Translations under genes and position numbers: made by a program
Shown: positions 1-64,000 of the stretch, piece after piece
Numbering within the stretch: position 1 is the first letter of the stretch
Layout: each line of letters starts with the position of its first letter
DNA from: Betaproteobacteria bacterium UKL13-2
GTDB taxonomy: Bacteria; Pseudomonadota; Gammaproteobacteria; Burkholderiales; Usitatibacteraceae
Length of the DNA: 64,000 nt
Assembly (NCBI GenBank): GCA_001602455.1
Contig: CP012157.1
Span: forward strand, 2,227,733-2,291,732
Reading direction: 5' to 3'
Notes under the pieces: model-generated
What the model was told of the DNA's origin: nothing
What the model saw: only the letters and a program-made list of their open reading frames with translations
Database searches by the model: none

Positions 1-51
1 CGTACCGAGATCGACCACGTCGTCGCGTTCAGCTCGGTACGCAAAACTTAA
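1..51 (+). CDS. possible C-terminal tail of a truncated gene
   Basis: The first frame is open from base 1 and ends at TAA (49-51), giving a 16-residue tail ending SSVRKT. The sequence then passes straight into a repeat element at 54. The tail is too short to assign to a family, and it may be chance open frame rather than a gene end. Confidence 0.2.
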   Translation, partial: RTEIDHVVAFSSVRKT

Positions 52-53
52 AA

Positions 54-187
54 GGGAACTTCTAAAAACCTACTGCGCGGGCGAATCTGTCAGCTCCGGT
101 GCTCGCCGTACACTGGGTACGTGTCCCGTGTTTGCCAAACCCGTCACTGCCAACTTCACCCGCTCGCGACGGTTTTTAGAAGCTCCC
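54..187 (+). repeat. MITE-like repeat unit A
   Basis: A 134-bp unit bounded by 17-bp terminal inverted repeats, GGGAACTTCTAAAAACC (54-70) and GGTTTTTAGAAGCTCCC (171-187), with one mismatch between them. The interior is GC-rich and contains small palindromes such as CGTACACTGGGTACG. The unit recurs inverted at 268-402 and singly at 42033-42177, with a truncated copy at 47585-47640. No protein is encoded. The size and TIRs suggest a non-autonomous mobile element; no transposase is seen in the window. Confidence 0.75.
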
Positions 188-267
188 AAAAAAAAGAACC
201 CCTTATCTGGCGGGCGTTTTCAGGGCTTTTCGTCTGTAAAAGCCCGTCAATAGGCGTTCTACGTTTT

Positions 268-402
268 GGGAAACTTCTCGAAACCGTCGCGAGCGGGCGA
301 AGTTCGTGCCGACGGGTTTGGCAAACACGGGACACGTACCCAGTGTACGGCGAGCACCGCTGGCGCGAAATTCGCCCACGCAGCAAGTTTATAGAAGTGC
401 CC
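268..402 (-). repeat. MITE-like repeat unit B (inverted partner of A)
   Basis: This 135-bp unit is the reverse complement of unit A over nearly its full length. Its ends read GGGAAACTTCTCGAAACC (268-285) and TTATAGAAGTGCCC (to 402). Units A and B together form an imperfect inverted repeat of about 135 bp per arm around an 80-bp spacer (188-267). The spacer contains GGCGGGCGTTTTCAG, a motif that also accompanies the copies near 42.0 kb and 47.5 kb. The pair could fold into a very long hairpin if transcribed. Confidence 0.75.
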
Positions 403-419
403 TATGATCGTAGCGGGCA

Positions 420-1199
420 CTATGCCCTCCACCCAGCGTCGAATTTGGCCCAATGTTCGGCTGCTGAATTGGCGGCGAGAAACGTTCGTACCACTTGCAA
501 CTCGGCGGCGTAGCTCGCCTCATTCAGCGACCCACGCATCAGTTGAAAGCGCAAGAACACCAAATAGGTGTTCATCACATCTGTTTCGCAGTAGTCGCGA
601 ATGGCTGCAATTTCGCCGCGCAGATAAGCACTCCAGACCTGACTTCCATCCATGCCGAGCTTGCCTGGGAATCCGCAGAGTTGCGCGAGCGCATCGAGTG
701 GCGCACTGGCGCGGGGCTGGTACATGGCGAGCAGGTCCATCAAGTCCAGATGTCGCATGTGATATCGGCTGATGTAGTTGTTCCACTTGAAGTCGCGGTC
801 GTCCTCGCCCATATCCCAATAACGCGGCGCAACCACACCGTGAACAAGTGAACGGTAATGCAAAACCGGAAGGTCAAAGCCGCCGCCATTCCACGAAACG
901 ATTTGCGGCGTGTATTTTTCGATACCTTTGAAAAATTGCTGGATGAGATGCTTCTCATCGTCGTCCGGCTGACCAATCGTCCACGCGCGTAAACCATCAT
1001 CGGTACGAAGCACGCACGAGATCGCACACACTTTTTGGACATGCAGAGGCAGAAAGTCCGAGCCCGTTTGTTGACGGCGACGTTGAAAGGCAAACTCTGC
1101 AACGGCCTCAGCGCTGAGATCAGCGCCCAGTGCGTGGAGGAGGCGCAACCCTTCCACGTCGGGAATGGTTTCGATATCAAAAACAAGAATTGGTGTCAT
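420..1199 (-). CDS. PolB-like 3'-5' exonuclease (DEDDy fold)
   Basis: 259-aa protein of the predicted 3'-5' exonuclease PolB-like family. The DEDDy signature is visible: D8 and E10 in FDIET (Exo I), N104 and D109 in SWNGGGFD (Exo II), and Y203/D207 in YCETD (Exo III, tyrosine subtype). The protein is a stand-alone nuclease domain with no polymerase domain, so a role in DNA repair or RNA/DNA trimming is inferred. Start is ATG. It lies 91 bp downstream of cysM on the same strand, a pairing seen in other betaproteobacteria. Its 3' end comes within 18 bp of the repeat pair. Confidence 0.88.
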   Translation of the reverse strand: MTPILVFDIETIPDVEGLRLLHALGADLSAEAVAEFAFQRRRQQTGSDFLPLHVQKVCAISCVLRTDDGLRAWTIGQPDDDEKHLIQQFFKGIEKYTPQIVSWNGGGFDLPVLHYRSLVHGVVAPRYWDMGEDDRDFKWNNYISRYHMRHLDLMDLLAMYQPRASAPLDALAQLCGFPGKLGMDGSQVWSAYLRGEIAAIRDYCETDVMNTYLVFLRFQLMRGSLNEASYAAELQVVRTFLAANSAAEHWAKFDAGWRA

Positions 1200-1290
1200 G
1201 GTCTACGCGGGGTGGATAGTCATCGCATTCTCGCATCTCCGACGCAGTTTTCCCTAAAGACGGCCGCGCCTCTTGAGCTTGCGCGACGAG

Positions 1291-2190
1291 TTAAGCGGGA
1301 AAAACACCGGTGGACAGATAACGATCACCACGATCACACACGATGTGTACGATCACCGCATCGCGCACATTTTGCGCCACGCGCAGCGCCGCAGCAAGCC
1401 CACCGCCGGAAGAGATACCCGCAAAGATGCCCTCTTCGGCCGCGAGGCGACGTGTCATGTCTTCAGCCTCGATCTGCGTCACTTCAAGCACCCGGTCAAC
1501 GCGTGACGCGTCAAAGATTTTGGGTAGGTAGTCTGCACTCCATTTTCGAATGCCGGGCACATTGGCTCCATCCGCCGGTTGAACACCGATGATTTGAATC
1601 GCGGGATTTTTCTCTTTCAAATAGCGTGACACACCCATGATGGTTCCCGTCGTCCCCATCGTGGCGACGAAGTGTGTCACTTTGCCGTTGGTCTGTTGCC
1701 AAATCTCCGGCCCGGTGCCTTCGTAGTGTGCCAATGGGTTATCGGGATTGGCAAACTGGTTCAAGATCATGCCGCCGCGTTCGCGCTGTATTGCGTCAGC
1801 GTGATCACGCGCATACTCCATGCCGCCCGACTCTTTCGGCGTCAACACCAGTTCGGCACCGAACGCACGCATGGTTTGGCGACGTTCAACGGAAAGGTTA
1901 TCCGGCATGACCAACACCATCTTGTAGCCTTTGATCGCGGCCGCCATCGCAAGCGCAATGCCGGTGTTGCCCGAGGTCGCCTCAATCAACGTATCGCCCG
2001 GTTTGATCTCCCCGCGTGCTTCCGCACGGCTGATCATCGATATTGCGGGACGATCTTTTACCGAGCCCGCAGGATTGTTTCCCTCAAGTTTGGCCAGTAG
2101 CGTGTTGCTGGCATGGACACCGGATCGCGCTGGAATACGCTGTAGCTGCGCCAGCGGAGTGTTTCCAACTGTCTGTTCAATTGAATTCAT
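1291..2190 (-). CDS. cysM: cysteine synthase B (O-acetylserine sulfhydrylase)
   Basis: 299-aa PLP enzyme that makes L-cysteine from O-acetylserine and sulfide; CysM-type enzymes can also use thiosulfate. The PLP lysine is K45 in GSVKDRP and the substrate/phosphate loop is SGNTG (73-77), followed by a glycine-rich GTTGTIMG cofactor loop. The length and the internal PDNLSVER segment favour CysM over CysK. The ATG overlaps the stop of cysB by 4 bases (ATGA, 2187-2190), so the two are translationally coupled and the sulfur regulator is co-transcribed with its enzyme. Confidence 0.93.
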   Translation of the reverse strand: MNSIEQTVGNTPLAQLQRIPARSGVHASNTLLAKLEGNNPAGSVKDRPAISMISRAEARGEIKPGDTLIEATSGNTGIALAMAAAIKGYKMVLVMPDNLSVERRQTMRAFGAELVLTPKESGGMEYARDHADAIQRERGGMILNQFANPDNPLAHYEGTGPEIWQQTNGKVTHFVATMGTTGTIMGVSRYLKEKNPAIQIIGVQPADGANVPGIRKWSADYLPKIFDASRVDRVLEVTQIEAEDMTRRLAAEEGIFAGISSGGGLAAALRVAQNVRDAVIVHIVCDRGDRYLSTGVFPA

Positions 2191-3080
2191 TTGGCCCTCA
2201 AGTGTGTAGCGAGGCTGTCAATAAAATCGCGGACAAATCCGCGCAAGTAGGCATTCTTCCGGTAGGCAAGTTTAGTCACCCGCTCGGGGAATAGTTTGGC
2301 GCCATCCAGCACCACTAAATCGTGGTCGCGCGCGTCGACCGCCATTCCCGCGATGATGCCAACACCCAGACCTTCACGCACATAGGTCTTAATGACGTCG
2401 GTATCAATCGCCGTCAGTACAACATCAATGTCCAGCCCCGCGTTTGCGAAGGTTTCATCCAGCGCAGACCTGCCGGAGAACGCCGCGTCGTAGGTCACGA
2501 TCGGATAGTGCGCGATCTTCGCCAGCATGAGGCGTTTTTCAGCACTTAATGGATGCGACTTCGGCACGATCACACAATGATGCCAGCGATACAGCGGCTC
2601 GGTGACGAGCTCCGTGTAGCTGTCGAGTGTCTCGGTGGCAATGGCCAAGTCAGCCTCACCCGCAATCACCATTTGCGCCAATTCCCGAGGAGCGCCTTGT
2701 CGCAAACTGAGTCTCACATCCGGATACTTTTTGAGGAACGCTTTCACCACTTTGGGTAGCGCGTAGCGCGCTTGCATATGAGTTGCCGCGATGATCAGTT
2801 CACCGCGATCAGCGTCGGCAAACTCACGTCCGACGCGCTTGAGGCTATCGACTTCACCGAGCAGCCGCTCACATATTTTTACCACTGCCTCCCCCGCTGG
2901 GGTTAACGCAGTCAGGCGTTTTCCTTGCCGGACAAATACATCGACACCAAGCTCGTCTTCAAATTCACGCACTTGGCGCGAGACCCCTGGTTGCGACGTG
3001 TGCAAGGCCAGCGCTGCCTGGGTGAGATTGAGGTCCTGCCGGGCGATTTCGCGCACATAACGGATTTGCTGAAGATTCAT
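2187..3080 (-). CDS. cysB: CysB-type LysR regulator of sulfur assimilation
   Basis: 297-aa LysR-type regulator. The winged helix-turn-helix covers about residues 1-60 (NLTQAALALHTSQPGVSRQV), followed by a periplasmic-binding-fold effector domain. The match is strongest to CysB/Cbl: the MNLQQIRYVREIARQ start and IIAATHMQARYALP around the effector pocket. CysB activates cysteine and sulfonate genes under sulfur limitation, using N-acetylserine as inducer. It is coupled to cysM downstream and divergent from ssuA, so the 200-bp gap probably holds its operator. Cbl is an alternative name; the cysM linkage favours CysB. Confidence 0.88.
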   Translation of the reverse strand: MNLQQIRYVREIARQDLNLTQAALALHTSQPGVSRQVREFEDELGVDVFVRQGKRLTALTPAGEAVVKICERLLGEVDSLKRVGREFADADRGELIIAATHMQARYALPKVVKAFLKKYPDVRLSLRQGAPRELAQMVIAGEADLAIATETLDSYTELVTEPLYRWHHCVIVPKSHPLSAEKRLMLAKIAHYPIVTYDAAFSGRSALDETFANAGLDIDVVLTAIDTDVIKTYVREGLGVGIIAGMAVDARDHDLVVLDGAKLFPERVTKLAYRKNAYLRGFVRDFIDSLATHLRAK

Positions 3081-3281
3081 AAGGGGGATTTTGTCTTGTT
3101 AGGCGACACAACCAATGCGGAAACGCTGGAAAACTGGAAAACGGTAAATCGCGAACGGGTGTGAAAAGAGTCGCGACGCCATCTATATATGATTAAAGCA
3201 TTTATAACATCAATTAAGTTGTTTGAATTATATACCGAGCTGACTAAGATGTGAGCCTGTTAATCAAACGCTTGAACTCAA
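3081..3281. promoter_or_regulatory. divergent cysB / ssuA control region
   Basis: A 201-bp gap between the divergent cysB and ssuA starts. The part from about 3181 to 3240 is strikingly AT-rich (for example ATTATATACC near 3229) compared with the surroundings, as expected for promoters and LysR binding sites. I cannot place -35/-10 boxes with confidence. Regulation by CysB is inferred from the arrangement. Confidence 0.5.
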
Positions 3282-4304
3282 ATGAACATCAAAACCAGCA
3301 AACAGCAACCGATTCTTCTAAGTGCCGCTTTCAGTTTGATCGCGGCGTTGGTCGGGCTCTCCCCCGCCCTTTCATCAGCAGAGACCGGCCCCGCCGAAGT
3401 TCGACTCGACTTTGCGTTCTACTCGCCGCCCAGTTTGGTCATCCGCAAGTTTGGCTGGGCGGAGCAGGAGTTCGCCAAATCGAGCACCAGGGTACGTTGG
3501 GTACAGTCAGCGGGTAGCAACCGTGCGTTGGAATACCTTGCCGCAGACGCGGTCGATTTTGGCTCGACCGCCGGGCTGGCGGCGGTGTTGTCGCGGGCGA
3601 ATGGCAACCCGATCAAGACCGTGTTTGTGTTTTCACGCCCTGAATGGACCGCGCTTGCCGTGGCAAAGGATTCGCCGATCAAAACGCTAGCTGACCTGAA
3701 AGGTAAAAAGATCGCTGCGACCAAAGGCACCGACCCGTTCCTTTTCACCCTGCGTGCGCTGCAGACGGTCGGGTTGTCGAAAAACGATGTAGAGCTGGTA
3801 CACCTGCAGCATGCCGACGGACGCACTGCCCTCGAACAAAAACGTGTGGATGCGTGGGCAGGACTCGACCCACTGCTCGCGGCGAGTGAACTGGAGGCCG
3901 GGACACGCATCATCTACCGCAACGTCAGCTTCAACACTTACGGCTTCTTGAACACCACGGAGAAGTTTGCCAGGCAGTATCCGGAGGCGGTTGAACGCAC
4001 GGTGCGCCTGTATGAACGCGCTCGTTACTGGATACAAAAGAACCCTGAGGAAGCCGCAAAATTGTTGGCCGACGAAGCCAAGATCAGCATCGACGTCGCC
4101 AAGCGCCAGCTCGCACGCACCGGTTTCGATGAATCGATTCCCGGCCAGTCGCATCGCGCGGCGTTGAAGGCGGCGGCACCAATTCTGATCGCCGAGGGGC
4201 TGGTAAAGCCAGGCACCGATGTCGCGAAGGTGGTTGACGAATTGGTCACAGAAGCACCCGCAACCAAAGTCGCGCTGCGCTTCCCGCATGGCACGACGCG
4301 CTGA
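3282..4304 (+). CDS. ssuA: aliphatic sulfonate ABC transporter, substrate-binding protein
   Basis: 340-aa periplasmic binding protein of the SsuA/TauA/NrtA type. The N-terminus has basic residues, a hydrophobic core (about 12-30) and an ALSSAET cleavage region, which together form a Sec signal peptide. The mature part has the two-lobed fold with family segments LDFAFYSPPSLVIRKFGW, ADAVDFGSTAGLAAV and LADLKGKKIAATKGT. It would deliver organosulfonates to the SsuBC permease. First gene of an ssuA-ssuC-ssuB run, divergent from cysB. Substrate could also be taurine or another sulfonate; no ssuD/tauD oxygenase is present here. Confidence 0.85.
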   Translation: MNIKTSKQQPILLSAAFSLIAALVGLSPALSSAETGPAEVRLDFAFYSPPSLVIRKFGWAEQEFAKSSTRVRWVQSAGSNRALEYLAADAVDFGSTAGLAAVLSRANGNPIKTVFVFSRPEWTALAVAKDSPIKTLADLKGKKIAATKGTDPFLFTLRALQTVGLSKNDVELVHLQHADGRTALEQKRVDAWAGLDPLLAASELEAGTRIIYRNVSFNTYGFLNTTEKFARQYPEAVERTVRLYERARYWIQKNPEEAAKLLADEAKISIDVAKRQLARTGFDESIPGQSHRAALKAAAPILIAEGLVKPGTDVAKVVDELVTEAPATKVALRFPHGTTR

Positions 4305-4333
4305 TCGTCCGATTATTGTATGACCACTCACGT

Positions 4334-5230
4334 ATGACGACTCCCGCCATCAGACCCCGACCGCTTGCGTTCTTTCGTTCGCCCCTCTTTCGGTCGCTCC
4401 GCTTTCGACCGACCATCCGACGCCAACCACGCAACTGGCGTCTGGCATTTCCGTTGGGGCTGGTGCTGCCGATTATCGCTTTACTGATCTGGGAAGCCGC
4501 CAGTGCGCTAGGCTGGATCACAGCGCACTTACTGCCGCCACCTTCGGCACTGTTGCGAACGTTGATCTCACTTGCCCAAGACGGCAGCTTGGCCGCGCAC
4601 ATTGGGGTGAGCTCAGCACGCGTGCTGACAGGTTTTGTCATTGGTGTTTCGTGCGGGCTGGCGCTCGGCGCATTGGTAGCGCTTAACCGCCGCGTGAATG
4701 GCTTGATCGATCCTTCGCTACAAGCGCTTCGTGCCGTGCCATCGCTCGCTTGGGTGCCGCTGTTGCTGCTCTGGCTCGGCATAGATACAGCCCCAAAACT
4801 GACGCTGATTGCCATTGGCACATTTTTCCCGATGTATCTCTCCACGGCGGCAAGCCTACGCGACGTTGACCGTAAACTCATTGAAGTCGGACGCCAACTT
4901 GGTTTTAGTCAACGCCAATTGCTGACCAAAATCTACCTGCCCGCCGCCCTACCCGGACTCTTCACCGGCCTGCGGACGTCGCTGGGTTTGGGCTGGATGT
5001 TTTTGGTTGCAGCCGAGCTCATCGCGGCCACCTCGGGCCTTGGCTACCTACTCACCGATGGCCGCGAAACCGGTCGCACGGATTTGGTATTGGTGGCGAT
5101 TATCACGCTGGCGCTGCTGGGTAAATCAAGTGACGCTGTGCTGGTGTACATAGAACGGCTTAGTTTGCGTTGGCGCGACGTAGCCGATCCACACTTGCGC
5201 GACGATTGCGAAGACGTAAAACATGCGTAG
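4334..5230 (+). CDS. ssuC: sulfonate ABC transporter permease
   Basis: 298-aa inner-membrane permease of the BPD (binding-protein-dependent) type with about six hydrophobic segments. The EAA cytoplasmic loop that contacts the ATPase is visible as GRQLGFSQRQLLTKIYLPAA. I place the start at ATG 4334, 29 bases after ssuA; an upstream TTG at 4316 is less likely. The basic, Arg/Pro-rich N-terminal 35 residues precede the first membrane span. It overlaps ssuB by 8 bases, as usual for subunits of one transporter. Confidence 0.87.
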   Translation: MTTPAIRPRPLAFFRSPLFRSLRFRPTIRRQPRNWRLAFPLGLVLPIIALLIWEAASALGWITAHLLPPPSALLRTLISLAQDGSLAAHIGVSSARVLTGFVIGVSCGLALGALVALNRRVNGLIDPSLQALRAVPSLAWVPLLLLWLGIDTAPKLTLIAIGTFFPMYLSTAASLRDVDRKLIEVGRQLGFSQRQLLTKIYLPAALPGLFTGLRTSLGLGWMFLVAAELIAATSGLGYLLTDGRETGRTDLVLVAIITLALLGKSSDAVLVYIERLSLRWRDVADPHLRDDCEDVKHA

Positions 5231-6110
5231 TCCGGTCGAACGTCAATCGGAGGACGAGAACATGCATGCATCGATTCACCTGCCAACTGATGCCAGCACA
5301 AATCAGCACAATACCGCCCCACCCCGCCTGCGGGTCGCCATCCAACAAAAGCGTTACGGTACTAAGGCGGTATTGGGCAACATTGAGTTCAACGTCCATG
5401 CGGGCGAAATCATCGCCGTGTTGGGGGCGTCTGGCTGCGGCAAAAGCACACTGCTACGCGCCATCGCCGGGTTGGATCAAAACTGGCAGGGCAACATCGA
5501 AATTCACGCCGCGAACAACAACCGCGCAGCGATTGTCGGCGTCGTTTATCAAGAGCCGCGCTTAATGCCGTGGTTAACGGTTGAAGAAAACATCGCGCTC
5601 GCCTTGGTCGGTGACCCCACAAAGACGAACAAAAACACGGCGGGAACAATTCGCGCAACAAATAAAGAATCAAACCCTAATATCCACGGGCTTCTTCAGG
5701 CGGTTTACCTTGAAAATGCCCGCCATTGCTTGCCAAAGCAACTTTCCGGCGGCATGGCGCAGCGGGTTGCGATCGCGCGCGCATTGGTCCGGGCACCCGA
5801 TGTTTTATTGCTGGACGAGCCCTTCTCAGCGCTCGATATCCTCACGCGGCGACGCTTGATCAGTCTCACACGCGAAGTCACCGCGCGTTTTCAAACCGCC
5901 ACCGTACTGGTGACCCACGACCCCGACGAAGCGGTTCGGCTGGCGGATCGGGTTGTTGTGCTGGCACATTCTTCGACGGCGCACCCCGACGCAGCGGGAG
6001 CAACCATTTGTGCGGACATCCGACCGTCGTCAGATCCGGCGGACAAGTTTCGTGAAGTTGAAGGTATCATTGCCACCCTTCATCACCACAAGCAGGCGGC
6101 ACATCGCTAG
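5223..6110 (+). CDS. ssuB: sulfonate ABC transporter ATP-binding protein
   Basis: 295-aa ATPase that powers the SsuABC importer. Walker A is GASGCGKST (68-76), the Q-loop is VVYQEPRLMPW, the ABC signature is LSGGMAQR, and Walker B is VLLLDEPFSALD followed by an H-loop VTHDPDEA. The PRLMPW and DEPFSALD wording is characteristic of the nitrate/sulfonate/taurine subfamily. The start ATG (5223) lies inside the end of ssuC; a second ATG at 5262 would remove 13 residues. A 20-residue Asn/Thr-rich insertion before the signature motif (near TKTNKNTAGTIRATNKES) is unusual. Confidence 0.87.
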   Translation: MRSPVERQSEDENMHASIHLPTDASTNQHNTAPPRLRVAIQQKRYGTKAVLGNIEFNVHAGEIIAVLGASGCGKSTLLRAIAGLDQNWQGNIEIHAANNNRAAIVGVVYQEPRLMPWLTVEENIALALVGDPTKTNKNTAGTIRATNKESNPNIHGLLQAVYLENARHCLPKQLSGGMAQRVAIARALVRAPDVLLLDEPFSALDILTRRRLISLTREVTARFQTATVLVTHDPDEAVRLADRVVVLAHSSTAHPDAAGATICADIRPSSDPADKFREVEGIIATLHHHKQAAHR

Positions 6111-6122
6111 CCTCAAACGCTC

Positions 6123-6659
6123 ATGTCATCCTCTTTTCCCGACGTCAAGACAATTGCCGAACAACTCTCAGCGGCGCAGGCCCCGTTAAAAGCGCGTTAT
6201 CGCGAAGACTCAAGTGCGGCGCAACTTGTGCTCACGGCGACCGGCAAAGTCGCGCAAGAAAAAATTGCGTGCGACGTTGAAACACATCTTGGCACGATGC
6301 GTTCGGGCCTCCACCCAGCCACCGGTGGCGATGGTACGTTGGCGTGTTCCGGCGATATGTTGCTTCAGGCGTTGATTGGTTGTGCCGGCGTCACGCTGGC
6401 GGCGGTTGCCACCGCAATCGGCGTGGTGATTCGTGATTCGAAAATTGATGCCGAGGGCGATCTCGACTTTCGCGGCACACTCGGCGTGGATAAAACGGCC
6501 CCGGTCGGCTTCACGGCAATCCGCATGACCTTTGTGCTCGACGCCGACGCCAACGACGCACAACTCGAAACACTGAAAAAATTGACCGACCGTTATTGTG
6601 TGGTTTACCAAACGCTCGCCAAAGGCGTACCCATCGAAACGCATTTTGTGCGGATGTGA
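6123..6659 (+). CDS. OsmC/Ohr-family protein
   Basis: 178-aa OsmC-like protein. The two redox cysteines expected in this family are visible, one in LLQALIGCAG on the central helix and one in LTDRYCVV near the C-terminus. OsmC/Ohr proteins reduce organic hydroperoxides using these cysteines. It starts 12 bases after ssuB and is probably co-transcribed with the transporter. OsmC-like proteins are sometimes found in organosulfur operons, so a role in thiol or sulfur-species handling is plausible but inferred. Confidence 0.8.
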   Translation: MSSSFPDVKTIAEQLSAAQAPLKARYREDSSAAQLVLTATGKVAQEKIACDVETHLGTMRSGLHPATGGDGTLACSGDMLLQALIGCAGVTLAAVATAIGVVIRDSKIDAEGDLDFRGTLGVDKTAPVGFTAIRMTFVLDADANDAQLETLKKLTDRYCVVYQTLAKGVPIETHFVRM

Positions 6660-6834
6660 GTCCGGCTTCTTCGTCGCATACACGGCCAGGTTGCGTTTGT
6701 GCTCGCGGCAGTTGACCTAATGGTTAGGTGGCTGCGGCGGTGCATTCAATCAGGTATGCAAGGTCGGCTTTTCCGTTCTGGGAACCGCCGCACCTGACCC
6801 AAAGCGGCTATTCAGATTTCCCGAAAGCCGACAT

Positions 6835-7362
6835 TCATCTGCTGGCAGCGATCTGTTCCCTAGCCTGCTTGGCTTGAACAAGGCAGGCCGCCTTTATTGA
6901 TGCGAATCGCTGCGACCGTATAGGCGCAAGAGTCCTTTCAAGCTGAGTTACGGCAAGTAGATTTTTTTCAGGGGGATCTTCGATCGATAGGAAAGGAAGA
7001 CAAGAATCTGAAGGCGTAAATACACCCGACTCCAGCAGCGGAAGCACTCGAAACGGCGCTCGCACCAGCGCTTCCGCGACCGCGCTGTTTAGGAGAGTTG
7101 TTAGTGATGCATCTGAATGCGGCCGAAGCCGAGCAGCAATTTTTAGCCAGTCCGTCGACCCAGAGGCAATCTGCCTAGATACCCAAGACTCAAGGCTTTC
7201 GGTCTCAAACATTTTTGCCAGAACAGCAACCGGACCGATGCTATCAATCTCGGCGTTGAACTCCGCTGCAGTTGGTCGAGCCGGTGCTCCACTTGCGGAA
7301 ATCGCGGCGACCATCGCCAGTCCCGCAACAAGATTCGTAGTGAAACGCACGATCACTCCCAC
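6835..7362 (-). CDS. hypothetical secreted protein
   Basis: 175 aa, GTG start (7360-7362). The N-terminal 25 residues (two basic residues, a hydrophobic stretch and an ASGAPA cleavage-like site) look like a Sec signal peptide. The rest is mainly helical, with two cysteines (SDSCLPF and KAACLVQ) that could form a disulfide. No family is recognised. It follows the zinc-ribbon membrane protein at 7390-7713 by 27 bases on the same strand, so the two may form a small operon. Confidence 0.55.
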   Translation of the reverse strand: MGVIVRFTTNLVAGLAMVAAISASGAPARPTAAEFNAEIDSIGPVAVLAKMFETESLESWVSRQIASGSTDWLKIAARLRPHSDASLTTLLNSAVAEALVRAPFRVLPLLESGVFTPSDSCLPFLSIEDPPEKNLLAVTQLERTLAPIRSQRFASIKAACLVQAKQAREQIAASR

Positions 7363-7389
7363 TGTCCGCTTTTGGCCGATTTGAACACG

Positions 7390-7713
7390 TCAGACAACCC
7401 ACCCGAATCCGCGGCAGGTAACCTCTTGATGCGTCGATCTCCTGCCGCATGCTCTGCAGTGAAATTCTGAATACTTGAAGAAGATGGGGTTCAGCAAAAG
7501 AACTGTCACGACAGCGCTGAGTCCGCCCGCCACGAGCCTGTCTCCGCCAAATTGCACCACTATCGCCGCACAAACTAGCCAAACAACGAGGTACGGGACA
7601 TAAAGGATCAAGTCTTCAAGGACTGCCCCCGGTTGCTGTGGCTTGTCCCGAAATACGCGCGCCTCGCAGCTAGGGCAATAGTGCTTAGAGAATGATTTCC
7701 GGACTAGATTCAT
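7390..7713 (-). CDS. small zinc-ribbon membrane protein, unknown function
   Basis: 107 aa with a CxxC pair near the N-terminus (YCPSCEAR, about residues 12-19) and a second CxxC pair near the C-terminus (FHCRACGRRS, about 84-93). These flank two hydrophobic segments (about 35-53 and 60-78). The four cysteines could bind one zinc once both ends meet on the cytoplasmic face of a hairpin membrane anchor. No named family is recognised. ATG start. First gene of a probable two-gene operon. Confidence 0.6.
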   Translation of the reverse strand: MNLVRKSFSKHYCPSCEARVFRDKPQQPGAVLEDLILYVPYLVVWLVCAAIVVQFGGDRLVAGGLSAVVTVLLLNPIFFKYSEFHCRACGRRSTHQEVTCRGFGWVV

Positions 7714-7830
7714 AACTTTGAACGTTTATTGGGAGGCGATCGGGAACAGCCGGTTTTGGCCGATTGCGCCCAACGCACTTCGATCCATCGAGTCTGCCTA
7801 TCTTTCTCGCAAAAGTACACTCAGCGCAAT

Positions 7831-7864
7831 AAAAAAGCCCCGCAAACGTTTGCGGGGCTTTTTT
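7831..7864 (-). terminator. intrinsic terminator downstream of comEA
   Basis: A perfect stem, AGCCCCGCAAACG/CGTTTGCGGGGCT, flanked by A and T runs on both sides. It lies 15 bases beyond the comEA stop. The symmetric flanks make it potentially bidirectional, and it would also insulate comEA from the small operon at 6835-7713. Confidence 0.9.
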
Positions 7865-7879
7865 CTCTACGTGAGCGCC

Positions 7880-8350
7880 CTACTTCTTTGGCGCGTCGTC
7901 TTTCTTGGCATCGGCCTTTTTGTCGTCTTTCTTGGCGTCAGCTTTCTTCTCTTCTTTCACCGGCTTATCTGTCTTTTCTTTCTTTTCAGGTTTTGTTTCG
8001 GCTTTCTTTGTTTCTGCCGGAGCCGCCTTCTCTTCTTTCTTAGGCGCCGCAGCAGGCTTCGTATCGGCCTTGGCCGGCGTCGCGGCCACGGTTGTTTTGC
8101 CCGAAAAGCTCACGTCCTTTTCAATTTTTTTCAATATGCCTTCGCCAATTCCTGGCACTTTGTCCAGATCAGCGGCAGACTTGAAGGGGCCGTTCTTCTT
8201 CCGGTGATCGATGATCGCTTGAGCCTTGCCTTCGCCGATGCCATTCAATGTCATCAGTTCTTCTTTGGTGGCGGTGTTGACGTTGACTGCCGCAAACGCC
8301 ATGTTAATCACGGCGAGGAACGCTGCCATAAACACGATAAATCTTTTCAT
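7880..8350 (-). CDS. ComEA-like helix-hairpin-helix protein with a lysine-rich tail
   Basis: 156 aa. A signal peptide (MKRFIVFMAAFLAVINMAFA) is followed by a ComEA-type double helix-hairpin-helix domain, about residues 21-82 (VNVNTATKEELMTLNGIG and KVPGIGEGILKKIEKDVSF), which binds double-stranded DNA in the periplasm during DNA uptake. The last 70 or so residues are low-complexity Lys/Ala/Asp/Glu repeats (DAKKDDKKADAKKDD). Many betaproteobacteria have only the short core, so the charged tail is notable. It is a single-gene unit with its own terminator. Confidence 0.85.
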   Translation of the reverse strand: MKRFIVFMAAFLAVINMAFAAVNVNTATKEELMTLNGIGEGKAQAIIDHRKKNGPFKSAADLDKVPGIGEGILKKIEKDVSFSGKTTVAATPAKADTKPAAAPKKEEKAAPAETKKAETKPEKKEKTDKPVKEEKKADAKKDDKKADAKKDDAPKK

Positions 8351-8432
8351 TTCTGCTCTCCAAAAGTTCGTTAATTAAACTACTGCGACCTGTTTGATCC
8401 GTTCGCCTTGTTGGTGAAAAAAAGCGTCCACG

Positions 8433-9437
8433 TTATTGGGCGGCAAGCCACGGAATGTAGTTCGCCACCCCCTGCTCAACCGTCAAAAATTCATCGGCGT
8501 AACCAGCGGCTCGCAGATTCGTCAAATCCGCTTGTGTGAAGCTCTGGTATTTACCTTTCAACGCGTCTGGAAAGGGAATATATTCCAGCGCTCCAGCCGA
8601 TAGCAACTCTGCGAGTGTCTTGGGCGGCTTACCTTCCAGCGCAAGGCAGGCGTTCACGGTGGCCACTGCCGCGTCGTTAAACGTCTGGCTCCGACCCGTG
8701 CCGAGATTAAAGATACCCGAGAGGCCGGGATTGTCGAGGAAGAACAAGTTCACACGCACCACATCTTCGACGGACACAAAATCGCGCCGTTGCTCACCAT
8801 CGGCGTATCCGTTGTTTCCGGCAAAAAGTTTAACCTTTCCGGTTGCACGGTACTGGTGAAAGAAGTGGTAGGCCACCGATGCCATCTTGCCTTTATGCGA
8901 TTCACGAGTACCGTACACATTGAAATAACGAAAGCCGGCGATCTGCGAAGGCGCTTGTTCAAAATCATTGCCCACGCGGGCGCGTACCGCTTGGTCAAAC
9001 AAAAATTTGGAGTAGCCGTACACGTTGAGTGGCGATTCAAACTCACGCGACTCGCGAAAAGTTGCGCCGCCGCCATACACCGATGCCGACGAGGCGTAAA
9101 GAAACGGCACACTTTCTTCCAGCGCCCATTCAAACAACGACAGCGAATAGCGGTAATTGTTTTCCATCATATAGCGCCCGTCGGTCTCCATCGTGTCGGA
9201 GCAGGCACCTTCATGGAACACCACGTCGATATCACCGGAGAGGTCACCCGACTCAACGACCGACAGGAAATCCTGTTTATCGACGTATTCGGCAATCTCA
9301 CAATCAACAAGATTCTTGAATTTATCGGCGCGGGAAAGATTGTCCACGGCAACGATGTCACGAATACCTCGCGCGTTTAACGCTTTCACGATATTGCTGC
9401 CGATAAATCCGGCCGCGCCGGTAACGATGTATGTCAT
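8433..9437 (-). CDS. hldD: ADP-L-glycero-D-manno-heptose 6-epimerase
   Basis: 334-aa extended SDR enzyme that makes ADP-L-glycero-D-manno-heptose for the LPS inner core. The cofactor motif [10 protein letters not shown] (7-16) is N-terminal. The catalytic set is [10 protein letters not shown] (Ser) and YGYSKFLFD (Tyr/Lys). The [11 protein letters not shown] and [11 protein letters not shown] segments are characteristic of HldD. It follows hldA by 59 bases in the LPS part of the long minus-strand run. Confidence 0.93.
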
Positions 9438-9496
9438 GTTATTTGCTCGTTTGAGTGATGTGTCTTATGCAAAAGTCGGGTCGCGTGTTGCCCGAC

Positions 9497-10432
9497 TCAA
9501 ATTGCCGCTTCCAACTCGGTGCGGGTCAATGTCGCGGTCCCCAACTTGCCAACCACAACACTGGCCGCACGATTGGCAATACGTACCGCAGCGGCCATGT
9601 CTGAACCCGCCGCGAGCATGAGTGCAATGGTGGCAATGACAGTATCCCCGGCACCGGAAACATCAAACACCTCACGCGCCCGTGTCGGCTCATGCAAAAC
9701 CTCGCTGGCAGTGAATAAAGACATACCCTCCTCTGAGCGCGTGACAAGCAACGCATCGAGCGAAAGATCATCACGCAGTTTTTCAGCGCGTTGCGCAAGA
9801 TCGGCATCATCACGCCACTTGCCCATGACTTCCCGAAATTCACTCCGGTTCGGTGTCAACAGCGTAGCACCCCGGTACTTGGCGTAATCGTCACCCTTCG
9901 GATCAATCAAGATGCGTTTGCCGTGGCGCTTCGCCGCGTCGATCATTTTGGTGACATGCGTCAGGCCACCTTTGCCGTAGTCAGACAGAATCACGACATC
10001 GTGTGCATCGACCATCGACTCAAAATCACCCAATTTGTCCTCAAGCACTTCTCGCGATGGCGGCGTTTCAAAATCAATACGCATCAATTGCTGCTGACGC
10101 CCAATGACCCGTAATTTCACTGTGGTTGGCAAGGTGGCATCTTTGTGAAAATGTGTGGTCACCCGCTCTTGTGCGAGTAGCGCCGCTAAGATCCGCCCAG
10201 TCTCATCGTCACCGACGACAGACAGCAGTGTTGCCTGCCCACCAAGCGAGGCGATGTTACGAGCGACGTTGGCAGCCCCACCTGGGCGTTCTTCCGTTTT
10301 CTTCACATGCACAATCGGCACGGGCGCTTCGGGCGAAATACGCGACACCTCGCCAAACCAGTAGCGGTCAAGCATCACATCACCAACGACGAGAACTCGT
10401 GCGTGTTGGCAATCGGGGATATTCAGCTTCAA
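9497..10432 (-). CDS. hldA: D-glycero-beta-D-manno-heptose-7-phosphate kinase (HldA-type, single domain)
   Basis: 311-aa ribokinase-fold enzyme that phosphorylates heptose-7-phosphate at C1 for LPS core synthesis. The PfkB signatures are seen: [17 protein letters not shown] near the start and [11 protein letters not shown] near the end, with the catalytic Asp in GAGD. In E. coli this domain is fused to an adenylyltransferase (HldE); here the protein ends after the kinase domain, so a separate HldC should exist elsewhere. The start is TTG (10430-10432), overlapping the ugd stop (TTGA) and consistent with translational coupling. Confidence 0.9.
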
Positions 10433-11766
10433 GGCGTACCTGCTTGTTTACGTCCGATTGGATAATACTCAAAGCCCTGCTCCAGCATGGTTGACGGCTC
10501 GTACAGGTTACGGCCATCAAACACGATTGGCGACTTAAGTGAGGCTTTCATCGCCGCAAAGTCAGGCGCACGAAATGTTTTCCATTCCGTCACGATCGCC
10601 AGCGCATCTGCCGCCTGCAACGCACCAAGCACGCTATCGGCAAATGTCACATTCGCATTTCCCGCCAGCAAGTGTTTTGCCTCAGTGGCGGCGACCGGGT
10701 CAAAGGCCACAATTTTGGCACCGCGCTTGGTGAGGTCTTCAATCAACACCAAGGATGGTGCCTCGCGCATATCATCCGTATTCGGTTTGAACGCCAGCCC
10801 CCAGACGGCGAACGTGCGTCCGGTCAGATCTTCGCCAAAGGCTTTGACGATTTTTTGGGTGAGCACATGTTTCTGTGCGTAGTTGACGCGCTCCACCGCA
10901 TCCAGCAGCTTCAAGTCGAGGCCAGCCTGGGTCGCGGTACGTTGCAACGCTTGGACATCTTTCGGGAAACACGAGCCGCCGTAGCCGATGCCCGGATAGA
11001 GAAAGTGGTAACCAATGCGCGGGTCCGAACCGATGCCTTTACGCACAGCCTCTATATCCGCGCCAAGACGTTCTGCCAATAACGCTAACTCGTTCATGAA
11101 CGAGATACGCGTCGCCAACATGGCGTTGGCCGCGTACTTGGTGAGCTCTGCTGAGCGAACATCCATCACCATGAGGCGATCATGGTTGCGCTGAAACGGC
11201 GCATAGAGTTTCCGCATCGCCTCCACCGCCTCATCACTGTCCGCGCCGATCACGATGCGATCAGGCCGCATGAAATCTTCAACCGCCGCGCCTTCCTTCA
11301 GGAATTCAGGATTCGACACTACCGAGAACTTGGTCTGCTGCTGACGACTTGCCAACTCCTCGGCAATCGCCTCACGCACACGGTCTGCGGTGCCGACTGG
11401 CACGGTCGATTTATCCATCACAATTTTTGGGCCGGTCATAAAGCGGCCAATGTTGCGGGCAGCCGCAACGACATACTGCAAATCCGCTGAACCATCTTCG
11501 CCGGGAGGTGTGCCAACGGCGATCATCTGGATGTCACCAAACGCCACGCTCTCCTCAATGTTGGTGGTGAAGCGGAGCCGCCCCGCCGCGACGTTGTTGG
11601 CCACAATTTCTTTCAGGCCCGGCTCGTAAATCGGGATGCCCCCGGATTTGAGCAGATCGATTTTTTTGGCGTCCAGATCCAGACACAACACCTGATTGCC
11701 CACGTCGGCCAGGCATGCGCCCGAAACCAGACCAACATAACCTGTACCAATAACCGTCAGCTTCAT
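10429..11766 (-). CDS. ugd: UDP-glucose 6-dehydrogenase
   Basis: 445-aa NAD-dependent enzyme that oxidises UDP-glucose twice to UDP-glucuronate, a precursor of surface polysaccharides and modified LPS. The N-terminal Rossmann motif is [14 protein letters not shown]. The catalytic cysteine is in [11 protein letters not shown], and the C-terminal UDP-binding domain contains [14 protein letters not shown]. The length fits the family. It overlaps pyrF upstream by 4 bases (11763-11766) and hldA downstream by 4 bases. Confidence 0.94.
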
Positions 11767-12479
11767 GGATGCACAACCTTCAGGGAATCACTAATCATTG
11801 TCAGTACGGCACGCGGGTCGGCGGCGGCAGTAATTGATCGGCCGATCACCAGATAGTCGCTGCCCATTTTAATCGCGTCCACGGGGGTTACCACCCGCGA
11901 TTGATCGCCTTTGGCGTCCGTTGCCAGACGAATCCCCGGCGTCACCAAGACAAATGACTGACCAAACGTTTGTTTCATGAGTGGCGCTTCTTGCGCGGAA
12001 CAAACCACACCGTCAAGCCCGCTTTCTTTTGCCAGCGACGCAAAACGTGTGACAGCCGCATCCACATCTGCAGCAAGCCCAATTTCCGGCAGTTCTGCCG
12101 CGCTCAGACTCGTGAGCACGGTAACGGCGATCAGAATCGGCTTCGTACTTCCCGCAGGCGTATTCCGGCTCACTGCCTCGGCGGCCGCCGCTAGCATTCG
12201 TCGCCCACCCGATGCGTGGACATTGAGCATCCACACTCCCATCTTGGTGGCTACAGTACATGCGCCGGCAACTGTATTCGGAATGTCGTGGTATTTCAGG
12301 TCCAAAAACACCCTAAATCCTTGCCGCATCAGACTCTCGACAATGCTTGGTCCCGCAGCCGTGAAAAGCTCCTTGCCAACTTTTACCTGACACAAGCTGG
12401 GATCAAGGCGCGCAGCGCAGGTAAGAGCTGCCTCGGCGGTCGGAAAGTCCAGCGGCACAATTATTGGTCTGTCGTTCAT
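11763..12479 (-). CDS. pyrF: orotidine 5'-phosphate decarboxylase
   Basis: 238-aa TIM-barrel enzyme catalysing the last step of UMP synthesis. The catalytic Asp-Lys-Asp set is D60, K62 and D65 in [12 protein letters not shown]. The N-terminal [11 protein letters not shown] loop and the C-terminal [13 protein letters not shown] phosphate-binding loop are family-specific. It is coupled by 4-base overlaps to lapB upstream and ugd downstream. UMP feeds UDP-sugar synthesis, which fits the next gene. Confidence 0.94.
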
Positions 12480-13741
12480 GCATTAACCTGTTTGTTTTCG
12501 ATGTGTTCAGCCTGCAGTCTGGCGAGATGGCGTTCGGCGGTATCGTACTCGGCAGTCCGACGCGGAGGGAACGTATCCCAACCACCACACGCCGGGCAAT
12601 GCCAGTAGAACTGCTTGGCCTTGAAGCCACAGTGGCTGCAGAGGTAGACGGCGAGCCGGCTGGCGTGGCTGTGTACCAATGCACGTTGCATTTCTAAATC
12701 CGCCTTGGCTTCATCTGTTGCTGCGAGCACCTGCGCCTCGAGCAGCCGATCAAGCCCAACGAGTGTTGGGTTTATGTACAAATCACTGCGTACCAACTCC
12801 GACGCGGCAAGTGGTCCGGCACTTTTTAATCTCGCTTTGAAGAGCGCGTTTAAGAGGTCCAACGACGGGTACTGCTGCTGGAGACGCGTGAGCAACACCA
12901 CCCCCTCAGACGTCTTGCCGAGCGCTTCGAAGGCGGCGAGTAAATGTTCAGCGACCAAGCCAAGGTAGGCAGGATCTTGTTGTTCGATCCGGCACCAGAC
13001 GGTAATCGCCTCGGCGTGTGCACCTTCACTGGCAAGCCACTCGCCACACAGGAGATTTGCACGGACACATTGCGGATACTCCGCCAGGGCTCGGTCCAGA
13101 TAACGACAGGCACCAGCGACACCTTCTGCAACGCGCAACTCGGTGGCCAACTCACAGTGGAAGTTTGCGATGGCTGAGGAGAAACGACGCTTTTCAATCG
13201 GCAGGTCCGCATCAAGGGTTCGGGCGACATCGATGGCCCTGCGCCAGTTACGCTCTTGCTGATACAAGTTCAGCAGGAGCTCAAAGATCCCGCGACGCTG
13301 CCGGTCGTTCGCGGCACTCCCATCAAGAACAGCGATGAGGATTTTCTCGGCATGGTCGAGCAAACCCGACTTGTGATAATCGAGCGCGGTTTCATATAGT
13401 GCGTCGGCGCGCTGCTCGGCAGAGAGTCCGCCGCGTTCAGACAAGTCCTTGTGCACGCGTAAGGCTCGGTCAATCTCACCGCGTCGGCGGAATAGGCTAC
13501 CCAATGCAAATTGCAGCTCGACGGCTTCTGGGTGCTGTTTGGAAGCCTCGATCAGCGCCTCAATCGCCTTGTCCGGCTGCTCCTTTAGCAAAAAATTCAG
13601 ACCCCGGAAATACGAAAGCGGTAGTTCGCGAGACTCAGAGATCAATCGCTTTACATCAAAGCGCGCACCGACCCAACCGAGCGCAAAAAAACCCACTGCC
13701 GCGATAAAGGCCCAAGGCAACCAAGACAGCATCAAATCCAT
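12476..13741 (-). CDS. lapB: LPS assembly protein B (TPR/rubredoxin-like)
   Basis: 421-aa inner-membrane-anchored protein. A single hydrophobic segment (about 4-22) is followed by a cytoplasmic array of TPR repeats. A C-terminal rubredoxin-like metal site has two CxxC pairs, CSHC and CPAC. LapB (YciM) controls LPS amount by presenting LpxC to FtsH. The gene overlaps lapA by one base and pyrF by four. Its neighbours ugd, hldA and hldD also serve LPS, so the operon links the checkpoint to precursor supply. Confidence 0.92.
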   Translation of the reverse strand: MDLMLSWLPWAFIAAVGFFALGWVGARFDVKRLISESRELPLSYFRGLNFLLKEQPDKAIEALIEASKQHPEAVELQFALGSLFRRRGEIDRALRVHKDLSERGGLSAEQRADALYETALDYHKSGLLDHAEKILIAVLDGSAANDRQRRGIFELLLNLYQQERNWRRAIDVARTLDADLPIEKRRFSSAIANFHCELATELRVAEGVAGACRYLDRALAEYPQCVRANLLCGEWLASEGAHAEAITVWCRIEQQDPAYLGLVAEHLLAAFEALGKTSEGVVLLTRLQQQYPSLDLLNALFKARLKSAGPLAASELVRSDLYINPTLVGLDRLLEAQVLAATDEAKADLEMQRALVHSHASRLAVYLCSHCGFKAKQFYWHCPACGGWDTFPPRRTAEYDTAERHLARLQAEHIENKQVNA

Positions 13742-14028
13742 TAGATGCGCTTTCCGGCTTCTGGTAATGCGACGGGGATGTCACTGTTTCGACTTTGTAG
13801 CGCTCGATTCAGACGTCGAATTTCGCGCTTGAGACGAAACATCGCGACGAGTGAAGAAAGTAACCCCAACAATAAGCCAGCGCCAAAAAACGCGAGCAGT
13901 ATTAATGCGAGTGGCATCTTCAGGTTCGCGCCGATACCGTAGAGGGTGACAGGGTCCGCATTTTTGGAAGCAATCCACACCAAAAGCAAGACGACGACGA
14001 CGCGCACGATCCACAAGATGATATTCAT
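13741..14028 (-). CDS. lapA: LPS assembly protein A (DUF1049)
   Basis: 95-aa membrane protein starting at ATG 14028 (MNIILWIVRVVVVLLL). It has two hydrophobic segments (about 1-20 and 37-62) and a C-terminal basic, probably coiled-coil tail (RLKREIRRLNRALQSR). LapA works with LapB in LPS homeostasis. The TAATG junction gives a one-base overlap with lapB. An upstream in-frame start at 14082 would add 18 unlikely residues. Confidence 0.9.
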   Translation of the reverse strand: MNIILWIVRVVVVLLLVWIASKNADPVTLYGIGANLKMPLALILLAFFGAGLLLGLLSSLVAMFRLKREIRRLNRALQSRNSDIPVALPEAGKRI

Positions 14029-14171
14029 GGTCGATATTCTAGGCTGTTGTGATAGGTTTTCAATCGATGTTGCAGCCCGCATCCGCGATGAAAGAGGATC
14101 GATGGAAACTGGCTTGCCAATCGTTCACAGGCAACATCCTTCACAGCACCGGGTGCCCCGTCACGTATTAA

Positions 14172-14220
14172 GGCTAGCCTGAACATTTCGTGGGGGCGCG
14201 TTTGAACGCGGGTGAGTGGG
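14172..14220 (+). repeat. GCTAGCC repeat family, short copy
   Basis: Begins GGCTAGCCTGAACATTTC, then GTGGGGGCGCG and TTTGAACGCGGGTGAGTGGG. The same block occurs at 34309, 42313 (inverted, long form) and 49262. It sits in the gap between ihfB and lapA, next to the ihfB terminator. Confidence 0.75.
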
Positions 14221-14221
14221 C

Positions 14222-14263
14222 AAAAAAATAGCCGGATATCCCTCGATACCCGGCCACTATTTG
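14222..14263 (-). terminator. intrinsic terminator of ihfB
   Basis: Read on the minus strand, AATAGTGGCCGG pairs with CCGGCTATT around a 14-base loop (two-base bulge) and is followed by seven T residues. It lies 33 bases past the ihfB stop. Confidence 0.75.
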
Positions 14264-14295
14264 GCGTATTGGTCTCAATCGTTTGCAGTGCTGGT

Positions 14296-14652
14296 TCAGG
14301 TCGCCGACTCGCTTGCGGTGTTCGGCGTTGATTCCGCCAAATGCGCACGCTTAGCCGCTTCTGCCGCTTCTAGCGCCTCATCAACACGCTCGCGCAGTTC
14401 TTTACCGGCCTTGAAGTGAGGAACGTACTTCTTAGGCACCAGAACCTTCTCGCCCGTCTTTGGGTTACGACCCGTTCTGGGTGGGCGATAGTTGAGACCA
14501 AAGCTACCGAACCCGCGAATCTCTATACGGTCACCCTGCGACAACGTGGAAGACATGGCATCGAGCATTGTCTTTACCGCCAACTCTGCATCTTTGGGCG
14601 CGAGTTGATGATGGCGAGAGGCCAGAATTTCAATCAGCTCTGACTTGGTCAT
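14296..14652 (-). CDS. ihfB: integration host factor, beta subunit
   Basis: 118-aa DNA-bending protein that pairs with IhfA (encoded at 49808-50116). I start it at ATG 14652 (MTKSELIE), which matches the family start exactly; a TTG nine bases upstream is weaker. The DNA-binding arm [12 protein letters not shown] is present. A C-terminal extension of about 20 residues, rich in Ala and Glu ([16 protein letters not shown]), goes beyond the usual 94-residue length. It follows rpsA, the classical order. Confidence 0.93.
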
Positions 14653-14783
14653 GGATTTCAAGAGACAGATCCACTTCGGTTTTAGTTATGTGACTGCCGA
14701 AATACGGCGCGGCAGGAAATCGTTTGACGCGGTTAGAGTCAGACGCTGGCTCCACCCCGGAGGGCAGAGCCAATCGTACAAAC

Positions 14784-16514
14784 TTAGTCTTGCTTCAGCT
14801 TCGCCTTGAGCAATGCGCCGAGATTAGTCGTGCCTGCATTGGAAGGCGCCTCTTCTGACATCCGCTTCATTGCGTCCTTCTCGTCCAATGAATCCTTTTG
14901 CTTGATGGAGAGATTAATGCCACGCGTTTTGCGATCAACGTTGATGATGATGGCTTCGATTTCGTCGCCTTCCTTCATATGGCTGCGCATATCTTCAACG
15001 CGCTCACGCGAAACTTCTGAAGCACGCAGGTAGCCTTCGATTTCGTCGGAAAGCGCAATCGTGGCACCCTTAGCATCGATCGCTTTGACTTTGCCCTTGA
15101 CGATGGCACCCTTGTCAAAGCTGGTCGTGTAGCTGGTAAACGGATCGGAATCGAGCTGCTTGACCCCCAACGAAATACGCTCACGCTCCATATCGATGGC
15201 CAAGACAACGGCTTCGAGTTCGTCGCCCTTTTTGTAGGCTTTAACGGCTTCTTCGCCAGCGACATTCCAAGAAATGTCCGAGAGGTGAACCAAGCCATCG
15301 ATATTGCCTGGCAGGCCGATAAACACACCGAAGTCGGTGATCGACTTGATGATGCCCTTAACTTTCTCGCCCTTCTTGTGGGACATCGAAAATTCTTCCC
15401 ACGGATTCTGCATGCATTGCTTCATGCCGAGCGAAATACGACGACGCTCTTCGTCGATTTCCAAGATCATGACTTCGACTTCGTCACCGAGTGACACCAC
15501 TTTGGCTGGGTGAACATTCTTGTTGGTCCAGTCCATCTCGGAGACGTGTACCAAACCTTCGATGCCGGCTTCGATTTCGATGAACGCGCCGTAGTCGGTC
15601 AGGTTGGTGACTTTGCCGAATAAGCGGGTCGACTGTGGGTAGCGACGTGCGAGTCCTGTCCAAGGGTCATCGCCCAACTGCTTCATGCCGAGTGAGACGC
15701 GGTTCTTCTCTTGGTCGAACTTGAGGATTTTCGCGGTGACTTCATCGCCCACGGCCAACACTTCGGATGGGTGCTTCACGCGACGCCATGCGAGATCAGT
15801 GATGTGCAACAGACCGTCGATACCACCCAAATCCACGAACGCGCCATAGTCGGTGATGTTCTTGACGATGCCCTTAACCACTGAGCCTTCTTTCAGGGTG
15901 TCGAGCAATGCTGCACGATCAGCACCTTGGGATGCCTCCATCACAGCACGACGCGACACAACAACGTTGTTACGTTTTTTGTCGAGCTTGATCACTTTGA
16001 ACTCGAGTTCTTTACCTTCGAACGGCGTCGTGTCCTTGACCGGGCGAGTGTCAACCAACGAACCCGGCAAGAATGCACGAATACCGTTGATCATGACGGT
16101 CAAACCGCCCTTGACCTTGCCCGATACCATACCGCTGATGATCGTGCCTTTGTCGAGCGCGACATCGAGATCGTGCCATGCAGACAGCTTCTTCGCCCGA
16201 TCACGCGACAGCTTGGTGGCACCAAAACCGTCTTCAAACTTCTCAATTGCAACGGTGACAAAGTCGCCGACTTTAACTTCGAGTTCGCCTTTGTCATTTT
16301 TGAATTCTTCTACCGGGATCACGCTTTCGGATTTCAATCCGGCGTTGACCACCACGATGTTTTGATCGACCAGCACGACTTCTGCGGTAATCATTTCGCC
16401 TTCGCGCATTTCTTGGCGCGTCAGGCTTTCCTCGAATAACGCGGCAAAACTATCGGGCGCGTAAATGGGTTTGGGGGCTTTGACTTTTGCTGCGGGTTGG
16501 GTTGATGCGGACAT
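14784..16514 (-). CDS. rpsA: 30S ribosomal protein S1
   Basis: 576-aa mRNA-binding ribosomal protein with six S1 (OB-fold) domains. The four C-terminal repeats carry the typical G-x-V-x-x-I-T/D-YGAF-V/I pattern ([30 protein letters not shown]). The N-terminal [19 protein letters not shown] segment anchors S1 to the ribosome. ATG start. A 171-bp gap from cmk probably holds its own promoter and leader, because S1 is needed in much greater amount than Cmk. Confidence 0.96.
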
Positions 16515-16685
16515 GAATGGGTTAACTTTCGGTTTTACGGGTTAGCTCTTCGTCTGGCGACGCAGAGGGTTCATCATCGTCCGGATTTTTTGGGGATCGC
16601 GAACACCTAGGTACAACTACTCGCTGCTGGCGGAAAAACTATCTAGAACAAGCACATAACTCGAATCATCCGCAGCGATTGCTGG

Positions 16686-17372
16686 TTACTGCGTGGCCCG
16701 AATTGTGTCTTTCGCCCACCTCAGCACCTGCTCAACCGCCGCATTGGCAGAAATCGCTGTTGTATCAAGTAGATACGCGCCGTCTAACTTTTTCAGCGGC
16801 GCGACTTGGCGGTTTGAATCGCGTTCGTCACGGATGCGTAATTCCTTCACAACATCGTCTAGTATCGCAGAGATTCCTTTTTGTTTCAACTGGTTAGTGC
16901 GTCTTTCGGCTCGCGCCTCGACACTGGCCGTGAGAAAAATCTTCAGTTGTGCGTCCGGAAAGATGACGGACGCCATATCGCGACCATCACAAACGAGCCC
17001 AGGAGCAGCACGGAACGCCCGCTGGCGCTCGGTTAGTGCGCGGCGAACTGCCGGGAAAGCGGCTACCCGAGATGCATTTTGGCTCGCGCTCTCGGTGCGG
17101 ATCAATTCCGACACGTCTTCACCATCCAGAATCACCTTCTCCCCGATAAACTGAATACTTAAGGTGCTCGCTGCTGCAGAAACTTTATTTTCATCATTTA
17201 AATCAATACCTTGCTTCAGAGCCGCAAGTGCTGTGAGGCGGTACAACGCACCCGAATCCAAATAGTGAAAGCCCAACGCCGCCGCTACCCGCTGCGCGAC
17301 CGTACCCTTGCCGGACGCGGTTGGGCCATCGATGGCGATCACTGGAATGGCACGCGTGTTCATCGTCGTCAC
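16686..17372 (-). CDS. cmk: cytidylate kinase
   Basis: 228-aa enzyme that phosphorylates CMP and dCMP. The P-loop is GPTASGKGT and the NMP-binding region contains [23 protein letters not shown] is the characteristic CMP-kinase motif. The GTG at 17372 overlaps the aroA stop (GTGA). An ATG at 17363 is nine bases inside and may be the true start. Its place between aroA and rpsA is the normal order. Confidence 0.94.
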
Positions 17373-18682
17373 GACAACAGCCTCCGGAAGGCATCGAAAT
17401 AGCCAGGAAACGTCTTGCCGACGCAGGCAGGGTCATTGATCACAACATCCACACCGGCGAGGCAGACCAAAGAAAAACACATCGCCATACGGTGGTCGTC
17501 ATAGGTATCGATTGAGACCCCAGACACCAGCCTAGCGTCGCGAGGCGGCGTCACGGCGATGAAGTCTGGGCCTTCGACGACCTCCGCCCCCAACTTTCGT
17601 AGCTCAATGGTCATCGCCGCAATTCGATCAGTCTCTTTGACGCGCCAACTGGCGATGTTTCGAATCGTCGTCGTGCCATTCGCAAACAGCGCGAGTATGG
17701 CAATGGTCATCGCCGCGTCTGGGATGTGATTGAAATCGGCATCAATTGCGGTCAAGCGTTTATGCGCTGGCAGCGAGGCTTCAATCCAATCCTCTCCCAT
17801 GTTAATGCTCGCCCCCATTTCTGAAAGCGCGTCGGCAAATTTGATATCGCCTTGAATGCTGCTATGGCCGACGCCAGTCACCCGAACCGGTCCGCCACCA
17901 ATCGCACCGGCCGCCAGAAAATATGATGCGCTGGACGCGTCACCTTCCACGTTGACTTCCTGCGCAGAGAGATAGGTGGCATCTGCGGAAAGCGTGAATT
18001 CTCGCCAGCCGTTGCGTTGCACCATGACACCAAATCGTGCCATCAGATTCAACGTGATCTCGACATAGGGCTTGGAGATGAGCTCACCCACGACTTCGAC
18101 CGTTATCTCTGACTTGAGGAGCGGCAGCGCCATCAACAACGCCGACAGAAACTGACTTGATACATCGCCTCGCACCGCGATTCGATCAACCGCAGTCGAT
18201 GTTCGGCCAGACACAATAAGTGGCGGAAATCCGCTCTGGCCGGTGTATTCAATATTGATGCCTAAGGGCGCGAGTCCATCGACCAGATCGCCAATCGGAC
18301 GCTCACGCATACGTGGCACGCCGTCAAGCTGGTAATGACGCGCACCCGATTGCAGCGCCAAGGCGGCAGTCAGCGGCCGAAAAGCCGTGCCCGCGTTGCC
18401 GAGAAATAGCGTTGCTTGGGCGACCGGAAAAACACCGCCGCAACCAAAGATTCGATAGACATCACCGCCGAGTACATCAATTTTGACGCCGAGCTTGCCG
18501 AGTGCGGCGAGCATGACGGCGGTATCGTCAGATTGCAGCAACCCGCGCACAACCGTCGGCCCCTCACTCAGCGCGGCTAACAATAATGTCCTGTTTGAAA
18601 TCGACTTGGAGCCGGGCAACACAACCACGCCATTTGCGCGTGAAACGGCAGCCAGTCGTAATGCGGCGTCAACCTTACTCAT
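17369..18682 (-). CDS. aroA: 3-phosphoshikimate 1-carboxyvinyltransferase (EPSP synthase)
   Basis: 437-aa shikimate-pathway enzyme joining PEP to shikimate-3-phosphate. The N-terminal [16 protein letters not shown] and the [15 protein letters not shown] motif bind substrates. The C-terminal segment [12 protein letters not shown] is also conserved. GNAGTAFRP matches the class I (glyphosate-sensitive) pattern. It overlaps tyrA (18679-18682) and cmk (17369-17372) by four bases each. Confidence 0.95.
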
Positions 18683-19593
18683 AGACCATCTTCCTGATTG
18701 AACTGATTGCGCTGATCGAGCTGATCGAGCTGTCCCGATAACCAGTGCTCGCGTGCACGCTGCGCACGCTGCATGATCTCGTAAATGGCGTCGCCATCGC
18801 TCGCTTGGAGCATATCCCGCACCGCTGCCACCCGACGCAAATAGGCATCAAGCTCAGTCAGCAACGCCTCGCGATTATTCAACGCGACGTCTCGCCACAT
18901 TTCGGGGCTCGAACTGGCGATCCTTGTGAAATCGCGAAATCCCGAGGCGGCGTGCTCAAACAGCAACTTTGCGTTTGGCCGCGCTGCGAGCGCTTCGACC
19001 AACGCGAAGGCCAGAATATGCGGCAGATGACTGACTGCCGCAAACACAGCGTCGTGGGTGACGGCGGTCATTTCGATGACCTTCGCACCGACCGCCTGCC
19101 AAGCGAGGCGAGCGGTTTCTACGGTGGTGTCGCTGTTTTCGGGCGAGCGACAGAGCACCACGTTTTTGCCGTCAAAAAGTGTCGTATCCGCCGCCAGCGG
19201 GCCGTGACGCTCGCGTCCGGCGATCGGATGGCAGGCAACGAATTGCCGGAACCTATCGCCAAGACGCAATCGTGCGGCCGCGATCACGTCCTGCTTGGTA
19301 CTGCCGGCATCAATGATGACGGTGTGTTCCGCCAAATGCGGCTTTAGCGCAGCCAGCACCTGCGGCATTTGTCGCACCGGAACGGCGAGCAGCACCAAAT
19401 CGGCACTTGCCGCTTGCTCAAAGGTTCCGGCGGCGTCTATTGCGCCCCGTTGCCGAGCCTGTTCAACGTACTGGACGTCGAGGTCAACGCCGATTATTCG
19501 CGGCGCGGACTCGGGCGTCAGATCACGTTTTGCAGCGAGGGCAAAAGACGTACCGATTAGACCCACGCCGACAATGGCGACGTGCTTTAACAT
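18679..19593 (-). CDS. tyrA: prephenate/arogenate dehydrogenase
   Basis: 304-aa NAD(P)-dependent enzyme of tyrosine synthesis. The N-terminal Rossmann motif is [25 protein letters not shown] and [14 protein letters not shown] carry the family's substrate and catalytic His residues. There is no chorismate mutase fusion; that domain is on pheA. The C-terminal tail is rich in Gln, Leu and Asn ([19 protein letters not shown]), an apparent short repeat expansion. ATG start, four-base overlap with aroA. Confidence 0.93.
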
Positions 19594-19669
19594 CGTTTGA
19601 ATACACTAGGACAAACCCGAGATTCGACGGGGGGTTCCAAGCAAAAGTGGCTGAAAATGCCCATCAGCA

Positions 19670-20797
19670 TTAGACTTTTAGTATTTGTCGTGAGCTATCT
19701 AGCGCAGCCAGGAAGCGAGCATTTTGCGCGGCGGTGCCGGTAGACACGCGCAGATAATCGGCCAATCCATAACTAGCGATGGGGCGCACAATCACCCCTG
19801 CCTTGAGTAGTGTCTGAAAGACCTCAGCGGTTCGGGCAATTTTGAACGCGATGAAGTTGCCCTTCGACGGGATGAAGTCAATGCCGCGCTTATCGAGTTC
19901 CGCCGACAGCAGCTTGAGCCCCTCGGCATTGAGGTTGCGACTTTCGGCAATGAATGCATCATCCGATAGCGCGGCCTCAGCAGCCACCATCGCCAAATGA
20001 TTAACATTGAAGGGTTGCCGTACGCGGTTAAGCATCGCCACGACATCAGGATGCGCAAACCCAAACCCCACGCGCAGCCCCGCCAAACCGTAAGCCTTGG
20101 ACAAGGTGTGGGAAACAATGAGATTCGGAAACTCCGCCAGCCATGGCGCGGTGTTGTACGCATCGCTGGCATCTAAGTATTCGCCATACGCTTCGTCCAA
20201 GACCACCAATACGTTACTTGGCACCTTGGCCACAAACGCTTTCAGCGCCGGCCCCGGAATGAATGTGCCGGTGGGATTGTTGGGATTGGCGACAAACACG
20301 ATTTTGGTTGTGGGCTGAATCGCAGCGAGCATCGCGTCCAGGTCATTGCCAAACTCTCGCGCCGGCACGGCAATCGGCGTGGCACCCACGGCTTGCGTCG
20401 CTAACGGGTAGACCGCAAACGCGTACTGAGAATAAACGGCGGTGTCGCCCTGGCGCAGAAAGGTTCTCGCTACTAACTCCAACACGTCGTTAGAACCGTT
20501 ACCGAGAACGATGCTGTCTGCCGCAATACCAAATTTCTTCGTGATTGCCGCCTTTAACGCGACGCCACCACCATCCGGGTAGAGGGCCAAATCTTGCAGC
20601 GCGGCGCTGATGGCCGCGAGCGCCTTTGGGCTGGCACCGAGGGGATTTTCGTTCGAGGCAAGTTTGACAATGTCCGACTCAGCCATGCCGAGCTCACGAG
20701 CGACGTCGGAGATAGGCTTGCCGCCTTGATACGGAGAGATGGCGCGGATGTAGTCGGGGGCAAGATCAGCGAATTGCATACTTGGCATAGATGGCAT
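19670..20797 (-). CDS. hisC: histidinol-phosphate aminotransferase (broad-range aromatic aminotransferase)
   Basis: 375-aa class I/II PLP aminotransferase of the HisC family. The PLP lysine lies in SHTLSKAYGLAGLRVGF, and the VLDEAYGEY and ANPNNPTGT motifs are present. Its position between pheA and tyrA suggests it also transaminates phenylpyruvate or hydroxyphenylpyruvate, as known for such paralogs. Three possible ATG starts lie at 20797, 20788 and 20779; the longest is listed. The 76-bp gap to tyrA (19594-19669) contains a fragment of a dispersed repeat. Confidence 0.92.
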   Translation of the reverse strand: MPSMPSMQFADLAPDYIRAISPYQGGKPISDVARELGMAESDIVKLASNENPLGASPKALAAISAALQDLALYPDGGGVALKAAITKKFGIAADSIVLGNGSNDVLELVARTFLRQGDTAVYSQYAFAVYPLATQAVGATPIAVPAREFGNDLDAMLAAIQPTTKIVFVANPNNPTGTFIPGPALKAFVAKVPSNVLVVLDEAYGEYLDASDAYNTAPWLAEFPNLIVSHTLSKAYGLAGLRVGFGFAHPDVVAMLNRVRQPFNVNHLAMVAAEAALSDDAFIAESRNLNAEGLKLLSAELDKRGIDFIPSKGNFIAFKIARTAEVFQTLLKAGVIVRPIASYGLADYLRVSTGTAAQNARFLAALDSSRQILKV

Positions 20798-20865
20798 TCA
20801 AAACGGCAGTCAACAGAAGAAAAATCAACCTCTCGCAAACACCACGAGCGGCGGGGAGAAACAGC

Positions 20866-21933
20866 TCAAATCACTGCGGCAGGGTATGAGCCGAGTACCT
20901 TGACGTAGCCGGCAATTTTGCGAAGCTCCGCGAGCGCGTCAGCGACGTTTTGATTATCGACATGTCCCTCGATATCAACGAAGAACAGGTACTCCCAGAT
21001 GGCGAGCTTTGACGGACGCGACTCAAACTTCGACATCGACACGCCGCGCTGTGCAAATGGCGTGAGCATTTCGTACACCGCACCGGAACGATTTGCCGCA
21101 GACAGCACCAGCGAAGTCTTGTCGTGCGCAGAAGGCTTCGGCGCGTAACTTCCCAACACGAGAAAACGCGTGGTGTTATTGGGCTCGTCTTCAATGTTGG
21201 ACGCCAGCAAATTGAGCCCGTAATGGGTGGCCGCCATTTCGCCCGCCACTGCCGCGGTGAATGGCTCCAGCGAGGCACGGCGAGCCGCTTCGGCGTTGGA
21301 CGCAACCGCGATCCGCTCGGCTTTGGGCACATTGCTGTTCAGCCATTCGTGGCACTGTGCAAGTGATTGGCCATGTGAAAAGACCTTAAGCACGCTGTCA
21401 AATGGTAACGCGGTTGACGCCATCAAATGGTGGTGGATACGCACCAACACCTCGCCGCAAATTTTTAGTGGTGTTTGCGGCATGAGATCGAGAGAACGCC
21501 CTACTGCTCCTTCCGTCGAGTTTTCGACTGGGATGACACCAAAATCGCAGGCGTTTGATTCCACACTTCGATACACCTCATCGATTGATCCTTGCGGCTT
21601 TAGCTCCGCCCCTTCACCAAAGTGTTTCTTGGCGGCGAGCTCGCTAAACGTCCCCTGCGGCCCCAAGTACGACACCGTAATCGGTCTTTCGAGCGCCAAA
21701 CACGCAGACATGATTTCGCGAAACAATCTCGCGGCAACTTCGTCGGGAAGAGGTCCTTGATTGAGTTGCTTGATACGAAGCAACACCTCGGCCTCACGTT
21801 CCGGGCGATAGGCTTGTCCGACCTTGAGAGAGCCGACTTTGCGGGCAAACGCCGCACGCTCGTTCAGCTTCTGCAGAATCTCGGCGTCGAGCGCGTCGAT
21901 CTGCTGCCGTAGTTTTTGGAGATCAGCCGTCAT
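20866..21933 (-). CDS. pheA: bifunctional chorismate mutase / prephenate dehydratase
   Basis: 355-aa P-protein of phenylalanine synthesis. The N-terminal AroQ chorismate mutase domain covers about residues 1-90 (LRQQIDALDAEILQKLNERAAFA). The dehydratase domain starts with YLGPQGTFSELAA and contains the PVENSTEGAVGRSLD motif. A C-terminal ACT domain for Phe feedback contains ESRPSKLAIWEYLFFVD. The start overlaps the stop of the small membrane protein upstream by four bases. Confidence 0.95.
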   Translation of the reverse strand: MTADLQKLRQQIDALDAEILQKLNERAAFARKVGSLKVGQAYRPEREAEVLLRIKQLNQGPLPDEVAARLFREIMSACLALERPITVSYLGPQGTFSELAAKKHFGEGAELKPQGSIDEVYRSVESNACDFGVIPVENSTEGAVGRSLDLMPQTPLKICGEVLVRIHHHLMASTALPFDSVLKVFSHGQSLAQCHEWLNSNVPKAERIAVASNAEAARRASLEPFTAAVAGEMAATHYGLNLLASNIEDEPNNTTRFLVLGSYAPKPSAHDKTSLVLSAANRSGAVYEMLTPFAQRGVSMSKFESRPSKLAIWEYLFFVDIEGHVDNQNVADALAELRKIAGYVKVLGSYPAAVI

Positions 21934-22259
21934 ATCTCAATCGACTCGGAGTCACCAAGTCCAAGTTTCTTTTCATATTGCTGTGCAAGCGCTTGGGCAT
22001 CCGCGTTGATGAGTTGAATCAACACACCGTGCAGTTCCTTACACAATTGAAAAAGCCAACCAGCCGCCGTCGCGCAAATGATGACGACTACACTGTTGAA
22101 CATAGTCAGCAGTAGCCAGTTTTGCCAGTTGCCGGACCAAATTAACCAACCGAAAAACACGAGTGCCAAAAAAACGATAGCCGCAGAGAACCATAACCAA
22201 CGCTTTTCAAGCGCTAGCGCTCTTTCGAATACCTTCTGCTGTTCAAACGTAAGCTTCAT
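21930..22259 (-). CDS. small two-span membrane protein, unknown function
   Basis: 109 aa, ATG start. Two hydrophobic segments (about 22-43 and 48-70, rich in Trp: WLWFSAAIVFLALVFFGWLIW) are followed by a charged C-terminal helix. No family is recognised. It lies between serC (10 bases away) and pheA (four-base overlap), so it is part of the same transcript. Confidence 0.7.
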   Translation of the reverse strand: MKLTFEQQKVFERALALEKRWLWFSAAIVFLALVFFGWLIWSGNWQNWLLLTMFNSVVVIICATAAGWLFQLCKELHGVLIQLINADAQALAQQYEKKLGLGDSESIEI

Positions 22260-22268
22260 TCGGCTATT

Positions 22269-23354
22269 TTAGCCGCGACGGGTTTGAAAGTCTCGCATGT
22301 ATGCCGCCAACGCCTCGACCGCCGCTGAAGGTACAGCGTTGTAAATGGAAGCCCGCATCCCGCCAATCGCTTTATGCCCCTTCAAACCAGACATGCCCGC
22401 AGCGGCGGCACCATCGAGAAAAGCCTGATTCAGCTTCTCGTCGCGCAAGAAAAATGGCACGTTCATCCGCGAGCGATCAGCTATCGCAACGTCGTTCCGG
22501 TAGAAGCCGCCAGAGGCATCGATGGTGGCGTAAAGCAGCGTTGCCTTCTGAATATTGACCTTCTCAATGCCAGCCAATCCGCCCTGCTGCTTGAGCCACT
22601 TAAAGGTCAGACCCGCCAAATAGACAGCGAACGTCGGCGGCGTGTTCAGCATCCACTCACTTGCCGCTTGCTGGGTGTAGTCAAAAACGGACGGCGTCAG
22701 CGGGTGTGCTCCGCCCAACAAATCCTCCCGAACAATCACGACGGTTAATCCAGACGGGCCGATATTTTTCTGCGCCCCTCCGTAAATACAACCGAATTTC
22801 GATACATCCATCGGACGCGACAAAATATGCGATGACATATCCGCGACCAATGGGACACCATCAGCGCATTCGGGCGTCCAAAAGTATTCGACGCCTTGGA
22901 TAGTTTCGTTTGTACAGATATGCCGATACGCTGCCTTGGAATCAGTCTGCCAGGTTGCTTCCAGCGGCACGTAGGTGTAGTTTTTGTCGGCTGCCGAAGC
23001 AACGGCATTCACGCCGCCATATTTTCTCGCCTCCTTGATCGCCTGTACCGACCAATGGCCAGTATCGACGTAGTCAGCACTGGTACGACCGCGCAGCAAA
23101 TTCATCGGGACAATCGAGAATTCGCCCTTGCCACCGCCCTGCAAAAATAACACCTTGTAGTTTGACGGGATACCCATCAACTCACGTAGGTCGCGCTCAA
23201 CTTCGGCGGCGAGTTCCAAGAACACCTTGCCGCGATGACTCATCTCCATCACGGAGGTGCCGGTGCCCTTGTAATCAAGCAGCTCAGCTTGCGCCTGCTC
23301 AAGGACAGGTGTGGGCAGCGCAGCGGGGCCGGCGGAAAAGTTATGAGCCCGCAC
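22269..23354 (-). CDS. serC: phosphoserine aminotransferase
   Basis: 361-aa PLP enzyme of serine (and pyridoxine) synthesis. The N-terminal HNFSAGPAALP, the PLP lysine in YGGAQKNIGPSGL, and the C-terminal GHKAIGGMRASIYNA are family hallmarks. The start is GTG (23352-23354), at the conserved FSAGPA start. It lies 20 bases after gyrA, consistent with the usual gyrA-serC-pheA order. Confidence 0.95.
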   Translation of the reverse strand: MRAHNFSAGPAALPTPVLEQAQAELLDYKGTGTSVMEMSHRGKVFLELAAEVERDLRELMGIPSNYKVLFLQGGGKGEFSIVPMNLLRGRTSADYVDTGHWSVQAIKEARKYGGVNAVASAADKNYTYVPLEATWQTDSKAAYRHICTNETIQGVEYFWTPECADGVPLVADMSSHILSRPMDVSKFGCIYGGAQKNIGPSGLTVVIVREDLLGGAHPLTPSVFDYTQQAASEWMLNTPPTFAVYLAGLTFKWLKQQGGLAGIEKVNIQKATLLYATIDASGGFYRNDVAIADRSRMNVPFFLRDEKLNQAFLDGAAAAGMSGLKGHKAIGGMRASIYNAVPSAAVEALAAYMRDFQTRRG

Positions 23355-23374
23355 GGCCAGACACGCGAACGAGC

Positions 23375-25948
23375 CTACTCAACGTCATCTTCTTCCGACT
23401 CAGCGACTTTTTGCAATCCCGTCAGCTTAGATCCTTCATCAAGATTGATCAACGTCACACCTTGCGTTGACCGTCCCATTTCACGCACTTGTTTAACCTT
23501 TGTACGAATCAGTACACCCGCCGTCGTGATCATCATGATTTCATCATCGGGGCGCACCAGCACGGCGGCGACAACTTTGCCGTTGCGCGCGGATGTTTGG
23601 ATGGCGATCATGCCTTGGGTGCCACGACCGTGACGTGTGTACTCCGAAATTGCGGTGCGTTTGCCGTAACCAAACTCGGTCGCGGTCAAGACTGAATCTT
23701 CTTCGTTTTCGGCAACCAACATGGAGATGACCTTGCCGCCCTTGGCCAAGTTCATTCCACGTACACCACGCGTGTCGCGCCCCATCGAACGGACGTCGGA
23801 CTCTTCGAAGCGGACCGCCTTGCCTTCGTTCGAGAACAGCATCACGTCGTGTTTACCGTCGGTCAACGCAACCCCAATCAAGGAGTCGCCGTCATCGAGC
23901 GCGATGGCGATAATGCCGGCCTTACGCGGGTTCGCAAAATCCGATAGCGCGGTCTTCTTCACGGTACCCAAAGAGGTAGCGAAGAACACGAAGCGGTCGT
24001 CGCGGAATTCCTTGATCGGCAGCACTGTGGAGATTTTTTCGCCTGGTTGCAGTTGAAGCAAGTTCACAATCGGCTTGCCGCGAGATCCGCGTGAACCCAG
24101 CGGAATTTCATACACCTTCAACCAGTACACACGGCCTTTATTCGAGAAACAAAGCACGTAGTCGTGTGTCTTGGCGATAAACAGGTTCTCGATGAAATCA
24201 TCGTCTTTTGTTGCCGTCGCTTGTTTGCCGCGCCCACCGCGCTTTTGCGCACGATAGTCAGCGACCGGCTGGTACTTCACATAGCCGGTATGCGACATGG
24301 TCACCACCACATCTTCGTTGGCGATCAAATCTTCAATGGACATTTCTTGGCCATTGGCCACGATCTCGGAACGACGTTTGTCGCCAAACTGTGTTTTGAT
24401 TTCTTTCAACTCACTCACGATGATCGCGGTGACGCGCTGCGGCTTGGACAAGATGTCGAGCAAGTCGGCAATCTTTTCCATGATCTCTTTGTACTCGGCA
24501 ACGATCTTATCCTGCTCAAGACCCGTCAGGCGTTGTAACTGCATCTCAAGAATACGCTGCGCTTGGGTCTCGGACAAACGATACCCACTGGTGCCTAAGC
24601 CAAACTCTTTTGGCAGACCCTCCGGACGGAACGCCTCGGATTGGTCGCCCGATGCTCTCGCAAGCATCTCCTCCACCAACGCGGAGCGCCAAACGCGCCC
24701 CATTAACTTCACCTTGGCTTCGGCGGGTGTCTGTGCGGATTTGATCAACTCAACGATCTCGTCCACGTTGGACAGCGCCACGGCGAGGCCTTCGAGCACA
24801 TGGCCGCGCTCGCGTGCTTTGCGAAGCTCAAACACGGTACGACGTGTGACGACTTCACGACGGTGACGCAAAAACGCATCGAGGAATTGCTTTAAGTTCA
24901 AGAGCCGCGGCTGACCATCAACCAGCGCGACCATGTTCATGCCGAACGATTCTTGCATCTGCGTCATTTTGTAGAGATTGTTCAGCACAATCTCTGGCAC
25001 CTCACCACGCTTCAACTCAATGACCGCGCGCATACCAGACTTGTCCGACTCGTCGCGCAGATCAGATACACCTTCCAATTTTTTGTCACGAACCAGTTCG
25101 CCAATTTTTACCAGCAGGTTGGCTTTATTTACTTGGTACGGCAATTCATCAATGATGATCGCCTGCCGGTTACCCTTCTCCAGATCCTCGAAGTGGCAAC
25201 GTGCGCGCATGATGCAGCGACCGCGCCCCGTGCGATAACCATCACGTACACCATCGATGCCGTAGATAATGCCTGCGGTGGGGAAATCTGGCGCTTTGAC
25301 AATGTCGATCAAATCTTCGAGGTCAACCGCCGGATTTTCGAGTACACGCAAACACGCATCAATCGTGTCAGAAAGATTGTGTGGCGGAATGTTGGTCGCC
25401 ATTCCGACCGCGATACCGGTCGCACCATTCACCAGCAGATTAGGGAATCGCGCTGGCAACACCAACGGCTCCATTTCCTTGCCGTCGTAGTTCGGCCCGA
25501 AGTCAACAGTGTCGGAATCGATGTCGGCCATTAACTCGGACGATATCTTCTGCATACGGCATTCGGTGTAACGCATCGCTGCCGCGTTATCGCCATCAAC
25601 CGAGCCAAAATTTCCCTGTCCGTCAACCAGCATATAGCGCAGTGAAAACGGCTGGGCCATACGCACTAGGGTGTCATAAATTGCCGTGTCACCGTGCGGA
25701 TGGTACTTACCCATTACGTCACCCACGATACGCGCACACTTAACGAATGGGCGGTTGTGTACATTGTTGACCTCCTGCATGGCGAACAACACCCGGCGGT
25801 GCACGGGCTTGAGCCCGTCGCGGGCGTCAGGCAGTGCACGGCTGACAATCACGCTCATCGCGTAATCTAGAAAACTCTTTCGCATCTCCTCTTCGAGGCT
25901 GATAGGAACAGTTTCTTTGGCAAATGAGGGGGCTTGAGGATCGGTCAC
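23375..25948 (-). CDS. gyrA: DNA gyrase subunit A
   Basis: 857-aa type II topoisomerase subunit that introduces negative supercoils with GyrB. The catalytic tyrosine is in MRYTECRMQ. The GyrA box QKRGGRGK marks it as gyrase rather than ParC. Six beta-pinwheel repeats form the C-terminal domain, and the tail is acidic. The quinolone region reads HGDTAIYDTL, with Thr where E. coli has Ser83. The start is GTG (25946-25948), giving MTDPQAPSFAKETVPISLEEEM. Confidence 0.96.
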   Translation of the reverse strand: MTDPQAPSFAKETVPISLEEEMRKSFLDYAMSVIVSRALPDARDGLKPVHRRVLFAMQEVNNVHNRPFVKCARIVGDVMGKYHPHGDTAIYDTLVRMAQPFSLRYMLVDGQGNFGSVDGDNAAAMRYTECRMQKISSELMADIDSDTVDFGPNYDGKEMEPLVLPARFPNLLVNGATGIAVGMATNIPPHNLSDTIDACLRVLENPAVDLEDLIDIVKAPDFPTAGIIYGIDGVRDGYRTGRGRCIMRARCHFEDLEKGNRQAIIIDELPYQVNKANLLVKIGELVRDKKLEGVSDLRDESDKSGMRAVIELKRGEVPEIVLNNLYKMTQMQESFGMNMVALVDGQPRLLNLKQFLDAFLRHRREVVTRRTVFELRKARERGHVLEGLAVALSNVDEIVELIKSAQTPAEAKVKLMGRVWRSALVEEMLARASGDQSEAFRPEGLPKEFGLGTSGYRLSETQAQRILEMQLQRLTGLEQDKIVAEYKEIMEKIADLLDILSKPQRVTAIIVSELKEIKTQFGDKRRSEIVANGQEMSIEDLIANEDVVVTMSHTGYVKYQPVADYRAQKRGGRGKQATATKDDDFIENLFIAKTHDYVLCFSNKGRVYWLKVYEIPLGSRGSRGKPIVNLLQLQPGEKISTVLPIKEFRDDRFVFFATSLGTVKKTALSDFANPRKAGIIAIALDDGDSLIGVALTDGKHDVMLFSNEGKAVRFEESDVRSMGRDTRGVRGMNLAKGGKVISMLVAENEEDSVLTATEFGYGKRTAISEYTRHGRGTQGMIAIQTSARNGKVVAAVLVRPDDEIMMITTAGVLIRTKVKQVREMGRSTQGVTLINLDEGSKLTGLQKVAESEEDDVE

Positions 25949-26539
25949 GAGGAGACTCTTTTTCGAGATACGTTATTGCAAGCAAAGCAAACTCAGATGT
26001 AGCCGATAAAGTTTGTTGCGGGCAAGAAACGGGGGGCGGTTGCAGATTAAGATATTGATTTATAAAGAAAATCAACCGAAGCGAGGCGCTAAATTTAACA
26101 CAGATGCGAATAAATGACCATGCTGGCGCTCGAAAACCACAATCTGTGGCGTTGTTTTTTTTGAGTCAGCACAATCAGTTGTGTTTTTTGTGACTAGCAT
26201 CCAAAATTGTCGCAAATTGTTGTTATTGTGCAACTTCGAATCTTAGTCGCGACGAGTTGAGGGTTGTGAGGTTGTGCCTGTTGGGGCCTATCGTGTATGA
26301 TTTGCGGGTTCGTCGGTGGGCGCAAGAGGGATGCTTTTTGCGAGTCGTTTTCTGAGTATCTGAGCAATAAGACATCGCACAGATGCTGATTGCGTACATG
26401 AAAAACCTGCCTGACGAGTTTTGCTGTGATCGGCATTGTTTTTTCCAGCCTATGTTGTTGCGGGTCTGGGTGGTAACAAAATGCACTGCTGAAATTCCTC
26501 GAACGACAAAATTTTCCAATCTCTTGGGAGTAACACCAA
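25949..26539. promoter_or_regulatory. gyrA / ompA divergent intergenic region
   Basis: A 591-bp AT-rich gap between divergent gyrA and ompA. Both promoters should be here. A small palindrome, CACAATCAGTTGTG (26170-26183), is followed by six T residues on the plus strand and could be an operator or weak terminator. I see no credible gene; the open frames here lack coding character. Positions of -35/-10 boxes are not assigned. Confidence 0.5.
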
Positions 26540-27172
26540 ATGAAGAATCCCCTGATCGCCAAGTTAACCGCTTATGCTGCCCTTTGTGGTGCGGCCACTG
26601 CCTACGCTGGCGTAACGCCGAACCTCGTTGACGCGTCTGGTGCACCTGTCCGCGACGCTTCCGGCGCTTGCGTCCAAACCAGCGGCATTAACCATCCTGA
26701 TTGCATGCCAAAAAAGGTCGAGCCCCCAAAGCCTGCGCCGGCACCAGCGCCAAAGCCAGTTGAACCGCCGAAGCCAGCGCCTGCGCCTGCGCCGAAGCCA
26801 GCTCCACAACCTGTCAAGGCCGCGATCACAATCCAAGCCGAAGCCCTGTTTGATTTCGATAAGTCAGCGTTGAAGTCAGAAGGCAAAAAGTCGCTTGATG
26901 ATGCAATTGCAAAATTGAAGTCAATCGACGTTGAAATGATTATTGCGACGGGGCACACCGACTCGGTCGGCACTGACGCATACAACCAAAAACTCTCCGA
27001 GCGTCGTGCGACGACGGTGAAAGAGTATCTGGTTTCGCAGGGCATCTCTGCTGCGAAGGTCACCACGCTCGGTAAGGGCGAAACCCAGCCAGTCGCAACA
27101 AATAAGACCGCCGAAGGCCGTGCGAAAAACCGCCGCGTCGACATCGAGTTCAAGGGCGTACAAACGAAGTAA
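26540..27172 (+). CDS. OmpA C-terminal-domain protein (peptidoglycan-binding, no beta barrel)
   Basis: 210 aa. A signal peptide (MKNPLIAKLTAYAALCGAA to AYA) is followed by a short domain with two cysteines, then a Pro/Ala/Lys-rich linker made of near repeats of EPPKPAPAPAPKP (about 60-90). The OmpA-like domain covers about 95-205, with LFDFDKSALKSEG and the diaminopimelate-binding TGHTDSVGTDAYN plus KNRRVDIEF. It probably tethers the outer membrane or envelope to peptidoglycan. The compact form without a barrel is common in Burkholderiales. Confidence 0.9.
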   Translation: MKNPLIAKLTAYAALCGAATAYAGVTPNLVDASGAPVRDASGACVQTSGINHPDCMPKKVEPPKPAPAPAPKPVEPPKPAPAPAPKPAPQPVKAAITIQAEALFDFDKSALKSEGKKSLDDAIAKLKSIDVEMIIATGHTDSVGTDAYNQKLSERRATTVKEYLVSQGISAAKVTTLGKGETQPVATNKTAEGRAKNRRVDIEFKGVQTK

Positions 27173-27186
27173 TCCGGGTAGCCGGC

Positions 27187-27215
27187 AAAAAAGCCCCGCG
27201 TCGCGGGGCTTTTTT
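27187..27215 (+). terminator. intrinsic terminator of ompA
   Basis: Stem AGCCCCGCG/CGCGGGGCT with a one-base T loop (27192-27210), preceded by six A and followed by six T residues, 14 bases after the ompA stop. A-run and T-run symmetry allows function in both directions. Confidence 0.9.
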
Positions 27216-27252
27216 ATTTCTGCGTAAATCATCTCTGTCGTGACGTTCTCAA

Positions 27253-28558
27253 ATGACTGAAATTTTATCTGCTCGCTGGGTTATCCCTGTCGAACCTCTG
27301 GCAGTGCTTGAATACCACGCGGTCGTGATGGAACATGGCCGTATTGTTGCCGTGCTCCCGACCATCGTAGCGCGTCAGCAGTACCCGCGCGCGACCGAAA
27401 CGGCGCTCACCGAGCACGTTTTGATTCCGGGGCTGATCAATCTCCACACGCATGCAGCGATGACCTTAATGCGCGGGCTCGCCGATGACACGCCACTCAT
27501 GACCTGGCTACACAACCACATCTGGCCAGTAGAGACCAAGCATCTCTCAGAGGCTTATGTGCATGCTGGCACTGAACTGGCGTGTGCAGAAATGCTTCGT
27601 AGTGGGACCACCTGCTTTGCCGATATGTACTTCTACCAAGACGAGGCGGCTAAAGTTGTTCGCGCTGCCGGGATGCGAGCGGCCCTTGGCGGCGCTATTC
27701 TTGAGTTCCCAACCCCTACGCTGCTGATGCCGACGCGTACATCGCAAGAGCGCTGGCGTCGCGTGATGAGTTTGCACAGAACCCCAAACTTAAACTGATG
27801 CTGACGCCGCATGCGCCGTACACAGTCTCAGATGAGACGTTCCAAAAGCTGGTGATGATCGCCAACGAGATGGATGACCTGTTATTGATGTGCCACATCC
27901 ATGAAACCGCAGGCGAGCCTCCGGAAAGCGTGAAGCTGTAAACATGCGTCCGATCGAGCGGCTCGAAAAACTTGGCGTACTCGGGCCTAACCTTATCGCG
28001 GTTCATTGCGTGCACGTAGAAGCAGACGAAATAAAGTTGTTCAGTGAGCGAGGCGTTCATGTTGCACACTGCCCAGTCTCTAACCTTAAACTCGCAAGCG
28101 GGATCGCACCGGTTAAGGCCATGCTCGATGCTGGCGTGAATGTCGGTATCGGCACAGACGGGTGCGCATCGAATAACCGTTTGGACATGTTTGCCGAAAC
28201 ACGTTTGGCAACGCTGCTCCAGAAAGGCGTGAGCGGCGACGCGGCAGCACTCCCGGCACTCCAGGCACTGCAAATGGCAACGATCAACGGTGCCCGTGCG
28301 CTTCAGTGGGACAATTTGATCGGATCACTGTGCCCGGGTAAGGCAGCCGATATGGTCGCCGTGAACCTTGGCGAACTTGAGACGGCGCCCTGTTATGACC
28401 CTGCATCACACCTCTGGCATGCCGCAAGCCGTGAGCACATCACGCATGTTTGGGTGGATGGGGAACTGTTATTAGACAAAGGCAATCTGACACGCATGGA
28501 TGTCAAAGCCATCCGCGCAAACGCTGCCACATGGGGCGAGCGTTTTCGGCAACACTGA
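27253..28558 (+). pseudogene. TRZ/ATZ-family amidohydrolase (S-adenosylhomocysteine/MTA deaminase-like), two frame breaks
   Basis: An amidohydrolase of about 435 aa read in three frames. The metal-binding pieces are all present: HTHAAMTLMRGL in the first part, HIHETAG in the second, and HCVHVE and GTDGCASNNRLDM in the third. A base is missing near 27717 (the frame leaves PTP and resumes at AADADAYIARAL) and another near 27938 (after PPESVKL, resuming at NMRPIERL). Apart from these breaks the protein is fully conserved, so a sequencing error or very recent mutation is likely. Family members deaminate adenosine or guanine derivatives. Position between ompA and ubiG is typical. Confidence 0.75.
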
Positions 28559-28575
28559 CCAATATAGAGAGCATC

Positions 28576-29302
28576 ATGAGCACGTCTGCTAACCAAAATG
28601 CTGACCCAATTGAGCTCGCAAAATTCGGTGCGCTCGCTGCGCGCTGGTGGGATCCCACGAGTGAGTTCAAGCCGCTGCACGACATCAATCCGCTCCGTCT
28701 CAACCACATCGATCAGCTCGTCGGCCTCAAGGGCAAGCGCGTGATCGATGTCGGTTGTGGAGGCGGCATTTTGTCTGAGTCGATGGCACTTAAGGGCGCA
28801 AACGTCACTGGCATTGATCTATCGGAAAAGCCATTGAAGGTGGCTCAATTACACAAACTGGAATCACTCGCAGCGGGTAAGTCGCTGGTGCTCGAATACA
28901 AACTCATTGGCGCTGAAGAAATCGCCGCCGAACGCGCGGGCCAATACGACTGCGTCGCTTGTATGGAGATGCTAGAACACGTGCCCGACCCCGCTTCCAC
29001 CATACGCGCTGTGCAGCGCTCGCCAAACCCGGTGGTGGCTGTTTTTTTCGACGATTAATCGAAACCCAAAGTCGTTTTTGTTCGCCATTGTCGGCGCAGA
29101 GTACATATTGCGACTATTACCCAAAGGCACGCATGAATACCGCCGATTCATTACGCCAGCAGAACTTTCCAATCTGGCGCGTGACGCGGGCCTGCGCGTC
29201 TCGTCGTTTACTGGCATGACCTACAATCCCCTCACCAAAGTCTATCGACTTGGCGACGATGTTTCGGTCAATTACATGATCGCATGTCGCAAACCCGATT
29301 AG
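28576..29302 (+). pseudogene. ubiG: ubiquinone biosynthesis O-methyltransferase UbiG, two frame breaks
   Basis: SAM-dependent O-methyltransferase of ubiquinone synthesis, about 242 aa if repaired. Motif I is [13 protein letters not shown], and EMLEHVPDP and RRFITPAEL follow. The reading frame is lost near 29009 (CGC GCT should continue into CAALAKPGG) and again near 29035 (GGTGGTGG lacks a base before [10 protein letters not shown]). Two single-base deletions restore the full protein. As written the product stops after residue 160. ATG start at 28576; ubiG-gph order is conserved, here interrupted by a DUF1501 gene. Confidence 0.85.
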
Positions 29303-29320
29303 TCTTGGTCCATCACTGAC

Positions 29321-30509
29321 ATGTCTGAATTGTCACGCTTCAACCGACGCCAATTTTTGTATGCATCATCTGCGCTCGCCCTCACCGGGTTGCGTGGCCC
29401 CAATGTGGCGGCGCAGTCTGCGGCGCACAAGCTCGTGGTCATGGTGTACCTGAAGGGCGGCAACGACGGCTACAACACACTTTTCCAGTCGGCAATGCAC
29501 GCTACCTCAAGCTGCGTCCAACCATTGCCCAAAGACGCGACCAAGTGTTGATGATCAACGAATCACACGGACTCCATCGCGACTTGGCGGCGCTGATGCC
29601 GCTGTGGCAGGACAAACAACTCGCCCTTCTGCAAGGTATCGGTCAGCAAGATGTGACCAATCAACACTATCGCGATGCAGAAATGCAATTCACCGGTGCC
29701 GGTCCTGATGAATATTTGGTCGATGGGTGGGTAACGCGCGCGCTGAACCAAAACGCCAGCATCAAGCGCACAAGTATCGATGCGTTCGCATTCGGTGATC
29801 TGGACATCCGTGAAGCAGACCCAATGGGTCCGTTCCGAGGCGGCAGTGACAATGTTGGCGTCATTAACATGCTCTATCCAAACGAGTGGCTCATGCGTCA
29901 CCGCGTATCCGATACTGCCCACCTTACAACCCGCAAGGCGTCCGCCAGCGCCAAGTCGTTTACCTTAGACGCGCCCAAGCATTGAAAACCGTTTTTCCCG
30001 GCGGATGCTTTCGGTAATGCGTTGCAATCGACGGTCGAACTTGCTGCCGCCAGCAAAGCGCCCCCCGTTGTTCACATCACCCTAAATGCGGAAGATGGCG
30101 ATCAACATAACGCATTCGATACGCACTGGAATCAGCTCAAGTTTCATGGGCCGGTGTTAGCGCGCCTTGCAAACGGCCTTGCTGCGTTTCGTGCGGGCAT
30201 GCAAGAGATCGGTCGCTGGGACGATACACTCGTCTTCACTTACGATGAATTTGGTCGAAGCCCAAAAGAAAACGCCGAAGGCGGCACCCATCATGGCTGG
30301 TCAAGCGTTCACCTTGTCCTGGCGGCCGGGTGATAGGCGGCCTTTTGGGCGAAGCGGTTCCCGTGGTCGATGTGTTCCAGATTGATGGTCCGCCGCCAGT
30401 GATCGACTACCGTGCGCTCTACACCACTGTCATCGAAAAGTGGTGGGGAGGCAACGCGAATGGCGTTTTCACGAAGCGTTTCTCGCCTCTCTCGCTGCTG
30501 CGCACATAA
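29321..30509 (+). pseudogene. DUF1501 family protein, several frame breaks
   Basis: About 396 aa if repaired. The N-terminus MSELSRFNRRQFLYASSALAL resembles a Tat signal and leads into KLVVMVYLKGGNDGYNTL, the DUF1501 (sulfatase-like) opening. Frame breaks are near 29490 (resumes GNARYLKLRPTIA), 29910 (resumes NPQGVRQRQVV), 30000 (resumes DAFGNALQS) and 30320 (resumes GGRVIGGLLGEAVPVV). The conserved TYDEFGRSPKENAEGGTHHG motif is intact. The gene ends at TAA 30507-30509, two bases before gph. Confidence 0.75.
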
Positions 30510-30511
30510 CA

Positions 30512-31216
30512 GTGGCCGACACAAAACTAGCCGCCCCAAGCGCGGTGCTATTCGACTTCGACGGCACTTTTGCTGATACCGCGCCAGATATGGCTTTCGC
30601 GGCAAATGTGCTTCGAAACGCCCGTGGATTGGCGAGTTTGCCTCTCTGTGACTACCGCCCGTATGTCTCCCGCGGAGGTCGCGGCATGATCGGTGTTGCA
30701 TTCGGCAAGACTCCAGAAGACCCTGAGTTTCTTGCCTTACGCGAAGAGTTTCTCTGTGTGTATGAACAAAATCTGTGTGAGCACACGGTTTTTTTCGATG
30801 GTATTGAAGAGACCGTCGGGGTTCTTGAGCAGAGCAACATCGCTTGGGGCATCGTGACCAATAAGGCGATGCGATTTACCAACCCGCTAATGTCGCGGCT
30901 CGGCTTGGATACGCGTGCCCATTGCATCGTCAGCGGCGACACCACACCACACACCAAACCGCACCCAGCGCCTCTACTTCATGCTGCGGCGTTGCTGAAC
31001 GTCGCCGCCGATGCGTGTTGGTACGTCGGCGATGACGTGCGCGATATCGTGGCGGCCCACGCCGCTGGCATGACCAGTATCGCCGCCGGCTACGGCTACT
31101 TAGGCGCAACCGATCCAACGAGTTGGCAAGCGATGATCTTGGTCGATCACGCCCGACAGATCGGGCAGCTCGTACGCCAAAGCGTTGACGATTACGCCAT
31201 CTTGGGCGACGCGTGA
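30512..31216 (+). CDS. gph: phosphoglycolate phosphatase-like HAD hydrolase
   Basis: 234-aa HAD-superfamily phosphatase. Motif I is VLFDFDGTFADTAPD with both Asp residues, motif II is GIVTNKAM, and motif III/IV is KPHPAPLLHAA with GDDVRDIVAAHAAGM. Gph removes phosphate from 2-phosphoglycolate produced during repair of oxidised DNA. The start is GTG 30512, two bases after the DUF1501 stop. Its place after ubiG is the usual order in Burkholderiales. The gene is intact although its upstream neighbours are not. Confidence 0.88.
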   Translation: MADTKLAAPSAVLFDFDGTFADTAPDMAFAANVLRNARGLASLPLCDYRPYVSRGGRGMIGVAFGKTPEDPEFLALREEFLCVYEQNLCEHTVFFDGIEETVGVLEQSNIAWGIVTNKAMRFTNPLMSRLGLDTRAHCIVSGDTTPHTKPHPAPLLHAAALLNVAADACWYVGDDVRDIVAAHAAGMTSIAAGYGYLGATDPTSWQAMILVDHARQIGQLVRQSVDDYAILGDA

Positions 31217-31284
31217 AACGTTCAGGCGATTAGAGGCGAGCAAGTCGCACCCTTCAAGCATCTCCAATAGACTTTTGCACATTT

Positions 31285-32409
31285 ATGTCTGAAATTCATT
31301 CGACCGACGAGCTCGTGGTTCAGGTACGCAATCGCGTTGCCTTTCTCACACTTAACCGCCCTAAAGCATTGAACGCGCTCTCACTCAGCATGTTGCGCAA
31401 GATGCGGCAATTATTCACCGACTGGGCAGCGGCTCCCAATATTGTCGCGGTGGTCTCGTGCGGCGCGGGAGAAAAGGCCTACTGCGCCGGCGGAGACGTG
31501 CGCGGACTTTATGACAGCATCACCGGCGAAGGTCCACGCGTGCATGAAGAATTCTTCATCACCGAGTACACGCTGAACTATCAAATACATCGTCTGCTGA
31601 AGGCAACGGGTAAGCCCTACATTGCCTTGATGGATGGCATTGTGATGGGCGGCGGCATGGGCATTTCACAAGGAGCCACCTTTCGCATCGTCGGCGAGCG
31701 TACTAAGATGGCAATGCCTGAAACCAAAATCGGTTTGTTCCCTGATGTTGGCGCGACCTATTTCCTCTCGCGCGCAACGGATGCTATTGGCTTGTACCTC
31801 GGACTTACCTCCAACGTCATCCATGGTGCCGATGCCGTATTCGCCAAGCTGGCCGACACCTATATGACGACCGAGGCGCAAGCCCAGTTAGTGGCAAACC
31901 TCGATGCGATGAAATGGTCAGCGTCTCCACTGGCCGATATTGTTTCGCTAATCAACCACCTTAAGAGTGTGCCACTGGTATCGGCGATTGGTGCCACCAA
32001 CGACGTAATCTCGCGACACTTTGCGGACAAGCCTAGCGTCGCGGCAATCATCCAAAGCCTGCATGCGGAAACCGACGATCAGATCAAACCATGGACGAAT
32101 AAGATCGCTGATGACCTTTTGATACGCTCGCCATTATTGATGGAAGTCACTAAGCGCCAACTAGAGCAAGGCCGCACCATGCACCTTGCGGATGCGCTAC
32201 GGTTAGAACTCAACATGATGTATCGTGCGTTTGAATGCCCTGATGTCGTTGAAGGCATTCGTGCTCTTGTCATTGACAAAGACAACCGACCTCGCTGGCA
32301 GCCTCCGTCACTAGATTTGGTTGATCAAAAAATGATTGCGTCATTCTTTGCGCCGCGCTGGACACATACCACGCACCCCCTTGCCGCGCTTGAACAACAA
32401 TTTGGATAA
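31285..32409 (+). CDS. enoyl-CoA hydratase/isomerase family, 3-hydroxyisobutyryl-CoA hydrolase type
   Basis: 374-aa crotonase-fold protein of the HIBYL-CoA hydrolase subgroup. The oxyanion-hole segments are GAGEKAYCAGGDVRGLYD and GIVMGGGMGISQGATF, and the catalytic segment is MPETKIGLFPDVGATYFLSR. The extra C-terminal domain (ASFFAPRW) and length fit hydrolases of valine breakdown rather than classical 250-aa hydratases. ATG start at 31285. The next gene (FAH family) follows by 6 bases, suggesting co-transcription. Confidence 0.85.
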   Translation: MSEIHSTDELVVQVRNRVAFLTLNRPKALNALSLSMLRKMRQLFTDWAAAPNIVAVVSCGAGEKAYCAGGDVRGLYDSITGEGPRVHEEFFITEYTLNYQIHRLLKATGKPYIALMDGIVMGGGMGISQGATFRIVGERTKMAMPETKIGLFPDVGATYFLSRATDAIGLYLGLTSNVIHGADAVFAKLADTYMTTEAQAQLVANLDAMKWSASPLADIVSLINHLKSVPLVSAIGATNDVISRHFADKPSVAAIIQSLHAETDDQIKPWTNKIADDLLIRSPLLMEVTKRQLEQGRTMHLADALRLELNMMYRAFECPDVVEGIRALVIDKDNRPRWQPPSLDLVDQKMIASFFAPRWTHTTHPLAALEQQFG

Positions 32410-32415
32410 GCCCAG

Positions 32416-33324
32416 ATGAAACTCGTCACCTACCAACTGCTCGATACCAGTTCACTCAAAACCGGCATATTGATTTCACGAGATGAGGTACTCGATATCG
32501 AAAGCGAATGTCGCGTGCGAGGTGCGACGAATAATACAAGCACGATGATCGACATCATCGAAGGGGGCGAGCCGACGTTAGCCAGACTCAGAGAAATTGT
32601 CGCCTCGCCGAAGACGACGCCCATCTTGCTCAACCAAGCGCGACTGAAAGCGCCCATTCCGCGCCCACGCAAAAACGTGTTTTGTGTCGGCTGGAATTAT
32701 CTTGAACATTTTTCGGAAGGCGCGGCGGCGTTACAAGATGCCCGTGAATTGCCGCAGTGGCCGGTATTTTTTTCCAAAGCCCCGACTGCCGTGACCGGCC
32801 CATACGATGCGATTCCGTACGACGCATCCGTCTCCACGCAACTTGACTGGGAAGTGGAGCTCGGCGTCATCATCGGTCGCGCCGGGAAAAACATCGCTAC
32901 GGCCGATGCGATGTCGTATGTTTTTGGCTACACCGTGATAAATGACATCACATGGCGCGACATCCAGCGCCGACACGGCGGTCAGTGGGACAAAGGCAAG
33001 TCGCTCGACGGCACTTGCCCCATGGGGCCATGTATCGTCACCGCTGATGCGCTTGAGCCCAACAATCTCGACATCGAGTGCCGGGTGTCCAACATCACTA
33101 AACAAAAATCCAACACCCGACATCTGTATTTCAAAATCCCGCGCTTGATTCACGATCTGTCGATTGGTCAAACACTCGAGCCAGGTGATGTTATTTCGAC
33201 TGGCACACCCGAAGGTGTTGGTTTCGCACGTCATCCACCCGAATGGATGCAGCCGGGTGATCTACTCGAAACCGAAATTGCTGGCATCGGTGTGATGCGA
33301 AACCCGATTGGGGTGGAACAATGA
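32416..33324 (+). CDS. fumarylacetoacetate hydrolase family protein
   Basis: 302 aa. An N-terminal domain of about 75 residues is followed by the FAH catalytic fold: FCVGWNYLEHF, the metal-binding LDWEVELGVIIGR (Glu residues), GYTVINDITWRDIQRR and STGTPEGVGFARHPPEW. Members cleave or decarboxylate acylpyruvates such as those from aromatic ring breakdown. The substrate cannot be told from sequence. Start is ATG, 6 bases after the HIBYL-CoA hydrolase-like gene. Confidence 0.87.
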   Translation: MKLVTYQLLDTSSLKTGILISRDEVLDIESECRVRGATNNTSTMIDIIEGGEPTLARLREIVASPKTTPILLNQARLKAPIPRPRKNVFCVGWNYLEHFSEGAAALQDARELPQWPVFFSKAPTAVTGPYDAIPYDASVSTQLDWEVELGVIIGRAGKNIATADAMSYVFGYTVINDITWRDIQRRHGGQWDKGKSLDGTCPMGPCIVTADALEPNNLDIECRVSNITKQKSNTRHLYFKIPRLIHDLSIGQTLEPGDVISTGTPEGVGFARHPPEWMQPGDLLETEIAGIGVMRNPIGVEQ

Positions 33325-33345
33325 CGTGTTTTTGCGCATCATCAA

Positions 33346-34107
33346 TTAGCGGGCAAGCGGCGTGAAGGTCACCGAAACCGATCGCAAATACACTTCGCTA
33401 TAGGCCTCGAAACCTGAGTCTATGCCCACGTGCAGCCAGATGCCACCCTGCGCATCGGCCTGAGTTTGCAGCACCGCGGGAGGCCCTAAAGTCTTGGCGG
33501 CGAATTGGCGCTGAATGCAGGTGCTGACCGCGTTACCAATATGCCCTAGCGCCTGCGATTGAGAGCCGCCCACCGTCTGGTTGCCGCGGTCAAGGTTGAC
33601 GCGGAAATACCCATTGCCATTGAGTAGCGTCATCGGCTCTTGCGCGGTGGCACCAGCATGAACCGTCACGCCTTCGCCGGGCGCACCGCCCACGCCAGAG
33701 CAGCCTGAGGGGGCGCTGGTCAGAAAATCTGCTGCAAAGTCCACGCGGTAGCTCTGCTGCGGCTTGAGGCCGGTCAGCCGACACTTCGTATAGATAAACA
33801 AATCATCGCTGCGGTTAGTACCCGAAAGCCGCCAGCCCTGCCCCTGAAATGGCGCAGGCGCAGACGCCATTGCCGAAATCGTATCGGGCGGCGCAGTGCC
33901 AACGGTGTAGTCGGCGTCAGCGCCAGTGCAAACCGGACTACTGGAGAAATCCACCACACGCTTAACCACGGGAACGGGTGAACTGCCTTCGCTGCCGCTA
34001 CCACCACCGCCGCCACAAGCCGATAAGACGGCGCTTAGGCTAATGCATCCAAAGACGAGTGAACTCCGTGCTCTTATTGCCGGTAAACCAATAAATGCGA
34101 TGGACAT
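33346..34107 (-). CDS. hypothetical lipoprotein
   Basis: 253 aa from ATG 34107. The lipobox LSAC (in [19 protein letters not shown]) predicts lipid attachment after a signal peptide, then a Gly/Ser linker. The mature region has eight or so aromatic/Gly-rich beta segments ([41 protein letters not shown]) resembling a jelly-roll or carbohydrate-binding beta-sandwich, but no named family is recognised. It converges with the FAH gene (21-bp gap) and lies just downstream of tRNA-Pro. Confidence 0.65.
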
Positions 34108-34165
34108 GACGAGGTGTACCTCATGCAGGGTAAATACCGCCAAACAAGGAATCAATAATCAGCAA

Positions 34166-34204
34166 AGCAAAAGCCGGTTCGTGATTCACCAACCGGCTTC
34201 TGCT
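34166..34204 (-). terminator. hairpin downstream of tRNA-Pro copy 1
   Basis: AAGCCGGTT pairs with AACCGGCTT, extended by AGCA/TGCT across a one-base bulge, with an 11-base loop. It lies 9 bases beyond the 3' end of the tRNA on its transcribed strand. The T-run is weak, so termination is probable rather than certain. Confidence 0.6.
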
Positions 34205-34213
34205 AATACTTTT

Positions 34214-34290
34214 TGGTCGGAGCGACAAGATTCGAACTTGCGGCCCCTTGCACCCCATGCAAGTGCGCTACCAGGCTGCGCCACGCTCCG
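34214..34290 (-). tRNA. tRNA-Pro(GGG), copy 1
   Basis: A 77-nt cloverleaf with the 3' CCA encoded (TGG at 34214-34216 on the plus strand) and acceptor stem CGGAGCG/CGCTCCG. The anticodon loop ATGGGGT is closed by CTTGC/GCAAG, giving anticodon GGG. The T-loop TTCGAAT is normal. It differs from the copy at 49357-49433 only at 34243 (G here, A there). Both copies are followed upstream by AACGGCTAG. In related genomes one tRNA-Pro follows merR/ihfA; that is the other copy. Confidence 0.95.
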
Positions 34291-34308
34291 ACTGACTGCG
34301 ATTATAAC

Positions 34309-34450
34309 GGCTAGCCTGAACATTTCATGGGGGCGCATTCGAAAGCGGGTGAGCAGGTGAACGGGCGAGCGATTTTTTGCCTGACCGACCACAGCATCGC
34401 GAGCCGTGTTTGCCAAATACGTGCGGTAGGAAAGCGCGTGTTTATCAACT
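34309..34450 (+). repeat. GCTAGCC repeat family, long copy
   Basis: Starts GGCTAGCCTGAACATTTC immediately upstream of tRNA-Pro copy 1 and runs about 140 bp through GCGAGCGATTTTTTGCCTGA and GAGCCGTGTTTGCCAAATAC. Nearly the same 140 bp occurs inverted at 42178-42313. The remaining sequence to 34723 (about 270 bp) has no convincing gene; on the minus strand a short stretch resembles the start of an exported protein and may be a remnant. Confidence 0.8.
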
Positions 34451-34723
34451 GCGTGCCAACTGCAGTGGCAAACACGTTGCCGACCAATCGCCCGAGAGCG
34501 AACGTGCAGGCTGCATCCACGGCAAATGAGGAACGCGCCAAAGAAACGAGGCTGGCTAGTTTCGGCTCGTTATGGTTGGCCACACCGGTGTCGGCGTTGC
34601 TGCTCTCAACTGCGCCGTGGGTAAGACAATGCTCGCGCCGCCGACTAACGAGACAAACTGCATACAGTTGATGGTCTTGGCACCCGCGTTAGCAAACTTA
34701 ACTGAAAAGCAATGCTGATGTCT

Positions 34724-35707
34724 TTACCGAAGGTGCGACATAACATCCACATCCATTTGCAACAACAAATCAATCTGGTCGATAAACACCCAGTTCTCCC
34801 GCAGTAACGTGCCCTCCCGCCGCCAAAAATCCATCACACGCATCGTGATGCGCCGATTCGTTGCCGGATACCCAAGCCATGGGCCTCGATGTGTGGCGTT
34901 AATAGACGGCCAGCCGCACGAACCAACATAGGCGCCATCACCGATACGTGCTTTATGATTGCCACCAACTCGATCCGGGAACGCTTGCAAAAATGCGCGT
35001 TGGTGAACATCCTGAAAACCCTTCAGCCGACGACTTGTGCCAATTGCCGCTGGGCCGTACCACATCATGTCGGGATGCCAGAAGCGCTCCATCCCCATAC
35101 TCTCAAGCGATTTTTGATCGTATTGCATTAGACCGGCAATCATGGCTTCGACCAGCCTAAGACTTTGCTCACTTTCGGCAGGTGCGGCTGTTTCCAGCGT
35201 GACGCCATCACGCGTGGCGGGCCCCGGCACTCGATCCGCGCTTCCACGGCCAATCGCCAGACCTTTGGGCCAACATCTGGCTTGGCGCATCACGTCAAGC
35301 AAATCAAGAATCAAGTAGACCTCACGAACCTTGCCTGCTTCGATCCTGCTGAACTCACCGTAACGGATGTTGATGACTCCTCCCGTTGCGGGTATCCCCA
35401 GCCAAGTTGTTTCAAAGGTGCCGGTGAGATAGCCCGTTGCGCCAACCCAGTCACCGCCATTAAAGGAATTTGCGATAAAGATATCGTCGCGCCTCTCAAG
35501 ATCCGGAAGCGCACCGAGCAGCGGCGCCCAAAAATCTGATATGACACGATCGGCACCAGACAACCTGTTGATCGGGTGCGGGCCATGCCAATCGACATCA
35601 GCGTGGTACAGCTCGCGTATCGCGCCCATTTTTTCTTCGATCGCAAGACCGTTGATCTTGGCCAGCGATGTAAATATGGCGTGTTTTTGACGTGAGTGGA
35701 TGTTCAT
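34724..35707 (-). CDS. tandem SnoaL-like (NTF2-fold) protein 1
   Basis: 327 aa starting at ATG 35707 (a GTG three bases upstream is also possible). Two SnoaL/polyketide-cyclase-like domains are fused, about residues 20-150 and 175-325. Each has the family pattern of a helix, a VxWHGP/MMWYGP strand and a WLGxPATxxxxxxR strand (TTWLGIPATGGVINIRYGEF and PWLGYPATNRRITMRVMDF). Fold relatives are isomerases, cyclases and hydrolases; the reaction here is unknown. A paralog is at 42308-43327, across the same catabolic region. Confidence 0.78.
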   Translation of the reverse strand: MNIHSRQKHAIFTSLAKINGLAIEEKMGAIRELYHADVDWHGPHPINRLSGADRVISDFWAPLLGALPDLERRDDIFIANSFNGGDWVGATGYLTGTFETTWLGIPATGGVINIRYGEFSRIEAGKVREVYLILDLLDVMRQARCWPKGLAIGRGSADRVPGPATRDGVTLETAAPAESEQSLRLVEAMIAGLMQYDQKSLESMGMERFWHPDMMWYGPAAIGTSRRLKGFQDVHQRAFLQAFPDRVGGNHKARIGDGAYVGSCGWPSINATHRGPWLGYPATNRRITMRVMDFWRREGTLLRENWVFIDQIDLLLQMDVDVMSHLR

Positions 35708-35738
35708 CACAAGACTATGAATGCTAAGTGGAAAATAA

Positions 35739-35769
35739 AAGGCCGTCGCCCGGTGAGAGAGACGGCCTT
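35739..35769 (-). terminator. intrinsic terminator of the TonB-receptor gene
   Basis: Minus-strand stem AAGGCCGTC/GACGGCCTT around a 13-base loop, followed by TTTTATTTT. It lies 33 bases past the receptor stop codon and just before the SnoaL gene. Confidence 0.8.
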
Positions 35770-35802
35770 GAGCGGCATTACAAAAGTAGAGAGTCTTAAA
35801 GT

Positions 35803-38458
35803 CTAGAACGACTTGAAATTATAGTTAAGACGTAAACCGAATGTGCGCGGCGGCGCAGAGCTGACCTGCAACGCACCACCGCCACCCCAAACAAAGCGGT
35901 TGATGGTTTCTTTGTCCGTCACATTGTCGACAAACAGCAGCGCGTTGAAATTGCGGTTGATTTCCCAGTTCACCTTGAGGTCGAACTTGGTATATGCACC
36001 CTGCTTTTCGATTTCAGCGTTGGTTGGCTGGCCGTAGAAGCCGCCATTAAAGTTTGCGACCACCATTGGCGTGACGCGACCCCCGTTAGGCGTATCGAAT
36101 TCATATGCGGCCGAGATCGAACCTTGGTAGCGCGACGCATACGGCACACGCTTACCTGTCAGATCACAACCGAAAGCAACCGCTGGCTGACCGGCACCAC
36201 CGGTGCCTGGAAGTACGCCGCAGGAGTAACCTGGCGCAAACACACGGCGCTGACCAGGCGGAGCGATAAGTACACCATTGACCGTCGTCCCCGCCACGTT
36301 CGAGGCATCGGTCACCAAAATAGATGTGCCGAACGGCAGGGCGACGTCTGGGAAGCTGGTGTACTTTGCATCAAGCAGTGATAATCCGGCGATCACTGAT
36401 AGACGCTCAATACCGCGCCACTCGACTTCCACTTCAACACCTTCGGCTTTTGCTTTGGCGGCGTTGAAGATAGTCGAAATTGTGGTTGCACCCACGGGCA
36501 CTTGGCGCTGCTCTTGCAGATTGGTGTACTTGTTGCTGAAGGCGGCAACGTTGATTTGTAGCGTGTTGTCAAAGAAGCGGTTTTTGGAGCCGATCTCGAC
36601 GGCTTTCACTTCCTCAGGCAAGAATGTTCGGACTTGCTCAAGGTTGGCCTGAGTTGAAACCGCCCGATCGGAATCCGGTTGAGTACGCCACGTAGATTAG
36701 ATTTTGCTTGGACAACTTATAGTCGGCAGCAAAACGACCTGTCGATTTCTTGAAAGTCTTTTGGTCGTAAGTACCGCCGAGCAAAATGCTTGGGTTAGCG
36801 GGATCGCAATAGAAACCTGGGCCACGAGCAGGATTGCAGTTCGATGTCCCGGCTGACCCGTAGGCTGAGGTTGGCGGCGCAGGCGTCGCCAGCGTGATCA
36901 AGTTGCCATCGGGTTGTCCAGCCGTATTGCGAGGTAGCACGGCATTGGCACTAGCGAAGCGGAAGTCTTTTTTGTCTTCGGTAGTGCGGCCACCCAGCGT
37001 GAACGTGAGTTGGTTGGTCGCTTTCCATGAGAATTGTGCGTAGAACGCGTTAGATTCAGTTTCAGCAAACGGGTCGTCGAAGAAACCCGCGCCGTTTTGC
37101 GGCAACGAGAGCGGGGCCGCAATGGCGGCAGAGCGAACTGTGCGAGGCAACTGCTGATTGATGAAGGTACCGCGTACTTATCTTTGAAGTAGTAATAACC
37201 CGCGACGTAGCCCAGCGGCCCCTTACCCTCAGAAATTACTGCAATTCTTGAGTGAAGTCTTCGCTGTGGTGCGCTGATAGTCAATGGCGATGGTCGAGGC
37301 TGAGAAGTCGCCATCCGATGTGCGCTCGGCTTTAAAGTCGGTGTAACCCGTGATTGAGCGCAATGAAAAGGCGTCCATGCGATAGCTCATATCGAGCGAA
37401 GCGCTAGTATCTTTTAACTTCAGGAAGCTCTGATAGTCCGTATCAACGCGATAACCGTCTCCCGCCGATACAGCGGAATACCAAGATCGACACCTGAGCC
37501 GACCGCGAGCGCCTGCTCCAGCTCCCGCACCCACCGTGCGAACGCAATCGTTGACGCCATCGCGGTTACCGGCGCGGACATTCATCCGCAGTTCGTCGTG
37601 TTGAATAGTTGTTGGCAGGACGCGGGTCGTAGTAGGTGCCTTTTTGTTTGTAGCCAAACGCTGAACCGCCATTACCACCTTGGTCAGTCGCCTCGACGCG
37701 CAGAACGGCATCGAATTGCGCGTTCGGCTTGAAGCGCAGCGCGACGCGGCCAAACTTTAGGTCTTGATCAAACAAATCTGCCGAGGAGTTGAAATCGTTC
37801 TTTACGTAGCCGTCTGCACGGTCCACGGCACCAGCAAATCTCAACGCCCACATCTCATTAAGCGGGATGTTGACAATACCCTCGGTGCGAACACGATTGA
37901 ACGCACCACCTAACAAACTGACGCTGCCCTCAAATTTTTTGAGATCGGGCGCGTTGGTGACAATCGAAATATTGCCGCCGAAGGTTTTCGACCGTAGAGC
38001 GTACCCTGTGGCCCACGTTGGATTTCTACCCGATCGACGTCAATGAAACTCGCTAATGCCTGCTGGGACCGGGATTTGTAAATGCCATCGACAAAAAACC
38101 CGATTGTTGTGTCACCGTTGATCGCAACGTTCTCTGTCCGCACGCCGCGAATGGCGGGGCGCGCATCCGTACCTGAGCGACCAAACGTGAATCCTGGCGA
38201 CATCGACTCCATCTGCGACAGGTCCGTGATATTGCGCTCTGCGAGCTGGTCTCCGCCAACAGCCGAAACGGAAACCGGAACCTCTTGGGGATTTTCTGCC
38301 CGACGCTGCGCGGTAACAGTGATGGTATCGATTCCGGCTGCTTTCGGCGCGCTCTGAGTGGCCGGCGTTTGTGCAAAGGTTACGCCACTCATGGCGCCAG
38401 CCACACCAATGGCAATTGCGACCTGGACTGCGAGCGTCTTACGTGGGGATTGTTTCAT
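35803..38458 (-). pseudogene. TonB-dependent outer-membrane receptor with multiple frame breaks
   Basis: About 880 aa if repaired. The signal peptide starts at ATG 38458 (MKQSPRKTLAVQVAIAIGVA). The plug domain (TITVTAQRRAENPQEVPVSV to VEIQRGPQGTLYGR) and beta-barrel (ADYKLSKQNLIYVAYSTGF, terminal FGLRLNYNFKSF ending in Phe) are clear. The frame changes near 37988 (GTLYGR into TFGGNISIVT), about 37600, about 37277, about 37240, about 37173 and about 36648. It would import a substrate across the outer membrane; Caulobacter- or sphingomonad-type receptors of this kind often serve sugars or aromatic ligands. Divergent from a LacI regulator. Confidence 0.8.
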
Positions 38459-38890
38459 CCGTGCCTCCAAAGAAAATTGTTGTGGGTGCAAAGGAGACGC
38501 CCCACGGTGTTGGCAACATGATCCGAAAAGTGCGGAGCAGTCGTAACACCATGAAGCGAATCCGTACTTCGCATGCAAAAAACGATTAACACGTTATCGA
38601 CACGGTTGGAGGCATATATTTGGCGCAGAAATGCTCTTCTCATCTTCCTGTCACAATAATTTAGCAGAATTTTGCATTCGCAGTCTATTTTTTGCCGATT
38701 TTGGCCGATGTTGCGAAATTACCTCTTTGGGATGGGCGTGAGATGGTGATTGCTGTCTGACAGGCGCTCGCTTTTACACTTTGCTTCGCCAAAGTCGTTG
38801 ACGGCGCATGCACTTACCAGCGGCTTTGTAGCGGCTAATTTTGTTTTCATCTATACTGCCACGCATCGTTCTCGCCATTGGAAGCCTGCT
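38459..38890. promoter_or_regulatory. divergent TonB-receptor / LacI-regulator control region
   Basis: A 432-bp gap between two divergent starts, AT-richer than the flanking genes from 38580 to 38720. It should contain both promoters and the operator of the LacI-type regulator. I see no clear LacI palindrome and no gene. Confidence 0.45.
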
Positions 38891-40015
38891 GTGAAGCGCA
38901 GCAACTCAACGCCTAAACCACATCCATCGCTATCGCCAACGCGGGAAAAAGCGTCCTCGAACGCGCGCAAATTACCTCCAACGAGTGCCGCTCAAAAAAC
39001 AGTTCGCCCCCGCACGTCACTTCATATGACGTCGCGCTCAGGGCCGGCGTTTCGCAATCAGCCGTATCGCGCTGCTTCAAACCGGGGCCAGCGTGTCAGA
39101 GGCGATGCGCCTACGGGTAATGAAAGCGGCCGATGAGTTGGTCTATACGCCGAACGCCATCGCCCGGAGCTTGATCACTCGTCGCTCAAACTTAGTTGCG
39201 GTGCTAATTTCGAATCTGACCAATCTCTATTACCCAGAGGTGTTGTCCGAACTCAGCCAGCAATTCGCACGCCATGGTCTGCGTGTGTTGCTCTTCACGT
39301 TGCCGCACGAGGGCGAAGTGGACAAGATGGTCGCGCAGGTGTGGGAATACCAGGTCGACGGCGTCATTGCGGCTGCACGCTTGAATCCGAAACAGGTTGC
39401 GGAATTTGAGCGCCGCCATATCCCGTTTGTATTGTTCAACCGAACACTTCGGGAACGAACGGTGAATGCAGTTGTTTGCGACCAGATTGAGGGGGCCCGT
39501 ATGCTCGTGTCCCGGTTGGCGGGGGCCGGACACAAACGTTTCGCGATGATCAGCGGCCCCAAGGATTCTGTGGTGGGTCAAGAGCGTATGCGCGGAACAC
39601 GAGAGAAATAGCTGAACTTGGTCTGGCCGAACCGCTGGTGGTGCAAGGCAATTACGATTATGAGAGCGGCGCACGCGGGTTACGACAAATCCTCCAACAA
39701 CGCGGGCGGCACCCCGATGCCATCATCTGTGGCAACGATGTTATGGCAATTGGTTGCGTGGATACCGCCAGACACGAGTTCGGCATCGACGTACCTTCTA
39801 AGCTCTCAGTGGCGGGCTTCGACGGCGTCGAGCCGTCGACATGGTTAAGTTATAACTTGACTACGCTGCGACAGCCGGTGCAGCAGATGGCGCAGGCGGC
39901 AGCCGAAATGGTGACATCGATCATTAACAACCCCTCGGCTGCGCCTGAAAAGCGAGTGTTTGCGGCTCAGTTTATTGAGGGCGGTACCGCAAGGCTCGGC
40001 AAGATCACAAACTAA
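38891..40015 (+). pseudogene. LacI-family transcriptional regulator, three frame breaks
   Basis: About 374 aa if repaired, GTG start 38891. A basic N-terminal extension of about 45 residues precedes the LacI HTH (VTSYDVALRAGVSQSAVSR and hinge YTPNAIARSLITRRSN). The periplasmic-binding-like ligand domain follows. Single bases are missing near 39016, near 39087 (in a GGGG run) and near 39603 (resumes EIAELGLAEPLVV). The C-terminus includes PDAIICGNDVMAIGCVDTAR and SVAGFDGVEPSTWL. It probably controls the receptor and the downstream genes in response to the substrate. Confidence 0.8.
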
Positions 40016-40027
40016 CTGGAGATAAAT

Positions 40028-41170
40028 TTGAACCGTATATTGACGACGCACGTTGGCAGCCTCCCTCGTTCGGAGCGGGTCGCCGAACTCATCTTTGCCC
40101 ACGAGCTGGGTAGCGGCTACGACCCGGCGGAGTTCGATGCCACGATGGCAGATGCGGTCGGCACGGTGGTCAAACGACAGGTAGAGAGCGGCGTCGATCT
40201 GGTGAGCGACGGTGAACAATCGAAGATTAGTTACGCCACCTATATAAAAGACCGCATCACTGGATTCGATGGCGACAGTCCGCGGCGAACACCAAAAGAC
40301 TTGGAATTGTTTCCTTCGTTCATGAAGCGTCTCGCCTCTTCTGGTGGCACCCCTAGTTATCGTCGGCCGCGTTGCGTTGGTCCGATTGCTCCCAAAACGC
40401 TGGAACCGCTAGCGGCTGACATCAAACACTTCCGCGCCGCGATCCAAGCCACACCGCCGACCGGAACCTTTATGAACGCCGCCTCGCCAGGCGTCATCGC
40501 ACTGTTCCAGCCGAACGAGTATTACCCGTCCCATGAGACGTATTTGGAAGCCTTGGCGGAGGCAATGCGCCCAGAGTATGAGGCGATCGTGGCCGCTGGA
40601 TTGACGCTACAGCTCGACTGCCCGGACTTAGGTCTGGGCCGACACATGATGTTCAAAGATAAGACGGAGCAAGAATACGTTGCACTCGCGCATCTACATG
40701 TGGAAGCCATGAATCACGCCCTGCGTAACATTCCTGCGGAGAAGGTGCGGATGCACATTTGCTGGGGCAACTACGAGGGCCCACATCACTGCGATGCGCC
40801 GATGGACGTGGTGCTGCCGATTGCGCTGCGGGCAAAACCGCAGGCGTTGCTATTCGAGTCTGCCAATCCGCGCCACGCACACGAATGGACGGTGTTTCGT
40901 GACAGCAAAATTCCAGACGACAAAATTCTCGTACCCGGCGTACTTGACTCGGTGACCAACTTTATCGAGCACCCATTGTTGGTGGCGGAACGGATTACGC
41001 GTTTTGCCGACCTCGTTGGGCGGGATCGGGTCATTGCCGGAACAGATTGCGGGTTCTCGACCTTTGCCGGCTTTGGCAACGTTGACGCGGAGATCGTCTA
41101 CGCTAAGTTAGGCTCGCTTACCGAGGGTGCCGCAATCGCCAGCAAACGCTTGTGGGGGCAGGCGGCATGA
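40028..41170 (+). CDS. MetE-like (cobalamin-independent methionine synthase fold) protein
   Basis: 380 aa, TTG start at 40028 with GGAGAT 10 bases upstream. It corresponds to the C-terminal catalytic barrel of MetE only. The zinc ligands are conserved: His and Cys in VRMHICWGNY, Glu in LLFESANPRHAHEW, and Cys in IAGTDCGFSTFAGFG. Stand-alone forms are found in catabolic clusters and include enzymes that move alkyl groups between thiols. A demethylation or C-S/C-O alkyl-transfer role in this catabolic cluster is inferred. It follows the LacI gene by 12 bases and overlaps the aldolase gene. Confidence 0.8.
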   Translation: MNRILTTHVGSLPRSERVAELIFAHELGSGYDPAEFDATMADAVGTVVKRQVESGVDLVSDGEQSKISYATYIKDRITGFDGDSPRRTPKDLELFPSFMKRLASSGGTPSYRRPRCVGPIAPKTLEPLAADIKHFRAAIQATPPTGTFMNAASPGVIALFQPNEYYPSHETYLEALAEAMRPEYEAIVAAGLTLQLDCPDLGLGRHMMFKDKTEQEYVALAHLHVEAMNHALRNIPAEKVRMHICWGNYEGPHHCDAPMDVVLPIALRAKPQALLFESANPRHAHEWTVFRDSKIPDDKILVPGVLDSVTNFIEHPLLVAERITRFADLVGRDRVIAGTDCGFSTFAGFGNVDAEIVYAKLGSLTEGAAIASKRLWGQAA

Positions 41171-41943
41171 GTCAGATGAGCCGAATCGATTCGTTTCGTA
41201 CACGGTTACGGCAACGCGAGGCCATGATGGGGACGTTTCTCAAAACGCCCTCTTCGATTGTCTGTGAGGTGTTGGGTTTGTCGCCGCTACATTGCGTTTG
41301 TATCGACGCCGAGCACGCACCCTTTGGCCGGCTCGAGCTTGACCAGTCTATCGCCGCACTGCGCGCGGCCGATATGCCGTCACTGGTCCGTATTCAGTCG
41401 AGCAACGCGGGAGAGATTCTTAGCGCCCTAGACTGTGGCGCCACCGGCGTGGTGTTACCGCATGTGGTCTCAGGTGAACAGGCGCGTGAACTCGTGCAGG
41501 TGTCGCATTACGGACCCGGTGGTCGCGGGTATGCGGGTTCCAGCCGCGCCGCACGTTACACCAATAAGCCGATGTCCGAGCACATCGCACATAGTGCGGC
41601 AACGACGACGCTGGTGGCGCAAATCGAAGACGCCGAGGCAATCGGCAATCTCGATGCGATCGCTTCGGTAGAGGGACTCGATTGTTTGTTCATCGGTCGC
41701 ATGGATCTAACCGTTTCACTTGGTGCCGCAAGTCCGCTGGACTCTGTCGTCATCGATGCCGTCGAGCAGATTTGCGCAGCCGGGCAGCGCCACAATAAAA
41801 CCGTGGGTATGTTTTTTCCACCCGCTGAGGACTGCGCGCGCTGGCAAAAAGTTGGCGCAACGTTTTTTATGTTGGCCTCAGATCAGCAATTTATTCTCGA
41901 TGGTGCCCGCACGCTCGCGGGCAAACTCGCGCCGCCAGCGTAA
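41167..41943 (+). CDS. HpcH/HpaI-family aldolase
   Basis: 258-aa class II (metal-dependent) aldolase of the HpaI/citrate-lyase-beta TIM-barrel family. ATG 41167 overlaps the stop of the MetE-like gene (ATGA). Family segments are GTFLKTPSSIVCEVLG, CIDAEHAPFGRLELD, metal-binding AQIEDAEAIGNLDAI and LFIGRMDLTVSLG. Members split 4-hydroxy-2-oxoacids into pyruvate and an aldehyde, so this would be a late carbon-cleaving step in the pathway. The stop lies against the repeat block at 41960. Confidence 0.85.
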   Translation: MSQMSRIDSFRTRLRQREAMMGTFLKTPSSIVCEVLGLSPLHCVCIDAEHAPFGRLELDQSIAALRAADMPSLVRIQSSNAGEILSALDCGATGVVLPHVVSGEQARELVQVSHYGPGGRGYAGSSRAARYTNKPMSEHIAHSAATTTLVAQIEDAEAIGNLDAIASVEGLDCLFIGRMDLTVSLGAASPLDSVVIDAVEQICAAGQRHNKTVGMFFPPAEDCARWQKVGATFFMLASDQQFILDGARTLAGKLAPPA

Positions 41944-42032
41944 CGACGAGCGATTGCAAAAGTCGTTTCTGGGCGCGCACTTTCAAGCAAAACGCCCTGA
42001 AAACGCCCGCCTGCTGGACACTTTGCCAAACA

Positions 42033-42177
42033 GGGAACTTCTCGAAACCGTCGCGAGCGGGTGAAGTTGGCAGTGACGGGTTGGCAAACGCGGGACACGT
42101 ACCCAGTTTACGGCGACGAATTTGACCAACTCGGGAACTGACAGATTCGCCCGCGCAGTAGGTTTTTAGAAGTTCCC
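42033..42177 (+). repeat. MITE-like repeat unit C
   Basis: A 145-bp single unit with TIRs GGGAACTTCTCGAAACC (42033-42049) and GGTTTTTAGAAGTTCCC (42161-42177). The interior matches units A and B over most of its length (GGCAAACGCGGGACACGTA). The preceding 70 bp (41960-42030) include AACGCCCTGAAAACGCCCGCC, the same flank motif found in the spacer of the 54-402 pair and at 47523. Confidence 0.8.
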
Positions 42178-42313
42178 CAAACACGCGCCCTCCTCCCGTA
42201 CGTATTTGGCAAACACGGCTCGCGCCGCTGTGGTCGGTCAGGCAAAAAATCGCTCGCCCGTTCACCTACTGACCCGCTTTCGAACGCGCTCCCAGGAAAT
42301 GTTCAGGCTAGCT
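42178..42313 (-). repeat. GCTAGCC repeat family, long copy (inverted)
   Basis: The reverse complement starts GCTAGCCTGAACATTTC and follows the 34309-34450 copy for about 135 bp. It directly abuts MITE-like unit C, so the two may be parts of one composite element. The stop codon (TAG) of the SnoaL gene on the minus strand is formed by the CTAG of this repeat. Confidence 0.8.
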
Positions 42314-43327
42314 GTTCGACGGGCCGCCTAGAATTTGCATCCATAACGCGACCTCATCGATCAACACCCACTCGCGCAGCACGCGACCGCGCCAGAATTC
42401 GACATGGTTAATGCCCATGATCTCGACGCGATTGCCCGTTGCCGCTCCAAACGGCGCGTTGGCGCTGCCTCCAGTGTGTTTTGACGTTGCTCGCCAGCGT
42501 ATCGCCACTCGATCGGCGCGGCCATCGCCACGTTGCGCCGCCAAATGCTCAACCGCAAAATTTTCCACGCTGAAGGTCGTAAACAACGTCTGCCAGTATT
42601 GGCCCACCTCGGCATGGCCATAACGCGTCGAGCCGCCTGGTCCAAGATGATGCACCGCATCGTCGTAAGTTCGTGAGACAAGCGCGTGGTCGGGCGCACC
42701 TCCGACGCCCGTGGCAAAGGCGCTCAAGGATGCCGCATAACCAAGCGCTAATGGATCTTGGCTCAAGTGTGAAACATAGCCCGCGGGCGGTGGCGGCGCG
42801 ATAGATTTTGTCCAGCCGCCAATGTCATTTAACCAACGCTGTGCCAGCCCTCTGGGCGCAATCCCAATTTGGATCGCAATGGCCGATTGATCACGTACCA
42901 GCCATTCGTGCACGATCCGATTGTCTTTACACACGCAGTCTGCAATCGTGCGTACGTGGATGGGTTTGCCAGTTGCACGACCAAAATTGCCATCGCCCAG
43001 ATGGGTCATGGTCGAGATGATGCGATGCGAACTCAGGAACCCTCCCGTTGATTCGCCGGATTGAATAATGTCTTCAGCGAGCAAGCGACGATCAGGAAAC
43101 TGTTTCAGCGTGGCCTCAGTGCTGTTGATGACGCTGTCGACACTCGTCGATACCGATGAAGGTGTTTCCACCGGGCATGGATCACTGTAGTAGTGGCGAA
43201 TGTCACCGATACGCCGTCCTTCCCAAATACGCTCGGTGATGATGCGGATGTAGTGGTCGAGGTCGCGAAACTCGGCATCAAAGCCCGCCATCGCCGCGTT
43301 TCCGTTGTGTTGTTCGTCGATCGTCAT
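42308..43327 (-). CDS. tandem SnoaL-like (NTF2-fold) protein 2
   Basis: 339 aa, ATG start at 43327. Two NTF2-like domains (about 20-165 and 190-335). The second ends WVLIDEVALWMQILGGPSNS, corresponding to WVFIDQIDLLLQMD in the first paralog (34724-35707). The first contains GRRIGDIRHYYSDPCPVETP. A SnoaL-type isomerase/cyclase or ester-processing role is possible; sequence does not decide. Its stop codon lies in a repeat. It is divergent from the HisD-like operon. Confidence 0.75.
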   Translation of the reverse strand: MTIDEQHNGNAAMAGFDAEFRDLDHYIRIITERIWEGRRIGDIRHYYSDPCPVETPSSVSTSVDSVINSTEATLKQFPDRRLLAEDIIQSGESTGGFLSSHRIISTMTHLGDGNFGRATGKPIHVRTIADCVCKDNRIVHEWLVRDQSAIAIQIGIAPRGLAQRWLNDIGGWTKSIAPPPPAGYVSHLSQDPLALGYAASLSAFATGVGGAPDHALVSRTYDDAVHHLGPGGSTRYGHAEVGQYWQTLFTTFSVENFAVEHLAAQRGDGRADRVAIRWRATSKHTGGSANAPFGAATGNRVEIMGINHVEFWRGRVLREWVLIDEVALWMQILGGPSNS

Positions 43328-43717
43328 GAGCTATTCAGTCCTTAGAGGGGGCGTTGCGGTGGCGTCCCGCTTGTTTGGCGTCTATTAGCGCAAGAGGGTG
43401 CAAGATGGTTAACAAATGATGGAAATGAGGATACGAGAATACGAGGATACGAGGATACCGCTGGTGGGGTGAATGGGTGGCATTGCATCACCCGCCAACA
43501 AAAGCGCATTGATTTAAGACTATATTCAATACTGCGTATTCAAGCTATAACGCTTCTTTCACCATAGTAAAAAACACACAATTCTCGCCCACTACGGCAG
43601 TCAATCCGATAATTGTTTGCATTCGCAGTACAAATTAAGTCAAAATGTAAGCAAGGCTTATCGTTTATTTGTCTGGCTCCTTTATCTGCCTGCCAATTTC
43701 TGAAACCGGGAACGCGA
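43328..43717. promoter_or_regulatory. divergent SnoaL2 / HisD-like control region with 8-bp tandem repeat
   Basis: A 390-bp gap between divergent genes. It contains four tandem copies of GAGGATAC (43427-43458, the second copy with A for G). The part from 43500 to 43700 is AT-rich and should contain the operon promoter. An in-frame extension of the HisD-like gene upstream to 43613 has no coding support. Confidence 0.55.
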
Positions 43718-45013
43718 ATGATCCAAATTCTTAAGCATGGCAAAACAGCGACACAAAAGGCAGAAATCGATGCGGGTGTTCGCGCCACAGTAGAGGCGAT
43801 TCTGGCGGATATCGAGACACGCGGCGATGCCGCCGTCCATGAGTATTCAGCCAAGTTCGACAAATGGTCTCCGCCATCGTTGCGGCTGACTCCTAGCGAG
43901 ATCGAAGATTGTATTAACAGCCTACCCAAACAAGCTATTGATGACATCAAGTTTGCCCAAGCGCAGATCAAACGATTTGCGCAGGTGCAGATGTTGTCCA
44001 TGCGTGATGTGGAAGTTGAAACCTTGCCGGGGGTCATCCTCGGCCACAAGAATATCCCGATGCAATCTGTCGGCTGTTACGTGCCGGGTGGAAAGTATCC
44101 GCTGCTCGCTTCGGCCCACATGGGTGTGTTGACGGCCAAGGTGGCTGGTGTAAAGCGTGTCATTGCCTGCGCCCCACCCTATGAAGGTAAACCCGCCGCC
44201 GCCATCGTCGCAGCAATGGCGCTGGCTGGTGCGGATGAGATTTATGTTGTCGGCGGCGTGCAGGCGGTGGCGATGATGGCACTGGGCACCGAGAACGTGG
44301 CACCAGTGGATATGTTGGTAGGCCCCGGCAATGCCTACGTGGCAGAGGCAAAACGCCAGTTGTACGGGCGTGTGGGTATCGATTTGTTTGCCGGACCAAC
44401 AGAAACCATGGTCATCTGCGACGATACCGTCGATGCGGAATTGGTCGCGGTCGACCTGCTTGGTCAAGCCGAACACGGACCGAACTCACCGGCCGTCTGT
44501 ATTACCACCAGCAAAAAAATTGCCGCCGAATTGCCCGCGCAAATCGAAAGCGTACTCAAACGTCTTGCGACCCGCGATATTGCCAGCGTCGCGTGGCGCG
44601 ATTACGGCCAGATTATCTTGTGTGAAACGGATCAGGAGATGCTCGAAGAAGCCGAACGGATTTGTTCAGAGCACGTACAAGTGATGACCAAAAATCCCGA
44701 TTGGTTCCTCGAACGTATGAGCAACTACGGCGCGCTCTTTCTTGGCCATCGCACCAATGTTTCCTACGGCGATAAAGTGATCGGTACCAACCACACACTG
44801 CCAACGAATCGCGCTGGCCGGTACAGCGGCGGCCTGTGGGTCGGCAAGTTCATCAAAACCCATACCTACCAACGCGTTTTAACCGATGAGGCCTCAGTGA
44901 TGATCGGTGAGTACTGCTCGAGGCTCTGTGCACTGGAACATTTTGCGGGCCACCAAGAGCAAGCTGATATCCGTGTTCGTCGTCTTTCGCCCGCCGCCGA
45001 TACGTATGCCTGA
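43718..45013 (+). CDS. HisD-like zinc alcohol dehydrogenase (catabolic paralog)
   Basis: 431-aa member of the histidinol dehydrogenase family, ATG 43718. The zinc and catalytic residues are visible: Gln/His in [14 protein letters not shown], the Glu-His equivalent replaced in context by [17 protein letters not shown], and His in [33 protein letters not shown] differs from biosynthetic HisD and resembles catabolic paralogs such as sulfopropanediol dehydrogenase HpsN. No other his gene is nearby. It would oxidise a primary alcohol to an acid with two NAD+. It heads a tightly overlapping operon. Confidence 0.83.
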
Positions 45014-45782
45014 ACTAACGCCGAATGCGCGGGGCAAACTTGCGGGTAAGGTGGCGCTGGTGACTGGCGGCGCAGGCGGCTTGGGGTCGGCTATTTGTCT
45101 GGCATTGGCCAACGAAGGGGCTAGCGTGGTGATTGGGTATCATCATTCGCACGCTGCTGCAAAGACGCTCGCCGCGCATTTGCCAACAGAAGGGGCGACA
45201 CACATTGCCTTAGCCTCGCCGGTGACCGATAGCGCGGCCCTGATCACACTAGCCGACGAGATAGATCGTCGCTATGGACGATTAGACGTACTTGTTAACT
45301 GTGCTGGCACTACACGCTTTGTGCCGCACCCCGAGCTAGACCAGCTAGATGACCAACTCATTGACGACATTTTGGCGACCAATATCCGTGGCCCGATTGC
45401 GATGGTGCGTGCGATGAAGACACTGCTACAGCGCCATGCTGACGGTCTCGTCGTCAACATTTCCTCAATCGCAGCGAAATCTGCAATGGGCAGCAATATT
45501 GCCTACTGCGCGTCCAAAGCCGCGCTGGATAACCTCACCAAGTCGCTCGCACGTGCGCTGGCGCCACGCATTCGTGTCGTCTCGGTTTCACCGGGCCTGG
45601 TCGATACCGAATTCGTGAAACGCATGGATGAAGGCTGGCGCGACGAACAGGTCACACGCACCCCCTTACATCGGCTCTGTACTCCTACCGAAGTGGCACA
45701 GGCCGTCATTGCTTGTGCCACGCATTTCACCTTTTCTACCGGTAGCGTATTTGCGGTTGATGGTGGGAGGGCCTTGTCATGA
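45006..45782 (+). CDS. SDR-family oxidoreductase
   Basis: 258-aa classical short-chain dehydrogenase. The cofactor motif is [11 protein letters not shown] near residue 20, the structural NxAG is VNCAGTTRF, and the catalytic Ser-Tyr-Lys is in [21 protein letters not shown]. The C-terminal SPGLVDTEF and GSVFAVDGG are typical. Start ATG 45006 overlaps the HisD-like stop by 8 bases, and the stop overlaps the bicupin by 4. It probably oxidises or reduces a secondary alcohol in the same pathway. Confidence 0.87.
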
Positions 45783-46804
45783 ATGCGACGCCGTTGTTAT
45801 CGACTCGGCTGGCAGAGCGGCTGGTGCATTACGCTGAGCTAATTCCGTGCACCAACGCCTTTATTGATGCCCGCAGCCCCGGCAGCGATCAGAAGGAAAA
45901 CTTCACCATCATCGGCCCCGGTGTGGCAGAAAACCCGCAGCAACATGTACATATCCGGGAGCCGCATGGTTTTAACATCGGCGCGGCACGACAACCGCCG
46001 GGTTGCACCAACTCGCTGCACAGCCACGACAGTGCGGAAGTGTTCATCATCCACACGGGCACATGGCGATTTTTTTGGGGTGAACACGGCGACGCGGGTG
46101 AAGTTGTTTTGCAGCCGGGCGACACCATCTCGATTCCGATTCATGTCTTTCGCGGGTTTGAGAACGTCGGCGACGACATCGGCTTTATGTTTGCGGTTCT
46201 CGGTGGCGACGACCCTGGTCGCGTGCATTGGGCGCCACATGTGATCGAAAAGGCGCGCGGCCATGGCTTGGTGCTGCTAGAAAGCGGGCGCTTGGTTGAC
46301 ACCACACTAGGCGAGAGTATTCCTGTTAACGACGTGGCGGTGCGCCCTTCTCGCGCCGATGAGATTGCATATATCCGGGTTCCCACGGCGGCAGAAATGT
46401 TTGCCAACGTCGCCCGCGGTACCAATCTGGTTACCGACCACACCTCGCCGCTGAACGCCGAGGGCGTCGAAGATGCAGCCGTGATTCTTGCCGATGCCCA
46501 CAACACGGCACCCATTACCAGTACGCATGGATTCACCGTTCGACGCCTGACCTTAAAGGCTGGTGCGCGTAGCGCCGCATATTCAGTTAACGCGAGCGAA
46601 GTATTGTTAGTCCATCGTGGTCGCCTCGATTGGCGTGCGAAAAATGCCGACGTGCTCGGTAGCGACGCATTTGTTGCCCTCGCGGCCGGCGACACCTTCA
46701 GCGCACCCGCGAATACAGCAAGATGGTTAGAGGCAAGTCACGACGCTGAAGTTTTTGTCGTGCGTCCACACACGGCAGCGGTAGCCGCCGCTGTGTTGGC
46801 CTGA
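45779..46804 (+). CDS. bicupin protein
   Basis: 341 aa with two cupin barrels. The N-terminal one has the metal-binding pattern NSLHSHDSAEVFIIHTGTWRF (His, His, Glu) and GDTISIPIHVFRGFEN. The C-terminal one (about 250-335) is degenerate (SAAYSVNASEVLLVHRGRL) and lacks the histidine pair. The architecture resembles gentisate-dioxygenase-like or sugar-acid-binding bicupins, but specific residues do not identify a reaction. ATG overlaps the SDR stop (ATGA). Confidence 0.78.
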   Translation: MNATPLLSTRLAERLVHYAELIPCTNAFIDARSPGSDQKENFTIIGPGVAENPQQHVHIREPHGFNIGAARQPPGCTNSLHSHDSAEVFIIHTGTWRFFWGEHGDAGEVVLQPGDTISIPIHVFRGFENVGDDIGFMFAVLGGDDPGRVHWAPHVIEKARGHGLVLLESGRLVDTTLGESIPVNDVAVRPSRADEIAYIRVPTAAEMFANVARGTNLVTDHTSPLNAEGVEDAAVILADAHNTAPITSTHGFTVRRLTLKAGARSAAYSVNASEVLLVHRGRLDWRAKNADVLGSDAFVALAAGDTFSAPANTARWLEASHDAEVFVVRPHTAAVAAAVLA

Positions 46805-46813
46805 ACACGTTCG

Positions 46814-47569
46814 ATGAATGTGACAACACCGACGCTGGTCTTGCTTCCTGGCACCTTGTGCGACTTACGCGTCTGGCAGCCCGTCGCCGAGCGCCTTGAT
46901 CCGCAATGGCGGACGCAATTTGTCGATTTTGGCGCACTAGATCGTGTGGCGGAGATGGCCGCGCGCGCGTTATCAGCCGCCAGCGGGTTGTTGGTTCCGG
47001 TTGGTGTCTCGATGGGCGGCATCGTGGCCCTTGAGATGTGGCGATTAGCGCCGGAGCGTATCGCTGCATTAGCGTTGTTTGACACCAATCCCGGCGCTGA
47101 TACCGAGGCCAGGCGTCGCGCACGCGAACACCAGCTCGACCAAGCGCACCTTGCCGGCCCCAACGGCCTACAGACCTTGGTGCGATCCCACTTATTGCCC
47201 AGCTACTTCCCACGCGCAGTGTCACCAGTTGTCGAAACGACCGTGTTGGCCATGGCGTTGGATGCTGGACTCACCACACTGACAAAGCAGTCCGCCGCGC
47301 TGGCGATGAGAATCGACTATTGGCCGCTGCTCCCGTCCATTAACAAACCAGCACTCGTTGCGTGTGGAGAATTCGACCTGTTGTGCCCGCCAGCCCAACA
47401 CAGGCAGATGACCGGACTGATGCCACAAGTGCAATTTCGATTAATCGGTGAGGCCGGACATCTCGCGCCGCTTGAGCAACCATTACAGACAGCGGCGATT
47501 CTTCAAGCTTGGCTCTCCAGTATCGGCGGGCGTTTTCAGACAAAAGTGGCTGAAGATGTCCGTGTATAA
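46814..47569 (+). CDS. alpha/beta hydrolase
   Basis: 251-aa alpha/beta-hydrolase fold protein. The nucleophile elbow is GVSMGG (Ser at about residue 65), the oxyanion region is LLPGTLCDLRVW, the acid is in VACGEFDLLCPP and the catalytic His is in IGEAGHLAPLE. Esterase or lactonase activity is likely. The final 14 residues (GGRFQTKVAEDVRV) are encoded by sequence matching the dispersed repeat flank, so the original stop was probably replaced by repeat insertion. It starts 9 bases after the bicupin. Confidence 0.85.
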   Translation: MNVTTPTLVLLPGTLCDLRVWQPVAERLDPQWRTQFVDFGALDRVAEMAARALSAASGLLVPVGVSMGGIVALEMWRLAPERIAALALFDTNPGADTEARRRAREHQLDQAHLAGPNGLQTLVRSHLLPSYFPRAVSPVVETTVLAMALDAGLTTLTKQSAALAMRIDYWPLLPSINKPALVACGEFDLLCPPAQHRQMTGLMPQVQFRLIGEAGHLAPLEQPLQTAAILQAWLSSIGGRFQTKVAEDVRV

Positions 47570-47584
47570 ATGACTTTCGTTTCT

Positions 47585-47640
47585 GGGCACTTCTGTAAAC
47601 CTGCTGCGTGGGTGAATTTCGCGCTTGCGGTGCTCGCCGT
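47585..47640 (-). repeat. truncated MITE-like repeat unit D
   Basis: Matches one end of units A-C: TIR GGGCACTTCTGTAAACC (47585-47601), then CTGCTGCGTGGGTGAATTTC and GCGGTGCTCGCCGT, and stops abruptly at 47640. The flank GGCGGGCGTTTTCAG is at 47527. The sequence forms the leader of the symporter gene starting at 47661. Confidence 0.7.
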
Positions 47641-47660
47641 CCACCAAGGGGTTAACCAAT

Positions 47661-49265
47661 ATGAAATTTGATGTGCTCGACTGGTCTATTCTCATCGCGT
47701 TTTTATTGGGCAATTTGGTTCTCGGGTACCTCGTCGGCGGCAAGGTCACCACCGCGCGGGAATTTAACATCGGTAACGGTCGCACGCCGTGGTGGGCAAT
47801 TGGCTTATCGGTGATTGCAACTTACATTAGCGCGTTGTCGTTCCTTGGTGCGCCAGCATGGGCTTACAAGGACGGTTTGGCCGCACTGGCGATCCATCTC
47901 AATTACCCGATTGTGATTCTGCTGGTGACAAGTTTTTTCCTGCCGTTCTTTTATGCGAGTGGCGTGGCGTCGATTTACGATTACCAAGAGCGGCGCTTCG
48001 GCCCGACCTCACGCGCAGTAATGTCGACCATTTTCCTCGTCACTCAAGGGCTTTCAACCGGCGCGATTTTGTACGCTACTGCTCTGGTGTTGCAATTCAT
48101 CACCGGCATCTCGGTTCCGGCGGGTATTGTGCTCATTACCGTCATGGCGCTCATTTACACCACGATGGGCGGCATGTTGGCAGTGATTTGGACCGACGTG
48201 TTTCAGGCCGTTGTGTTGTTTGGTGGCGCGATCGTGATCATGGTGGCGTTGATTGTCGCCATGCCAGTCCCCATTCTTGAGGTGCTGGCAAACCTTAAAT
48301 CGCTGGGACGGCTCAATGCGATGAACCCAGCACCCGACATCACGATCTCGACCACAATTTGGTCTGGCCTGATTGGCATGACCCTATTTCACATCACGGT
48401 TTATGGCGCAAACCAAATGATGGTGCAACGTACGCTGGGTGCAGCAACCATCGGTGAAGCGAAGAAAGCTTATCTGCTGATGGGGTACGCTGCGTTTCCA
48501 ATTTATTTTTTGTTCTTTTTTATCGGTGTACTCGCATACGGCTACTACGGCGGTAAGCCGTTTGCCAACAACAACGAAATCATTCTGCAATTTGCCGCAG
48601 ATTCGGGTGTACCCGGGTTGTTGGGCATCTTGGCCGCAGCGGTGCTTGCGGCCTCCATGTCAACACTGAGCTCAGCGTTTAATTCCATGGCTACTGCAAG
48701 TGTGGTGGACTTCTACCAACGTTACTTCAAGCGTGACGAATCCGACGCACACTACTTGTTGGCGACGCGCTGGGCGACTGTTTTTTGGGCAGTCCTGATC
48801 ATTTTCCCAGCGATTCTCTACACCCGCAGCGACGGCTCGATTCTGGAAGTAATTAGCAAAATCGGCAGTTACTTTGTCGGCGCAAAGTTGGGGATGTACG
48901 CGCTCGGCTTTTTTTCGAAACACACCACCGAACGCGGCTTAATGGTCGGCGTCGTCGCGGGCTTTGCCATCATTTGGTATGTGGCCACACAGACGCGCAT
49001 TGCGTGGCCGTGGTTCTGTTTGATTGGCGGTGCCATCACCACCATTGTCGGCTGGAGCATGAGCCGAATGCTAGACGGCAAACAGGCCGAATGGTCGGCT
49101 TACTCGATCCCCGGGCAGCGTGCACGTTTTGCCAACGAAGGCCGTGCGACCACCCAAGGTAAATGGAATACAGTGCCCGGCGAAATCGACAAACAAGCCT
49201 GGTGGTTAGTTGTCTATTTGGTGGGGACGCTACTGCTGCTCGTGTTGCTGGAGGCTCTGGTCTAG
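47661..49265 (+). CDS. sodium:solute symporter (SSS family)
   Basis: 534-aa inner-membrane transporter with about 13 hydrophobic spans. Family features: an N-terminal VLDWSILIAFLLGNLVLGY span, GGKVTTAREFNIGNGRTPWW, ATYISALSFLGAPAWAYKDG and AAVLAASMSTLSSAFNSMAT (sodium-site helix). I start it at ATG 47661. It would be the inner-membrane uptake step for the pathway substrate, with the TonB receptor in the outer membrane. The TAG stop is part of the GCTAGCC repeat at 49262. Confidence 0.87.
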   Translation: MKFDVLDWSILIAFLLGNLVLGYLVGGKVTTAREFNIGNGRTPWWAIGLSVIATYISALSFLGAPAWAYKDGLAALAIHLNYPIVILLVTSFFLPFFYASGVASIYDYQERRFGPTSRAVMSTIFLVTQGLSTGAILYATALVLQFITGISVPAGIVLITVMALIYTTMGGMLAVIWTDVFQAVVLFGGAIVIMVALIVAMPVPILEVLANLKSLGRLNAMNPAPDITISTTIWSGLIGMTLFHITVYGANQMMVQRTLGAATIGEAKKAYLLMGYAAFPIYFLFFFIGVLAYGYYGGKPFANNNEIILQFAADSGVPGLLGILAAAVLAASMSTLSSAFNSMATASVVDFYQRYFKRDESDAHYLLATRWATVFWAVLIIFPAILYTRSDGSILEVISKIGSYFVGAKLGMYALGFFSKHTTERGLMVGVVAGFAIIWYVATQTRIAWPWFCLIGGAITTIVGWSMSRMLDGKQAEWSAYSIPGQRARFANEGRATTQGKWNTVPGEIDKQAWWLVVYLVGTLLLLVLLEALV

Positions 49266-49300
49266 CCTGAACATTTCATGGGGCGCGTTTGAAAGCGGCT
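49262..49300 (+). repeat. GCTAGCC repeat family, short copy
   Basis: CTAGCCTGAACATTTCATGG, then GGCGCGTTTGAAAGCGG. Same block as at 14172, 34309 and 42313. It supplies the TAG stop of the symporter and lies 57 bases from tRNA-Pro copy 2. Confidence 0.75.
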
Positions 49301-49314
49301 CGCCGCGATCAAAA

Positions 49315-49343
49315 CAATGCCCAACCGAGTGGGTTAGGCATTG
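49315..49343 (-). terminator. intrinsic terminator of tRNA-Pro copy 2
   Basis: CAATGCC-AACC pairs with GGTT-GGCATTG around a short loop, with one unpaired base on each side, followed on the minus strand by TTTT. It is 13 bases from the 3' end of the tRNA. Confidence 0.75.
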
Positions 49344-49356
49344 TTGGTGGATCGAT

Positions 49357-49433
49357 TGGTCGGAGCGACAAGATTCGAACTTGCGACCCCTTGCACCCCA
49401 TGCAAGTGCGCTACCAGGCTGCGCCACGCTCCG
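49357..49433 (-). tRNA. tRNA-Pro(GGG), copy 2
   Basis: 77 nt with encoded CCA, acceptor CGGAGCG/CGCTCCG, and anticodon loop ATGGGGT giving GGG. It differs from copy 1 at one base (A at 49386). It follows merR by 16 bases, the location seen in related genomes (pheT-ihfA-merR-tRNA-Pro), so this is probably the ancestral position. It may be co-transcribed with merR. Confidence 0.95.
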
Positions 49434-49449
49434 ACTGTCTATTAAACGG

Positions 49450-49830
49450 CTAGGGGCTCCCCAGCATCGTCAAAATACTCTTCAGCTCGCTTCGGACTTC
49501 GCGCATCTCCAATACTCGGTTTGGTGTATGCGGCAAGGCTTGCCTCGGTGCGGCCAACGACGCCTCAACGGTATCAAGCCGGTTGCGGGCACCGTTGATG
49601 GTAAACCCGTGTTCATAGAGCAATTCGCGAATCCGCCGAATCAGGAGTACTTCGTGGTGCTGATAGTAGCGGCGATTGCCACGACGCTTCAGCGGTTTTA
49701 ATTGGGTAAATTCTTGCTCCCAGTACCGCAGGACGTGCGGCTTCACGCCACAAAGATCGCTAACTTCACCAATGGTGAAGTAGCGTTTCGCAGGGATGGT
49801 GGGGAGACTATTGGAGGGTTTTGTTTCCAT
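49450..49830 (-). CDS. MerR-family transcriptional regulator
   Basis: 126 aa from ATG 49830. The winged HTH is [27 protein letters not shown] with the wing [15 protein letters not shown], then a helical dimerisation region. No C-terminal effector-binding domain or cysteines for metals are present. This short MerR is conserved next to ihfA in betaproteobacteria and gammaproteobacteria; its target is not known. Its start lies inside the end of ihfA (overlap 49808-49830). Confidence 0.88.
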
Positions 49831-50116
49831 TAAAGGACTTCTCCACAAGGGTCTTTAACTTTTGGCTGGCATGAAATGTCACAACACGGCGTGCTGTGAT
49901 CGGAATTTCTTCTCCAGTCTTTGGGTTGCGGCCTGGCCGCTGTGGCTTGTTGCGAAGCTGAAAATTACCAAAACCAGACAGCTTGACGCTGTCCCCTCGT
50001 TCGAGCGCCATGCGGATTTCTTCGAAAAAAGACTCAACCATATCTTTGGCTTCGCGCTTGTTTAACCCAACTTTTTCGAACATCAAGTCAGCAAGCTCTG
50101 CTTTTGTCAATGTCAT
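49808..50116 (-). CDS. ihfA: integration host factor, alpha subunit
   Basis: 102-aa partner of IhfB. Start at ATG 50116 ([18 protein letters not shown]) matches the family exactly; an in-frame extension to 50149 would run into pheT. The DNA-intercalating arm [20 protein letters not shown] is intact. The gene follows pheT by 13 bases and overlaps merR by 23 bases, so all are probably one transcript, as in E. coli. Confidence 0.94.
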
Positions 50117-50129
50117 CTGACTTTTCTCT

Positions 50130-52502
50130 TTATTTTCTGTGTTTTGCACCGAACTTATGAGACATTACTTCAACAAATTTAGCAACAACTGTGTCGCATT
50201 CCACATCTGTTAAAGTCCTCTCAGTATCTTGCATAACTATACGGAAAGCAAGGCTTTTTTCCCTAGAATCGAGGTTTTGGCCACGGTAAACATCAAACAA
50301 CATAAGATCGACTAAATTGGCTGTTTTGAGTGCCAAAAAGTGGTCAATCATGGCTTGTACCGGCACGCTATCGTCGACCAAAAGAGCAACGTCACGGCGA
50401 ACGGCTTGCATTTTTGAGATGGGGTGAAAGCGTGGCGCCGACCCGACCGAAATCGCAGCGAGGTCGACTTCAAAGGCAACTGGCGCCATTGGTAGGTCAA
50501 AGTGTTGCTGCCAGCGCGGGTGAAGTTCGCCTATCCAACCCGCTTCTATTTCATTGATAACGATGCTCGCACTACGCCCGGGGTGGAGGGCGTTGTGACG
50601 CAACGGAACAAACCTGCAAACATGCCGAGCAAGTAGTGCTTCAACATCCCCCTTTACCGAGAAGAAGTCGGCTTTTTCCGCTTTATCCTCGCCCCACTGC
50701 TCCGGGAACCTTGCACCATAGGCCAGCCCAGCCATACGCTCTGGCTGGTTTGCCAAATCCGCCTCGGCACTGGTGAAGCATCGGCCAATCTCAAAAAACT
50801 TGGCGCGTAACTCCCCTCGGTTGAGGTTGTGCTGGAGCGACTCGATTAGTCCGCCGAGCAGGCTGGTGCGCATCACACTCATGTGTGCCGAAATTGGATT
50901 CGCCACACGTACCGGCGCAGCGTTCCCCATCAGCCCGTTTTCCCGCTCCTCTGGGACAAAACTGTAGTTGATGACCTCTTGGTAGCCCATTGCAGCGGCT
51001 GCATGTCGCAATGCACTTCGACTGTGCGTAGCCTCAGCAATAGCCGTAATCGGCACCGTTGCCTTCGGTGGCGTCGCCGGCACATTTTCATATCCATTGA
51101 TGCGTGCGATCTCTTCGACAAAGTCTTCCTCATGATTCAGGTCGAAACGATAACTCGGCGGTGTTACCTGAAACACGTCGTTTTCAACGACGACCGCACA
51201 CTCAAGTTTTTCCAGAATCGTCGTCATCTGCCTGATTGGGATTTGCATCCCGATGAGGTGGCAGACGCGTGCGGCTCGGACGCTGACCGGTTGCCGCACG
51301 GGAAGCTGCCCGACGGCTTCCGTAATTGGCCCCACTTTTGTATCGGCGGTGCCGCATATCTCCACGGCAAGCCTAGTGGCGTATTCCATGCCGTCGCGGG
51401 CGGAGGCCGGGTCAACTCCGCGTTCAAAACGATATGCCGCGTCAGAGTTAATGCCGAGGTTCCGCGTTTTGCCTTTGATCACATCGGGATCAAAATAGGC
51501 GGCTTCGAAGAAAATGCTGGTGGTGGCATCGGTTACCGACGATTCAAGCCCCCCCATCACGCCGCCCATTGCAATCGGTCCCGCGTCATCGGTGATCAAT
51601 AACATATCTGGCGCAAGTACCACACGTTGCTCATTCAACAGGTTCATCTCTTCGGCCACGTTAGGGAAACGCACATTGATTGCGCCGGTGAGTTTGTCGT
51701 GGTCGAATGCGTGCATGGGACGACCGCGTTCCAACGTCAAATAATTGGTGATATCGACTAATGGCGAGATGCAGCGAAAACCCGCACGCTCAAGACGTCG
51801 TTTCATCCACTCAGGGGTGGTCGCTTTGGCGTTGATCGAAGTAATGACCCGACCCAGATAGTGCCCACAGGCAGCCGGCGCAGAAATCGCTACCGTGCGT
51901 TGCACAGTGCCGGTCGATGCGACAGGTTCGGTCTTTGGTAGACGAAGTTGCGAACCGGTAATCGCCGCAAGGTCGCGTGCGATACCAATCATGGACAGAC
52001 AATCGCCACGATTGGGGGTCATCTTTAGTGTTAGCACCACGTCATTGAGATCTAGGTACTCTCGAATGTCCAGACCAATCGGGGCATCAGGGGATAACGC
52101 CAGCAGGCCGCCGTGGTCATCGGAGAGCCCAAGCTCTTTGGCCGAGCAGAGCATACCGTTGGATTCGACACCGCGTAACTTGGCTTGCTTAATCTCCAAG
52201 CCAGGCAACACCGCGCCGACCATGGCGCACGGCACACGCATACCGGCGGCAACGTTCGGCGCACCACATACAATCTGTAGCGGCGCACCGGTGCCCGCAT
52301 CCACTTCGGTCACGCGCAACTTATCGGCATTCGGGTGCGGCGCGACCGATTTGATCTCGGCTACGACGATGCCGTGAAACGCCGCCGCGACAGGCGATTG
52401 CTCTTCAACTTCAAGTCCCGCCATCGTCAGCTTGTGAGCGATCTCTTCCACAGTGAGGTCCACGGCAACCAATTCTTTCAACCAATTTACCGATACTTTC
52501 AT
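50130..52502 (-). CDS. pheT: phenylalanyl-tRNA synthetase beta subunit
   Basis: 790-aa subunit of the heterotetrameric enzyme. N-terminal [12 protein letters not shown] is followed by a tRNA-binding OB domain ([15 protein letters not shown]), the B3/B4 editing module, the B5 domain, and a C-terminal ferredoxin-fold anticodon-binding domain ([18 protein letters not shown]). Length and order match the family. It starts 11 bases after pheS. Confidence 0.95.
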
Positions 52503-52513
52503 GTCATCAACTC

Positions 52514-53641
<1,128 letters not shown>

Positions 53642-53652
53642 TTAATTTGCGA

Positions 53653-54012
53653 TTACGCGGCAAGCCCGGCTTTGGCTTGCTCGATAAATCGCGCAAAAGC
53701 GGGTTTGTCCATCACCGCCAAGTCAGCCAAGACTTTACGGTCGACTTCAATGGCGGCTTTCTTCAAGCCATTCATGAATGCCGAGTAGGTCATGCCGCCA
53801 TCACGCACTGCGGCGTTGATACGAGCAATCCACAATGAACGGAATACGCGTTTCTTATTACGACGGTCACGATAAGCATATTGTCCTGCCTTCATTACCG
53901 CTTCTTTAGCGATACGGAAGACGGTAGAACGGCGGCCGCGGAATCCCTTGGCTTGGTCTAGGACTTTCTTGTGACGGGCGCGGGCGGTGACACCACGTTT
54001 AACTCTAGGCAT
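53653..54012 (-). CDS. rplT: 50S ribosomal protein L20
   Basis: 119 aa with the family signature [19 protein letters not shown] and [13 protein letters not shown]-like segment ([18 protein letters not shown]). L20 also represses its own operon in E. coli by binding the rpmI leader. It follows rpmI by 11 bases. Length is standard. Confidence 0.97.
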
Positions 54013-54023
54013 GGCGGACTCCC

Positions 54024-54221
54024 TTACGCGTAGGGCAACATCGCACGGACGTGGCCCATGTTAGTTGCATGAATTTCGGTTGTCCCACGCAATTGACGCT
54101 TAGACTTCGTCGTCTTTTTGGTGAGAATGTGGCGTTTAAACGCCTGCGAGCGTTTGATCGAGCCAGATCCACGCGCTTTAAAGCGCTTGGCTGCTCCGCT
54201 CTTGGTTTTCATTTTTGGCAT
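54024..54221 (-). CDS. rpmI: 50S ribosomal protein L35
   Basis: 65-aa basic protein, [20 protein letters not shown] and a C-terminal [13 protein letters not shown], matching L35 in full. The 134-bp gap to infC upstream (54222-54355) may contain the L20-responsive leader known from E. coli, but I cannot identify the pseudoknot by eye. Confidence 0.97.
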
Positions 54222-54355
54222 GATGTTTCCTGAGTAGCCTTACCGCAGCAGGTGGTGGAACCTATCCACACTTTGAACCTGAAGTCGGCTTGTTTTATGA
54301 CTTACAACTTGCGCCTGAGTGCTGCCGAGGAGACGCCCCTCTTAAAACCGAAAAA

Positions 54356-54880
54356 TTAAGTTTTCTTGCGAGGACCAACCATCATCACCATCTGACGGCC
54401 CTCCATCTTTGGAAACTGTTCGACCTGCCCCAGTTCCGCTAAATCTGCCTCAACCCGCTTCAAAAGCTGCAAACCCAACTCTTGGTGCGCCATTTCACGC
54501 CCTCTAAAACGTAACGTGATTTTTGTTTTATCGCCGTCTTCCAGAAACCGCTTCAGGTTGCGCACCTTGATGTTGTAGTCACCATCGTCAGTACCGGGAC
54601 GGAATTTCACTTCCTTAACCTGAATCTGCTTCTGCTTCAGTTTGGCTTCGTGCGCTTTCTTAGCTTCGTGGTACTTAAATTTGCCGTAATCCATGATCCG
54701 GCAAACCGGTGGTTTCGCGGTAGGCGCGATCTCCACCAAATCCAACTCTGCTGTTTCGGCGCGCTGCTGTGCGTCCATCAGACTCACAATACCAATTTGC
54801 TCGCCTTCTGGGCCAAGCAATCGAACCTCCGGAATGCCGCGAATTTCCGAATTGATTCGAACTTCTTTTTCGGTAGCGAT
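54356..54880 (-). CDS. infC: translation initiation factor IF-3, AUC start
   Basis: 174-aa IF-3. The reading frame extends past all ATG/GTG/TTG options to an ATC codon at 54878-54880, preceded by GGAGAG six bases upstream. The protein then reads [20 protein letters not shown], the conserved IF-3 N-terminus. Rare AUU/AUC starts in infC allow IF-3 to repress its own translation. The N- and C-domains ([33 protein letters not shown]) are complete. It follows thrS by 90 bases. Confidence 0.95.
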
Positions 54881-54970
54881 AGAACTCTCCTAAACATTAA
54901 CGACAATCTTGGGCAACCTGCAAAGGCCGCCTCAAGGGCTAAAACACGTTACGCAAACGAATGATGACGG

Positions 54971-56890
54971 CTAGTGTTTCGCCGCCACTTCCTCTTTTAC
55001 GCGAGATACGAAATCTTCAAGCGACATTGGGGGGAGATTTTCACCACCGCCTTTGCCATCCCGGAGCCGTGCGGTCACAGTCTTGGCCTGCATTTCTTTA
55101 TCGCCCAGAATCAACTGATAGGGTACTTTTTGCAAGCTATGTTCCCGTATTTTATAGGAAATTTTCTCGTTCCGCAAATCAGCCTGGACCCGGATTCCAG
55201 CCGCTTTGAGGCCTTCCACAACCTCGGAAACATACCCGGCTTGGTTTTCAGTCACGTCCATCGCCACGACTTGAACCGGCGCTAACCAAACCGGCAACGC
55301 ACCCGCGTGGTTTTCGATCAAGATCCCGATAAATCGCTCAAGTGAGCCAACAATCGCCCGATGCAGCATGACGGGTGCTACTCGATTGCTGTGGGCATCC
55401 ACGTATTCCCCGCCCAAGCGACTGGCGGTGTTGTAGTCAACCTGCATGGTGCCGCACTGCCACGACCGGCCAATCGAATCCTTGAGGTGATACTCAATTT
55501 TGGGACCATAGAAAGCGCCCTCACCTGGCAATTCCTCCCACGTCACGCCGCACGTTGTCAGCGCATTCCTGAGCGCATTTTCCGCGCGGTCCCACGTTTC
55601 ATCCGATCCCACGCGCTTATCGGGTCGCAGCGCAATCTTGATCGCAATGTCTTTGAATCCAAAGTCTTTATAGACTGCAAGCGCCAATCGATTGAAGTCA
55701 GTGCACTCCTGCTGAATCTGGTCTTCGGTGCAGAAAATATGGCCGTCGTCCTGCACAAAGCCGCGCACCCGCATGATGCCGTGCAGCGCGCCAGAGGGTT
55801 CATTACGGTGGCATGAGCCAAACTCACCGTAACGCAATGGCAAGTCACGGTAGGAGCGCAGATCCGAGTTGAACACCAAGACGTGCCCCGGACAGTTCAT
55901 CGGTTTGATGCCGTACTGGTGTTTCTCTGACTCCGTGGTGAACATATTGTCTTGGTAGTTATCCCAGTGCCCGGTCTTTTCCCACAGCGAACGGTTCAGG
56001 ATCTGAGGACAACGGATTTCTTGATAGCCGTTATCTTGGTACACCTTACGCATGTACTGCTCGACTTGCTGCCACACCGACCAGCCTTTGGGGTGCCAAA
56101 ACACCATGCCCGGCGCCTCTTCTTGCATATGGAACAGATCGAGAAGTTTGCCCAGCTTGCGGTGGTCGCGTTTCTCGGCCTCTTCGAGCATGTGGAGGTA
56201 CTGCTCTTGGTCTTCTTTTTTCGCCCAAGCCGTTCCGTAAATGCGTTGTAGCATCTCGTTTTTGGCGTCCCCGCGCCAATACGCACCCGCAACCTTCATG
56301 ATCTTGAAAACTTTTAACTTGCCCGTTGATGGCACATGCGGGCCGCGACACAAATCGGTAAAGCTGCCTTCGGTGTATAGCGAGACGTCTTGGTCGGCAG
56401 GGATCGAGGCGATGATTTCCGCCTTGTAGGCTTCACCGATCCCCTTGAAATACGCCACCGCGTCATCTCGTGGCAGCACTTTGCGCGTGACCTTCTCATC
56501 CTTCTTGGCGAGTTCGGACATCTTCTTTTCGATGGCTGCAAGGTCGTCCGGCGTAAACGGTCGTTTGTAGGAGAAATCGTAGTAAAAGCCGTTTTCGATA
56601 ACCGGGCCGATTGTCACCTGCGCCTCGGGAAACAACTCTTTCACCGCGTAGGCCAGCAGGTGGGCGGTTGAATGCCGAATGACTTCCAACCCTTCGGCAT
56701 CTTTATCGGTCACGATGGCGAGCGCTGCATCCTGCTCGATCAAGTAGCCGGTATCCACCACCTTACCGTCGACTTTGCCGGCCAAGGCGGCCTTGGCGAG
56801 ACCGGCGCCGATACTTGCCGCAACTTCGGCGACGGTGACTGGCGCGTCGAATTGTCGGACTGACTTGTCGGGGAGTGTGATCGAAACCAT
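54971..56890 (-). CDS. thrS: threonyl-tRNA synthetase
   Basis: 639 aa from ATG 56890. An N-terminal TGS domain ([20 protein letters not shown]) is followed by the editing domain ([16 protein letters not shown]), the class II core with the zinc-binding Cys in [13 protein letters not shown] and [20 protein letters not shown], and the anticodon-binding domain. An in-frame open extension to 56977 is created by the 41-bp tandem repeat and is unlikely to be translated. The leader may carry a threonine-dependent control element. Confidence 0.96.
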
Positions 56891-56921
56891 GTTGAAACCT
56901 CGAAGAAACTGTTGGCAAAAG

Positions 56922-57003
56922 AAAGTGCTGGCACAACTTACTACCGCCGCGCTAAAAACAAAAAAGTGCTGGCACAACTTACGACCGCCGCGCTAAAAAC
57001 AAA
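56922..57003 (-). repeat. 41-bp tandem duplication in the thrS leader
   Basis: Two consecutive copies (56922-56962 and 56963-57003) of a 41-bp unit containing AAAGTGCTGGCACAACTTAC and CCGCCGCGCTAAAAACAA, with one mismatch. The second copy runs into the terminator hairpin. Located 32 bases upstream of the thrS start. Confidence 0.85.
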
Positions 57004-57032
57004 AAAGCGCGGCTGGTGGCCGCGCTTTTTTG
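57001..57032 (-). terminator. intrinsic terminator (former tRNA-Val transcript)
   Basis: Stem AAAAAAGCGCGG/CCGCGCTTTTTT with a short loop; T-run on both strands. On the minus strand it follows the tRNA-Val fragment and precedes thrS, so it probably ended the tRNA-Val transcript before the element inserted. Confidence 0.85.
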
Positions 57033-57128
57033 TGAATGAACAAGACCAAACCACGCCGCGCGGCTAGCGAATCAACCTTTCCAGCGTAGTCAGCGGTGTC
57101 ATAACCATTATCGTCTCGTCATCAGAAT

Positions 57129-57173
57129 TGGTAGGCGCAATTGGACTCGAACCAACGACCCCCACCATGTCAA
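57129..57173 (-). mobile_element. tRNA-Val(GAC) 3' fragment, attachment site of an integrated element
   Basis: Read on the minus strand, TTGACATGGTGGGGGTCG continues through the T-arm (GGTTCGAGTCC) to TGCGCCT-A-CCA. This is the 3' half of tRNA-Val from the anticodon loop (GAC at 57169-57171) to CCA. The 5' half is missing; the sequence turns into unrelated DNA at 57174. Such a partial copy marks one end (att) of an island integrated into tRNA-Val, with the restored gene expected at the far end. tRNA-Val next to thrS is normal in this class. Confidence 0.85.
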
Positions 57174-57361
57174 ACGGATTCGGTGTGTCTGACGGCATCG
57201 CTGTCATCAGATAAGTCGTTATTTTATCAGTGATTTCGTCAAACTACAATCGCCGCTGACCGCCACTGGTCGCTGCACGTTTGGCCCAAAATTGGCCCAA
57301 TTTTCCTGCCGCGCGCGCTGTGCACGCAGCGCGCTCTTTCTATCAAAGTTACCGCGCCGAC
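57174..57361. other. left end of the integrated element, non-coding
   Basis: About 190 bp between the att fragment and the first island gene. It contains the direct repeat TTGGCCCAAAA and TTGGCCCAATTTT (57281-57304) that may be a recombinase arm site or a rearranged terminator. No gene is seen. Confidence 0.5.
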
Positions 57362-57814
57362 CTAGTTGTCAAAGCTTGCCTTAAATGCACGCTCCATCTC
57401 GTCAGTAAGCCGTGTAGCTGCCGCAGCAATGTCGGAAAAAATGGGGGCGGATGCCGGCCGTCCAGCCCGCTCCGCTGAATCAAAGTCTCCTCCCGAAACC
57501 GCCTGCCGGAATCTAAACGAGAGTCCCGCAAGATTAGTCTCACCCAGATGCAGAGTAAGTTGGTGCACTTTTCTCCCGATGTACTTCGTTTTAGTCCGTA
57601 TCGTATGTGCTAGGTCAGGGCAGCGGACATCGTCAGCAGCCGCGGCGTAATACGCGTCGGCTGCGGTCTCAACCTCTTCAATAAGTTTGACGATCGCATC
57701 AATGGAGTTCCTGACGTCTTTTCTCTCTTCTTTGCGACGGTCTTGCCAATTTCGGTAGAACCAAGCTCCAGCTGTTGCCAATCCGGCTAAAACTGTCCAA
57801 GTCAAAGGCCCCAT
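57362..57814 (-). CDS. membrane-anchored protein of the STAS/GHKL operon
   Basis: 150 aa from ATG 57814. One N-terminal transmembrane segment (PLTWTVLAGLATAGAWFY, residues 3-20) is followed by a basic stop (RNWQDRRKEERKD) and a soluble helical domain with no recognised family. It starts 5 bases after the STAS-like gene, so translation is coupled. It could be a membrane effector or anchor for the signalling pair upstream. Function unknown. Confidence 0.65.
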   Translation of the reverse strand: MGPLTWTVLAGLATAGAWFYRNWQDRRKEERKDVRNSIDAIVKLIEEVETAADAYYAAAADDVRCPDLAHTIRTKTKYIGRKVHQLTLHLGETNLAGLSFRFRQAVSGGDFDSAERAGRPASAPIFSDIAAAATRLTDEMERAFKASFDN

Positions 57815-57819
57815 AGCCC

Positions 57820-58167
57820 TTATTTTCCTGATCGACGCAGTTGGCTCATGCCTGCCGCCTCGCCAATGTACTGCCAAATCTCGTCGATTACTGAAGGATC
57901 CTCCTCCGAAACGATGCGAAGCTTTTCGCGTAAGGTGTGCTCACTTAACAGTTCCAAACGGGTAATCCCGCCAAAAGCCTCATTTAAAAATGAAGACCCA
58001 TAGCCTTCGGTACCGTCAAAGTTCACACAGACTTCGTCATTATCCACAAGCGCAGGAACAAGCAACTCTTCACGAAATCTCTGCCCGTTAAAGGGCCCAT
58101 CTTCCGGATACCTGCCCGCAGGTTCAGGGCTAAAGTCAAGTGCAACGTTAAGTTGTTTCGTTTTCAT
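57820..58167 (-). CDS. STAS-like domain protein (DUF4325)
   Basis: 115 aa from ATG 58167. The core NGQRFREELLVPAL, EVCVNFDGTEGYGSSF and LNEAFGGITR (residues 27-70) matches the STAS-like DUF4325 family. STAS proteins act as phosphorylation-switched binding partners, typically with a GHKL kinase. The gene overlaps the GHKL ATPase upstream by 20 bases and precedes the membrane protein by 5, so the three form an operon. The Ser pair in GYGSSF is a possible phosphorylation site (inference from STAS proteins generally). Confidence 0.78.
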   Translation of the reverse strand: MKTKQLNVALDFSPEPAGRYPEDGPFNGQRFREELLVPALVDNDEVCVNFDGTEGYGSSFLNEAFGGITRLELLSEHTLREKLRIVSEEDPSVIDEIWQYIGEAAGMSQLRRSGK

Positions 58168-59287
58168 CAATCAATCCTCCATCCGGCTCGGGAGACCAAT
58201 TTGTCACGCTCGATAACGGTACAGTCCATTTGATCAGAGTTCCACCGATTGAATTGCCGTAATTGACTATCGACTCATTTCCCCCACTCTGGAAAGTGTA
58301 CACGCCAGAGGCGCTGAAAACTTTCAGCTCTCCTGAGCTCACCAATTCAACAAATCTTCGAAGATCGTTTAGACCTCGCCCCCGCTCAGACTGACGAGTC
58401 TTTGTCCGCCCAATGATCATAGCGGCTTCTATCATTTGCCCATCATTTGGATTTACGCCAGGCAAGATTGATAAAGCCGACCGTATTTTTTCCCATGCAT
58501 ACAACTTGGGTAACGTTTTTGGAATTCCAACCCCGAGGTCGCAGAACAATATTTGCAACCGATCTTCCTTTAGGTTGACACTGCCTGCTAACCACCACTT
58601 TTTTCGAACACGCAAATCAAACTGAGTTTCCTTTGGATATGCGTGCTGGACGACATTTAGCATTGCCTCAGTCACGGCGCGATACAGTTTTTTCCTTGCA
58701 GCAATGCTCATTTGCATTCCCTCACCCATCAGCGCCTCACGAAGCTTCCGACTTGCATCGTTAGCTAAGGTCACGCCGGAAATGAAAGGTATGTACCGTA
58801 CGGCGTTGGTCACGCGTGTCTGAGGGGACCGAGGATTTACTCTCAACAGGGAAAAAAATCCTGTATCCACTAAAGCTCGATGAAGGCGGGGACTCTTTGG
58901 ATAAGTTCCGGTCACATGAGCAGTTCCGTATAGGATACGCGCTCGGTCAATGTATGCAAGCAAAAGCAACAACGCCGCTGGCTGGATTGACTTCGTATCG
59001 TCGAATATCAACCGAATGCGGTTTTTGCTAGAGCGTACCGAGTGCCAAAACGACTGAATAAATGCCACAGTTTCCGCATGCATATGAACGAGATTCAGCG
59101 TTTCAGGAACCACGATATCTAAGTAATCCCCTTTAAAGTTATTTCCCCGAAACCGTCGGCGACTGCCTGTGTTTGTGTAAGGCGATGCATGCTTCAGACG
59201 GTTTCGGCGTCGCAGCTTTTCCTTGGATCGAAGGCGTCGCCGAAAGCGCTTTAATTGCACATTTTCTGGGGTGTCCAAAAACGCCAT
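58148..59287 (-). CDS. STAS-GHKL ATPase fusion (histidine-kinase-like ATP-binding protein)
   Basis: 379 aa, ATG start. The N-terminus is very basic (residues 11-45). Residues about 60-150 (RIRLIFDDTKSIQPAALLLL) look like a STAS-type fold. A GHKL ATPase domain follows: N-box E208/N211/H215 (AVTEAMLNVVQHAY), G1 box DLGVGIP (250-256) and G2 box ERGRGLNDLR (301-310). There is no histidine phosphorylation site or sensor domain, as in anti-sigma-type serine kinases. Together with the DUF4325 gene downstream it suggests a partner-switching module. No sigma factor is nearby. Confidence 0.8.
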   Translation of the reverse strand: MAFLDTPENVQLKRFRRRLRSKEKLRRRNRLKHASPYTNTGSRRRFRGNNFKGDYLDIVVPETLNLVHMHAETVAFIQSFWHSVRSSKNRIRLIFDDTKSIQPAALLLLLAYIDRARILYGTAHVTGTYPKSPRLHRALVDTGFFSLLRVNPRSPQTRVTNAVRYIPFISGVTLANDASRKLREALMGEGMQMSIAARKKLYRAVTEAMLNVVQHAYPKETQFDLRVRKKWWLAGSVNLKEDRLQILFCDLGVGIPKTLPKLYAWEKIRSALSILPGVNPNDGQMIEAAMIIGRTKTRQSERGRGLNDLRRFVELVSSGELKVFSASGVYTFQSGGNESIVNYGNSIGGTLIKWTVPLSSVTNWSPEPDGGLIDENETT

Positions 59288-59377
59288 TTAGTCTTCCAAA
59301 AATTATTCTTTGCTTTAACTCTTTGGCCGAAAACCGAACTTTAGAGTGCTCCGAGATTATGAATTGTCTTTTGTTTT

Positions 59378-60106
59378 TCACTTTATGGCAACGCGCGCAT
59401 TGTGGTTCTGCATCCAAGCTTTGTGCATCGCTTTCAACCAACGATGCTCCGCAAACAACGTTTCTCGTTGACGAAATTGAGCTACGTCTTCCCAGCCGCG
59501 GGGCTGGTAAACCTCGAACGGTTCGGTAGCAATTGAAAGCAGGCTAGTGAGCCTACAAACGCGCGTAACCAGCCGCAGCGCAATTTTCTGCAAATGAGAT
59601 TCTGCATGAGGCATTTCTGGCGGACGCTTAGCGCCCGACAACAATTCTGCCCACCTGCATTGCCGAGCCGCATCGGCTGGCAGATCGGCGACATCACACA
59701 GTACATCGCAGGCATCAATAGCAACCCCTGAAAAATTCGCGCGCTCGTGGTCCAGCTTGTACAAGAATTTAAAGAGGTCAAAAAAGGCACGAGCCTCCCA
59801 TTCTTCAATAAAGTTTTCTTGAAAAGCGATGGCAACGAGGCGCTGAGTGTCAGAGAAATCCCCACCCGCGATGAGTGCAGCATTGCGCCCTTCTAGCTGA
59901 CCCCAAGCTCGTGTCGTGTTCTTTTCCGGCCAGCTGCCGTCCCTTCGTCCGCTCGGCCTGCGATGACTAGTTTCGATAGCCACTTGAAAGGAACGGGCGG
60001 CTTCTCGCTCTCGCTCCTTAACGAATTGCCAAAAAAACACCCCAGTTAATCGGATGCACTCATGAACGAGTCCGTGACTCTTTTTAGTAATTTTGGAACG
60101 CGGCAT
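59378..60106 (-). CDS. hypothetical island protein
   Basis: 242 aa from ATG 60106, with AGGAGACC directly upstream. Mostly helical; features include LRLVTRVCRLTSLL, EEWEARAFFDLFKFLYKLDHER and CDVLCDVADLPADAARQCRW. No family recognised. It lies between the integrase (90 bases away) and the STAS/GHKL operon, all on the minus strand. The basic N-terminus (MPRSKITKKSHG) and helical build would fit a nucleic-acid-associated or regulatory protein, but this is a guess. Confidence 0.6.
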   Translation of the reverse strand: MPRSKITKKSHGLVHECIRLTGVFFWQFVKEREREAARSFQVAIETSHRRPSGRRDGSWPEKNTTRAWGQLEGRNAALIAGGDFSDTQRLVAIAFQENFIEEWEARAFFDLFKFLYKLDHERANFSGVAIDACDVLCDVADLPADAARQCRWAELLSGAKRPPEMPHAESHLQKIALRLVTRVCRLTSLLSIATEPFEVYQPRGWEDVAQFRQRETLFAEHRWLKAMHKAWMQNHNARVAIK

Positions 60107-60196
60107 ATGGTCTCCTGCGCGTTGGTTGCTAAGCCCTACTTCTAAAGCATAGCGACCGCCCCCGGCGACCATCAAGACATCTAGGGTGTTATTTCA

Positions 60197-61324
60197 CTAT
60201 TGTCCGCGCGAGCGGCCATATTCGATCCCGTCTCCGCGCTCACGCAGATTTTCCCGGCTGTTTTCTAGCGAAAGGATTTTCGCGCGCGTGAGTTGGCGGA
60301 CCTCACGACTGCCAATTGCTGAAACGATTGATCCGCCGCGCGCCGACTGTTTAGCGCCATAAAACCGCTTGGTCTGGTCGCTGCAGTGCCCTAACGCAGT
60401 GCTAATTTCGGCGTCAGGCAAGCCAGACGCTTTCAGATCCGCAGCCACCTGATGCCGAAAAGCATACGCGCTTACCGCATCCCGCTTTTTCGGGAAAGCC
60501 GCTCGACCATACTCGCCAACGCGGCGAGAGATGCTCTTCGCGTCTCCCGTGACCACCAGTTCGCCGCGGCTGGCTTCCAATTGTGCCAACAGGTGTTTCC
60601 CGCAATTTGAACTGGTCGCGTCTACTGTTAGGGTCCGGAGGTCTTGCCCAAATTTCCCGCCGTGGGTCTTGCTACCGCGAATTTCGATAACGACTTGGCC
60701 GCTGGTCGATTTCTTGACGCGAATCCCTGACTCGAACTCGCTCGGTCGCGCACCGGATAGCGCCAACACAGCTACGGTATCTTTGTAGCGATGGCCAGCC
60801 ACCGCCAATATTTGGTCCTGCCAGTTTGCTTCTAGGCCGCGCAGCGCTTTGCGCTTCGAATTCGCCTTAACTGCCGTCTCGCCACGGGCGACGCGCCGTT
60901 CAACTTCAATAGCCCAATCACCCGGAATACCGGCATCTCGCCGTTTCAAGTCTGGGTCTGGCTTGTACTTCTCCAATTGCGCCGACGCCGCGCTTATCGC
61001 CTGAACGCACTCGCGCCAGCCAGCATCATCGTGGGACTTTGCCTTGCGATCCGCCTCGGTCAGCAAATCCGCGACCCGCTTGGCGTGCACGTAAGCCCAC
61101 GCCGCCCGATAAAAATAGAATCCGGCAGCGGTGTTTGTCGCGCTTTCGGGCGTCAGCGAGTTGGCCTCCAGCCGCGCAACCGCAGCTTGGTACTGCTGCT
61201 GCGTCTTCTCGCTTCGTGGATTCGCCATGACGCCTGCACACTGCTCGCGGGCACGACGCACGGCAGAAAACAGCGCTGTCTTGTCGCTTTGCCCCGCCGT
61301 CTCGCTCGCAATTTTGCCGGTCAT
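60197..61324 (-). CDS. tyrosine recombinase (integrase) of the tRNA-Val element
   Basis: 375 aa from ATG 61324 (the frame is open further up to 61459). The N-terminal core-binding half is followed by a catalytic domain: Arg in LSGARPSEF (R193), Lys in SKTHGGK (K219), second Arg in AYAFRH (R290), LGH (H313) and a candidate nucleophile Tyr in RFYG (Y322). The usual H of HxxR is Tyr here (Y287). It probably catalysed insertion at tRNA-Val. A C-terminal extension of about 50 charged residues follows the nucleophile. Confidence 0.85.
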   Translation of the reverse strand: MTGKIASETAGQSDKTALFSAVRRAREQCAGVMANPRSEKTQQQYQAAVARLEANSLTPESATNTAAGFYFYRAAWAYVHAKRVADLLTEADRKAKSHDDAGWRECVQAISAASAQLEKYKPDPDLKRRDAGIPGDWAIEVERRVARGETAVKANSKRKALRGLEANWQDQILAVAGHRYKDTVAVLALSGARPSEFESGIRVKKSTSGQVVIEIRGSKTHGGKFGQDLRTLTVDATSSNCGKHLLAQLEASRGELVVTGDAKSISRRVGEYGRAAFPKKRDAVSAYAFRHQVAADLKASGLPDAEISTALGHCSDQTKRFYGAKQSARGGSIVSAIGSREVRQLTRAKILSLENSRENLRERGDGIEYGRSRGQ

Positions 61325-61959
61325 GGTTTTTGTCGGATTCGCCGCTTCGTTGATCGAATGTAAGCGAGGCCATTGACTCGCCTGTCCCGCTTTGTCTCCA
61401 CCTTGCCCCCTGGCTTTGCCAGTGGACAACGTTATCGACGCCGCGCGCCAGCCTCGCAATCGCCTCGCGTGGTTTGGCTAACGCCACCCCATTTGAGCCC
61501 CCGCACGCCCCGCCCTTCGGCGGTTCGAGCAGGCGCAAAAATGGGGACACCACCACATTATGCCCGCTTTTGCAGTGTCGTCAATTGGTCGACCTTGCAC
61601 CGGGCACGAATGTTCAAAGCGGGCGCGCAGTGCGCGCAAAATCTCGCAGCTTTTCTGTCGCAACTCACCCAATGCCGTGTCTCGATGTCCACGGGCTGGG
61701 TATCGCCTGCTCCATGCGTGCTGCGCCTACGCGTCATTCACAGTTGGAATGAACGGTCGGCAACACCAGTAAAAAGCGGGCTCCTGGGGTCGAGTTTTCA
61801 ACACCACCCCGCCGTATGGCGTCCCCGACTGCCATCGAACTCTGTGCAGAGATCGATTCAAAATCCAATGCCAACGCGTCAAGCGCCGGATGCAATCCGG
61901 CGATAATGCGGACACTTGGAGCGTCGCTTTCCGCTAGGTCATTTGGGTAAAACAATAAG
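61325..61959. other. integrase / methyltransferase intergenic region
   Basis: About 630 bp between divergent genes. Open frames here lack start signals and coding bias, so I see no credible gene. It should include the two divergent promoters and possibly integrase-binding arm sites; none can be assigned by eye. Confidence 0.45.
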
Positions 61960-64000
61960 ATGAATGCCGTAGAAATCGAAGAAGCCATATCGAATCTCGC
62001 GCGTGAGCCATTCAATGCCGCCGAGTTTCCGTTCCAGTTCCTAACGGCGTTTGGCAACAAAGAAACCACGGTCAACCGCCTGCGTAAAGGCGACTCGAAC
62101 GCGTCTGACCTTCCTGGTGGGGTGCTCCAGCGCAACAACATTCATATCTCGGTTTGCGAGACCGGCCGAGTTAGCGCAACGCTGAAGTTGCTGCGGGAAA
62201 GCCCGAGGACGGCGTCCGCCAAAGCGAAATTCATTCTCGCGACAGATGGCGTGACGCTCGAAGCTGAAGAAACTTCGACTGGCGATCCGATTGCATCGGA
62301 ATTTCAGGAGTTCCCGAAACACTTTGGCTTTTTCCTGCCGCTGGCGGGTATCTCCACAGTCAAAGAAATCAAAAACAACCCGATCGATGTTCGGGCTACC
62401 GGCCGCCTGAATAAGCTCTATGTCGAGCTGTTAAAGGGCGACCCGGAATGGGCAACCGCCGCGCGGCGGCACGACATGAACCACTTCATGGCGCGCCTAA
62501 TCTTCTGTTTCTTTGCGGAGGACACCGGCATTTTTAATGGGGAAGGACTCTTCACAAAGACCATCGACCGGATGAGTGCGGCGGACTCCTCAAATACGCA
62601 TGATGTATTGAGCACACTCTTTCGCGCGATGAATACCGAGCGCAGCAAGAGGGAATCGGAAAAGATTCCGACCTGGGCAGACGGCTTCCCGTACGTGAAC
62701 GGCGGACTTTTCTCGGGCAGCACGGATGTGCCACATTTCACCAAGATGGCGCGGAATTACCTGCTCAACGCAGGCCGACTCAGTTGGCGCGAGATTAACC
62801 CTGACATCTTCGGGTCGATGATTCAGGCGGTGGCAGACGACGAAGAGCGCGGCACCCTTGGGATGCACTACACCAGCGTGCCTAATATCTTGAAGGTGTT
62901 GAATCCCCTATTCTTGGACGATCTACACAGCCAGTTAACCGCTGCCGGTGATAACGCACGCGCGCTTTTGAACCTCAGAAAGCGGATGTCGAAAATTCGA
63001 GTCTTCGATCCAGCATGCGGTTCAGGAAATTTTCTCGTCATTGCGTACAAGGAAATGCGAGCCATTGAGGCCGAGATCAATCAGCGACGCGGCGAACCGC
63101 ACGCTAGGACCGAAATAAAGCTGACGAATTTTCGGGGGATTGAATTGCGTGACTTCCCTGCCGAAATTGCGCGCCTCGCACTGATCATCGCCGAATATCA
63201 GTCTGACGTTAAGTACCGAGGGCAGAAGGAAGCTTTGGCGGAATTCCTTCCTCTTGATGCCATGAATTGGATCACCTGTGGGAATGCGCTTCAGCTCGAC
63301 TGGCTAAGCATTTGGCCATCTACGGGCACCACGGTAAAGATTGTCGCGGATGATTTTTTCACCGCGCCCATCGAGCAGGCAGAAATCGATTTTGAAAATG
63401 AAGGTGGTGAGACCTACATTTGCGGCAACCCGCCATATCTCGGATCGACATGGCAAACAGACGAACAAAAACAACACCTTCAAGCTGTTTTCGATGGCCG
63501 CACGAAAGGCTGGAAATCGCTGGACTACGTTGCAGGGTGGTTCATGAAAGCGGCGGATTACGGGACCAAAACGAATGCTGCGACGGCATTTGTTGCGACC
63601 AATTCGATTTGCCAGGGACAGCAAGTGCCAATCTTGTGGCCGCTAATTTTCGGCTCAGGACACGAAATCTTCTTCGCGCACACTTCTTTCAAATGGGCCA
63701 ATTTGGCTAGCCACAACGCTGGAGTAATCGTTGTAATCATTGGTATCTCAAATCATCCTTCCAAGGCGCGGTACCTTTACACACCCAACGATGAAGCAGA
63801 AATTGTTTCCAAAGAAGTCAACAATATCAACGCCTACCTGATTTCTGGGCCAAACATCGTCGTTGATAAGGGTAGGCTCCCTGACCTACAGTTAAGCCAG
63901 ATGATCTTTGGAAACAAGTCCGTCGATGGCGGGCACTTGCTTTTGTCTTCTGATGAAGCCGACGGCCTCCGGCTCAACCCCGATCAGCGGTCTCGAATGC
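61960..64000 (+). CDS. MmeI-type class I DNA methyltransferase, truncated by window end
   Basis: The first 680 residues of a DNA adenine methyltransferase, ATG 61960, open to the window edge. Motif I is VFDPACGSGNF (348-358) and motif IV is GNPPY (489-493). The helical domain FCFFAEDTGIF, FPYVNGGLF, NPDIFGSMIQAVADDEERG and LGMHYTSVPNILK match the MmeI/YeeA restriction-modification family. The N-terminal region, where MmeI has a PD-(D/E)xK nuclease, does not show the catalytic E-x-K; the corresponding strand reads HISVCETG. It may be a modification-only protein of a larger defence locus beyond the window. Confidence 0.88.
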   Translation, partial: MNAVEIEEAISNLAREPFNAAEFPFQFLTAFGNKETTVNRLRKGDSNASDLPGGVLQRNNIHISVCETGRVSATLKLLRESPRTASAKAKFILATDGVTLEAEETSTGDPIASEFQEFPKHFGFFLPLAGISTVKEIKNNPIDVRATGRLNKLYVELLKGDPEWATAARRHDMNHFMARLIFCFFAEDTGIFNGEGLFTKTIDRMSAADSSNTHDVLSTLFRAMNTERSKRESEKIPTWADGFPYVNGGLFSGSTDVPHFTKMARNYLLNAGRLSWREINPDIFGSMIQAVADDEERGTLGMHYTSVPNILKVLNPLFLDDLHSQLTAAGDNARALLNLRKRMSKIRVFDPACGSGNFLVIAYKEMRAIEAEINQRRGEPHARTEIKLTNFRGIELRDFPAEIARLALIIAEYQSDVKYRGQKEALAEFLPLDAMNWITCGNALQLDWLSIWPSTGTTVKIVADDFFTAPIEQAEIDFENEGGETYICGNPPYLGSTWQTDEQKQHLQAVFDGRTKGWKSLDYVAGWFMKAADYGTKTNAATAFVATNSICQGQQVPILWPLIFGSGHEIFFAHTSFKWANLASHNAGVIVVIIGISNHPSKARYLYTPNDEAEIVSKEVNNINAYLISGPNIVVDKGRLPDLQLSQMIFGNKSVDGGHLLLSSDEADGLRLNPDQRSRM

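Follow-up and report, generated by a model that had tools for sequence, protein, structure and literature searches.

What does a three-gene operon composed of a GHKL-type kinase, a STAS-like protein and a putative membrane protein do for the mobile island that carries it? This question arises from a 64,000-nucleotide stretch of the genome of Betaproteobacteria bacterium UKL13-2 (contig CP012157.1), to which we refer as the window. An earlier reading that was based on the letters of the window only (the sequence-only reading) had suggested partner switching with a membrane effector. The three open reading frames were found on the minus strand exactly where this reading had placed them:

58148-59287, minus strand: GHKL serine-kinase-like protein, 379 aa, with a HATPase_c match
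57820-58170, minus strand: STAS-like protein (DUF4325), a candidate antitoxin or phospho-switch, 116 aa, with a PF14213 match
57362-57814, minus strand: predicted membrane-anchored four-helix bundle, a candidate effector, 150 aa, from an AlphaFold2 model

The kinase and STAS genes do overlap, by about 20 bases, and the ATG of the third gene (57814) indeed lies 5 bases past the STAS stop codon. An alternative start of the STAS gene, the ATG at 58167, would give a protein of 115 aa. The trio matched no system in PADLOC-DB 2.0.0, where the sole match at E ≤ 1 was that of the third protein to LeoBC (E 0.031).

The three genes belong together. HMM searches of 177 fetched STAS-gene loci, a set that was not dereplicated and includes the loci from which the HMMs were built, found the kinase, the STAS gene and the third gene in 150 loci, the kinase directly preceding and the third gene directly following the STAS gene. 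Given this count (150/177), the arrangement is not a product of chance. The remaining loci showed either the kinase only (22) or the third gene only (5). Two of the 22 loci stop at a contig edge, and each of the other 20 contains a same-strand ORF of 109–203 aa that starts between −23 and +137 bases from the STAS stop. A hydrophobic peak of at least 1.5 is present in 16 of these 20 ORFs and absent in four. In most cases, then, the STAS gene is followed by a gene for a small membrane protein. Among the five loci without a kinase, the contig starts within 500 bases in three; the other two are L058 and L098. In one locus (L005), an ORF directly upstream of the kinase (251-1420) resembles, by eye, a type I restriction specificity subunit.

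The suggestion that the operon sits on a mobile island was also borne out. A 47-bp repeat marks the left end of an element, and its second copy (G000:C1:2300781-2300827), located outside the window, overlaps the 3′ end of tRNA-Val(gac). The two copies are 15,922 bp apart and delimit an element of about 15.9 kb with the tRNA-Val gene as its target. Within the window this element contributes the following features:

57127-57173, no strand assigned: left element end, a 47-bp exact direct repeat of the tRNA-Val(gac) 3′ end, from repeat comparison
59378-60175, minus strand: hypothetical ORF between the trio and the integrase-like gene
60197-61459, minus strand: integrase-like tyrosine recombinase, with a weak Pfam match that stays below the cut-off (24.6 versus 27.1 bits)
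61960-64000, continuing beyond the window, plus strand: MmeI-like type IIG restriction-modification gene, 924 aa

The trio had been described as lying between an integrase and a methyltransferase. This placement needs correction: the trio adjoins the left repeat copy and is bounded on its other side by the integrase-like gene, which is followed by the MmeI-like gene. The proposed linkage to restriction genes holds, as the MmeI-like gene is part of the same element. This gene starts at about 61960 and matches PF20473 (2.6e-117) and the PADLOC model REase_MTase_IIG (2e-283). Past it, outside the window, the element contains a DEAD-box helicase-like gene (7.2e-5, below the Pfam cut-off) and then a T5orf172 gene (1.9e-10). 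Together with the MmeI-like gene, these two (61960-64000; L182:5993-12040) may form one extended defence operon. The element also encodes a TrwB-type coupling protein (1.4e-69; L182:12880-14229), and a tyrosine integrase (1.9e-29) adjoins the tRNA at the far end. Flanking repeats, integrase and coupling protein define an integrative, perhaps mobilizable element that carries the trio as cargo. No relaxase was found among the seven element proteins scanned, and a coupling protein without a relaxase suggests that the element borrows transfer functions. Elsewhere in the window, two copies of tRNA-Pro(ggg) (34214-34290 and 49357-49433) are identical at 76 of 77 bases and lie about 15 kb apart; they could stem from a duplication or flag another inserted element.

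We then ask what kind of kinase leads this operon. The HATPase_c match (1e-5) scores 26.4 bits, exactly the Pfam cut-off, and is accompanied by the GHKL motifs, namely an N-box (E207..N211..H215AY), a G1 box (D250xGxGI) and a G2 box (RG303xG305). The residues E207, N211, H215, D250, G252, G303 and G305 are invariant in all 75 aligned kinases; of the N-box pair E208/N211 named in the sequence-only reading, N211 is thus correct and the conserved glutamate is E207 instead of E208. The N-box conforms to EAxxNxxxHAY, which we take to be a signature of SpoIIAB and RsbW, and the STAS partners of these kinases, SpoIIAA and RsbV, presumably resemble the STAS-like protein of the trio in bearing a serine at the start of helix 2. 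The best PDB matches of the kinase profile are SpoIIAB (0.0041) and RsbW (0.0048), while the NCBIfam models for RsbW and SpoIIAB score the kinase far under their cut-offs (RsbW: 17 bits against 145). One of 41 genes downstream of the viral loci described below matches an ECF sigma model (0.00019). The PDB matches and this ECF match would fit a stress switch of the classical anti-sigma/anti-anti-sigma type that controls a sigma factor of the host. Such a role is nevertheless most improbable. The operon contains no sigma factor, as had been noted before, and forms a three-gene mobile module whose kinase, unlike SpoIIAB and RsbW, has a predicted STAS-like N-region of its own. The distribution is patchy. 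At the level of the order, 6 of 399 genomes encode the kinase, and at the level of the phylum 7 of 398 do, the genome of the window being counted both times. The STAS protein occurs in one of 61 relatives, which is this same genome, and is absent from all 12 other genomes of the genus. Residence in core genomes beside stress-sigma genes, the finding named at the outset as one that would speak against a mobile switch, was therefore not what we saw; instead, the gene turns up on viral contigs and plasmids.

A closer relative of the kinase is found in VapKSC, an anti-phage system that consists of a STAS-GHKL kinase, a STAS antitoxin and a VapC-like PIN toxin (PMC13373217, EMBO J 2026) and protects E. 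coli by about 2 log against one phage (PMC13373217). The trio resembles VapKSC in being a three-gene operon with identical gene order. A profile alignment (hhalign) of 68 trio kinases with the kinase of a vapKSC-type locus (L188) extends over 239 columns (Prob 97.7, E 1.4e-12) and places residues 89–363 of the window kinase on residues 31–277 of the L188 kinase, so that the homology takes in the GHKL domain as well as the N-region. When the comparison is confined to the 120 N-terminal residues of the L188 kinase, the match to the kinase profile weakens to E 0.0043, and one of 150 random controls did better (6.9e-7). The idea that the N-region of the kinase is STAS-like gained ground from this VapK-type alignment and from weak profile matches to SpoIIAA (0.28–0.52), and lost some because Pfam finds no STAS domain there; a STAS-like region is predicted at about residues 60–170. 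The kinase profile did not match the STAS profile of the trio itself (E 0.2).

Two features set the trio kinases apart from those of VapKSC. First, they begin with a basic arm. The window kinase has a net charge of +13 within the first 60 aa, and among 95 trio kinases of at least 335 aa the median net charge of the first 45 residues is +13, compared with about +1 per 45 residues elsewhere in these proteins and −2 to +6 for the same N-terminal stretch in seven VapK-type or other kinases; start codons were set by rule in both sets, and single charge values may therefore be off. Second, in a tree of 46 trio kinases (45 drawn at random and that of the window) and seven others (four PIN-linked and three further kinases), the two groups fall on opposite sides of a branch with 99/96 support. 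The aromatic residue that serves ssDNA use in CapK and VapK was not located in the trio kinases.

The STAS-like protein supports the same relationship. DUF4325 (PF14213) at residues 28–92 (5.1e-15) is the only domain matched by Pfam, with no HTH or winged-helix match in the 116 aa. The VapS homologue encoded at L188 belongs to the same family (3.4e-13, above the cut-off). VapS is also the best PDB match of the trio STAS profile (9z7o, E 0.099). Against two VapS homologues, this profile gives E values of 2.4e-4 and 3.8e-4, which are better than those of 199 of 200 random proteins; the single better control (4.7e-27) may itself be another DUF4325 protein. Replacement of Ser48 in VapS by glutamate abolishes neutralization of VapC (PMC13373217), and Ser59 of the window protein aligns with this residue, given a numbering offset of 18 that is inferred from the chain lengths (134 versus 116). 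The L188 homologue has a serine at the equivalent place. In 147 dereplicated loci Ser60 is present in all and Ser59 in 132, where the residue at position 60 was demanded by the genome-contig search pattern for 75 loci and not for the other 72 (55 viral, 17 from the kinase search). The Ser59-Ser60 pair is hence a candidate phosphorylation site, in which either serine could be the acceptor.

CapK and CapS form a further related pair. CapK is described as a STAS-region GHKL kinase that acts on the STAS protein CapS through a conserved serine, much as may be the case in the trio, and CapK/CapS is described as controlling transcription (PMC13373217). Phosphorylation itself has been demonstrated for CapS, whereas for VapS it is a phospho-mimic that lets the toxin go (PMC13373217). 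The pair also differs from the trio: CapS has a C-terminal winged helix and represses transcription, whereas the trio STAS protein is DUF4325 alone; CapK has an N-terminal HTH, and the trio adds a third gene to the operon.

The product of this third gene departs most from the known systems. AlphaFold2 predicts a four-helix bundle (mean pLDDT 96.7, pTM 0.86) with a long first helix (residues 3–57) followed by helices at 65–90, 95–107 and 124–148. An N-terminal hydrophobic peak of at least 1.4 occurs in 100 of 123 family members. In all of these 100 proteins, Lys and Arg are more frequent after the peak (a mean of 5.5 among 20 residues) than ahead of it (0.4 among at most 8), the two windows being unequal in length. 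A hydrophobic N-terminus followed by K/R-rich sequence suggests a cytoplasmic bundle tethered to the membrane by one helix. Thr107 is conserved in at least 90% of the alignment rows. Pfam returned no match above cut-off, the nearest being MPTase-PolyVal (14 bits against 27.5), and no PIN match at E ≤ 1. The structural matches are generic bundles, and none of them implies pore formation. In three Bacteroidales loci (L081, L083, L090), the third protein appears by eye to have two N-terminal hydrophobic segments and not one.

How this protein relates to a PIN toxin can be judged from the gene slot that it occupies. A Pfam search located DUF4325 in 29 of 378 genomes of the phylum, at 30 loci that were picked regardless of their third gene. 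Nine of these encode the trio (the window and six previously seen loci included) and three encode kinase, DUF4325 protein and a PIN-like protein, called by eye from the DTN motif. The rest comprise four kinase loci without a recognised third gene, four single-ORF GHKL fusions and ten other settings. These counts show that the slot behind the kinase-DUF4325 pair can hold either a PIN gene or a membrane protein. At L188 the third gene encodes a PIN domain (1.1e-11). The trio is not VapKSC, given that its third gene differs and its kinases form a separate clade; by analogy, it may work like VapKSC, as a variant with a membrane-anchored four-helix bundle in place of the PIN nuclease. The statement that no named system has this architecture accordingly stands for the third gene, and fails for the kinase/STAS pair, which is known from VapKSC. 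We found no description of the trio and no phage experiment on it in the literature searched, most subscription journals lying outside its coverage. DUF4325 is mentioned there in a phage genome paper and in a gene-transfer paper. The main text of the DefensePredictor study (PMC13092281) contains neither "STAS" nor "GHKL", and a HATPase domain is mentioned in one of its figure legends; that of Rousset 2022 (PMC9122126) contains neither "STAS" nor "DUF4325".

The slot also bears on whether the membrane protein is a toxin at all. It could instead be an anchor or sensor that holds the STAS protein and the kinase at the inner membrane and senses injection or envelope damage, with the outcome that DNA entry is blocked (superinfection exclusion without cell arrest) or that a signal is passed elsewhere. 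A bundle that is probably cytoplasmic and is held by a single N-terminal membrane segment would suit this role; the top structural matches include the sensor bundles of histidine kinases and chemoreceptors, and placement in prophages, discussed next, fits exclusion too. We nevertheless consider an anchor unlikely, because a PIN-like gene fills the same slot in 3 of 30 loci and at L188, and there the third gene is a toxin (PMC13373217), and because the bundle matches are generic.

Where phages carry the trio offers a further clue. Among 50,697 phage records, the kinase turned up in two, those of Marinobacter phage AS1 and of a Helicobacter prophage. A scan with a pattern from the STAS alignment yielded many more loci: 404 of 441 genome-contig stretches were confirmed, as were 247 of 300 from viral contigs. 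The study covered the best 80 of either group, and 55 viral loci were left from the best 80 of 247 once STAS proteins at least 90% alike had been removed. An upstream gene of at least 150 aa lies within 1.5 kb in 48 of these 55 loci, on the same strand in 42 of the 48. Pfam assigned 18 of the 48 to Peptidase_S24 (CI/LexA type), 14 to HTH_3 and five to P2 gpA, and six of the 41 downstream genes to Phage_portal. An iterative HMM detected 24 CI-like genes, in 24 of 55 loci. In 18 of the 48 loci the next large gene upstream encodes a CI-type repressor and invariably shares the strand of the trio; 3.3 such cases would be expected (48 × 24/354). This HMM measurement covers viral contigs; an overly strict pattern for CI placement gave 0 of 57 genome contigs. 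In five of the 55 viral loci and none of 75 genome loci, the trio sits between gpA and portal, with portal and terminase on the opposite strand. As PMC9122126 describes, the gpA-gpQ region, where P2 has old and tin, is a defence hotspot. A comparable row in Francisella phage KIRK consists of CI, a 293-aa AS1-like protein, a DUF4325 protein and a membrane protein of 125 aa (PMC7924643).

The proximity of CI, together with the transcriptional function of CapK/CapS reported in PMC13373217, could mean that the trio is a regulatory partner switch over the phage or element itself, controlling lysogeny, induction or transfer through a repressor or other transcription factor on which the STAS protein acts. 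We give this explanation little credence: the STAS protein is a 116-aa DUF4325 domain without an HTH match, five P2-like loci place the trio between gpA and portal, and it occurs on plasmids too. On six plasmid records that encode the kinase, all six have an adjoining STAS gene and five an annotated third gene. Five of these six stretches also include a gene annotated as toxin-antitoxin or HepT-type, and the integrated element on which the window copy resides encodes a coupling protein. Such company would suit an addiction module that stabilizes plasmids, integrative elements and prophages, with any phage phenotype being secondary. This too is improbable, if slightly less so, for we infer that a kinase would be unusual in a plain addiction module, and the recurrence of the trio at two positions known for defence genes in prophages favours an anti-competitor role.

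The position behind CI recalls the Rex proteins. According to PMC12894663, lambda RexAB and P. putida RexABpp also lie downstream of a CI-like gene on the same strand and include a membrane component, and the P. putida RexAB-type system acts via membrane damage. The trio, too, would be expected to be expressed in the lysogen. Rex comprises a DNA-binding RexA and the membrane protein RexB, with neither a kinase nor a STAS protein, so that the trio shares only the genomic position with RexAB. That viral contigs carry the trio at rex-like sites and in the P2 hotspot is another difference from VapKSC.

We surmise, with the balance tipping slightly in favour, that the trio and VapKSC are sister families and that the trio acts as an abortive-infection module of toxin-antitoxin-like design under the control of its kinase. 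In the resting state, the DUF4325 STAS protein would bind and silence the membrane-anchored four-helix-bundle protein. A replicating phage or other invader would switch on the STAS-GHKL kinase, the trigger probably being nucleic acid bound via the basic N-terminal arm and the groove between the domains. The kinase would then phosphorylate the STAS protein at Ser59/Ser60, where its second helix begins, and the phosphorylated STAS protein would release the membrane protein. Once freed, this protein may oligomerise or perturb the inner membrane and thereby halt growth ahead of phage release. Temperate phages, plasmids and the element in the window would carry the trio to exclude competitors. This abortive-infection model draws on the conserved gene order, the homology to VapK and VapS, the PDB matches of the kinase to SpoIIAB and RsbW, the alignment of Ser59 and the slot shared by PIN and membrane proteins, as well as on the protection afforded by VapKSC, the CI-adjacent and gpA-portal placements and the restriction genes in the element. 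Partner switching with a membrane effector, as envisaged in the sequence-only reading, therefore has a precedent in VapKSC.

More tentatively, the trio could represent an undescribed and widespread class of abortive-infection systems of prophages, namely a phospho-switch analogue of lambda Rex whose nucleic-acid-activated STAS kinase strips a STAS antitoxin from a membrane-anchored four-helix-bundle toxin; we rate this possibility a shade below even. Temperate phages would carry it, as would further mobile elements in several bacterial phyla, and it would protect their hosts from competitors. If the abortive-infection model is true, the VapKSC kinase-STAS switch is a general chassis that takes different effectors, and temperate phages keep the membrane-effector version at the place of lambda rexAB. 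Hundreds of relatives of the STAS protein (404 genome-contig and 247 viral-contig stretches) would thereby receive a testable function, and the question of how a prophage senses a competitor and arrests it at the membrane becomes directly testable.

Two other arrangements were observed among the DUF4325 loci of the phylum. The kinase-DUF4325 pairs without a recognised third gene (L191, L206, L208, L218) possibly serve a purely regulatory use. The single-ORF DUF4325 fusions (L203, L205, L211, L213) measure 418–533 aa, also match the kinase profile and are candidate relatives of the switch.
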